Below are positions 1 to 36,672 of a DNA stretch of 36,672 bases, piece by piece. Numbering within the stretch: position 1 is the stretch's first letter; each line of letters opens with the position of its first letter. Under the pieces are notes generated by a model, which saw only the letters and a program-made list of their open reading frames with translations, made no database searches and was not told the origin of the DNA. A program made the translations under genes and the position numbers. Source of the DNA: Planctomycetota bacterium (lineage in GTDB: Bacteria; Planctomycetota; Planctomycetia; Planctomycetales; Planctomycetaceae); assembly GCA_003671275.1 (NCBI GenBank), contig QWPB01000156.1, positions 1-36,672 of the forward strand, written 5' to 3'.

Positions 1-114
1 CAGGTAGCGGATCGTGTCGTTCTGCGACTGCGTGTCGTTCGAGAAGTTCGGCACCGCGAGGCCGTAGTTGCTCCAAGCACCGACGTTGTACCAGCGGAAT
101 GCATCATTGGTCAT
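1..114 (-). CDS. Hypothetical phage structural protein, N-terminal 38 residues only
   Basis: The window edge cuts this gene. Its first 38 codons read leftwards from an ATG at 114 and begin MTNDAFRWYN, with many Asn, Asp and aromatic residues. The upstream spacer carries an AGGAAA Shine-Dalgarno about 8 bases before the ATG. It follows the minus-strand head-tail and lysis-type genes in the same orientation, so it is probably a late phage gene such as a tail or fibre component. That role is inferred only from position. I do not recognise the family. Confidence 0.55.
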   Translation of the reverse strand, partial: MTNDAFRWYNVGAWSNYGLAVPNFSNDTQSQNDTIRYL

Positions 115-215
115 GAGTCTGTTTCCTATGTGAGAAGTGAAGAGTGAGAAGTGGAACCCGTTCGTGATGCACGTCAACAGCCACAGCTGTGAGAGGTGGG
201 ACGGGTATGTTGAGG

Positions 216-1676
216 TCAGTGAGGCCGCTTCAGTCCCTTGGCCGAGAGGAACTGGTCAATCAGTCCCTTCATGGTTTCGAGGGTGGAGACCGAACCGGGA
301 TACTTGCGGACCAGCTCAGCCTCGGCCCAGGCGAACGCTTCCGCGAACGTGTCACGTTCATAGGGAGCGAACCGAGTCTCGGGGACGATCGCCTGTGGCG
401 GTGGAGGGTTTTCGATCGTGACAACCGGCGGGGCCTTCGATGGAGCGGGCGGATCGCGAGCCGTGATTGATCCCTTGCGTCGCCGGAGCGTTCGCCACAG
501 GGCGATGCCGCCGAGGATCAGGCCACCGGTTCCGCCCGTGGCTCCGGTGACTCCCAGCCAAGTGGCGATGGTGATCGCGGTTTGGGCGATGCCAGCAGCT
601 GCGTCGATCTTATCGCCCAGCGAGCGGTCGGGTTTGGGTTCAACCGCTGGGGCTGGAGTCACCGCAGGTTTTTCTGTCGCTGGCTCTGCGGGCTGAGGAA
701 CCTTGGGCTTCTCGACCTGGGGAGGCGGAACGATCGCGGGGACTTCGGGCTTGTTGTCCTCGCTGATCCCCAGCTTCTTGAGCAACTCGTCGGGGGTTTC
801 ATACCCGGTCACCGCTGGCTGGCCAGGAACGACGAATGCGGGGACTTGCTGAATGCCGAACTGCTCCGCAGATGCCGGATAGACATCGATGTCTATATAC
901 GTCACTGCATACGCGGTATCGAGCCGTTGCCGCAGCACCGTCTGCTCGGCGTAGTGCTGCTTGAACTTCTGGCAGGGGCCACAGGTCGGTGAACCGAACA
1001 CATATAGTGTGGGCCTGTTCTGCGGACGGTTGCGGCAGGTGTCGAATGCCTCGCGGGTCGCTGCGAACGAGATGAACACGCTGGTGCGGTCATCGCTGCT
1101 GTTGAGCAGACCGCAGACCTCGCTGTTACGGGTGAACAGTGGGCCACCGCTCCAGCCGGGACGAGTCGGGAACCCAGTGACGTTCCCCCTGAACTTCCCG
1201 CCCTGGAACTCGAACGTGCTGCACCGCAGCAGTGGCCCTCGAATCCAGCGCAGCTGCCGCTCGCCCGTGGTGTCGGGAAAGCCATACGACCAGACCGTGT
1301 CGCCGACGTTGGGCACTTTCTCCGCGACTCGGGCGAATGGGAATCCGTCGCCGTCGCAGTCGAACATCACCGGGCCTTCAGCTTCCGGAGAGACGTAGAT
1401 CCGGCGAGCCGTGACCTCGCGGTCCTTGAATTTCACCAAGACCACGGGCGGATGGTCACAGTGTTTCGCGGTCAGAACCAGCCCGCACGGGTCAACGCAG
1501 ACCCCGGAACAGTCACCCACCATCACGACCGAATCTTTCACGGCAGCAGGAGCAGCAGTTCCCAGAGCCAATACCAGGGGAACCACCAATAGTCGGTTCC
1601 AGATCGTTTTTAGAAACGTCACTACGAGAGCGGCACCATAGACACACATCGACACGATGAACGAGATGAGAATCAA
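216..1676 (-). CDS. Membrane-anchored trypsin-like serine protease fused to a thioredoxin domain
   Basis: About 486 residues. A hydrophobic N-terminal segment is followed by a second signal-like one (RLLVVPLVLALGTAAPAA). The trypsin-like (S1) domain, about residues 50 to 225, shows TAKH for the catalytic His, a following FDCDGDG segment that may supply the Asp, and GWSGGP for the Ser. A thioredoxin-like domain follows with a SPTCGPC active site. Then come a Pro-rich linker, a Gly-rich hydrophobic segment (about 385 to 410), a basic RRRK stop and a Pro-rich tail. The predicted place is the envelope, with catalytic domains outside the cytoplasm. I chose the TTG at 1676 because AAGGAG lies 6 bases upstream and it overlaps the previous stop (TTGA). 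An ATG at 1649 is the alternative. It lies among late phage genes. The role (maturation, lysis or host modification) is unknown. Confidence 0.8.
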   Translation of the reverse strand: MILISFIVSMCVYGAALVVTFLKTIWNRLLVVPLVLALGTAAPAAVKDSVVMVGDCSGVCVDPCGLVLTAKHCDHPPVVLVKFKDREVTARRIYVSPEAEGPVMFDCDGDGFPFARVAEKVPNVGDTVWSYGFPDTTGERQLRWIRGPLLRCSTFEFQGGKFRGNVTGFPTRPGWSGGPLFTRNSEVCGLLNSSDDRTSVFISFAATREAFDTCRNRPQNRPTLYVFGSPTCGPCQKFKQHYAEQTVLRQRLDTAYAVTYIDIDVYPASAEQFGIQQVPAFVVPGQPAVTGYETPDELLKKLGISEDNKPEVPAIVPPPQVEKPKVPQPAEPATEKPAVTPAPAVEPKPDRSLGDKIDAAAGIAQTAITIATWLGVTGATGGTGGLILGGIALWRTLRRRKGSITARDPPAPSKAPPVVTIENPPPPQAIVPETRFAPYERDTFAEAFAWAEAELVRKYPGSVSTLETMKGLIDQFLSAKGLKRPH

Positions 1677-2296
1677 GAAGACTCCTTGGTGAATGAGTGA
1701 CAAAACTGGAACGTCCCATTCCGGACGAGTTCCCGCAGCAGACACGCCGGGTTGAACTGCGTGGGGTTCGAGCGGTTCATGCGACCCAGACGCATGCAGA
1801 CAGCGGCCACCAGTTCCGAGCAGAACAGCTCGTTGAGGTCCGCCGAGGGCAGCAACCGGGTCCGCTTGAACAGCCGCGTCCCGGAGAGCAGCGCTCCGCC
1901 GAGGTCGTACGTGACCTCGCGTCCGACGAAATGCCGGATGAGAATCCGGCTCAGCAGATCCCGCTCATCGCGGGACAGTTTCTCGATGGCTGAGAGCCGA
2001 TAGAGATCGACACGTCCGCCATCGGCGAGATAATCAGCAATCCGGGCTTCGGGGTGATGAGCCTGACAACCGTTGATCTTCCGTCCGGTGATCTCGCAGG
2101 GGTGTGGACAGAGCGTGGTCGATTCGATCCACTCCATCCGCTGCTGGTACTCACAGAACGTCGCGATATGCGACGGGCCGACTTTCAGTCGAGCAGGAGC
2201 GAGTACCGACGCGGTTCCGTAAGAGATCGCCTTCGCGGTGAACCCGGTGCCGTAACAGGCAGCGATATCGAGGGGTTCGAACGCGAAATCGGTCAT
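1673..2296 (-). CDS. YiiX-like permuted NlpC/P60 cysteine peptidase or amidase
   Basis: 207 residues. The order of catalytic motifs is that of the circularly permuted papain-like YiiX group: a His early (VGPSHIATF, about residue 43) and the nucleophilic Cys late (LFCSELVAA, about residue 155). Known members cleave amide or ester bonds in peptidoglycan or lipid substrates. In a late phage operon a lysis or DNA-entry role is plausible but inferred. The ATG overlaps the previous stop as ATGA and has AAAGGA about 6 bases upstream. The stop overlaps the TTG start of the protease-thioredoxin gene, so the two are probably translationally coupled. Confidence 0.7.
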   Translation of the reverse strand: MTDFAFEPLDIAACYGTGFTAKAISYGTASVLAPARLKVGPSHIATFCEYQQRMEWIESTTLCPHPCEITGRKINGCQAHHPEARIADYLADGGRVDLYRLSAIEKLSRDERDLLSRILIRHFVGREVTYDLGGALLSGTRLFKRTRLLPSADLNELFCSELVAAVCMRLGRMNRSNPTQFNPACLLRELVRNGTFQFCHSFTKESS

Positions 2297-2595
2297 TCCC
2301 GTCCTTTCATCCGATCAAGCAGATCGTCGTGCCGGGCCAGTCGGCGACGGATGTCTTCCAGTTCCGAGCCGCGCAGCTCGTTCTGGGCCCGGACCTCGGC
2401 TTTGATGGCGGCCATGTCAGACGACATCTGCCAGGCCCAGAGGATCGCTCCGACAAAGATCACGGAGACCGTGAAGCTGAGGAATGACACGAACCATTTC
2501 GGGATGACGATGTAGCCGTTGCCGTTCATGCCGAGCGGCGAGAGGCCGTAGGCGGGAGACTGATGGGGATCATCACGGGAGAGAGCGGGTGACAT
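2293..2595 (-). CDS. Small single-span membrane protein with C-terminal coiled coil (holin- or spanin-like)
   Basis: 100 residues starting MSPALSRDD. There is a clear membrane segment at about residues 32 to 56 (FVSFLSFTVSVIFVGAILWA). It is followed by a charged, heptad-like helix rich in Glu, Arg and Leu to the end. The ATG at 2595 has AGGAAAGG just upstream. The reading frame stays open further upstream, but that part overlaps the previous gene and is Arg/Ser-rich antisense-like sequence, so I reject it. The position before a peptidase gene fits a lysis-cassette holin or inner-membrane spanin, but no family motif proves this. Confidence 0.65.
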   Translation of the reverse strand: MSPALSRDDPHQSPAYGLSPLGMNGNGYIVIPKWFVSFLSFTVSVIFVGAILWAWQMSSDMAAIKAEVRAQNELRGSELEDIRRRLARHDDLLDRMKGRE

Positions 2596-2614
2596 GAATT
2601 CCTTTCCTGCGGGG

Positions 2615-3052
2615 TTACTTGATGGAGTCCCGCCACAGGGACGGGAGCTGGGACTGTTCTTTCTCGAACGCCGGTCCCATGAAGGGACGCGGTTTGATCT
2701 CGACTTCGACCTTGTCGCGCGTCTTGGTCTCGATCGTGATCTCGCCCCCGTGTTCGAGCGTGCGCGGGGCATCGGTACTGCGATTGAGCCTGGCGGGGCC
2801 GATCACGACCGAGCGGCGGTCGGGATCAAACAGAAAGTAGATGTGCCGCTTGAGGAGCCCCGTGCGGTTGGTCGGGGATTCCCCCGCTCGCGAGGCTCGC
2901 TTGCGGCGCTGAATTCGCTGCTTGGCGTCCTGCCGAACGAACGCTCCGAACCGGGACAGCACTTTGCGTTCGGTGCGGCTGACAGCCGACTGAATCGCCT
3001 GGCGGTCAAAGAACAACCCTTTGACCTGAACAATACGGAGGCCGATATGCAT
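2615..3052 (-). CDS. HK97 gp10-like head-tail connector or minor tail protein
   Basis: 145 residues. The segment VLSRFGAFVRQDAKQRI followed by basic residues and the GLLKRHIYF and SVVIGPA stretches matches the HK97 gp10-like family as I remember it. These small proteins complete the tail end of the head-tail interface or help tail assembly in siphophages. The size is normal for the family. It sits directly after the tail-terminator-like gene, as in many phages. No strong ribosome binding site is visible before the ATG at 3052. Confidence 0.65.
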   Translation of the reverse strand: MHIGLRIVQVKGLFFDRQAIQSAVSRTERKVLSRFGAFVRQDAKQRIQRRKRASRAGESPTNRTGLLKRHIYFLFDPDRRSVVIGPARLNRSTDAPRTLEHGGEITIETKTRDKVEVEIKPRPFMGPAFEKEQSQLPSLWRDSIK

Positions 3053-3070
3053 GAGGCACCCGGCCTCGGG

Positions 3071-3499
3071 CTATGTAATGACACGAAACGTCAGCGTCAG
3101 CACGCTGGTAAACGTCCGCAGGTTCTCGATGTGTTCCGGGGCGTAGATCGTCTTGAACTCGGTCTTGATGCAGGCAGCCAGCGGAAATGTCTCCAGTCGT
3201 TTGGCCCGGAACAGGTCGCCGATCTCTTCGGCCAGGGCGAGCAACGGATCGAACGAGGCGTTCTGTTCATTGCCGGGCTTCTTCTGGATCGCCACATCAA
3301 TGGCAATGTCCTGCTGTGCCTGAGAGCGCGAGGCCGAGGCATTCACCACGCTACTGGGGACGACAGTCACTTTGAGCGTCTTGAGGTCGGCCACCTCCGC
3401 ACGTGGCAGGTATGCCCGCGTGGCTGTGACTGGCTGGCTCAATGTCGCGGCATTGAGAGTGGCCACGACGGCATCGGCAATCTGAGTGATGACAGGCAT
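3071..3499 (-). CDS. Putative phage tail terminator or neck protein
   Basis: 142 residues starting MPVITQIADAVVATLNAA. It has a predicted alternating beta/alpha pattern and ends in a beta-rich segment (FTSVLTLTFRVIT). Length, order and fold pattern resemble small tail-terminator or neck proteins that follow head-closure proteins. I do not recognise a specific Pfam family. The start ATG shares one base with the stop of the upstream gene (TGATG), which implies coupled translation. Confidence 0.5.
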   Translation of the reverse strand: MPVITQIADAVVATLNAATLSQPVTATRAYLPRAEVADLKTLKVTVVPSSVVNASASRSQAQQDIAIDVAIQKKPGNEQNASFDPLLALAEEIGDLFRAKRLETFPLAACIKTEFKTIYAPEHIENLRTFTSVLTLTFRVIT

Positions 3500-3852
3500 C
3501 AGGCCTCTACCGCTCCCACATGCTTGGTATTGATTCGCAGCGTCGTCCGATACGGATCGGAATACCGCCAGTCGAGGACTTCGAACTCGCGGGTTCCTTC
3601 GCGGATCAAATCGCCCCGCTCTGGTTCACTGACCTGACCGCCGAGGACGAGATCAGCGGTCAGGATCAGGTAGTCGCGGTCAGTGAACTCAATGCGAACC
3701 ACTTGGCCATCGTCAGCTTCATACTTCGTCCGACCAATCGTGGCCGGAACGCTGATTTGCACGTCATTCCGAACGTACGTCACGGTCGTCGTCAGATGTT
3801 TCGTCCGCTGCGACTCCAGCCAAGCGGCCCCCTGGGCCAGCAGATCAGCCAT
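3499..3852 (-). CDS. Putative head-closure or head-tail adaptor protein
   Basis: 117 residues starting MADLLAQGAAWLESQRTKH. A short N-terminal helix is followed by a mostly beta domain (VTYVRNDVQISVPATIG, then EVLDWRYSDPYRTTLRI). This is the usual build of head-closure or stopper proteins placed between the decoration protein and tail-terminator genes. The start codon shares one base with the stop of the DUF2190 gene (TAATG), and its stop shares one base with the next start. The assignment comes from position, size and predicted fold rather than from a diagnostic motif. Confidence 0.5.
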   Translation of the reverse strand: MADLLAQGAAWLESQRTKHLTTTVTYVRNDVQISVPATIGRTKYEADDGQVVRIEFTDRDYLILTADLVLGGQVSEPERGDLIREGTREFEVLDWRYSDPYRTTLRINTKHVGAVEA

Positions 3853-4181
3853 TACTGACTCATCCGAATTCGGACCGTCGTGTCCGTGGTCGCAGCCGCC
3901 TTCGTCACCTTGCCGATCAGCTTATTGCCGGTGACGGTCGCGGTGACGATGTTGTTGGTGTCGTCCCAGTACAGGAACGTGCCGACCGTGTAGGCGACGT
4001 TGGTCGCCTTCAGAAATTCATAGACCCCGGTGACAGCCAGCGCCCCGGGTTCGTTGGCGGCCAGCGGGCGGCAGGCGACACCGACCAGGTCTGCCTGGAC
4101 AATGACGTCCCCCGCCGCGACCGCACTGGTCGGCGTGAAATTGATGTTGGCACCTTCGTGAGCAAACGTGGCTTGAGGCAT
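3852..4181 (-). CDS. DUF2190-family capsid decoration (cement) protein
   Basis: 109 residues. The pattern GANINFTPTSAVAAGDVIV, then LVGVACRPLAANEPGALAV and a beta-rich C-terminus, is characteristic of DUF2190. These proteins are encoded beside major capsid genes and are thought to stabilise the shell. The length is normal for the family. The ATG at 4181 has an AGGACCTCTT stretch upstream that can serve as a weak ribosome binding site. A plus-strand gene (4401 to 5162) separates it from the capsid gene, which is unusual because capsid and DUF2190 genes are normally adjacent. Confidence 0.7.
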   Translation of the reverse strand: MPQATFAHEGANINFTPTSAVAAGDVIVQADLVGVACRPLAANEPGALAVTGVYEFLKATNVAYTVGTFLYWDDTNNIVTATVTGNKLIGKVTKAAATTDTTVRIRMSQ

Positions 4182-4400
4182 GAGAAGAGGTCCTGAGGGA
4201 AGAGGATGAGATCAGAAGAAGGCATTTAACGAGGCGTATGGGTGGGGAAGTGGTTCACGACCTTGAGGCCGGACTCGTAGTGTTGGACCGCAGCGTATTC
4301 TGAGGTAACGAAGTATTGAAATTGATGATTGTAGGTCACTGTGATATGCTCGATGAGTTCGATTCATTGAATCAGAATCTGGGCATCAAGAGGTCTTCAC

Positions 4401-5162
4401 ATGGAAGTTCACTACCCAACCGTCGATCAGCCTGCAACTCCTTACTACGTTCTGGCAGTTCTCCAGGACATGCATCGTCAGCAGTGCCAACATGACCCCG
4501 AAGCCGATCCTGATATGGTCCTTTCGCTCGCAACTACGGTCGCGGACTGGCGGAACGCGTGCGATCTTGTCGGGTGGGAGGAACTTGGTCGCGCACACAA
4601 CGACCTTTGGGGTGTCTGCATTACCGATAGCGAGTGGAAAGAAATTCTCGAGCCAGCGCACAATAAGCGACTCGAGGAAGTATGTGAGCTAGTCGCATCA
4701 CGAATAACCCGTCCCGTCATTCGCCCTGTGCGGCTACTCGGTGGTAACTGCCTTCCTGCCGGAGCGTTCCTAACCATCCGGTCGCTTCTGTGCCAAGCCG
4801 GAGAACGATTTGCATCCGAAATTGCACCCTCAACGCCGCTCGCCCCCTATGCCCGACGCTACGCGTCTGTTTTCCTAGGGCCAGTCTCTCGGCTCGCTCC
4901 TGGCTCCCTGCCGCTAGTGCGGATTCGGACACCCGTCTACGACACAGCTGTCTGGGGTATTCTGCTGGCCATTGTGTCCCTGTTTGTCGGGGCTTGCACG
5001 GGTTTTCATTCGATGGTAGTCATCGGCTTGATCCTATACGGTACTTGTTATGCCCTCACATGGTACGCGGCACGCTGCCTCTTTCCTGCGAGCGTAGAAT
5101 TCGGAGAGCTACGGACATTTCGTGATCTCGCTGTGGTAGTAGCTGAGGGCAAACAAGCCTGA
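4401..5162 (+). CDS. Unknown protein with two C-terminal membrane segments, on the opposite strand to the head genes
   Basis: 253 residues. The N-terminal 170 residues look soluble and mostly helical, with several Cys and Trp. Two hydrophobic segments follow at about 180 to 200 (ILLAIVSLFVGACTGF) and 205 to 225 (VIGLILYGTCYALTWYAA), then a short hydrophilic tail. I do not recognise a family. It lies between the capsid and DUF2190 genes but points the other way, which is the typical placing of a moron (an extra gene carried by a prophage and expressed independently). About 220 bases precede it, containing an AT-richer stretch near 4315 to 4385 that may hold its promoter. Its composition is less GC-biased than its neighbours. 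Confidence 0.6.
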   Translation: MEVHYPTVDQPATPYYVLAVLQDMHRQQCQHDPEADPDMVLSLATTVADWRNACDLVGWEELGRAHNDLWGVCITDSEWKEILEPAHNKRLEEVCELVASRITRPVIRPVRLLGGNCLPAGAFLTIRSLLCQAGERFASEIAPSTPLAPYARRYASVFLGPVSRLAPGSLPLVRIRTPVYDTAVWGILLAIVSLFVGACTGFHSMVVIGLILYGTCYALTWYAARCLFPASVEFGELRTFRDLAVVVAEGKQA

Positions 5163-5231
5163 TAAAGCCACAACTCTCGAATCCAAGACCATCACTTTTC
5201 TAGAGTACCAGTCCGCCTGCCCCCCAATGGC

Positions 5232-6212
5232 CTACGCTTCGCCTTTCGATCGCAACCCGCCCCTTGGGTCTTGCAAGGCACATCCGAAGTCGTGGTAACC
5301 ACGCATCTTGATCCCCAGCTGATTGAAGTCGGCTTCAGCGGTTTCGATCGTGGGGGACTCCTGACCGTTCAGGAACGCCACCTCGATCACCGGCAGGTCG
5401 ACGGCCTCCGCCAGCAGATACCACGCCTTCGACGAGTTGCCGGTGTACTGGGCGTTGGCCAGATAGCGGGAGACTTCGACACGGAACCGTCCGACGTGCG
5501 GGTTACCGACAGGGATCTTGGAGTTCGCTGTCGTGTCGCGGAGTTCGAGGGACTTGTAGAGCTGGATACCGATCGCGTTGAGAGCGGTCGGGACCAGGAT
5601 GATGGCGGGCATGATGCCGATCGGCTTGCCGTCGCCATCGACCTGATCGTTGAACATCACGTCGGCCTTGGTCAGGCCATCGATCGTCAGGACTGTGTCC
5701 ACCCCCGCCATGAAGTTCTTGTTCCCAGCGGCGAAGAACGCGGCGTTGTTCAGGAACGTGGTCCAGAACACATCGTTGATCTTGAGGCCAGAACCACGTC
5801 CCAGCTTACGCGGCACCGTCGTGATCGCGTTCAGGTCATCGTTGATGATGTCTCGGCGATCGATCGACAGCACCAGACCGTAGGTGTCGGCCTTGTTCGT
5901 GTAGACTTCCTGGCCGAGCGAACCCTGCTTGATCTCGCCACCGGGCTGGACCTGTTCGTACTGGTCTTTGCCGATCAGGCGGTAGCTGGTCACGGTCTTG
6001 AAGTCGCTGACATTCCGGACCGCACAGATGTTCCGCCAGGTCCGTTCGACGCTGAAGAACCCGTCGAGCAGGAACTTGTTCGCCACGTTCGACAGCAGGC
6101 CGCCGATGTCGATCATCGAAGAGGCCGCTGTGAGGCCCTGACTGAATGCGAACCGCAGCACGGTCCGATGATCCCGGAACGAACGCCCGTCGTATCCTGC
6201 AGCCGACGCCAT
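5232..6212 (-). CDS. Mu gpT-like major capsid protein, N-terminally truncated
   Basis: The body from about 6116 to 5232 matches the Mu-like major head subunit (gpT): GGLLSNVANKFLLDGF, TSYRLIGKDQYEQV, DTYGLVLSIDRRDIINDD, GRGSGLKINDVFW and IKMRGYHDFGCALQDPRGG. It builds the icosahedral shell. Related phage proteins I remember have a prohead-protease or scaffold part in front. Here nothing of it remains, and the frame runs back into the antitoxin-like gene ending at 6113, which it overlaps out of frame. I list the ATG at 6212. The ATG at 6116 (294 residues) would give a complete shell domain. No good ribosome binding site precedes either. It may be a broken gene or a capsid lacking its maturation protease. 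Confidence 0.75.
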   Translation of the reverse strand: MASAAGYDGRSFRDHRTVLRFAFSQGLTAASSMIDIGGLLSNVANKFLLDGFFSVERTWRNICAVRNVSDFKTVTSYRLIGKDQYEQVQPGGEIKQGSLGQEVYTNKADTYGLVLSIDRRDIINDDLNAITTVPRKLGRGSGLKINDVFWTTFLNNAAFFAAGNKNFMAGVDTVLTIDGLTKADVMFNDQVDGDGKPIGIMPAIILVPTALNAIGIQLYKSLELRDTTANSKIPVGNPHVGRFRVEVSRYLANAQYTGNSSKAWYLLAEAVDLPVIEVAFLNGQESPTIETAEADFNQLGIKMRGYHDFGCALQDPRGGLRSKGEA

Positions 6213-6349
6213 TCGGCCAGCGGGACGAGGATGACTTCCTCGCGGTCGTAGCGGCGAACGATGACCGGATTTCCGGACAGGGCGACCTCGCGGACGGTGA
6301 AGCCCAGGTTGCTGCGGAGGTCGCTGATTTGGGTCGTGAATTCGTGCAT
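6113..6349 (-). CDS. Phd/YefM-like antitoxin-type regulator (copy A), fused at its 3' end to capsid sequence
   Basis: About 78 residues. The N-terminal 50 (ISDLRSNLGFTVREVALSG, IVRRYDREEVILVPL, EWRRLQ) closely resemble the complete protein at 15608 to 15838. They have the Phd/YefM pattern, in which a small N-terminal domain binds DNA and represses its own promoter. The C-terminal 25 residues do not match copy B and are out-of-frame capsid DNA, so the gene is truncated near 6180. I place the start at ATG 6349, since the longer reading from the TTG at 6391 begins inside the operator palindrome. No toxin gene is adjacent. Confidence 0.6.
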   Translation of the reverse strand: MHEFTTQISDLRSNLGFTVREVALSGNPVIVRRYDREEVILVPLAEWRRLQDTTGVRSGIIGPCCGSHSVRASQRPLR

Positions 6350-6382
6350 GGCGCAAGGTCCGGTGGCGTCAGGGGATAAAAA

Positions 6383-6432
6383 CTTGTACAAGAAAGAAAC
6401 TCTCTAATACCCCGCTACGGTTCCCCCTGGTA
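6383..6432 (-). promoter_or_regulatory. Leader and operator palindrome of antitoxin-like copy A
   Basis: A perfect palindrome CTTGTACAAG lies at 6383 to 6392, about 35 bases upstream of the copy A start. The DNA from here to about 6432 is recognisably the same as the leader of copy B (15851 to 15900), including the blocks GAAAGAAA and GGTTCCCC. Conservation outside the coding sequence suggests a promoter and self-repression operator, as is usual for Phd-type proteins. The role is inferred. Confidence 0.45.
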
Positions 6433-6476
6433 TCTCAAAGAGGCCACGTTTTTCCAAGTACCTATTGGGGGGGGCA

Positions 6477-6757
6477 TGTGACGGATGACGGCAGGTGACG
6501 GCTGTTTTCCCATGACGCCATAAATGGCATTATTTTGTGAGATGATGTGTGTTCTTCTCTTCATATACGGAATTTTTTCACTTTAACCGATCATCAGGAA
6601 TTAGCCGTCACCACCCGTCATCCGTCACACTTTTGCCTCTCCTCAGCGCCCCTGCGTGACCCCAGTGACGCATGTGACGGGTGTCGAGCGGGTGGACCTT
6701 CTATTCACGGTTGTGAATGGTGACGGATGTGACGGATCAAAAATTCGATCCGTCACA
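6477..6757. repeat. GTGACGG iteron and inverted-repeat region, candidate replication origin
   Basis: About ten copies of GTGACGG, or its one-mismatch forms, occur in both orientations within 280 bases. Two 27-base arms (6477 to 6503 and 6603 to 6629) match as an inverted repeat with two mismatches around a 99-base AT-rich stretch. A second perfect 11-bp stem (6728 to 6738 with 6747 to 6757) overlaps the last codons and stop of primase A. A small hairpin (6703 to 6718) lies between. Iterons plus AT-rich DNA beside a P4-type primase is how P4-like origins are built, so an origin is the likeliest role. Termination or repression are alternatives. Confidence 0.6.
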
Positions 6758-9031
6758 CTCCGGGCTGCCTGACCCGACCTCACTGGCGAACGCGTAGGCC
6801 AGAGCGAGACCTTGCCAGACCTTGCCTTCGCGTGTGTGCTGCTTGCGAAAGCCGGATTGCTGGCCTCGGTGTTCCATCCATTGCGAGAACCGTTTGTGCG
6901 ACTGCACACGCTCGCCGGACTCGGTGGCCCAGCGTTTGTACTCGTCGTACAGGTGCTGGCTGGGAACGCGGGAGTCGCGACGGAGGACGCAGCAGTCGGC
7001 CAGGAACTCGCCGAGCGTGTCCATCTCATCCCGGTAGTCGGCTGTGGCCATGCGGACCTCGGGAGGCTCGCCCAGTCCGAGTTGCTGCCAATCGAGGCAG
7101 CCTTGAATCGCCCAATTCAGAATGCCTGGTAGCTCGGCCTGAAAGGCAGCCAGCAGGTCATCCATCGGTTGGCGTTCGGCATCCGGGATACGGATCAGGA
7201 ACGGCACCAGTCGCAGACGATCCCAGATGGCATCGTCCGTTCCCGAGATGCGCGGCCGATAGTTCGTGCTCAAGAAGATCTTGAAGTGCGGCGTGAACTC
7301 GAACCATTCTCCTCGCATGAACCGCGCCACGACACGATCACCACCGGTGATGTCTTTGACGAGGGCTTCATCCAGGCGGTTGCCGTCGCCGGTCTCGCTG
7401 GCCGTCACCAGCCGGACGCCACGCAGCCGTGCGAGGTCGTTGGGGATCGTCTCGCCGCGTTTGGCCAGCAGCGTCTGTGTCGGCGTGCGGGCCGTATAGC
7501 CATCGCCCAGCAGAAGCCGCAGCCCCTCCAGGAACACGGTCTTCCCGTTCTTGCCACCACCGTGCAGGATGAACATGCAGCGTTCGGCGGTCGACCCCGT
7601 CAAGGTGTAGCCGACAGCCCGCTGGACGAAGCTGACCAGATCGGCGTTGTCGTCCATGATCCGCCCGAGGAACGCTCGCCAGCGAGGACAGTCCGCTCCC
7701 GGAACATGCGACACCGCCAGACAGCGCGTGATCAAGTCCTCCCGGCGGTGCGGTTGGATCGTGCCCGTGCGAAGATCAATCGTGCCATTGGCGCAGTTGA
7801 GCTGCCACACGTCGCGGTCCAGGCCATCAGGCCGGATCGGGATGTGAGGTTCGCTGCGGGCCAGGGCCAGCATCGCCCCAATCCGCGAAGCGGCTTCCGA
7901 CACGACTGCGTGATGGTGCAGCAGTTCCCGCTCCTTGGCATCGACCAGTTTTCCGACTTCCGCGTAAATGCTCAGCACGGTCTCCTTGGCGAGCTGTTCC
8001 GCGACGGCGGGTTCGAATGACCAGTGTGTGCCGGTCCAGCCGAGCCACTGGTTGAAGTCGTAGCAATGCCGCAGGTTCGCCCCATGTCGACGGACCAGCC
8101 GCTGGGCGTTGCCATAGTCCGTGCAGCCCAGCCCACGCAGCAGATCGGGAGCGGCCAGACGGTCGTCCGTGATCTTGGGTTGTCGCTGCCGAACCTCTTC
8201 TGCTCCGGCCCGATACCCACTGGAGAACGTGACCCGCGTCTCCTCCGGCTTCTCCGCCTTCAGGCCACACAGCTCCGCTCCGCGTTCGCAGAGCGTGCGG
8301 GCTTCGGTTTCACTGATCCGCTGCTTGGCACACTGATAGGCCGCCCGATTGAGTTCATCGTTCCGCCAACCAGGCGCGACGAAGCCTCGCAGGAAGTTGA
8401 GCGTGGTCTGATTCAACCGCCGCGAGGGTTCAGCAGGAAGCTCGTGAATCAGGCAGGACTCGAACGTGCCGCTTCGCCAGACATCGCCGCCCTCTTCGTT
8501 CGGATCGTTCGGCAGCCACACCTGCGTGCGCTTGGCCGACTTGGGGAAGCACTCGATATCCCCTCGCCGATTGAAGCCCCAGGCTTTCGCCCAGGCCACA
8601 AACTGCTCCACCGGGACAGCCTCCGCCAGGGCGTAATAGCAGTGCAGCCCCCGACCGCTCTTGCTGGTGAACTGGAGCGACTCCGCTCCGAGGAAACGAT
8701 CAATGGCAGCTACCAGATGCACATTTCCGCCATCACCCGCATGGTCGTCGAAGTCGCAACAGAACCGACTCACTCGACCATCGCGATGCGGAACCAGCCC
8801 CAGTCGCGTGGCTCCGGTGATCGAGTAGCGTCTGCCGTCCTGCGTGATCGAGGCGAACTCTTCGCTCGTCAGCGTGCCTGCCCGGAACGCTGTCACTGCG
8901 CGGGTCACATCGTCCGCTCCGTTCACCCAGCCGGGGCCATCCGCAGCCCCCTTGGCATACAGCAGGCTGGCCGTTTCCGGTTCGCAATGCGGGAGCAACC
9001 AGTCGAGTAATGAGCATCGATCAACCGTCAT
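6737..9031 (-). CDS. P4-type phage/plasmid primase-helicase (primase A)
   Basis: About 764 residues. The N-terminal part has primase-polymerase features: CCDFDDHAGDGG for metal-binding acidic residues and FTSKSGRGLHCYY. A D5_N-like region and a superfamily 3 helicase follow. The Walker A is GGGKNGKT (about residue 492), an acidic motif lies in VTASETGDGNRLDE, and the sensor motif is FLSTNYRP. Such proteins both prime and unwind at the origin of phages, satellites and plasmids. I use the ATG at 9031 because AAGGAGGT lies just upstream. It overlaps the previous gene by 11 bases. Its 3' end overlaps the GTGACGG repeats, its probable binding site. It is unrelated in sequence to primase B at 16322 to 18571. 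Confidence 0.85.
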   Translation of the reverse strand: MTVDRCSLLDWLLPHCEPETASLLYAKGAADGPGWVNGADDVTRAVTAFRAGTLTSEEFASITQDGRRYSITGATRLGLVPHRDGRVSRFCCDFDDHAGDGGNVHLVAAIDRFLGAESLQFTSKSGRGLHCYYALAEAVPVEQFVAWAKAWGFNRRGDIECFPKSAKRTQVWLPNDPNEEGGDVWRSGTFESCLIHELPAEPSRRLNQTTLNFLRGFVAPGWRNDELNRAAYQCAKQRISETEARTLCERGAELCGLKAEKPEETRVTFSSGYRAGAEEVRQRQPKITDDRLAAPDLLRGLGCTDYGNAQRLVRRHGANLRHCYDFNQWLGWTGTHWSFEPAVAEQLAKETVLSIYAEVGKLVDAKERELLHHHAVVSEAASRIGAMLALARSEPHIPIRPDGLDRDVWQLNCANGTIDLRTGTIQPHRREDLITRCLAVSHVPGADCPRWRAFLGRIMDDNADLVSFVQRAVGYTLTGSTAERCMFILHGGGKNGKTVFLEGLRLLLGDGYTARTPTQTLLAKRGETIPNDLARLRGVRLVTASETGDGNRLDEALVKDITGGDRVVARFMRGEWFEFTPHFKIFLSTNYRPRISGTDDAIWDRLRLVPFLIRIPDAERQPMDDLLAAFQAELPGILNWAIQGCLDWQQLGLGEPPEVRMATADYRDEMDTLGEFLADCCVLRRDSRVPSQHLYDEYKRWATESGERVQSHKRFSQWMEHRGQQSGFRKQHTREGKVWQGLALAYAFASEVGSGSPECDGSNF

Positions 9032-9767
9032 GTCGACCTCCTTCCAGCGTGTCACAGACCAGTTCGGTGACCAGCCACGACTTCCCGACCTTCAGACTGG
9101 CGATGTTCTTCATCGTCTCGCCGGATTGCAGAAGCACTTGGATCACAGGGGGACGCCAGCCAGATTTCTCAATCACCGGCTGCCTCACCGTTTTTGCGGT
9201 TGGGGGTGGAATCGGTTCTTGAGAATCTGCTTCGATGGCCGCTCGCAGCTGATCCAGACGCAGGCGGTTCGCTTCGGGGATGCACTCCTCGGGTCGAGGA
9301 GGCGGGATCATGCGATTGGGATCAATTAGCTCGTTGGCCCAGACGCGAACCTCGGCGATCCAGGGACCGAGGACCAGTTGGGCGAGGTGCTCCTCCGGAT
9401 AGCCCTCGTCCTCCATCGCCTCCCAGCACTGGCGAGCGATCTCAACAGCCTGGTGCTTGCCGCGAGCGTTGGCGGCATTCACATCGTGACCCGCGCGGTA
9501 CACGATCTGGTCGCTGTCCATGTCGGGGTTACCGAACAGCACCGACGAGGGGACCAGAACCTCGGCCCGGCGGCGAACGTCCTTGCGGGACTTACGCAGC
9601 GACTCGATCAACGCCTCATCGGGGGATCGCCAGCGAGCCGTGGCACAGGCTGCCGCGCAGAATCCCGCGCGGTACGCTCGCTCCGCTTCCATCTGGAGCG
9701 GCGTCTTGGGGAAGTCGAGACTATCGTTGTAGAACTGAACGGTGTTAGGCGGTAGTGCATACGTCAA
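9021..9767 (-). CDS. Unknown protein ending in a truncated Walker A-like motif, upstream of primase A
   Basis: 248 residues. The first 150 are helical and charged and match nothing I know. The last 35 (QVLLQSGETMKNIASLKVGKSWLV) resemble the start of RepA-like AAA_25 ATPases, where a Walker A loop follows a short beta strand. Here the protein stops 20 residues later, so no ATPase core remains. Either the gene is truncated by the primase start or the match is superficial. It overlaps the primase start by 11 bases and the gene upstream by 23, which suggests one operon of three genes. Confidence 0.5.
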   Translation of the reverse strand: MTYALPPNTVQFYNDSLDFPKTPLQMEAERAYRAGFCAAACATARWRSPDEALIESLRKSRKDVRRRAEVLVPSSVLFGNPDMDSDQIVYRAGHDVNAANARGKHQAVEIARQCWEAMEDEGYPEEHLAQLVLGPWIAEVRVWANELIDPNRMIPPPRPEECIPEANRLRLDQLRAAIEADSQEPIPPPTAKTVRQPVIEKSGWRPPVIQVLLQSGETMKNIASLKVGKSWLVTELVCDTLEGGRHDG

Positions 9768-9951
9768 CGCGGGCCTCCTCTCGTTGGTCAGACTCCCAAG
9801 TCGCCCGCAGCCAGGCTGTCAGAGCACGGACACGAACGTCGTCATTGGGCGGTTCGTCAGATTGAGCAATGGTGAACAGGAACTTGCCGACACGAACTGC
9901 GGCGTCATCCGACGCAGCGCGAGCGGCAGGTTCCGAGGTGAAAGCAGTCAA
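9745..9951 (-). CDS. Small unknown protein, first gene of the primase A operon
   Basis: About 68 residues, helical, with VGKFLFTIAQSD and ALTAWLRATWESDQ. No family is recognised. The likely start is TTG at 9951, since GGAGGA lies 7 bases upstream. A GTG at 9990 would add 13 residues but lacks such a site. It overlaps the next gene by 23 bases. It may regulate or assist replication, but that rests only on position. Confidence 0.4.
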   Translation of the reverse strand: MTAFTSEPAARAASDDAAVRVGKFLFTIAQSDEPPNDDVRVRALTAWLRATWESDQREEARVDVCTTA

Positions 9952-10066
9952 ATCAGGTTCCTCCGAAGGGAACGAAGTTAAGCCGGGCACGACAGGGCCT
10001 GGGCCAAGTGAGTTGTGTGGATACCGGGAATCGAGCTACCGGGAACGAGCGAATGTCATTTGTGTG

Positions 10067-10615
10067 TCCCTCTATTATTGATCTACCGATTTTCGAGTGA
10101 GGGCGGCGGAGATTTTTTGAGAAATGATGCAGATGACACTCCATGCCTGCACGAGTGCATTTCGATGTCCCCCTATTATGGAGCTACCGGCGTGGGGTGG
10201 GGGGTGTCGGAAAAATCGTGAGAGAATCTCGAAATTGTTGCTTCGACGAACTCTCTCGATCAGAACGCCCGAGTGACGAAAACGAGTTCCCCTACTGTTA
10301 GGCTTTCCGGTCCAGCCCCAAGTGGGCGGCGTTTTTTCGGAAAGATTCCGAAATTTCCGAAACATGCAAACGCTTCCTCCTGAAACCCGCGTTCGAAGAT
10401 TGCGTTTCGCAGTCCCCCTATTATGGAGCTACCAACGAGGGACGGGGGGTGTCGAAAAAATCCGGAAAGATTCCTGAAATTGTCGACCCGCCGCTGTCTG
10501 GGAATCGGGCTGACTCGCGACCAAGACGAGTCCCCCCCTACTATTAGGCTTTCCAAAAACGGACCGTTTTGGCGACACGGAATTCTGAGAAACCTCAAAA
10601 TAGTTAGGCTTCGCC
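10067..10615. repeat. Degenerate repeat array with period of about 100 to 125 bases
   Basis: The stretch 9992 to 10730 has no convincing gene. It contains five copies of a roughly 23-base block. Three are of the form TCCCCCTATTATGGAGCTAC (near 10067, 10168, 10413) and two of the form CCCTACTATTAGGCTTTCC (near 10287, 10531). A partial copy lies near 10598. The DNA after each block is also loosely similar, with a G-rich run, TTTTTTCGG and GATTCCGAAA stretches. Minus-strand reading frames here only reflect the repeat. The array lies just upstream of the primase A operon and beside the broken end of the terminase. Spacers are not unique in the CRISPR way. Confidence 0.6.
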
Positions 10616-10733
10616 ACGATCGCACTGTTTCGCGTCGGGGCGGTCTTGGCGTTCCGGGTTGGCGAACCAGACCAGCCCGCCGCCCGTTGCCACGTAGGAG
10701 AAAAAACGCGGCTTTGGGCGTACGCGGCGAAAC

Positions 10734-11738
10734 CTACGGGATCATCCAGACCTTTCCGTAATGCCATGTGAAGCTGATCTTCTCCACACGGGTGAAGTGC
10801 CTTTCGAGGACCACCAGCGACGGGCGAACCGACTTCCCATCCGGGCGCTTGAACTTCATCCCTCGGATGCGACCGGTGATGCCGGCGACTTTGATAATCG
10901 CGCCGCTCGCCAGCGCCCGGCCATCGGTGCGTACCATTTCAGCAAGCGACTCGTCGCCAGACCAACTCTTCGGCCGCAGAGTCGGCAGGACGATGTACTT
11001 GGCGGTCCAGCCGATATGTGTCCGTTCGCTCTGATACAGCTGGCCGTTACAGCGGTTGGCGATGCCGTCCAGCGCCTGGATTGCGTGGCAGACCTCGGGG
11101 TAGTCGGCCAGCAGCAATTCGTTGGCGTCGAGTTCCGTCTTGATCGACTCGAGCATGTCCATCGCATGCCCTTCGTCCGAGCCGATCAGGCAGACGAACT
11201 CCCGATGCCCGTTGAGCACCGACCAGATGCAGGCGCACTCGCAAATGGTCGTCTTGCCGCTGCCGCGTGGCATCGCCATTGCGAATAGGCCGCCGTGCAG
11301 GACCGCCTGCTCAATCTTCCGCAGGACCTTCCGATGGTCATCGGACCACGCCAAATGAAACGACTGCGGGAAGTAGGCTTCGCAGAAGAACAGAAAGTTG
11401 GTCGCCGCCCTGGAGCGCCGGTTGGGATCGGCGATCGCCGGCAACTCACCAATGTCCCGTCCCGCCGCTGACAACTCGGCGCTGCGGCGTGCAGCGCGGT
11501 CCTTGTGCTGCTCGTAGGATTCCGTCGGCTGCGCAGGCTTGGGGTTGTGCCGTTCCCACGCGAGCCATGCGGCATAACGGATCAGATCGAGATGCCGCCC
11601 GTCGCCGATCCGAAACCCGGCCCGCTGTCGGTCGCGATAGAGCTGCCGCTCGTTCGTCACTTCGCCGAGCGGCGTCGAGTTCAAGAGGCGAACGAGTTCG
11701 CTCGGCTTCAGATGTCGGGGGTCAATCGCCACGGCCAC
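10734..11738 (-). CDS. Phage terminase large subunit, truncated after the ATPase domain
   Basis: About 334 residues from a GTG at 11738 (a GTG at 11732 is possible), overlapping the upstream gene. The ATPase core is clear: Walker A in AMPRGSGKTT, then FVCLIGSDEGHAMDML, and the segment SGAIIKVAGITGRIRGMKF that precedes the Walker B strand. At SLVVL (near 10800), where the acidic Walker B residues should come, the sequence changes to unrelated residues and soon stops. The C-terminal nuclease domain is missing (full terminases are about 500 to 600 residues). It cannot package DNA as it stands. The break coincides with the edge of the foreign segment carrying primase A. Confidence 0.75.
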   Translation of the reverse strand: MAVAIDPRHLKPSELVRLLNSTPLGEVTNERQLYRDRQRAGFRIGDGRHLDLIRYAAWLAWERHNPKPAQPTESYEQHKDRAARRSAELSAAGRDIGELPAIADPNRRSRAATNFLFFCEAYFPQSFHLAWSDDHRKVLRKIEQAVLHGGLFAMAMPRGSGKTTICECACIWSVLNGHREFVCLIGSDEGHAMDMLESIKTELDANELLLADYPEVCHAIQALDGIANRCNGQLYQSERTHIGWTAKYIVLPTLRPKSWSGDESLAEMVRTDGRALASGAIIKVAGITGRIRGMKFKRPDGKSVRPSLVVLERHFTRVEKISFTWHYGKVWMIP

Positions 11739-11925
11739 GCTCCCGCGCCAGCCAGGCGGCATACGTGATGAGGTTGATGGTGCCGTCGTCGTTCTGCGGC
11801 GCACCGGCGGCAACATCGGTCTCGATCTGGTCCGCCCGGATTACCCGTCCGCCCGCCTTCGACAGCACCTTGGCCGCGTCGGGAATCGGCAGCGCCAGCG
11901 GGTTGATGCGGGGTTCGTCGCCCAT
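11722..11925 (-). CDS. Small protein upstream of the terminase
   Basis: 67 residues starting MGDEPRINPL. Its C-terminal LITYAAWLARERGRG echoes LIRYAAWLAWERHNP in the N-terminal part of the terminase, so the two share a short helical element. It overlaps the terminase start by 17 bases. A small terminase subunit is the natural guess from position, but the size is low and no helix-turn-helix is evident. The ATG at 11925 is preceded only by a weak AGCAGG. Confidence 0.5.
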   Translation of the reverse strand: MGDEPRINPLALPIPDAAKVLSKAGGRVIRADQIETDVAAGAPQNDDGTINLITYAAWLARERGRGD

Positions 11926-12051
11926 CGTGGAAACCTGCTGAATTCCTGTGTTTTCGGCTCGGAACCGAGTGGATGTCATTCCGAAGTCGAGGTAACTGAT
12001 GTCACGTCGCGACAGCGATGCGAACCACGAACGAACGACAAAGGACCAACT

Positions 12052-12267
12052 ATGAACGCCCGCCAGACGACCGCCAAACACGCCGAAGCGCTGCTGGCCT
12101 TGCTGCCCCGGATGCAGGCCGCCGCCAACACGATCCCCAACGAGGAACGCATCAACTGGTGCCATGCAGAGCAGATGCAGGACGCCCTCAAGTACGCGGT
12201 CTACGCCGCGTTCGCGATGGGGGTGGTCAACGAGAACGAAGCCCGCGACCTCGGGTTCCCGGTGTAA
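12052..12267 (+). CDS. Small helical protein of unknown function
   Basis: 71 residues, almost wholly helical (AEALLALLPRMQAAANTI, then DALKYAVYAAFAMGVVNE). AAAGGA lies 6 bases before the ATG. It opens a short plus-strand operon followed at 9 bases by the next gene, and it is divergent from the terminase genes, with a 126-base spacer that must hold both promoters. I do not recognise the family. The operon (12052 to 13295) looks like an early or accessory gene set within the prophage. Confidence 0.55.
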   Translation: MNARQTTAKHAEALLALLPRMQAAANTIPNEERINWCHAEQMQDALKYAVYAAFAMGVVNENEARDLGFPV

Positions 12268-12275
12268 GGCCAACC

Positions 12276-12998
12276 ATGCGACGCCCCCTGAACCAACTCC
12301 CGCCCGGAACGCGGTTCCGACAACCGGACCTCGACATCACCGGCACGCTGTTGATGGTCAACGAATGCCGGGCGCGAGTCCGAATCGACCAGCCTCAGCA
12401 ACTGGTCGAGTTCACCGGCCCGGATGGCTCGATCAGAACCTTCCGGGCCTCACGCAATCACGAGACTTCCTGGGCCCCGACCGTGTTGGTCGAGGCCCTT
12501 TCCTTTGACCCCCTGATCGAAAGGGACACGACGATGGCAACCAAGAAAGCGACGAAGAAGGCTCCGGCCAAGAAGACCACCAAGGGCGCGACGAAGGCGG
12601 CGTCAAAGTCCACGACCAAGACGCCCCGCGCCGCGAAGGTGGAAGGAAAGCTCAGTCAACTCGACGCGGCGGTCAAGGTGCTCACCGAATCGGGTGAGCC
12701 GATGACGACTAAGGCGATGATCGATGCGATGGCCGCCAAGGGGTACTGGACAAGCCCCGGTGGCGCGACCCCGGCGCAGACGCTGTATTCCGCCATCCTC
12801 CGCGAGCTGCAGAAGAAGGGGGCCGACGCCCGGTTCACCAAGGTCGAACGGGGCCAGTTCGCCCTCAACGGCGGGACCACGCCAACGCCTAAGGCTGCGG
12901 CCAAAGCCACGGGCAAGAAGGCCGCGAAGAAGACGGATGCCAAGCCCGCCGACGGGACGCCTGGTCCCAAGGCGGTCTCCGAACTCTTCAAGATCTGA
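12276..12998 (+). CDS. Fusion of a small beta-rich protein with a histone H1-like winged-helix protein
   Basis: 240 residues in one open frame. Residues 1 to 86 (RPLNQLPPGTRFRQPDLDI, LLMVNECRARVRI) form a small beta-rich unit. From the ATG at 12534 begins a second unit of 154 residues, MATKKATKKAPAKKTTKG, a Lys/Ala/Thr-rich tail like histone H1. A winged helix of HARE-HTH type follows (LDAAVKVLTESGEPMTTKAM, YWTSPGGATPAQTLYSAI), then another Lys/Ala tail. GAAAGGGA lies before the internal ATG, so two proteins may be made from one frame. I believe these are separate genes in relatives, which would make this a lost stop. The winged-helix part likely binds DNA. Confidence 0.7.
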   Translation: MRRPLNQLPPGTRFRQPDLDITGTLLMVNECRARVRIDQPQQLVEFTGPDGSIRTFRASRNHETSWAPTVLVEALSFDPLIERDTTMATKKATKKAPAKKTTKGATKAASKSTTKTPRAAKVEGKLSQLDAAVKVLTESGEPMTTKAMIDAMAAKGYWTSPGGATPAQTLYSAILRELQKKGADARFTKVERGQFALNGGTTPTPKAAAKATGKKAAKKTDAKPADGTPGPKAVSELFKI

Positions 12999-13007
12999 GG
13001 TGCCATC

Positions 13008-13295
13008 GTGACCAACGCCAATGCACAGATCGCCGATTCGATCCGCGAGGTGACCGCCGCCGTTCAGTCGGCGATTGCCGAAGGGTATCGCTCTCGGATG
13101 ATTGACGCCGATGATCTGGTCGAGGTGCTCTTGTCCATCGCGGACCGCCTCGACCCGCCGGTGCGGGAGACGACGAACGACGTCGCGATCCCATGTCCCG
13201 AGTGCAGCGAAGCGAACTCAGATCGCCTGATCTGGCAAGACGACGAATTCGTCCGCTGCGACACCTGTGGGACGATCTACTCTCCAGGCAACTGA
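13008..13295 (+). CDS. Small zinc-ribbon protein
   Basis: 95 residues from a GTG at 13008. The N-terminal 50 residues form helices (IADSIREVTAAVQSAIAEGY). The C-terminal part has two paired cysteines, CPEC and CDTC, separated by about 22 residues, which is a zinc ribbon. It lies 9 bases after the winged-helix gene, so it shares that operon. A nucleic-acid or protein contact role is usual for such ribbons. No specific function is visible. The 260 bases that follow hold no gene I can support. Confidence 0.6.
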   Translation: MTNANAQIADSIREVTAAVQSAIAEGYRSRMIDADDLVEVLLSIADRLDPPVRETTNDVAIPCPECSEANSDRLIWQDDEFVRCDTCGTIYSPGN

Positions 13296-13556
13296 TCTTC
13301 GAATCCGGGTCCGCCCCGGTGACGCCCCACAATCAACAGTGCGGGCGTTTTCTCGTTAAGTGACGTATCGCTCCCGTAGCGACGTGGGCCAAACGGGAGA
13401 GCTCTCTGAGCCAGATGCCAAGGGAACTCATGAATCGCTTGCAGTAGAAGGCTGTAGAGACGGTGGCTTTGACTATGGATTGGACCGGACTGACAATGCT
13501 TGCGGGCTCGACACGAATCCTTCCCGCCAAGACATCGCAGGACTGGGCACACCTGA

Positions 13557-14216
13557 ATGACTCCAAAGGCCGCATTCGATCAGATTGTCGCACGCGCGGA
13601 ACACTTGATCGCACTCAACGGTGAGCTGACAGGCGGCCTCCCACTGACCACTCATCTGACAGCTTCTGATCGCACGTTCCTGAACGACGACGTCCTTCGG
13701 TGCGCGCTGGTCCTGGCAGTCTCTGCCCTAGATCGCTACGTCCACGACCGTGTCACGAAAGGCGTTGCAGCAGCATTCAAGAATCCCACGCTAACGCGAG
13801 AGCAGGAAGACTTCGCGATTCCTGTCAAGTTGGCATTTGAGATTGCAGCCAAGGCGTCAAAGTCTAACCAGTCTCCAAGGCAGACTCGTGCTGCGAATAT
13901 CGTTCGCAATCAGATTCAAGAACTGCTCCATAAGCGCCCATTTCAAAGCTGGCGCGAGATCGAAGTTGCATTTTCCTTGATCGGCATCACAGGGATTGCC
14001 GGCCACATTCAGAACGCGATGGGCGTTGGAAGCATCGCTCCGGTCAAGGAACAGCTAAACACCATAGTTCGGACGCGGAACCTCATCGTACATGAGGGGC
14101 ACATTCGAAGGCACCAGCGAGGGGGGAAGCCTACACTGCTCGAGATCACCTCGGTTGAGGTAACTGCTGCCGTGACCTTCTTGAAGCAGATCGTGAATCA
14201 TCTTGAATCCGCCTGA
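13557..14216 (+). CDS. HEPN-domain protein, possible RNase (RiboL-PSP-HEPN-like)
   Basis: 219 helical residues. Near the C-terminus is RTRNLIVHEG, giving an Rx4H motif (R-NLIV-H), the catalytic signature of HEPN ribonucleases. Helical features upstream (VLAVSALDRYVHDRVTKGV and GIAGHIQNAMGVGS) fit the RiboL-PSP-HEPN branch. HEPN proteins often act in abortive infection or toxin-antitoxin systems. No nucleotidyltransferase antitoxin is adjacent. It is a plus-strand gene set into minus-strand phage genes, with lower GC than its neighbours, which suggests a carried moron that protects the lysogen or blocks rivals. Defence activity is inferred. Confidence 0.65.
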   Translation: MTPKAAFDQIVARAEHLIALNGELTGGLPLTTHLTASDRTFLNDDVLRCALVLAVSALDRYVHDRVTKGVAAAFKNPTLTREQEDFAIPVKLAFEIAAKASKSNQSPRQTRAANIVRNQIQELLHKRPFQSWREIEVAFSLIGITGIAGHIQNAMGVGSIAPVKEQLNTIVRTRNLIVHEGHIRRHQRGGKPTLLEITSVEVTAAVTFLKQIVNHLESA

Positions 14217-14220
14217 TATG

Positions 14221-14261
14221 CATTGCACGAGCAATGGTTCAGTTAGGCGTTCGTACTGAAC
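14221..14261. terminator. Hairpin pair between convergent genes
   Basis: A 6-bp stem CATTGC/GCAATG (14221 to 14236) is followed by a 7-bp stem GTTCAGT/ACTGAAC (14237 to 14261). They fill the gap between the HEPN stop and the convergent methyltransferase stop, where a two-way terminator is expected. No U-run follows, so the call is weak. Confidence 0.35.
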
Positions 14262-14268
14262 TCTGGAA

Positions 14269-15582
14269 TTACGCCGCCCTCGGATCTTTCGCCCAATGCT
14301 CGGCCTTCTGGCCGGTGAACTTCTCGAACCGCTGGACGATCACGTCGCAGTAAAGCGGGTCGAGTTCCATCAGGAATGCTCGGCGGGCGGTCTGCTGGGC
14401 GGCGATCAATGTCGAGCCGCTGCCGCCGAACAGGTCGAGGACGTTCTCGCCAGTGCGGGATGAGTATTGCATCGCCCGCACGGCGAGCTCGACCGGCTTC
14501 TCGGTCAGGTGGACCATGCTCTGCGGATTCACCTTCTTTACGTGCCAGAGGTCGGTCGCGTTGTTCGGGCCGAGGAACTGGTGGGCGGCTCCTTCCTTCC
14601 AACCGTAGAAGCACCATTCATGAGCGCCCATGAAATCCTTGCGCGTGAGGACCGGGTGCTGCTTGTCCCAGATGACCGCTTGCGAGAAGTACAGCCCGTG
14701 CTTCTTGAGGAACGGCGGGTAGTTCCCGCAGTTGGCGTAACCGCCCCAGATGTAGAACCCGCGCCCCGGCATCAGCACGCGGGCGATGTTGCCGAACCAG
14801 GCGTCGAGCAGCCGGTCGAACTCTTCATCCGAAACGAAGTCGTTGGCCAGCGGCCGGTCCTTGGCCCGCAGCTTCCTCTGCGTGGGCTTGGACTTCTCCG
14901 GGTGCCGCGCCACATCCATCGACTGGTGATGTGTCGTTCCCTGAAACGAAGATAGCCCCGCAGCGATCGCATTGTTCGATCGCGGCTCGACCTTCACGTT
15001 GTACGGCGGGTCGGTGTTGCACAGGTGAATCGGCTGGCCATCCAGCAAGCGGTCGAGGTCGGACGGCTTGCTGCTGTCACCGCAGAGCAGCCGGTGCTCG
15101 CCGAGAATCCACAGGTCGCCGGGTTTGGTAATTGCCTCATCAGGCGGCGCGGGAATCTTGTCCGGATCGGTCAATCCCTCCTGCACACCGGGATCGAGCA
15201 GCTTGGCAAGTTCGTCCTGGTCGAACCCTAGGAGTCCGAGGTCGAAGTCCATCCCCTGCAGTTCGGCCAGTTCGATCGGCAGCAGCTCCAGATTCCACTC
15301 GGCGATCTCGGCCGTCTTGTTGTCGGCGATCCGGAGCGCCTTGATCTTCTCCGGTGACAGCCCGCGGGCGACATGCACCGGCACCTCGGAGAGGCCGAGT
15401 TGCCTGGCCGCCTTCAGTCGTGTGTGTCCGATGATCACCACGCCCGCTTCGTCAACGACGATCGGCTGTCGAAACCCGAACTCCCGGATCGAATTCGCCA
15501 CAACCTCCACGGCATCGTCGTTCAGTCGCGGGTTCTTGTCATACGGCTGCGGACGATCAATCGGCCAGGTCTCGATCTGCAT
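14269..15582 (-). CDS. ParB-domain DNA methyltransferase (beta class, N4-cytosine or N6-adenine)
   Basis: 437 residues. Residues 1 to about 95 are a ParB N-terminal-like domain (GHTRLKAARQLG and IADNKTAE). The methyltransferase follows: catalytic motif NTDPPYNVK (about residue 190) precedes the AdoMet-binding motif LDLFGGSGSTLIAA (about 400), the beta-class order. It transfers a methyl group from AdoMet to an exocyclic amine of adenine or cytosine. ParB-methylase fusions are common in phages, often as orphan enzymes that protect phage DNA. No restriction endonuclease lies beside it. It starts 25 bases after the antitoxin-like gene copy B, likely in the same transcript. Confidence 0.85.
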   Translation of the reverse strand: MQIETWPIDRPQPYDKNPRLNDDAVEVVANSIREFGFRQPIVVDEAGVVIIGHTRLKAARQLGLSEVPVHVARGLSPEKIKALRIADNKTAEIAEWNLELLPIELAELQGMDFDLGLLGFDQDELAKLLDPGVQEGLTDPDKIPAPPDEAITKPGDLWILGEHRLLCGDSSKPSDLDRLLDGQPIHLCNTDPPYNVKVEPRSNNAIAAGLSSFQGTTHHQSMDVARHPEKSKPTQRKLRAKDRPLANDFVSDEEFDRLLDAWFGNIARVLMPGRGFYIWGGYANCGNYPPFLKKHGLYFSQAVIWDKQHPVLTRKDFMGAHEWCFYGWKEGAAHQFLGPNNATDLWHVKKVNPQSMVHLTEKPVELAVRAMQYSSRTGENVLDLFGGSGSTLIAAQQTARRAFLMELDPLYCDVIVQRFEKFTGQKAEHWAKDPRAA

Positions 15583-15607
15583 GGGTCGCTTCCCTTGGGA
15601 TTTTGGG

Positions 15608-15838
15608 TCAGAGTTCGTCGTCGAACATGAACGGATCGGGATCGCAGAGTTCCGCTTCGAGTTGTTTCAGCCGCCGCCATTCCGGGAGCGGGACCAGGAC
15701 CACTTCCGCCCGGCGATACCGCCGAACGACAACGGGCACGCCGGATTTCGCTACGTGGCGGACGGTGAATCCCAGCGAATCCCGCAGCTCCGTGACGCCG
15801 ACTTCGAGTTCATCCGGGGGCTCAAGGTCTGGCGGCAT
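15608..15838 (-). CDS. Phd/YefM-like antitoxin-type regulator (copy B)
   Basis: 76 residues. VGVTELRDSLGFTVRHVAKS, VVVRRYRRAEVVLVPL and EWRRLK match copy A at 6113 to 6349 closely and have the Phd/YefM build: an N-terminal DNA-binding domain and an acidic C-terminal tail (ELCDPDPFMFDDEL) of the kind that occupies a toxin. No toxin is visible, since the next gene is the methyltransferase, so it may serve only as a repressor. An imperfect upstream site and a 14-bp palindrome precede it. Confidence 0.6.
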   Translation of the reverse strand: MPPDLEPPDELEVGVTELRDSLGFTVRHVAKSGVPVVVRRYRRAEVVLVPLPEWRRLKQLEAELCDPDPFMFDDEL

Positions 15839-15850
15839 CGCGGGTTAGAA

Positions 15851-15900
15851 TTCCTGTACAGGAAAGAAAGTCTGCCCAACCCCGCGACGGTTCCCCGTGG
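15851..15900 (-). promoter_or_regulatory. Leader and operator palindrome of antitoxin-like copy B
   Basis: A perfect 14-bp palindrome TTCCTGTACAGGAA lies at 15851 to 15864, about 13 bases before the ATG. The leader to about 15900 is homologous to that of copy A (6383 to 6432). The palindrome centre, TGTACA, is the same in both. This suggests that both regulators bind like sites and may cross-regulate. Inferred, not shown. Confidence 0.5.
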
Positions 15901-16103
15901 CATCGACTGAAGATTTCGGCGGGGAAGGAACCGTGGCTCTGGGTTGGCATTGGGCCTCGCGCCGTGGGCCAACCGTTGGCCACCAGTCGCGGCGGTCGGG
16001 CGAGCGGGGAAACGGGCGTCGTTGGAACCACAACGCCTCAGGCGCAAACGTGGCCAACCGTGTTGGGCATGGGGTTGCCTCCCGGCCGTGCCGTCGGGGG
16101 TGA

Positions 16104-16278
16104 CTTCTTTCTTCTTTCACCCCTATCACGCGCACACGGGGTTATGGGGGTCAAAAATCAGTGCGCGGGGGGATGGGGGTGAAAGAGAGAAAGAAGAAGA
16201 TAAACATGTGTATTTCCAGTTGTTTCCTCGAAAACTTCCTTCACCCCTTCGTTCTCCTTCTTTCCCCCGCTTTCACCC
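16104..16278. repeat. TTTCACCC inverted-repeat region downstream of primase B, candidate origin
   Basis: The stretch 15901 to 16321 holds no gene I can support. It contains a long imperfect inverted repeat: left arm 16104 to 16123 (CTTCTTTCTTCTTTCACCCC) and right arm 16175 to 16196, matching except for one extra base. Inside the roughly 51-base loop a second pair GCGCAC/GTGCGC could form a nested stem. Further TTCACCCC and TTTCACCC copies lie at 16240 to 16247 and 16271 to 16278. The site sits beside the 3' end of primase B, as the GTGACGG region does for primase A. Origin is the favoured reading. Confidence 0.5.
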
Positions 16279-16321
16279 TGCGGCTTGGGACTTTCTTCAC
16301 CAACGCGGTCCTGTTTCCCCC

Positions 16322-18571
16322 TCACGTCGCGTCGATCAGTTGATAGCCCCGGAACGGACGACCGGCTGTGGGCTTGTTGATCGGAAGCACGTCGCCCTGA
16401 TCGATCAGCGTGTCCATCATTTTCTGGAACGACTGGGCGTCCAGCTTCATCCGCTTGAGCAGCACGCTGTGCGGGAGCGTGCCATCAGGAGCGTCGCGGA
16501 GCTTCTGCTTCGCCTTGAGGCATTCGGCATGGAACGGGTTGGCGGCGACGTGCCCTTGCGCCATGAACAGCATCCGCCGCGTCTGATGCAGCATGAATCG
16601 CGTCGCCCACCGCGCGGCGCTGGTGTCGATCGACGGTTCACGATGGTTGACGCTGATCGCGTAGATCAGAGCCAGCTTACGGATGTGCTCGCTCGTTCGG
16701 CCCCAGACCGTGGTCCCGACTGGATCACCGCGCGATTCCGCCAGCTTGTACTCGGCCTCGCACGCCTTGCGGGCGTCGATCAGCAGCGCCTTGGCGTCGT
16801 CGGTGTACGGGACGATCTTCGGCGTCGGATAGAACTTCTCCAGATTCCCTTTGCCGGGATTGAAGTTGGCCCAGTACTGCGCCGTCTCCTGAATCCGGGG
16901 CGTAGGGTGGAAATCACCCGGCTCCTGACCGTCACCGCGCTTGATGGCATCGACGATGATCGACCGGGCGAAGAAGCCGTTCGTCAGCATCCGCTCGGAC
17001 AGCGCCGAGTAGTATTCGTTCGGGATCGCCGTGCCGTAAATCACGAGACAGGGCTGTTCGATGGTCTCGGCCGCCTGCTTTCCAGCCTTCTTCCGCACTG
17101 GGTAGAAGCCATTCGCGCACGAGTACATCTTGAGCAGCGTGCCGAGAATGTTCTCGTACCGGGCGTCCTTCGCTTTGTTGATCGATTGCAGCAGCCCGTC
17201 GATCTCATCCGTTTGAAACAGCATGCAGGGGTTGTCGTTGAGGCTGTCCTGCAACCCTTCGCCGGAGGCAAAGCTCTCGCCCAGGCTTTTCGTGAGACCG
17301 ACGGCATGCAATGTGGCCGCGTTGACCTTGCGCGGAAACTCCTTGCCGGAGGAGGCATACGCCAGCCCAATGAGATACAGATTCGTGCGGTTGTCGGCCG
17401 GATCACGCACCTTGCGGCCGCCCAGGAACGCTTGCAATGCGACCGCACCGCAAAACGCCAGGGGCACGTTCGGGTATGGGGCCGCGCCCAGCGACAGGTC
17501 CATCACTTCGGACACGAAACCCGGAATCCGCAGCAGTTCATCCGGCAGCGGACCGGGATCGCCGGCGGACGACTCGATCGGCTCATCACAATCTTGAAAA
17601 GCAACGATCGACGCGGGCGTCGTGAAACCGGTCGCCTGACTCACCAGCGCCGAGATATCGACGCCGGGATCGGCGAGTGGCACTCGTTCCTGATTCAGCA
17701 GCCAACCGCGAGGCTGTTGGTGGGGCTTCGTCGCGGCGCTGGTGACCTTGTGACGGAGTTCCTTCTCGGTCCACGGCGGTTCGCAGCGCGGGTTGTAGTA
17801 TTGCACGAGCAGGTCCAATGCTCGTTCTGGCTCAATCTCAAACCCGTGGACCAGGACGGTTGCGGCCGTGTATGTCGCCGCATGTCCGCCGTTGCCGCTG
17901 ATGGCGGGCGGCAACGTGTCGAGGTACGCCAGGGCACGACGTTCGACGTCGGTGGGCGAATCGACACGATATCGATCAACCGCCAATGCGTTCGGATTGC
18001 GAACTGGTGGGGCGGGTTGTTCGCCGTGCCGAAGCTCAATGACGCGCTTCGCCAGCCCTTCGACGCAAGTGGTGATCATCGCAGCCGAGACGACAGCGGG
18101 TTCGCCAGTCAGCACATCGTATGGTTGGCCAGTCGGGTGAATGCTCGGCCCGACGACCGTTTGCCCACCCGTCGACCGCAGCTCGACGATCATTTGCTTC
18201 GTGACGGGATCGCGATGCTGAACCGTCTTCGCGCCATCGGCGATGTACCACCAGTGTGATGCCGGAGCGCCGGGACGACCCGTTCTCGCCGGCGTTGGCG
18301 GCAGATAGTCGGCGGCCAGCGCCCGAGCCTCGGCACAGTCGAGATCGACGTCGACGAGCCACCCCGACGGTTCACCCAGGATCAATCCGATGTTCGCGGG
18401 TTGATCGAAGTAGCCGGGCAGTTCGGTGTCCGTCAGCCGCAGTTGTTCCCATTCCTTGAGGACCGGCCGCTTCCGTTTGAATGGCACGGGCACAACGCTC
18501 CAGCCGCGGCGCACATAATCCCGTGCGGCGTCCAGAGGTGATGCGGGCCTCGTGTCCGATTCGGCCACCAC
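16322..18571 (-). CDS. Bifunctional primase-polymerase with DUF3987-like C-terminal region (primase B)
   Basis: 749 residues from a GTG at 18571. The N-terminal PrimPol domain is clear: RRGWSVVPVPFKRKRPV, the metal-binding WLVDVDLDCAEA (about residue 72), and the His-containing VVGPSIHPTGQPYDV. The region 330 to 650 resembles the DUF3987 helicase-like domain (GLAYASSGKEF in the Walker A place, MLFQTDEIDGLL as acidic motif), but the Walker A is poor. The end has a winged-helix-like unit (HSVLLKRMKLDAQSFQKMM). It would prime, and perhaps unwind, the prophage at its origin. It starts one base upstream of the stop of the DUF5664 gene, implying coupling. Confidence 0.8.
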   Translation of the reverse strand: MVAESDTRPASPLDAARDYVRRGWSVVPVPFKRKRPVLKEWEQLRLTDTELPGYFDQPANIGLILGEPSGWLVDVDLDCAEARALAADYLPPTPARTGRPGAPASHWWYIADGAKTVQHRDPVTKQMIVELRSTGGQTVVGPSIHPTGQPYDVLTGEPAVVSAAMITTCVEGLAKRVIELRHGEQPAPPVRNPNALAVDRYRVDSPTDVERRALAYLDTLPPAISGNGGHAATYTAATVLVHGFEIEPERALDLLVQYYNPRCEPPWTEKELRHKVTSAATKPHQQPRGWLLNQERVPLADPGVDISALVSQATGFTTPASIVAFQDCDEPIESSAGDPGPLPDELLRIPGFVSEVMDLSLGAAPYPNVPLAFCGAVALQAFLGGRKVRDPADNRTNLYLIGLAYASSGKEFPRKVNAATLHAVGLTKSLGESFASGEGLQDSLNDNPCMLFQTDEIDGLLQSINKAKDARYENILGTLLKMYSCANGFYPVRKKAGKQAAETIEQPCLVIYGTAIPNEYYSALSERMLTNGFFARSIIVDAIKRGDGQEPGDFHPTPRIQETAQYWANFNPGKGNLEKFYPTPKIVPYTDDAKALLIDARKACEAEYKLAESRGDPVGTTVWGRTSEHIRKLALIYAISVNHREPSIDTSAARWATRFMLHQTRRMLFMAQGHVAANPFHAECLKAKQKLRDAPDGTLPHSVLLKRMKLDAQSFQKMMDTLIDQGDVLPINKPTAGRPFRGYQLIDAT

Positions 18572-18572
18572 G

Positions 18573-19145
18573 CTATCGTTGCCCCAATTCCTGAATCATT
18601 GGTGGAGTGCCCGTGTGTTGCGTGATCAGCGTCGTGGCGACACCCGGCGGCGGGCGGTCGTCGACCATGTTTCCGGTCGCCTGCGCATCGAGCAGGATGC
18701 CCAGGCAGGCGCGGGCGTGAGCCAGATGGGACACGCCGCTCTCGGCATCGTTGCTTTCGCCATCGAGCCATTGGGCGAGATGCCGTTTGGCGGCGGCGAT
18801 GTAGACCGTGGCCCGTACCTTGGCCGATCGCCAGTTGAACGGTCCGTATTTGCGGGCACCGAGTCCCATCACGACCGCTTCCAGCACTTCGGCAGCCGGT
18901 GGAATCAGATGCAGCGCCGGTTTGGTCTGACCGATCCGATCCTTCGGATTCTCGCCATCCGGGTCGTAGATGCGTGGCACGTCATGTTCGGTCATCACGG
19001 TGGGTTCCTCAACATTCCCGAGCAGCGCGACCAGCGCCCACCATTGCCGGGAACAGTCGTGTTCCCAGCAGTCCTGGCACAGGGTGAAGCCGCTCCCGAT
19101 CGAATCGGCGGCCTCGAAGTCGGTCCGGCAGTGCCTGCAGATCAT
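18573..19145 (-). CDS. Zinc ribbon fused to a DUF5664 (dATP/dGTP diphosphohydrolase N-terminal-like) domain
   Basis: 190 residues. An N-terminal zinc ribbon has CRHC and CQDC pairs. From about residue 55 the DUF5664 pattern follows: PKDRIGQTKPALHLIPPAA, VVMGLGARKYGPFNW, VYIAAAKRHLAQWLDGE and SGVSHLAHARACLGILLDAQ. The family, also named dATP/dGTP diphosphohydrolase N-terminal domain, is common in phages and is thought to act on deoxynucleotides. The activity of this one is not shown. The ATG overlaps the previous stop as ATGA. A ribbon in front of this domain is uncommon in my experience. Confidence 0.75.
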   Translation of the reverse strand: MICRHCRTDFEAADSIGSGFTLCQDCWEHDCSRQWWALVALLGNVEEPTVMTEHDVPRIYDPDGENPKDRIGQTKPALHLIPPAAEVLEAVVMGLGARKYGPFNWRSAKVRATVYIAAAKRHLAQWLDGESNDAESGVSHLAHARACLGILLDAQATGNMVDDRPPPGVATTLITQHTGTPPMIQELGQR

Positions 19146-19558
19146 TGAGCCGCCTGCCATCCTCGAACGGCGGCGACGCAGTCTTCCGGCGAGGCGGACC
19201 ACGGGCGAATCACGGGCAGGTTCATCCGCTCGGCAAAGTGCGTCTCGCGCGTCGCTCCAACCGAGTAGCCGGGAACACGGAGAACGGCGTCGCATCGAGC
19301 CAGGAGTTCGCGGTCGTATTCGAGCCAGGTCTCGTACGGCTTGGGCGAGACGAGTTGCCAGGCCAGCGTCAGGTGCGGAATGAGCGGTGTGATCCCGGCG
19401 GCCAGCAGGGCGTCGGCGATGCGGATCACGGCGTGGGTATTCGCCACCGGATCATCGTGGGTGTACGGCGCGGCGATGTAAATCAGCGGCGCAGGCTCGG
19501 CGGCGGTCTTCTTCGGGACGACGCGAACGGGCTTCAGCACGGTCAACGTGATCATCAT
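19142..19558 (-). CDS. DUF4406-like protein related to nucleoside 2-deoxyribosyltransferases
   Basis: 138 residues. LIYIAAPYTHDDPVANTHAV is the nucleotide-binding start of the deoxyribosyltransferase fold. LARCDAVLRVPGYSVGATRE and the ET(H)FAE segment complete the DUF4406 pattern. Relatives swap bases on deoxynucleosides or hydrolyse them. Here only the fold is supported. The ATG at 19558 has AAGGA 8 bases upstream, with another ATG one codon on. It is coupled to the DUF5664 gene, so both may act on the same nucleotide pool during phage replication. Confidence 0.7.
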   Translation of the reverse strand: MMITLTVLKPVRVVPKKTAAEPAPLIYIAAPYTHDDPVANTHAVIRIADALLAAGITPLIPHLTLAWQLVSPKPYETWLEYDRELLARCDAVLRVPGYSVGATRETHFAERMNLPVIRPWSASPEDCVAAVRGWQAAQ

Positions 19559-19593
19559 GCAGTGGTCCTTGAGAGTGAAACGAAGCGAGTGAA

Positions 19594-20274
19594 TTAGCGC
19601 GAGCGCAGTAGCCACGGCTCGAAGTAGGCCTGCTTGCCGTTGAGCACGACGCCGCAGCCGAGGAGCGGTTTGTGCGCGAACTTGCGGCCGTATTCGAACT
19701 GCATCCGGCTGGCGTCGATGCCGCAGCCGACCGAAAGTCCAAAGACCCGGAACTCGGGATTGGCCCACCAGCGGACGCCGGCCTGGTTGTGGAAGTGGCC
19801 GATGACGGTGGAGCGGAAGTTGTCGCGGGCCTGCTGGAACGCTGCGTCCTGGCCACCGCGACCACTGTCGCCATGCGAGTAGATCACGCCATCGATCAAC
19901 AGCTTGGTGAACCGGGGATGGATCACCCAACCGACGTTCCACATGTCGGCGTAGTCGCGGAGCAGTTCCGGCGGCAACCCCGCTGTGACAGCCTGGCGTT
20001 CGGTCAGTGCATCGTGGTTCCCGATCAGCCAGTCCGCATTGGGAAACGCCTTCGTGAGTGCAGCGACCTGCCGTTTGGCACGGGCGTATTCGAGCGAGGC
20101 GTTCCGCAGGCCGGGGCTTTTCTCGTGGTACGAGATCGAAGCCCAGTCCACAAGATCGCCGATATGGACCACACGCGTGACCGCGTAGTCGTCCGCCACA
20201 CGCTTCAGAAAGTCGACGTAGCCGGTCCGCATGCCGGGGCAATGGGTATCGCCAATGACGAGGACTCGGGCCAA
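19594..20274 (-). CDS. Calcineurin-like metallophosphoesterase
   Basis: 226 residues with all five metal-binding motifs in order: GDTHCPG (about residue 8), GDLVDW (39), GNHD (85), SHGD (133) and GHFHN (158). The enzyme uses two metal ions to cleave phosphomonoesters or diesters. In phages, relatives act on DNA ends, nucleotides or RNA caps, and the target here is unknown. It lies 3 bases after the upstream zinc-ribbon gene and before the nucleotide gene pair, all on the minus strand, so it is part of the early replication operon. Confidence 0.8.
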   Translation of the reverse strand: MARVLVIGDTHCPGMRTGYVDFLKRVADDYAVTRVVHIGDLVDWASISYHEKSPGLRNASLEYARAKRQVAALTKAFPNADWLIGNHDALTERQAVTAGLPPELLRDYADMWNVGWVIHPRFTKLLIDGVIYSHGDSGRGGQDAAFQQARDNFRSTVIGHFHNQAGVRWWANPEFRVFGLSVGCGIDASRMQFEYGRKFAHKPLLGCGVVLNGKQAYFEPWLLRSR

Positions 20275-20277
20275 ACT

Positions 20278-20592
20278 TCAACCTCCGACGGGTTTGTCGG
20301 TTGATCGTGGCGTGACACAAGCCAGCACCTTCGGATCGGAATGACCCTCGCGACGCAGACGCTGGACGATGGCCAGCACTTCCGGCCGGTTGCGGTACCA
20401 GAACGCCTCGTTGATCCCATGCACCCGACGGACGGCTTCAGACAGCGCGGCCTTCTCTTCGTCCGTGGTCGCGAGGTTAAACCGGATGTGGGAGTCGTCA
20501 CGCGGTCCGCATTCGTGAATGTCCCCGCCGAAGCGGAGGTACGATCCACAGCGCGGACATTCGTGGACGTTCATCGTCCAGAAGTCGGGCAT
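20278..20592 (-). CDS. Small protein with N-terminal zinc ribbon
   Basis: 104 residues. The start has Cys pairs (HECPRCGSYL, then IHECGP), forming one zinc site with a His. The rest is helical and charged (EEKAALSEAVRRVHGINEAF, PEVLAIVQRLRREGH). The ATG used gives MPDFWTMNVHECP, and a start at the second Met is possible. The family is not recognised. The position suggests an early phage gene. Confidence 0.55.
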   Translation of the reverse strand: MPDFWTMNVHECPRCGSYLRFGGDIHECGPRDDSHIRFNLATTDEEKAALSEAVRRVHGINEAFWYRNRPEVLAIVQRLRREGHSDPKVLACVTPRSTDKPVGG

Positions 20593-20634
20593 CGATCACC
20601 GGGCAGGAGCGGGAGAACGCTGCCCGGCCGCGTC

Positions 20635-20889
20635 TCAGAGGATGCGTCCGAGCAAGCTGGCCTTCATGGCGTCGATCGCCTGACAGGCGATCAAGTGTTC
20701 GTGGATCAGTGCGTGGTCGTGCGGCCCACCCAGGTCGAGGTCCGCGAGTTCCAGCGATTCGGCCAGCGTGCTGAGCCCCTCGACCGCCTTGTAGTACGCC
20801 TCGCGAATCTCCTGCGCCCGGTGGGCGTCCATCGTGCGGAAGATCTCGCGCAGAGTGCGTTCGGCGGCGGGATCGTTTGCGTTCGTCAT
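20635..20889 (-). CDS. Small helical protein of unknown function
   Basis: 84 residues from ATG 20889, all helical: AAERTLREIFRTMDAHRAQE and ACQAIDAMKASLLGRIL. GGAGCC lies about 8 bases upstream. A longer frame from 20943 would overlap the intergenic leader and is less likely. No family is recognised. It lies between the helicase and the zinc-ribbon gene. Confidence 0.5.
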   Translation of the reverse strand: MTNANDPAAERTLREIFRTMDAHRAQEIREAYYKAVEGLSTLAESLELADLDLGGPHDHALIHEHLIACQAIDAMKASLLGRIL

Positions 20890-20983
20890 GGTCGTGGCTC
20901 CGGTGTCGGGGGCGTTTTCGCGTGTGAGTGACACATGAGCCATGAAACCGGAGAGACATCAAGCGCTGTTCGGGACGATTCTG

Positions 20984-22672
20984 TCAGAACGGGACATCCT
21001 CGAGATCAATCGCCGCATACAGCGGACTGGGTTTCGGTTTGGGGCCGAGTTTGCAGGCGATGATCCGCTCGAACTTCTCGCCGGCGACGGAACGGACCGT
21101 CACACACTCGGTATGGGCCACAGCGCCGGCGCTGGCCAAATCGGCGGCGTGCTGGGCCGAGTCGGGCGCGGGATCAGGCGAGCGAGCCTTCCACCATTGC
21201 TCGGCCTTGCGCCGCGCCCAGCCCGTATGCTCGAAACAGATCCATTCGCTCACCCAGTAGTCGAGCCCGAGCCGATAATCGACGCGGAGCGTCTTGGGGG
21301 CCGACTCGTCGGCATCCTTCTTGGTGTGGACGCTGTAGGTGATGTCGCGGACTTCGTATTCGCAGTCGGTCACCTGGCCAGACAGGACGCCGGCCTTCGA
21401 CGCCTGCGACTCATGCTTCTTACGTTCTGGAGGCGGGAATGCGTGTCCGCACTGCGGACAGTTCGAGTAGGCGGGAGCGATCAGGGCGCGGCACGACGGA
21501 CATTCTTTTGCCGGCGCTTCACCCGTCCCGTCGCCACGTTTCTCGATGACCTGCAGCTGGTCGACCGGACCATGCCGCAGGACGTTGCCACCGTAGTCGA
21601 GCACGAGGCAATACGCCTTTCCGGGATGCAGCCGGAACCCGCGACCGACCATCTGGTAATACAGACCCGCCGAGAGCGTGGGCCGGAGCAACACCACACA
21701 ATCGACGTTGGGTGCATCGAATCCGGTCGTCAGGACGTTGACGTTGCACAGGTACTTGAGCGGCGACGACTGAAAGAGTCCCTGCTGTTCGCCACGAAAC
21801 CGGCGCAAGAGTTCGTCGCGTTCACCATCCGGCGTCTCGCCGCAGACGAATCCACAGTCGATGCCGTGTTTCTCTGCCAGCACTTGGCAGACGTGTCGCC
21901 CGTGCTGCACCCCACTGGCGAAGATCAGGATCGATCGACGGTCCCGCGTGATCTCGGCCACCTCGGCACAGGCCGCTTCGACGAGAGCCGCGTCATCCAT
22001 CGCCGCTTCAACTTCAGCCGCCACGAACTCACCCGCACGAATGTGCAGATGGCTCGTGTCCGCTTTTGCGACTCCGGCTTTCGAGATCAGCGGAGACAGG
22101 AATCCGTCGGCGATCAGTTGGCGAACGCCAACCTCAAAACAGACGGTATTAAGGAAGTGGTCCTCGCGGCAGATCGGGCCGGCATCCAGTCGAAACGGGG
22201 TCGCGGTGAACCCCACAACGCGGACCTGCGGGTTCAAGACCCGTGCCTCGGACAGAAACTGCCGATACATCCCTTCGCCATCGGCGGGGATCAGATGGCA
22301 TTCATCCACGAGGATCAGGTCGAACGCGTCGAGTTCGCACGCCCGTTTGTAGACGGACTGGATGCCGGCCACGATCACGGCATGTTCCGTGTCGCGCCGC
22401 TTGAGGCCCGCCGAGTAGACCCCGACCGGCAGCCCCGGACAGACCTGCTTCAGCTTGTCGACCGACTGCTCTAGCAGTTCTTTGACGTGGGCCAGGATCA
22501 GGACGCGACCATTCCAGGTCTGGACCGAGTCGCGGCAGATCGTGGCCATGACCGGGGTCTTGCCGCCGCCGGTCGGGATCACCACGACGGGGTTGTCGTC
22601 CCGTACCCGCAGGTGCTGGTACACCGCATCGACGGCTTGTTGCTGATAGGGACGTAGGGTCAGCACGTTCAC
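20984..22672 (-). CDS. Phage superfamily 2 DEAD/DEAH helicase with zinc ribbon (SSL2-like)
   Basis: 562 residues from a GTG at 22672. The motifs are all present: LRPYQQQAVDAV (Q-like motif), PTGGGKT (Walker A, about residue 33), VDECH (DECH box, about 121), GFTATP (motif III), then NVLTTGFDAP and MVGRGFRLH (motif VI). After the helicase core, a zinc ribbon is formed by CPSC and CPQC (about residue 410), then a C-terminal domain of about 130 residues. Such helicases remodel replication or recombination forks in siphophages. The start overlaps the stop of the small gene upstream (GTGA), so translation is coupled. Confidence 0.8.
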   Translation of the reverse strand: MNVLTLRPYQQQAVDAVYQHLRVRDDNPVVVIPTGGGKTPVMATICRDSVQTWNGRVLILAHVKELLEQSVDKLKQVCPGLPVGVYSAGLKRRDTEHAVIVAGIQSVYKRACELDAFDLILVDECHLIPADGEGMYRQFLSEARVLNPQVRVVGFTATPFRLDAGPICREDHFLNTVCFEVGVRQLIADGFLSPLISKAGVAKADTSHLHIRAGEFVAAEVEAAMDDAALVEAACAEVAEITRDRRSILIFASGVQHGRHVCQVLAEKHGIDCGFVCGETPDGERDELLRRFRGEQQGLFQSSPLKYLCNVNVLTTGFDAPNVDCVVLLRPTLSAGLYYQMVGRGFRLHPGKAYCLVLDYGGNVLRHGPVDQLQVIEKRGDGTGEAPAKECPSCRALIAPAYSNCPQCGHAFPPPERKKHESQASKAGVLSGQVTDCEYEVRDITYSVHTKKDADESAPKTLRVDYRLGLDYWVSEWICFEHTGWARRKAEQWWKARSPDPAPDSAQHAADLASAGAVAHTECVTVRSVAGEKFERIIACKLGPKPKPSPLYAAIDLEDVPF

Positions 22673-22914
22673 CAGACCTCATAGACCTTGATGCGGGGCT
22701 TGAAGCGACGACTGCGATTCGGGTCTTCGAACCACTCCCAGAACTGTTCAGTGAGGAGGTCGCAGATCAGGTCGAACGCTTCGTCGGGCGAATAGACCTC
22801 TTCAGTCCCTTCCGGGGACGTGACCTTGAACTGCTGATCCTGGGGGTCGTCCCCGTCGTCGGGGTCGAAGCGTTCGAAGTCTTCCAGGTCATGCTGGTGA
22901 ACGATGCTGGGCAT
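22669..22914 (-). CDS. Small acidic protein overlapped by RusA
   Basis: 81 residues starting MPSIVHQHDLEDFERFD, very acidic in its first third, then SPEGTEEVYSPDEAFDL and an aromatic-basic tail. No family is recognised. A truncated relative occurs at 36492 (MHAHDIIDDFEDERD), also just after RusA, so the pair is conserved. About 148 bases at its 5' end are also read, in another frame, as the tail of RusA. Confidence 0.6.
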   Translation of the reverse strand: MPSIVHQHDLEDFERFDPDDGDDPQDQQFKVTSPEGTEEVYSPDEAFDLICDLLTEQFWEWFEDPNRSRRFKPRIKVYEVW

Positions 22915-23297
22915 GGTCGGTCTTCTTCGATGGGAGGGATGTACGGGGCGATCGCGACTTCGGCGCGGGACTGGCGACTGGGTGGATAGAGCTCGATGAC
23001 GGCCCGTTTGATCTGGCTGTCGTCGAGGTAGACCCCGGCATGTTGCAGCGAATCCCAAACGCCCTTCTGAAAGTTGTCCCAGTCGCGTCGCCGGGCGTCC
23101 GGCGGATACAGGTCCAGTTGGACTTCAAGCAGGCCAGAAAGAGGCTGGCCGACCCGCCCCGCAAGGAGAGCGCACACCGCGACGCGGTAGGCTCGACCCT
23201 CGCGGCTGAGGAGCGTGCGGTAGCCAATACTCCGGTAATACCGGTTGACGCTCGGCGGGAACGGCAGCACAAACCGCAGCACGGCTACCGCATCCAT
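22767..23297 (-). CDS. rusA: RusA-like Holliday junction resolvase with overlapping C-terminal extension
   Basis: About 176 residues. FVLPFPPSVNRYYRSIG opens the family. RRRDWDNFQKGVWDSLQHAG and VYLDDSQIKRAVIE carry the catalytic Asp residues (DxDN and DD). RusA dimers cut four-way junctions made during recombination or late replication. A usual RusA ends near the SRAEVAIAPY segment. Here the frame continues about 50 Ser/Thr/Arg-rich residues into the next gene, so an original stop may have been lost or the tail may be neutral. The start is uncertain: ATG 23297 is used, and a GTG at 23357 would overlap the upstream gene. The partner genes encode DUF669 and Sak4-like proteins. Confidence 0.75.
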   Translation of the reverse strand: MDAVAVLRFVLPFPPSVNRYYRSIGYRTLLSREGRAYRVAVCALLAGRVGQPLSGLLEVQLDLYPPDARRRDWDNFQKGVWDSLQHAGVYLDDSQIKRAVIELYPPSRQSRAEVAIAPYIPPIEEDRPCPASFTSMTWKTSNASTPTTGTTPRISSSRSRPRKGLKRSIRPTKRST

Positions 23298-23341
23298 CGC
23301 ACTGTGAGGGAAGGACAAAGAGTTGTCCCCAGGCGACGGGC

Positions 23342-23827
23342 TCACGTCCGCTTCCACGGCGGCGTGGTCGGGTTGCTCGCGGCCTTGGCCGGAACGGAAG
23401 CGGGCGCGGCGACCGGGGCCACGGAGCCGGAGTCCCGCTTTTTGTAGCCCTTGATGACGTTGGTCAGTTCGTCGGTGTCATCACGTTTCTTGCACGCGAC
23501 CTTCACCAGCATGGGCAGATCATGCAGCTCGCAGCTGTCCTTGGGCTGCAGCACGCCGACCGCCCGGCAGATCGCCGACAGCGTTCCCTTGGCGATCTTG
23601 ACCGCCGTGTCGTTGGCGTTGTTGAGGTTCAGACGGTCCCAGAGCTTGCGGCCCTGGTACGGTCCTTCGAGCACCTGCATTTCCAGTTCGAGATACGCGC
23701 CGTCGCCGGCTTTGGTTGGCTTCATCTCCGATGCCGTAATGATGCAGAGATAGTCACCGTTCGGGATCGGATCGAACGAATCGTTCGGTTCCACGGTCTG
23801 GGCATCGAAGCCCCGGAGATCGGCCAT
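23342..23827 (-). CDS. DUF669-family single-strand DNA-binding-like protein
   Basis: 161 residues. IPNGDYLCIITASEMKPTKA, LELEMQVLEGPYQGRKLWD and LNLNNANDTAVKIAKGTLSA match the DUF669 pattern. Family members are phage OB-fold proteins thought to bind single-stranded DNA beside an annealing or ATPase partner, here the Sak4-like gene immediately upstream. The C-terminal 35 residues are a Pro/Ala-rich linker with a basic tip, like the tail of other single-strand binding proteins but lacking the acidic end. Confidence 0.75.
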   Translation of the reverse strand: MADLRGFDAQTVEPNDSFDPIPNGDYLCIITASEMKPTKAGDGAYLELEMQVLEGPYQGRKLWDRLNLNNANDTAVKIAKGTLSAICRAVGVLQPKDSCELHDLPMLVKVACKKRDDTDELTNVIKGYKKRDSGSVAPVAAPASVPAKAASNPTTPPWKRT

Positions 23828-23902
23828 GCGAGAGTCCTTGAGTTGGGATGAAGGTGAAGTCAGGGCGCAACGGTGGCGCGGGAGTTCAACTAGGTTGATG
23901 AA

Positions 23903-24664
23903 TCAGGCCGCCTGGCCGAGGTGTTCCGCGTAAACGCGGAAGTCGAGCGGCATCTCTTCGGGGAGATTCAGGCGATTCTTGGCCATGTGAGCCGGCCGCT
24001 CGGTGGTCCGCAAGATGCGGTCACCGGTCCCGATGCCACGGGTTCGCGTCTTGTCGAACCCTTCTTCGGTCTGCTTGGTGTGGACCTTGTAGGTGGCGAA
24101 CAGCACCTCATCGCACCATTCCTGCACCAGTGCCGAAGCGTGCTTGTTCAGACGCGGCGAATACCGGTCGTAGGCGTCGGTCTCGGGGTTCTCGAATCTC
24201 TCGATCTTGGCGTGAGCGATCAAGACGACCATCATTCCGCGCTCGTTGCGGAGCGCATTCAGGCCGTCGAGAGCCTCTTTCCAATAGTCGAGAGCGTAGG
24301 TGTAGCCCCGGGCGAACCCGAAGTCCTCAATGTTCTCGACCTTGGTCTTGTTCTGCGGACCACGATCCCGGACGACCTTGGACCAGATCATTCGCTCGAG
24401 CCAGTCGAGCGAATCGATGACGACGGTCTTGAAATCGTGGGCTTCCGAATACAGCGACATGATCGCCGCCATCACGTCATCGAACGCTTCCGCCAGCGGG
24501 AACCGGGCGCAGTCCAGGTTGCCCAGGCCATCTTCCGTCTGGATGAAGACTGGGCTGTGCGCCATCGCGCCGAACGTGCTCTTGCCGATCCCGTGGACGC
24601 CATACAGCATCACACGGCGGGGGGCGGCCTGCCGGCCTGTCTGAATACGATTCATCAAGTCCAT
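23903..24664 (-). CDS. Sak4-like RecA-family recombination ATPase
   Basis: 253 residues. The Walker A is GVHGIGKST (about residue 23), the Walker B is TVVIDSLDWLE (about 100), and GMMVVLIAHAKIERFENPE supplies the sensor. Sequence and size fit the Sak4/AAA_24 ATPases that phages use for single-strand annealing with their own binding protein. The DUF669 gene follows 75 bases on, which supports that pairing, with RusA after it. Together they make a recombination module suited to concatemer formation. No obvious ribosome binding site beyond a GGAAGAAG-like stretch is seen upstream. Confidence 0.75.
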   Translation of the reverse strand: MDLMNRIQTGRQAAPRRVMLYGVHGIGKSTFGAMAHSPVFIQTEDGLGNLDCARFPLAEAFDDVMAAIMSLYSEAHDFKTVVIDSLDWLERMIWSKVVRDRGPQNKTKVENIEDFGFARGYTYALDYWKEALDGLNALRNERGMMVVLIAHAKIERFENPETDAYDRYSPRLNKHASALVQEWCDEVLFATYKVHTKQTEEGFDKTRTRGIGTGDRILRTTERPAHMAKNRLNLPEEMPLDFRVYAEHLGQAA

Positions 24665-24705
24665 CGAATGACCTCGGAATATGGAAGAAGTCGAAAGGGA
24701 AGAGA

Positions 24706-25257
24706 TCAGGCGTCGCCGTAACCAGCCCGCACGAACGCTTCCCGGAGCAGACGGACGCGATCACGGATGGTCCGCCGCGAGAGTCCCAGGCGACGGGCGA
24801 CCTCGCTGATGTTGCCGGTCCTCAGTTCGCGTGCTGTCTCCTGCACCGCCGGCGGCAGTCGCGACAACACGACTTCAATGTCCAGCGCCAGATCGATCGC
24901 CGGCACGGGGTCCACTTCGATGCACGCGGCGGGCAGCGCTGCCTCATCGTCATTGAGCAGCTCGTCGATCGGCTGGTACTGCGTCGGCTCCGCGGCCTGC
25001 CGGCGCTGCTGTCCCCGAATCAGGTCCGCGACGGCCCGACCGATGGCCCAGGAGATGAACTCCTGTGGAGAACATTCAGCCGCGTTGAACTTGGGCCACC
25101 GTTCCAGCAGCGACACCAGGAGTTGCTGTTGCAGGTCTTCCAGGTCCGAAGACGTGAATCCGAAATGCCCCACCAGCACGCGGGCTTTCTTCTGGGCGTA
25201 CCACGTGGCGTAGCACGCTCCCTGTGTGTGCGGGTGCCCAAACGGCGATGACGGCAT
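24706..25257 (-). CDS. Sigma-70-like regulator (minus-strand arm of the divergent pair)
   Basis: 183 residues. The N-terminal half resembles sigma region 2 (SSDLEDLQQQLLVSLLERW, AIGRAVADLIRGQQRR). The C-terminal part has a region 4-like helix-turn-helix (NISEVARRLGLSRRTIRDRV). GGGAG lies 6 bases before the ATG. It is the first gene of the minus-strand early operon and faces a second sigma-like gene across an operator-rich spacer. It could redirect host polymerase to phage promoters or act as a switch factor. The role is inferred. Confidence 0.7.
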   Translation of the reverse strand: MPSSPFGHPHTQGACYATWYAQKKARVLVGHFGFTSSDLEDLQQQLLVSLLERWPKFNAAECSPQEFISWAIGRAVADLIRGQQRRQAAEPTQYQPIDELLNDDEAALPAACIEVDPVPAIDLALDIEVVLSRLPPAVQETARELRTGNISEVARRLGLSRRTIRDRVRLLREAFVRAGYGDA

Positions 25258-25446
25258 AGTGTCTCCCTTCGGAGCTTGGGTTCTGCCGCCCCAGCACGGG
25301 CGTGGTCCGTTCTCAGCAGGAGACGTCCATCAGCCAGGAACTGTCGTGTTCGGGTTGTCGCGGTGAGCGACTCGCGGCCTACACAAAGTTATTGCCCGCT
25401 CGCCAGTCCGATTGCGCGCTCGGCCGCGAAAGTCACCTTGGTTTTG

Positions 25447-25581
25447 ACATTGGGGACATGTCCCCAATGTGGACGCAATATTGCGTCCAGGTTGTGTCCC
25501 CGATCGCCAAGGTGGACGCGATATCGGGCCAATGTGACCTTCGTGTCCCCAATGCGTCCGCGTAGAGACCGTGTCCCCGAT
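25447..25581. promoter_or_regulatory. Operator cluster between divergent sigma-like genes
   Basis: The stretch 25258 to 25651 is non-coding. It contains a perfect 24-bp palindrome (25447 to 25470, core GGGGACATGTCCCC). One base of this is shared with a perfect 20-bp palindrome TGGACGCAATATTGCGTCCA (25470 to 25489). CGATATCG follows at 25519 to 25526. GTGTCCCC followed by RAT recurs at 25494, 25543 and 25571, and as ATGTCCCCAAT inside the first palindrome. A set of such sites between divergent regulators is the layout of a lysogeny-lysis or early-late switch. The binding protein is unknown. Confidence 0.65.
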
Positions 25582-25651
25582 CTCCACGGATTCTGCCTCA
25601 CCGTGGTCAGCACGTCGCTGGCCAGCAAACCAGGTGAGTGGAGAAACTGAG

Positions 25652-26167
25652 ATGGACACGAAGCAGAAGTCGCTGACGATCGAAGAGAAGCTGGAATTGG
25701 TGCGGAGCCGGGCCGTGCGCTTCGGCCTCAAGCGGCATGACCTCGAAGACGCCGTTCAGGATGTGATCCTCAATCTGTTGGAGTTCAAGCCCGATCCCGA
25801 CAAGGCGAATGGTGCCAGCGAGTCGACGATTCTCGTCACGGTCATCGATCGACGCCTGATCAAATGGCTGCGGTCGCAGAAGCGGTATCAGGACACGCTC
25901 GAGCGCTGCGGGGCGATGCTGCCTGTCGGCGAAGAGCCGCTGGCGGAAGACAACACCGAAGCCCAGGACACGGCCATCGATGTGGCCGCGCTGTTGGCCG
26001 ACCTGCCGGAATTCGAACAACAGGTCGGGCGGATGCTGTCCGAGGGACACTCGGCTTATTCGATGGCCCGCGAACTTGGTGTCGGGCGTCGGGCTGTCGA
26101 GACGGCGATGGCCGTCATTCGCGAACGATTGGCGGAAGCGGGGTTCGGTGCTGAGGAGTTGGCATGA
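25652..26167 (+). CDS. Sigma-70-like regulator (plus-strand arm of the divergent pair)
   Basis: 171 residues. EEKLELVRSRAVRFGLKRHD, LEDAVQDVILNLLEFKP and VIDRRLIKWLRSQKRYQDTL resemble sigma region 2. The C-terminal YSMARELGVGRRAVETAMAV is a region 4-like helix-turn-helix. The ATG at 25652 has GGAG 8 bases upstream. The stop overlaps the next start as ATGA, and that gene in turn overlaps the recombinase, so this regulator is expressed with the integrase and may control it. It is a diverged counterpart of the regulator at 24706 to 25257. Confidence 0.7.
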   Translation: MDTKQKSLTIEEKLELVRSRAVRFGLKRHDLEDAVQDVILNLLEFKPDPDKANGASESTILVTVIDRRLIKWLRSQKRYQDTLERCGAMLPVGEEPLAEDNTEAQDTAIDVAALLADLPEFEQQVGRMLSEGHSAYSMARELGVGRRAVETAMAVIRERLAEAGFGAEELA

Positions 26168-26439
26168 ACCGGACGCAGACCCCCGAAGAATCGCGAAATG
26201 TGCCCGCACAGCGCGATGACATGACTGGATTCTCGTCGCCAGATGAGCCAGGACTGTGTGAGCCCGTACCAATCCGCCGACCGTTGTCGCTGGCGTGGGT
26301 TTCGGACGAGTTGATCGCCGAAACGCAGCGACTCTGGTCAGCCCGGTACGGGCGCGAGGTCTCGCTGGACGAAGCCATCGAGATTCTCAGCAACGTCAAA
26401 CGATTCGCCGAGATGCTATTGGAAAGGAGCGAAGCATGA
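26164..26439 (+). CDS. Small protein between regulator and recombinase
   Basis: 91 residues. A disordered, Pro-rich first half is followed by a helical second half (SDELIAETQRLWSARYGREV, then DEAIEILSNVKRFAEMLLER). It overlaps both neighbours by ATGA, so all three are probably made together. It may be a recombination directionality factor, since these are small and encoded beside large serine integrases, but there is no sequence evidence for that. The family is not recognised. Confidence 0.5.
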   Translation: MNRTQTPEESRNVPAQRDDMTGFSSPDEPGLCEPVPIRRPLSLAWVSDELIAETQRLWSARYGREVSLDEAIEILSNVKRFAEMLLERSEA

Positions 26440-27941
26440 ACGTGGTGATCTGGGCACGCGTGTCGTCACGCGAGCAGCGAGAGGGGTATTCGATCGACGC
26501 CCAACTGCGGGCCAACCGCGAGCGGGCGCAGAAGAACGGCTGGACGATCGTCCGTGAGTTCCTGGTGGCGGAATCGGCCAAACGTGGTGCCGAGCGGACC
26601 GCCTTCAACCAGATGGTGGATTGGGTGAAGGCTAACGCCAAGCGGGAAAACCTGCGGGCGATTCTCAGCCACAAACTCGACCGCATCTGCCGCAACATGC
26701 GGGACGCGGTGCGGATGCAGGAACTGGAGGACAAGTATGGGGTCTCGCTGGCGTTCGTGGAGAACCAGTTCGGTCCCGGCCCGGCGGGGGCGTTGTCCTT
26801 CAACGTGATGGCGGCCGTCGCGCAGTACTACAGCGACAACCTGCGCACCGAGGTGCTCAAGGGAATCGATGAGCGGGCCAAACAGGGGTGGCAGCACAGC
26901 CGCGCACCGTACGGCTACATGAACGTGAAGGAGGATCGAAATGAACCGATCCAGCCTCATCCCGTAAACTCCAAGGCGGTGATGCGGCTGTTCGAACTGT
27001 ATTCCTCCGGCCTGCATACGTTTGACTCGGTCTGTCAGGCGCTGCACGACGAGGGGTTCACATACCAGAAGACGCATCCGAAGTTCCACCGGACAGCGGT
27101 TTCGTACATCCTCAACAACCGATTCTACATCGGCGAACTGCGGCGCGGCGGTGCCTACTACCAGGGCCGGCACCAGCCGCTGATCGATCGAGCCACGTTT
27201 TTATCCTGCCAAGATGTGCTCAACGGGAAGAACCGCCGCGCCACGCCGCAGGTCAACATGCCGCTGTCCGGTGGACTTCTGACTTGCCGGCACTGCGGAT
27301 CGTTCATCACGGGCGAGCGGATCAAGCGCAAGCTCAAAGGGGGCGGCGTGCGGGTCCACGACTATTACCGCTGCGCCAACAATTACCCGGACGACGATCA
27401 CCCCAGCGTGCGATGGCGAGCGGACGATCTGGAAGATGCGATCGTGGCGGACCTCGCCAGTTTCCGACTGCCCGACGACGAGGTGATCGACTGGTTTCGG
27501 GTCTCGCTACAGAACGCGTTCACCGACATCACCGACCTGCAACGGAACCAGCGCAGCGCCCAAACCAAACGCCGCGCCGAGTTGATCACGATGAACGATC
27601 GACTGCTCAACGCGTTCCTGGCCGGGTCGATCGACGAGGCTACGTTCAACGCGAAACTGGCTGCACTTCGCGACGAACTGGCGGTGATCGAGGCCACGCT
27701 GGGCAAGGTGTTCACGGTCGAGCCAACCGACGTTCGGGCCGCGCTGGCGATCTTCGAGTTCTCGCAAAAAATCCCGGAAATCTGGCGCGGTTCAAAGATG
27801 CTCGAAAAACGGCGGATTCTCGAAGTCGTATCTTTGAACCGAGTGCTCGGCGACGTAACTCTCGACCTGGAAAAGAGAAAGCCGTTTGACGAACTCGCCA
27901 AACGGCCTTCAATCCAGTTAAGTCGGGGCGAAAGGATTTGA
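26436..27941 (+). CDS. Large serine recombinase (prophage integrase)
   Basis: 501 residues. The N-terminal resolvase domain starts VVIWARVSSREQ, with the catalytic Ser in ARVSS (about residue 10) and an Arg-bearing SHKLDRICRN. The Recombinase domain spans about 150 to 280 (RFYIGELRRGGAYYQGRH). A zinc ribbon has CRHC and a later YRC (about 285 to 320), then a coiled-coil segment. It cuts all four strands through a Ser-DNA link and joins attP with attB. GGAAAGGAG lies before the ATG. The last seven codons overlap the 3' end of tRNA-Pro, so the att site almost certainly lies here. A diverged fragment of a sister enzyme is found at 28412 to 28780. Confidence 0.9.
   Translation: MNVVIWARVSSREQREGYSIDAQLRANRERAQKNGWTIVREFLVAESAKRGAERTAFNQMVDWVKANAKRENLRAILSHKLDRICRNMRDAVRMQELEDKYGVSLAFVENQFGPGPAGALSFNVMAAVAQYYSDNLRTEVLKGIDERAKQGWQHSRAPYGYMNVKEDRNEPIQPHPVNSKAVMRLFELYSSGLHTFDSVCQALHDEGFTYQKTHPKFHRTAVSYILNNRFYIGELRRGGAYYQGRHQPLIDRATFLSCQDVLNGKNRRATPQVNMPLSGGLLTCRHCGSFITGERIKRKLKGGGVRVHDYYRCANNYPDDDHPSVRWRADDLEDAIVADLASFRLPDDEVIDWFRVSLQNAFTDITDLQRNQRSAQTKRRAELITMNDRLLNAFLAGSIDEATFNAKLAALRDELAVIEATLGKVFTVEPTDVRAALAIFEFSQKIPEIWRGSKMLEKRRILEVVSLNRVLGDVTLDLEKRKPFDELAKRPSIQLSRGERI
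27923..27941. other. Probable prophage attachment-site edge at the tRNA-Pro 3' end
   Basis: These 19 bases are both the 3' end of tRNA-Pro (minus strand) and the last codons of the integrase (plus strand). Integration at a tRNA 3' end restores the tRNA from element DNA, so this is where one att half is expected. The partner copy is not in the window and should lie left of position 1. Confidence 0.5.
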
Positions 27942-27997
27942 ACCTTCGGCCTCCTGCTCCCAAAGCAGGCGCTCTAGCCAAGCTGAGCTACGCCCCG
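27923..27997 (-). tRNA. tRNA-Pro(TGG)
   Basis: Read on the minus strand, a full cloverleaf folds. A 7-bp acceptor stem pairs CGGGGCG with CGCCCCG, with discriminator A at 27923. The D arm is GCTCAGCTTGGCTAGAGC. The anticodon stem CCTGC/GCAGG encloses loop TTTGGGA with anticodon TGG (proline). The T arm is GAAGG TTCAAAT CCTTT, with one G-T pair. No CCA is encoded. The 3' end overlaps the integrase stop codon by 19 bases, the mark of an element integrated at a tRNA gene. Confidence 0.9.
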
Positions 27998-28021
27998 CCG
28001 ACGTCGGTATGTTAGTCGAAG

Positions 28022-28123
28022 ATGTGGCGTGAGGTAAAGGACACCGTAAAACAACTGGTCGGCCAACGTCTCAAAGGCTGCGGCATGCACTGGTCCGAAG
28101 CCGGATCAACCCACAAGGAATGA
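28022..28123 (+). pseudogene. Stub of a transposase C-terminus (ISKra4-like)
   Basis: A 33-codon stretch ends GQRLKGCGMHWSEAGSTHKE. The core RLKGxGMxWSEAG is typical of the C-terminal end of ISKra4-family transposases as I remember them. A TAG lies just upstream in frame, and no other part of the gene is present. It is probably a remnant cut by later events. The 290 bases that follow (28124 to 28411) contain no gene I can support, although both strands stay open there. Confidence 0.4.
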
Positions 28124-28411
28124 GGTGATGTCGGTTTGACGGACAGTCCAACTCCTTATTTTCTTGCGGCCATGGGGCCGGTCTGGTGGAGTTCGAACTG
28201 GTGGGGTGATGGGGAATGCGACATCACGGTCGATTGCGATTGGATCAAAGATCACTGTGCCCCCGTAGCGAATCTCATTGCAGGTTGCGGGATCTTCATC
28301 TCGCATACGGGCGATGATTACGAGATCGAAGTCGCTCATGACGAGCTGGTCGGCAAGGGGCTGGTCCTGGGGAGCAACTGCTCTCTGGATGTCGCGCTGG
28401 GCTGCGGGTTG

Positions 28412-28779
28412 CAGACGCACCCGAAGTTCCATCGCACAGCTGTCTCGTACATGCTCAACAACCGGTTCTATATCGGTGAAATCAAACGCGGCCGCAACTT
28501 CTACCAAGGGCGACATCGACCGTTGATCGACCGGTCGACGTTCCAGACCTGTCAGGATGTCCTCAGCGGGAAGAACCGTCGGGCAAAACCGCAGGTCAAC
28601 ATGCCGCTGTCCGGCGGCCTCTTCACGTGCCAGCATTGTGGAGCATTCATCACCGGCGAACGGATCAAGCGGAAGCTCAAGGGCGGCGGCGTCCGCGTCC
28701 ACGACTACTACCGCTGCGCGAACAACTACCAGGATGAGAACCACCCCAGCGTCCGCTGGCGAAGCGACGATCTGGACGA

Positions 28780-28780
<1 letters not shown>
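28412..28780 (+). pseudogene. Internal fragment of a second large serine recombinase
   Basis: About 123 codons, from THPKFHRTAVSYMLNN to SVRWRSDDLDE, match the middle and zinc-ribbon part of the integrase at 26436 to 27941, at roughly 80 percent residue identity by eye. The catalytic domain and the coiled-coil end are absent. The DNA is diverged, so this is a sister element's gene and not a recent copy. Similarity begins abruptly near 28412 and ends near 28780, where the truncated SNF2 helicase begins on the other strand. Confidence 0.75.
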
Positions 28781-30150
<1,370 letters not shown>

Positions 30151-30383
30151 GTGTCCCCCACGTCATGGCCCTTGGGCGTGGCGAATTGCTGGATAGAGTG
30201 CGGATCTTCGCTGCTGCGCATGCTACCGATTCGTGACAGGGAACGGTAGCGGTTGGATTTGCACGATTGCGGACCGAGAACTCAAATTGATCGCCACCGT
30301 CGACTGGGAATACACGGCCATTCTTGTCGCAGAGTTGATGAACAGTTTCCACCCCCGTTCATCAATCACTGAGGCGCGTCGAA

Positions 30384-30857
30384 ATGGTCGAGACCCGAGA
30401 ACAACAACTTCGCGGCACACTGAAACGCTTGGTAGCGCTCCACGCCGCCGAAATGTCATTGCTGGAGGAGTCTATCGCGATTCTTCAATCCGAACTCGAA
30501 GCACTCTCGCGTCCGAAGCAACCAGTGGGGCAGACAGAAGTCCAACCAATCGATCCCAACCTGCCAACAATTGACCGCAGTGTGATGTGTGTGGTGTATC
30601 GCGGCCAAAGCTGCTTTCTCGGGAACACACTGATGCTCAAATTCCTGGAACGACTCGCACGTCGACCGAATCGATACGTGAGCTACGACACATTGCTCAG
30701 CGAAGTCTGGAACTCGATTCGGGAACATTCCTCGGTTCGAAGCGTCGTCAAAGAGCTTCGTGCCAAGCTGCGGGCAGCCGGGATGTCGAGGCTTTCGGAC
30801 GCAATTGATGGTCATGTCTCGGGCCACTATGGCCTTATGCTGGACCGCACGAAGTAG
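30384..30857 (+). CDS. Coiled-coil plus OmpR-type winged-helix regulator
   Basis: 157 residues. An N-terminal coiled coil (HAAEMSLLEESIAILQSELE, residues about 18 to 42) would make a dimer. A basic linker is followed by a domain from about 75 that fits the OmpR/PhoB winged helix: GQSCFLGNTLMLKFLERL, LLSEVWNSIREHSSVRSVVK, ELRAKLRAAG, and a final hairpin GHYGLML. No receiver domain is present. It is followed by direct repeats at 30862 to 30903 and by the recombinase-ParB-ParB genes on the same strand, so it may regulate them. The 230 bases upstream separate it from the divergent helicase. Confidence 0.65.
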   Translation: MVETREQQLRGTLKRLVALHAAEMSLLEESIAILQSELEALSRPKQPVGQTEVQPIDPNLPTIDRSVMCVVYRGQSCFLGNTLMLKFLERLARRPNRYVSYDTLLSEVWNSIREHSSVRSVVKELRAKLRAAGMSRLSDAIDGHVSGHYGLMLDRTK

Positions 30858-30861
30858 GCCG

Positions 30862-30903
30862 TCCCACAGGAATCCCACAGCGATCTACCTCGTGATCCCA
30901 CAG
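30862..30903. repeat. Three direct repeats TCCCACAG before the recombinase
   Basis: TCCCACAG occurs at 30862, 30873 and 30896, 11 and 23 bases apart, close to one and two turns of the helix. They lie between the winged-helix gene and the recombinase start. Spaced copies on one face of DNA fit tandem binding by an OmpR-type regulator or a recombinase. This is inferred from spacing alone. Confidence 0.45.
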
Positions 30904-30988
30904 GCATGTGAGAGAATTTCTTTCATCACCAAGCGAGTGCAGGAGGCACACTCCGGGAACTTTGAACAAGTCGCCAGGATCATTGTCC

Positions 30989-32533
30989 ATGCCTTCTTCG
31001 CCTGAATCCCACCGCATTCCCGCCGCCCAATACGTGCGAATGTCGACCGAACATCAACAGTATTCGACGACGAACCAGGAGGACATCATCCAGGAATATG
31101 CCGTCGCCCGCGGCTATGAAATCGTCCGCACCTATGCCGATGAAGGAAAAAGCGGCCTCAATGTGGCTGGGCGGGAAGCATTGCGACGAATGATCGACGA
31201 CGTGCAGACGAAGAATGCTGGGTACTCGGCGATTCTCGTGTACGACATCAGCCGCTGGGGGCGTTTTCAGGACGCGGACGAAAGCGCCTATTACGAATAT
31301 CTCTGCAAGCGATCAGGAATCGATGTTCACTACTGTGCAGAGCAATTCGAAAATGATGGAGCACCCACTTCGACGATCATCAAAAGCGTCAAACGGGCGA
31401 TGGCTGGCGAATACAGCCGTGAGCTGTCTTCCAAAGTGTTCAAGGGACAGTGCCGATTGATCGAACTTGGCTATCGCCAGGGTGGTGCCCCGGGATTCGG
31501 CTTCCGCCGGATGCTCATTAACCAATCTGGCGAAGCCAAGGGGGAGTTGAGCCGGGGCGAATACAAGAGTTTGCAGACAGATCGTGTGGTCCTGGTTCCG
31601 GGCCCCGAAGACGAAGTGCAACTCGTGCGACGGATTTACCGCCGATTCGTTGACGAAGGGAAGCCAGAGTCTGAGATCGCAGAGGAGCTCAATGCCGAGG
31701 GAATTCTCACCGACTTCGGTCGACCCTGGAATCGCGGTACGATTCAGCAGGTGCTGACGAATGAAAAATACATTGGGAACAATGTCTACAATCGCGCCTC
31801 CTTCAAACTGAAGAAGAAGCATGTCGAAAACGCTCCGGAAATCTGGGTCCGTAAGGACGGTGCGTTCCCGGCGCTGGTGGCACCGGACCAGTTCTTCGTG
31901 GCACGAGGCATCATTCAAGAACGGAATCGTCGGATGTCTGACGACGACATGCTCGGGAAGCTGCGATCCCTGGCAGCTGAACATGTTACGCTCTCTGGCC
32001 AAGTGATTGATGCCGCCGATGGCATGCCACTGAGTGCCGCCTACCGGTCTCGGTTCGGAAGTCTCTTGAAAGCATACCAACTGGCCGGTTATCGCCCGAC
32101 ACGCGATTTCGACTATGTGGACATCAACCGTCGCATTCGTGCCGCTCAGCCGCCGCTCATGACTGACCTCGTCAATCGACTGACACAAATGGGAGCCACC
32201 GTGTCGCGAGATGCTAGTTCCGGTCTGATGCTCATTAACGGCGAGTACAGTGCCCAACTTGTCTTGTCTCGCTGTCGACAGACTGCCTCTGGATCACTTC
32301 GCTGGAAGGTGGAGTTTGAGGGAAGAATTGCACCAGACATCACCATCCTGGGGCGAATGGACGAGTCGAACGAGAATCCCGTGGACTACTACCTACTTCC
32401 GGTCATGGATATTTCCAGTCCCCGGTTGATGTTGTGTGAGACAAACGGAGCTCACTTGGACACATACCAGTTTGAATCACTGGACTTTTTTACATCACTG
32501 GCGGGTCGGCGGCGGATCGAGGTGGCAGCATGA
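30989..32533 (+). CDS. Large serine recombinase of the recombinase-ParB-ParB module
   Basis: 514 residues. The resolvase domain begins AAQYVRMSTEHQQYSTTNQ, with the catalytic Ser in RMS (about residue 18) and the Arg-bearing VYDISRWGRFQD. The Recombinase domain is seen in IYRRFVDEGKPESEIAEEL and QVLTNEKYIGNNVYNR. Unlike the phage integrase, the C-terminal 200 residues lack a CxxC zinc ribbon and instead form an unfamiliar mixed region (LPVMDISSPRLML). AGGA lies 9 bases before the ATG at 30989. Its stop overlaps the next start (ATGA). The partners are two ParB-like proteins, which is not the setting of a normal phage integrase. Target and reaction are unknown. Confidence 0.85.
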   Translation: MPSSPESHRIPAAQYVRMSTEHQQYSTTNQEDIIQEYAVARGYEIVRTYADEGKSGLNVAGREALRRMIDDVQTKNAGYSAILVYDISRWGRFQDADESAYYEYLCKRSGIDVHYCAEQFENDGAPTSTIIKSVKRAMAGEYSRELSSKVFKGQCRLIELGYRQGGAPGFGFRRMLINQSGEAKGELSRGEYKSLQTDRVVLVPGPEDEVQLVRRIYRRFVDEGKPESEIAEELNAEGILTDFGRPWNRGTIQQVLTNEKYIGNNVYNRASFKLKKKHVENAPEIWVRKDGAFPALVAPDQFFVARGIIQERNRRMSDDDMLGKLRSLAAEHVTLSGQVIDAADGMPLSAAYRSRFGSLLKAYQLAGYRPTRDFDYVDINRRIRAAQPPLMTDLVNRLTQMGATVSRDASSGLMLINGEYSAQLVLSRCRQTASGSLRWKVEFEGRIAPDITILGRMDESNENPVDYYLLPVMDISSPRLMLCETNGAHLDTYQFESLDFFTSLAGRRRIEVAA

Positions 32534-33426
32534 ACACAGAACTTGATCTCCAGATCCGCTTGATTCCCGTCAAGCAAATCATCGTGTTGAACTCGCGAGA
32601 ACGCGGCAAGAAGAAATTCGCTCAGATCGTGGCCAACATCGGAAAACTCGGTCTAAAGCGTCCAGTCACCGTTTCGCCTGCGGAAACCAAAAACGGTCAA
32701 GCCATGTACCATCTCGTGTGCGGGCAGGGTCGCCTGGAGGCCTACGTGCAGCTCAAAGAGGAGTTCATTCCCGCACTGGTCATTGAAGGCACCAAGGAAG
32801 AGTTGCTCTTGATGAGCTTGGCCGAGAATGTCGCGCGTCGCCAACATACCACGTTGGAACTCGTCCGAGAGATCACCACATTGAAGGAGCGAGGTTACTC
32901 CCATCCCGAGATTGCTGCGAAAACGGATCTCACGGTCACCTATGTGCGGGCCATCGTGCAGCTACTGGCAAAAGGCGAAGAGAAGCTACTACAAGCCGTC
33001 GAGAAGGGTCAGATCCCGGTGAGTGTCGCGATCACGATCGCCACCTCGGATGACAAAGGCATCCAGCGAGCGTTGACAGAGGCATACGAACGGAACGATC
33101 TACGCGGAAAGGCACTGCTGCGGGCACGCCGTTTGATCGAGAACCGCCGCGTCCGTGGAAAAGGAATTCGTGGTGGGAAGAAGGCCACACCATTGCCACC
33201 GGTCTCCACCGACGAACTCCTAGAAACCTACCACAACGACACTCTCCGACAGAAGCTGACCGTCCAAAGGGCCAAGGTCTGTGAAACTCGACTTCTGTTT
33301 GCGACCGCCGCACTCAAACAACTCTTTCAGGATGAAAACTTCGTCACGTTGCTTCGAGCGGAAGGACTGGACTCGCTGCCGCAATACCTTGCCACTCAGA
33401 TCCTCGGTCAGGAATCCGCATCATGA
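32530..33426 (+). CDS. ParB/RepB-like protein 1 of the module
   Basis: 298 residues. The ParB N-terminal domain shows LIPVKQIIVLNSRERGKKKF, LGLKRPVTVSP, CGQGRLEAYVQL (the nucleotide-binding box, with Gly in place of the first Arg of GxRRxxA) and LAENVARRQHT. A helix-turn-helix follows (SHPEIAAKTDLTVTYVRAIV). The C-terminal 150 residues resemble the RepB-like domain of plasmid partition proteins. No ParA ATPase is encoded nearby, so ordinary partition is unlikely. It is coupled by ATGA to both the recombinase and ParB 2. It may guide the recombinase to DNA or hold a complex. Confidence 0.75.
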   Translation: MNTELDLQIRLIPVKQIIVLNSRERGKKKFAQIVANIGKLGLKRPVTVSPAETKNGQAMYHLVCGQGRLEAYVQLKEEFIPALVIEGTKEELLLMSLAENVARRQHTTLELVREITTLKERGYSHPEIAAKTDLTVTYVRAIVQLLAKGEEKLLQAVEKGQIPVSVAITIATSDDKGIQRALTEAYERNDLRGKALLRARRLIENRRVRGKGIRGGKKATPLPPVSTDELLETYHNDTLRQKLTVQRAKVCETRLLFATAALKQLFQDENFVTLLRAEGLDSLPQYLATQILGQESAS

Positions 33427-34319
33427 CATCTCAAATTCGATTGGCCTGTGAAACTTCGGTCGCTGTGGTTCCACTAGAACGCATCCGGCCAACACGTATC
33501 GTGGACCAGGCCACCAAGAAGTCTCGCAAGTACAAGTGCATTGAAGCCTCGATTCGGGAACTTGGATTGATTGAGCCGTTGGTCGTCCATCCTGAACGCA
33601 AGGGAGCGTCGAGCTTTATGTTACTCGACGGGCACATCCGGCTCGAAATCCTCAAGGATCTTGGGAATGATGGGGCAAAATGTCTCGTCGCCACGGATGA
33701 CGAAGCGTTCACTTACAATCACAAAGTCAATCGACTCTCCGCGATTCAGGAGCACTTCATGATCACTCGGGCCATCAAGAATGGCGTCAGCGAGGCTCGC
33801 ATGGCCCGCACGTTGAATATCGATCTCGCGTCTATCAAACAGAAACGTGATTTACTCGATGGGATTTGCCCGGAAGCGGTCGAACTCCTCCGTGACAAAG
33901 ATGTGCCCAGTGGGGCTTTGCGAGAACTCCGCAAAGTCAAACCGATGAGACAGATCGAAATGGCTGAACTCATCTGTGCTTCCCATACGTACTCCGCGAG
34001 TTACGCGAAGTGCTTGGTCATTGCGACGCCTCTGGAGCAACAGGTGGAACCAAATCGCCCGAATGATGTCCGTGGCCTCTCCGCCGAAGACATCGCCCGG
34101 ATGGAACACGAATTGGAAACCCTCAGCAAAGACTTCAAGATCATCGAAGAAACCCACGGCAAGAATACTTTGAATCTTGTGGTGGTGAACGGATATTTGA
34201 AACGACTGCTCGACAATGCTCGCATCGTCCGATTTCTGTCGCAGAATCACCACGAATTGCTCTTTGAATTTCAGAAGATCGCCGAGTCTCGCATGCTGCT
34301 GGATCCTATTGCCGATTGA
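33423..34319 (+). CDS. ParB/RepB-like protein 2 of the module
   Basis: 298 residues, the same length as ParB 1 but different in sequence. Features: LERIRPTRIVDQATKKSRKY, IRELGLIEPLVVHPE, LLDGHIRLEILKDLG (degenerate nucleotide box), YNHKVNRLSAIQEHFMI, then a helix-turn-helix (SEARMARTLNIDLASIKQKR) and a long RepB-type C-terminal helical domain. The loss of the double Arg suggests altered or absent CTP use. The start overlaps ParB 1 (ATGA). The stop at 34319 sits at the edge of the module, since the DNA beyond belongs to a broken methyltransferase gene on the other strand. Confidence 0.75.
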   Translation: MTSQIRLACETSVAVVPLERIRPTRIVDQATKKSRKYKCIEASIRELGLIEPLVVHPERKGASSFMLLDGHIRLEILKDLGNDGAKCLVATDDEAFTYNHKVNRLSAIQEHFMITRAIKNGVSEARMARTLNIDLASIKQKRDLLDGICPEAVELLRDKDVPSGALRELRKVKPMRQIEMAELICASHTYSASYAKCLVIATPLEQQVEPNRPNDVRGLSAEDIARMEHELETLSKDFKIIEETHGKNTLNLVVVNGYLKRLLDNARIVRFLSQNHHELLFEFQKIAESRMLLDPIAD

Positions 34320-35149
34320 GCCGGTTTCACCAAATCCCCCTTCACGTACACGATCTGGTGTTGGCGGTGCCAGTCGCTGGGGTAGAAGTTCTTGACTCGG
34401 CTGGATTCGAACAGGACGGGGCTGGGGAGGTACTTGGCTTGTTCGGGGCGGGTGTAGTACCAGAACGAGTTCGAGTTCCAGAACGAGACGTGGGTGGGAT
34501 CTTGGAATGCACCTCGGCCATCGGTGCTGGGGGTGAGGGTGAGGAACCAGCCGTTGGGGGTGAGGCAGCGGTGGGCCTCTTGCATGGTGTGGATGGGGTT
34601 GCGGAGGTGTTCGAGGGCGTCGTGGGCGCGGATGAGGCCGATTTCGCGGACTTCAAAGGGCCAGCGTTCGTTGAGGTCGGATGTGATGTCGGCACCTTGG
34701 AGGTCGATGGATTCGTAACCGGGGGCGGGGTCGATACCGCCACAGAGGTCGATCTTGCGGAGGCTGTTCAGGTCGCACCAGCGTTCGACGAGGGGGTAGA
34801 TGTACTGGTCGTGGATGTACAGCGTCTCAGTTTGGATGAATGCGTTCTGGTCGCCTCGGCAGGTGTTGGTCGGGTGAACGTGGTAGATGTAGAGGCAACG
34901 GTCGATGTGCTTCACGTTGCCGTGGATGTAGGACCGGCAAAGGAGGTCGTGATCGTCGAGGATGGCTCGTGAAGCGTCGTGGCCGCCGATGCGGTGGTAG
35001 AACGATGATCGCCAGGCCCGGACGTGGTTGGGAGCGAACCAGATCTTCGAGAATGACCAGGGGGATGGTTCGAACGCCACGCACTCGAACTGGGGCTGGC
35101 CATCCCAGGTGAACGGGCAATAGCGCCAGCCGAACTGCTCGTCGTATTT
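34320..35149 (-). pseudogene. Glycosyltransferase-methyltransferase fusion, truncated at both ends
   Basis: The N-terminal part (KYDEQFGWRYCPFTWDG, HVRAWRSSFYHRIGGHD, RCLYIYHVHPTNTC) is the C-terminal half of a GT2-type glycosyltransferase. A class I methyltransferase follows: KIDLCGGIDPAPGYESID (AdoMet loop), then IRAHDALEHLRNPIHTMQEA and GRGAFQDPTHVSFWN. The glycosyltransferase start is missing: at about 35150 the sequence joins a phage structural gene out of frame. The 3' end runs past KGDLVKP into ParB 2 DNA and stops at 34271. GC is higher than in the ParB genes. Such fusions occur in phages and bacteria that decorate surfaces. Here it is a broken piece. Confidence 0.7.
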
Positions 35150-35573
35150 CCGAGAAGTTGTAGATCGGGACATAGATGTCGACGCCTTCGACGTTGTCCT
35201 GAGTGACGCCGATCGCCCCGCCGAAGTTCGGAGCGGTCTTGCCGGGGACGGAGTAGCGGGCACTGGTCCCTCGTCCCTGAGTGATGTGTTGCGAGCCACC
35301 GCCGGTGTCGAACGAGAACGACGACTGCCCGGTCTCCGGTGGACTGGTTAGCCCATACCGCACCGTCCCTTCCCAGGTGTCTTCGGCGATTCGCTCGACA
35401 TGACTCGATTGGCGGACCAGCCCGGCGTACAACAAGGGTGAACCAGCGACGAGGGCACTCTTGGCCTCGGTATCGTCGTCCGTTCCTCGGATGATGTACC
35501 GCAGATCAGTCGACGCCCCCTCGCCCTGCGTCCCTTCGCGGCTGTCCCATTTTTCAGCAACGGTGATTGGCAT
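35150..35573 (-). pseudogene. 5' fragment of a phage structural protein gene
   Basis: About 141 residues from ATG 35573: MPITVAEKWDSREGTQGEG, RYIIRGTDDDTEAKSALVAG, ETGQSSFSFDTGGGSQHITQ and VEGVDIYVPIYNFSE. I associate this pattern with a conserved tail-region protein of planctomycete-type prophages, of unknown exact role. After NFSE the frame enters the glycosyltransferase fragment and becomes Arg/Pro-rich nonsense to 34827. It shows that a second, related prophage once lay here, and that it was broken at about 35150. Confidence 0.6.
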
Positions 35574-35668
35574 GGCAAGTCAGGTGAAGGGAGTATGGAG
35601 AAGTTGACACGTACCCGCTTCACCGCAAAGCTACGGAGAAGCTCGGACTCGCTTCTGCGTTCGAATCC

Positions 35669-36218
35669 ATGTTCACGAAGATCAGCCTCGTCATGTCCAC
35701 CACGATAAGCCAGTTCTGTTCGTTAGTCCGGCAACGCTCCGCAGAACACGCATCAGCTATGTTGCTTTTGTCCACTCGACCCGAATTGATGAGCCTTTCA
35801 TTTTCTATTCTGCGACAGGAGGTTGATTCGATGATTCGAGTCATCTTCATTTTGTCTCAGACTTCTGCTGCAGAACGAGAGGCATATGCCCACGCCACAC
35901 TGAGCGGTAGTCAGTGGGTGACGACTACACCAAATGGCAAGCAACGAAAGATTACCGACAAGGAAATGGTCGATCTTTCACAAACTCTCTACGGATGGGC
36001 ACAGTCTGTGTATAAGTTTGGATGCTCTTTCATTCACCTTTCCAACTTTCACAATCACCTTTCGAGCAACCCGTTCCGGAGCCTACCGCAGGCGGAAAGG
36101 GAAGCCATCTTGAACCACATGAGAAACTATCACGGCGGCCCTCTTGAGGATGACCCAACTATGGAGGTGATCGCCTCCTACCTTCCAAGAGTATTTGAGA
36201 AAATCTCCGATACCGCTC
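35669..36218 (+). CDS. Unknown helical protein, C-terminally truncated
   Basis: About 183 residues of likely true sequence. The N-terminal part (FTKISLVMSTTISQFCSLVR, MLLLSTRPELMSLSFSILRQ) is helical. Then comes a well-formed region: SAAEREAYAHATLSGSQWVT, LYGWAQSVYKFGCSFIHLSN, FHNHLSSNPF and TMEVIASYLPRVFEKISD. The spacing is reminiscent of HEPN-like helical bundles, but I see no clear Rx4-6H motif, so the function is unknown. At about 36218 the frame enters RusA DNA and stops at 36265. GC is lower than in the phage genes, which suggests a chromosomal or moron gene. Confidence 0.55.
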
Positions 36219-36219
36219 C

Positions 36220-36582
36220 CGGGTGCTCTCACTTCTCGCGGGGCGGGTTCAGCAGCCTCTTTTAGGTCCGCTGCAAGCGGAGCTGCATCTCTATCCCCCT
36301 GATCGACGACGACGCGATTGTGACAACTTTCAAAAAGGCGTTTGGGATTCGCTCCAGCACGCCGGGGTGTACCTCGACGACAGCCAGATTCGACGGTTGA
36401 TCATCGAGAAACATGACCCGACCGGTCCTCCTCGCGCGGAGGTCACGTTGCTGGAACTCTCTCCGAGGCCACAGGCACAGAAGGACACACCATGCACGCC
36501 CATGACATCATCGACGACTTTGAAGACGAGCGGGACGAGTACGACACGCTCATCGAGTCGGTCTCGCGTCCCCATGGCCTGA
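36220..36582 (+). pseudogene. Second RusA-like resolvase, N-terminally truncated
   Basis: The frame LSLLAGRVQQPLLGPLQAEL, then RRRDCDNFQKGVWDSLQHAG and VYLDDSQIRRLIIEK, matches RusA at 22767 to 23297 from its middle onward, with the catalytic DxDN and DD present. The N-terminal 40 or so residues, including the FPPSVNRYY start, are missing. As in the intact copy, the frame continues as a Ser/Thr/Arg-rich tail across the start of the next gene. It is a fragment of a related prophage and cannot be a whole enzyme. Confidence 0.7.
36492..36579 (+). pseudogene. Truncated relative of the small acidic gene that follows RusA
   Basis: MHAHDIIDDFEDERDEYDTL starts 12 codons after the RusA core ends and corresponds in place and acidity to the gene at 22669 to 22914. 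After ESVSRPHG the similarity stops near 36580, where TGACCCCATTTTCTGTACCA begins. The frame then runs on as Gly/Arg/Val-rich residues to the window edge. The break may be an insertion-sequence end or another recombination junction. Confidence 0.45.
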
Positions 36583-36672
36583 CCCCATTTTCTGTACCAA
36601 GGGCTATGAGAGTTGGGGTGGTAGGGGTTGGGCGGAGCCCAAGGGGCCGTTGTATGGCTGGAGCGGAGAAGC

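Follow-up and report, generated by a model that had tools for sequence, protein, structure and literature searches.

We found that a winged-helix regulator gene, a serine recombinase gene (REC) and two ParB-like genes (PB1 and PB2) in the window, by which we mean the whole 36,672-nucleotide stretch analysed, are best read as a single copy of a mobile (integrative) unit that is small, at about 3.4-4 kb, and widespread; we assign this reading a probability of roughly 0.57. Such a unit would consist of a lineage-specific regulator, the serine recombinase and two ParB-like proteins, together with a structured tail in a mostly alphaproteobacterial branch. The features of the window locus are as follows.

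30159..30383, no strand: interval that holds the left edge of the unit, which is bracketed only
30384-30857, plus strand: winged-helix regulator with coiled coil and Trans_reg_C domain, 157 aa (Pfam Trans_reg_C, 6e-8)
30989..32533, plus strand: REC, serine recombinase with catalytic and Recombinase domains and no zinc ribbon; the reading frame is open from a GTG at 30908
31937..32530, plus strand: C-terminal part of REC without a known domain; weak HNH_repeat match at its start (E 0.036)
32530-33426, plus strand: PB1, RepB/ParB family, 298 aa (Pfam RepB, 5e-23), motifs GQGR and ENxARR
33423-34319, plus strand: PB2, RepB/ParB family, 298 aa (Pfam RepB, 7e-44), altered motifs DGHxRLE and YNxxVNR
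34320..34328, no strand: right edge of the unit; paralog similarity begins at 34325 (blastn) or 34328 (by eye)
34271..35299, minus strand: methyltransferase-like gene with its 3' end cut by the unit; the last ~16 codons come from the junction and PB2

Open reading frames and Pfam matches bear out the gene set that a first-pass annotation had placed here, namely winged helix, REC, PB1 and PB2. That annotation had also described REC as joined to two RepB-family ParB proteins by ATGA overlaps, and the coordinates agree: both four-base overlaps, REC/PB1 and PB1/PB2, are real. Its statement that no ParA accompanies them agrees with our results: none was present among the nine window reading frames scanned, nor listed inside the annotated units that we looked at. 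The equal length that it remarked on is correct here (298 residues each) and is a coincidence, for the lengths differ in relatives. The G+C content of the unit (0.54-0.56) is lower than that of the left flank (about 0.60).

REC matches the Pfam families Resolvase (5e-23) and Recombinase (PF07508, 1.1e-20) and, as had been claimed, lacks a zinc ribbon: it gave no match to PF13408 (Zn_ribbon_recom), unlike a second recombinase in the window (26295-27941), which matches PF13408 at 2.8e-9. The GTG at 30908 is probably too early a start, because the matches of near relatives begin at residues 21-37; an ATG is available at 30989. Among 106 aligned REC proteins, the active serine is kept in 105, the remaining one having a gap, and the arginine of DxSR is kept in all 106. 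Profile searches of the PDB matched REC to 3guv, 3bvp, YokA (9dxh) and TnpX (2mhc). The domain-less C-terminal part of REC occupies the position at which other large serine recombinases carry the zinc ribbon. Its ~170 residues show 61% mean column identity across 17 members; the 17-member profile found nothing in the PDB at E < 0.1, and the Pfam matches were marginal (HNH_repeat in 2 of the 17, best 0.046; DUF4853 in 1 of the 17, 0.068).

The two ParB-like proteins differ from one another in a consistent manner. PB1 has recognisable nucleotide-box motifs, GxGR (as GQGRxEA) and ENxARR, whereas PB2 carries DGHxRLE and YNxxVNR in their place throughout the family. Thus, the nucleotide box of PB2, previously called decayed, instead contains family-wide alternative motifs rather than a defect of this copy. 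The CTP-binding motifs GxGR and ENxARR are accordingly present in PB1 and absent from PB2, and profile matches to ParB/Noc/KorB structures are weaker for PB2 than for PB1. PADLOC returned no match for REC or the window PB1; its sole match was a methyltransferase model against the ParB part of PB2 (7e-4 for the window, 2e-7 for E. coli), the same model giving 0.01 against the ParB part of E. coli PB1. We therefore rejected assignment to a known anti-phage defence system by family match. The earlier suggestion of a defence device drew no direct support from these matches, although many neighbouring genes are toxin- or defence-like.

The trio REC-PB1-PB2 is conserved as a block. We assembled 160 loci, comprising the best 80 of at least 577 genome-contig stretches and the best 80 of 130 viral-contig stretches, and found both ParB genes behind REC in 134, with varied flanks. 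In 22 of the other 26, REC is cut or fewer than 1.9 kb of sequence follow it; L033, L076 and L155 lack the pair despite sufficient sequence, and L159 is borderline. Clustering at 90% identity sorts the REC proteins from 169 anchored loci into 114 groups. Among 98 non-redundant units, an ATGA-type overlap ends REC in 78 and PB1 in 73, which is more than chance.

The distribution of the trio is broad. Of 294 genomes sampled from the phylum, 17 (counting that of the window) have a REC match at 1e-30, with an identity of at least 58% in seven and of 29-39% in ten; in all five distant planctomycete genomes that we read further (L257-L261; REC 33-39% identical), REC, PB1 and PB2 follow in order. Record titles place the trio in Planctomycetota, Verrucomicrobia, alpha-, beta- and gammaproteobacteria, Acidobacteria and Myxococcales. 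It is found in 651 of 5,426 complete E. coli genomes (12%), BL21(DE3) included, at one place each and always on the chromosome, and is at least 80% complete in 617 of them. Neither of the two outcomes that the first-pass annotation had named as refuting was thus observed: the adjacency of the genes is not confined to this locus, since they are found together in several bacterial phyla, and they do not always sit in a plasmid or phage replicon with ParA, as the units lie on chromosomes, plasmids and prophage-like contigs and no ParA was seen inside those that we looked at. Among the open papers that our full-text searches brought up, none has a title or abstract describing the trio. One study reports that 11 of 15 serine recombinases of Paracoccus prophages fall in one cluster, with integration sites given as unknown (PMC6536676).

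The gene that precedes REC is far less constant. The window-type winged helix is present in 20 other loci: 17 planctomycete loci, of which two share a genome, the viral contigs L107 and L109, and L041, a contig titled Methylococcaceae. Its place is taken in 25 REC groups by a divergent protein with a KWTGAxERxxKNW-like motif, and elsewhere by a small CxxC...C-type protein or an XRE-like protein (all described by eye); one KWTGAxERxxKNW-like and one CxxC...C-type protein searched against Pfam gave no match. Because this gene changes with lineage, the winged-helix gene is a lineage-specific option and the core unit is the trio. Farther left, two types of Fic gene are swapped beside the regulator while the rest of the unit is kept (L115, L068 and L077 versus L052 and L114). 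The neighbours of units are often AbiEii, Fic, CoiA-like or restriction genes, many of them toxin- or defence-like.

Related trios in different contexts lose their similarity near the genes themselves. Counted from the REC start and the PB2 stop, the limits lie at -688/+6 (L029 and L032), -542/+10 (L082 and L098) and -503/+129 (L052 and L115); other related pairs have longer flanks in common. In the window, the minus-strand methyltransferase reading frame ends inside PB2. Two paralogs of this gene, 87 and 88% identical, are present in the window's genome, and only one of them, L271, covers the gene end: it aligns from window position 34325 and then runs through about nine different residues to its own stop at 7238 (translation by eye). 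This alignment, together with the intact end of L271, shows that the unit truncated the methyltransferase gene 5-9 bp past the PB2 stop, and the right edge, formerly set at the last stop codon, holds to within that distance. The left edge lies between 30158, where the similarity of the SNF2-type neighbour to its relatives ends, and 30384.

Searches for the sequence signature of insertion gave mixed results. The window copy yielded neither an edge repeat nor an empty site, and no two-sided empty site was found for any copy. A candidate empty site for L052 was rejected, since the relatives match on the right side only and the left flank is not syntenic; the left flank of L046 has many partial matches within its genus. 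In a generic scan of 95 units in which repeats under 10 bp scored 0, the mean longest exact edge repeat was 7.7, a small difference from the 6.5 of mismatched controls, and six units exceeded the longest control repeat (13 bp). Longer direct repeats flank some individual units: 255 bp at 85% identity in L164 (one copy at -2314 to -2061, the other beginning at the PB2 stop), and 262 bp at 79% and 263 bp at 76% in the E. coli-type units L185 and L182, respectively, the left copy of these two running from -526 to -264 and the right copy starting at +98 or +115. No edge repeats were detected for L178, L179 or L186.

The best-resolved insertion is in Agrobacterium. A 3.9-kb unit of pAtC58 (L022:9472-13375) recurs at 96.9% identity in pAt1D1460 (L299:5001-8904) in different surroundings; the L299-type unit is also found in two records that resemble the same plasmid as pAt1D1460. 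All four edges carry a variant of a ~20-bp core, CCTTGAAnGGnAnTnGAACC, which resembles a tRNA T-arm in reverse complement; the core-carrying Agrobacterium loci yielded no tRNA gene. L300 and L302 have the C58 left flank up to and including the core but lack the unit, and the sequence beyond differs from the C58 right flank, so this empty site is one-sided. Similarly, three plasmids that lack the unit carry the Fic gene that stands to the left of it in L299, and their match runs exactly through the core, ending at L299 5014-5022; other records match the right flank of L299 starting some 110-170 bp beyond the unit; where the unit is missing, the flanks occur singly. Comparison of the C58 and L299 flanks thus revealed no two-sided empty site. 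Joining the left half of the left C58 core to the right half of the right one gives, by eye, a sequence like the site of L300, about two changes apart. A scan of 3.6 Mb with the core pattern returned 50 places with up to four changes, of which six had no more than two. Four of these six are the L300 and L302 sites and the right-hand cores of L022 and L299, and the other two are single places in L030 and L070; the left-hand cores lie further from the pattern, at three changes in L022 and four in L299. In L302, a VapBC pair directly follows the first core and is followed by a second (three changes), as if a toxin cassette had entered the same core site. REC is the sole recombinase inside the 3.9-kb unit, and the gene table, which may be incomplete, lists no integrase within 10 kb of the C58 copy.

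Some copies in other lineages lie close to another integrase, and it is from these that the chief rival explanation arises. The two E. coli copies that we fetched with annotation lie in an ssrA island directly behind an integrase gene. Among Rhodobacterales, several copies sit at the end of a tRNA-Met gene in prophage-like contigs, some with phage tail genes behind: the tRNA gene is 1.9-2.1 kb before REC, near the contig start, in L068, L077, L097, L111 and L121, only its 3' part is at that place in L052 and L115, and in L115 what appears by eye to be an integrase-like gene lies across the tRNA-Met 3' half from the unit. We therefore rejected tRNA adjacency as proof of targeting by REC, because the integrase-like gene of L115 and the integrase at E. 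coli ssrA show that a prophage integrase can explain it. An excess of tRNA genes on the left side (19 versus 7.8 expected) is likewise not evidence, since 13 of the 19 form one array in L028. Five Sphingobium plasmids have the module, together with a CoiA-like gene and a divergent regulator, at a single cargo site, where L193 and L194 lack it. The L189 module is flanked by a ~80-bp repeat (81%) of which L194 has a single copy; recombination between plasmids is as good an account, because the right flank of L189 resembles L021 and not L194.

These contexts would fit a trio that is cargo, that is, a stability, defence or regulatory module carried by other integrases, chiefly those of the tyrosine type at tRNA or tmRNA genes, with REC performing a local job such as inversion or dimer resolution. 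The frequent AbiEii, Fic, CoiA-like or restriction neighbours fit as well, as do the resemblance of the Agrobacterium core to a tRNA end and the VapBC pair between two such cores in L302. We nevertheless consider carriage as cargo a possible but rather unlikely account: the 3.9-kb Agrobacterium unit contains no other recombinase, its C58 copy has no listed integrase nearby, and the edges hug the unit itself in unrelated backgrounds.

The RepB-family membership of PB1 and PB2 and the presence of REC in 67 plasmid records raise another reading, a partition or plasmid-maintenance module that combines ParB-type segregation with dimer resolution. We judge it highly improbable, given that the units show no ParA, that all 651 E. 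coli copies are chromosomal and that PB2 is without the usual nucleotide motifs.

In many units, PB2 is directly followed by a ~107-nt element that begins GGGGACCSGGACCC. By record title its hosts are alphaproteobacteria, except for two contigs titled Proteobacteria and one Binataceae (L043); for viral contigs with the element, the host is not told. We aligned 37 of 44 distinct sequences, dropping those closer than 93%, and derived a 25-pair structure that, scored on the same 37 sequences, pairs 97.9% of cells (92.0% in shuffles; 28-46% when slid) and has 11 pairs with changes on both sides (4.4 in shuffles); none of 500 shuffles reached either value. Single-sequence folding energy was better than that of shuffles for L058 (z -2.34) and L021 (z -1.47), and no better for L040 and L122 (z 0.11 and 0.90). 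The case for a structure therefore rests on covariation, not on single-sequence folding energy, and we regard the tail as a covariation-supported candidate family beside the recombinase. One copy (L124) gave no Rfam match at E up to 5, the best score being 19.0 bits against a threshold of 70.4. By eye, the 107-nt core of the 37 sequences contains no guide-length variable loop, which makes a guide RNA reading less likely for the core; variable hairpins follow behind it.

The tail is closely tied to PB2. In three sets of 97, 76 and 33 sources, some of them overlapping, a model of the element, R1, detected 26, 21 and 20 places, respectively, at 66 bits or more. Under strict filters, 13 of 289 genomes sampled from the class to which G300, the source of L052, belongs have the element, at 16 places, each directly after PB2 or a PB2 fragment; 24 of 25 genomes or records picked for trios have it at 26 places, 25 of them with PB2 before. 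As one place is common to both sets, the element lies beside PB2 or a remnant at 40 of 41 distinct places. R1 found no tail in the window, the planctomycete loci searched, or the E. coli-type L175, L178 and L187; nor did it find one in units L022, L025, L299 and L303-L306, and therefore not every alphaproteobacterial unit has the element. The one exception to adjacency is in L046, where a second element 5 kb behind the trio forms, with the hairpins that follow, a ~190-bp direct repeat around helicase-like and PIN-domain genes. This repeat around cargo genes and the swapped Fic types left of the regulator could suggest a programmed DNA-rearrangement device with exchangeable cargo, a function that the first-pass annotation had proposed and that received no direct support; with only 1 of the 41 structured elements lacking PB2 beside it, we hold this to be the least probable of the readings.

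Together, these results favour the small mobile unit. The same unit, in different contexts and with sharp ends, looks mobile on sequence comparison; this is supported by block conservation, the edges, the split methyltransferase gene, the Agrobacterium cores and the long direct repeats, as well as by the retained catalytic residues and the G+C content below that of the left flank. Of the self-moving element that had been proposed for this locus, the conserved order, varied flanks and sharp edges are thus borne out, and we infer the self-movement. Several considerations weaken this explanation. Repeated ~20-bp cores that resemble a T-arm are typical of tyrosine integrases rather than of large serine integrases. 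In the E. coli copies that we fetched and in the Rhodobacterales prophage-like contigs, the tRNA or tmRNA end near the unit also has a tyrosine-type integrase close by, which may do the moving. The generic repeat scan showed a small mean difference from its controls. Finally, our searches yielded no two-sided empty site, and no edge repeat for the window copy, L178, L179 or L186.

As REC is the only recombinase inside the 3.9-kb Agrobacterium unit, we infer that it catalyses strand exchange for that unit. REC, without a zinc ribbon and with a new C-terminal domain, would then integrate and excise the unit. More speculatively, PB1 and PB2 may be DNA-binding accessory proteins that act near the ends and do the work of the absent zinc-ribbon module in recognising sites, in synapsis or in controlling direction; the structured tail at the right end could serve as an RNA cofactor or a cis site, and the small upstream gene might control and limit expression. 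A bolder proposal is that these units form a new class of serine-recombinase element: two ParB-type clamps would take over site choice and pairing from the zinc ribbon, and one branch would use a folded right-end RNA, or a folded single DNA strand, in recombination, possibly mobilising short toxin or defence cassettes that have nothing of the unit but its ends; we consider this doubtful.

If REC moves the unit, a zinc-ribbon-less recombinase with ParB partners would represent a new route to site choice and direction, relevant to serine recombinases as genome-engineering enzymes, and ParB clamps would gain a role beyond segregation. The frequency of the trio in E. coli and its presence in BL21(DE3) make these ideas testable in laboratory strains at once.

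Several known systems resemble the unit in part. REC has the same Resolvase catalytic and Recombinase domains as the large serine integrases and transposases (TP901-1 Int, TnpX, SPbeta YokA, phiC31 Int); unlike them, it has no zinc ribbon, its C-terminus has no PDB match and marginal Pfam matches only, it is partnered by a conserved ParB pair, and repeated ~20-bp cores mark the ends of its Agrobacterium unit. PB1 and PB2 resemble the ParB/Noc/KorB CTPase clamp family (with matches to Spo0J 1vz0, Noc 7ol9 and KorB 8qa8) and, through Pfam RepB, the RepB of repABC plasmids, but the trio shows no ParA, PB2 has altered motifs, and the pair is placed behind a recombinase. IS110-type elements carry a bridge RNA and TnpB elements an omega RNA; these likewise have a conserved structured non-coding element at one end beside a recombinase operon, from which the tail differs in that its core shows, by eye, no guide-length variable loop. 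Finally, RIT elements, which consist of three tyrosine recombinases in a row, move as a conserved gene trio, as the present one probably does, but the trio described here combines one serine recombinase with two ParB proteins.

The window also contains a large serine recombinase gene with a zinc ribbon, a domain that is absent from REC, the serine recombinase that forms a putatively mobile unit with the RepB-family ParB proteins PB1 and PB2. The features of this region are:

26295-27941, large serine recombinase gene with zinc ribbon
27922-27997, strand opposite to the gene at 26295-27941, tRNA-Pro gene
28136-28927, C-terminal fragment of a recombinase resembling that at 26295-27941
28726-30150, short SNF2-type ORF

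The tRNA-Pro gene and the 3' end of the zinc-ribbon recombinase gene overlap on opposite strands, and the C-terminal fragment overlaps the end of the SNF2-type ORF. By eye, L252:1005-3065 is a hybrid gene that encodes REC up to roughly residue 375 and continues as the C-terminal half, zinc ribbon included, of a recombinase resembling that at 26295-27941. The same contig holds a second trio remnant. A REC with 56.7% identity to that of the window is carried by a Bacillota record (L023, a linear 13-kb Lactiplantibacillus plantarum 'plasmid'), possibly through contamination.

To the left of otherwise matching units we found Fic genes, of one kind in L115, L068 and L077 and of another in L052 and L114. 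In the Agrobacterium plasmids pAtC58 (L022) and pAt1D1460 (L299), an AbiEii or Fic gene ends ~10 bp from the left edge of the unit. The Agrobacterium units of L303, L304 and L306 adjoin transposition genes of the TniQ/TniB/Mu type, and DUF1403 lies to their left.

Directly behind PB2, two verrucomicrobial contigs (L080 and L073) carry, by eye, CRISPR-like repeats with GGGGCCGCGC... units. In L060, a DUF3987 gene (13290-14672; Pfam match) replaces the structured tail, the ~107-nt covariation-supported element that follows PB2 in mostly alphaproteobacterial units; similar genes take the place of the tail directly behind units in eight further REC groups (clusters at 90% identity).

In L046:13338-18620, the structured tail occurs twice, as a ~190-bp direct repeat enclosing one helicase-like gene and one PIN-domain gene. 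In L302, a locus that has the left flank of the C58 unit but lacks the unit, a VapBC pair (12985-13892) is flanked on both sides by ~20-bp T-arm-like cores and lies at the site occupied by the trio unit in C58; this pair may represent a cassette without a recombinase.
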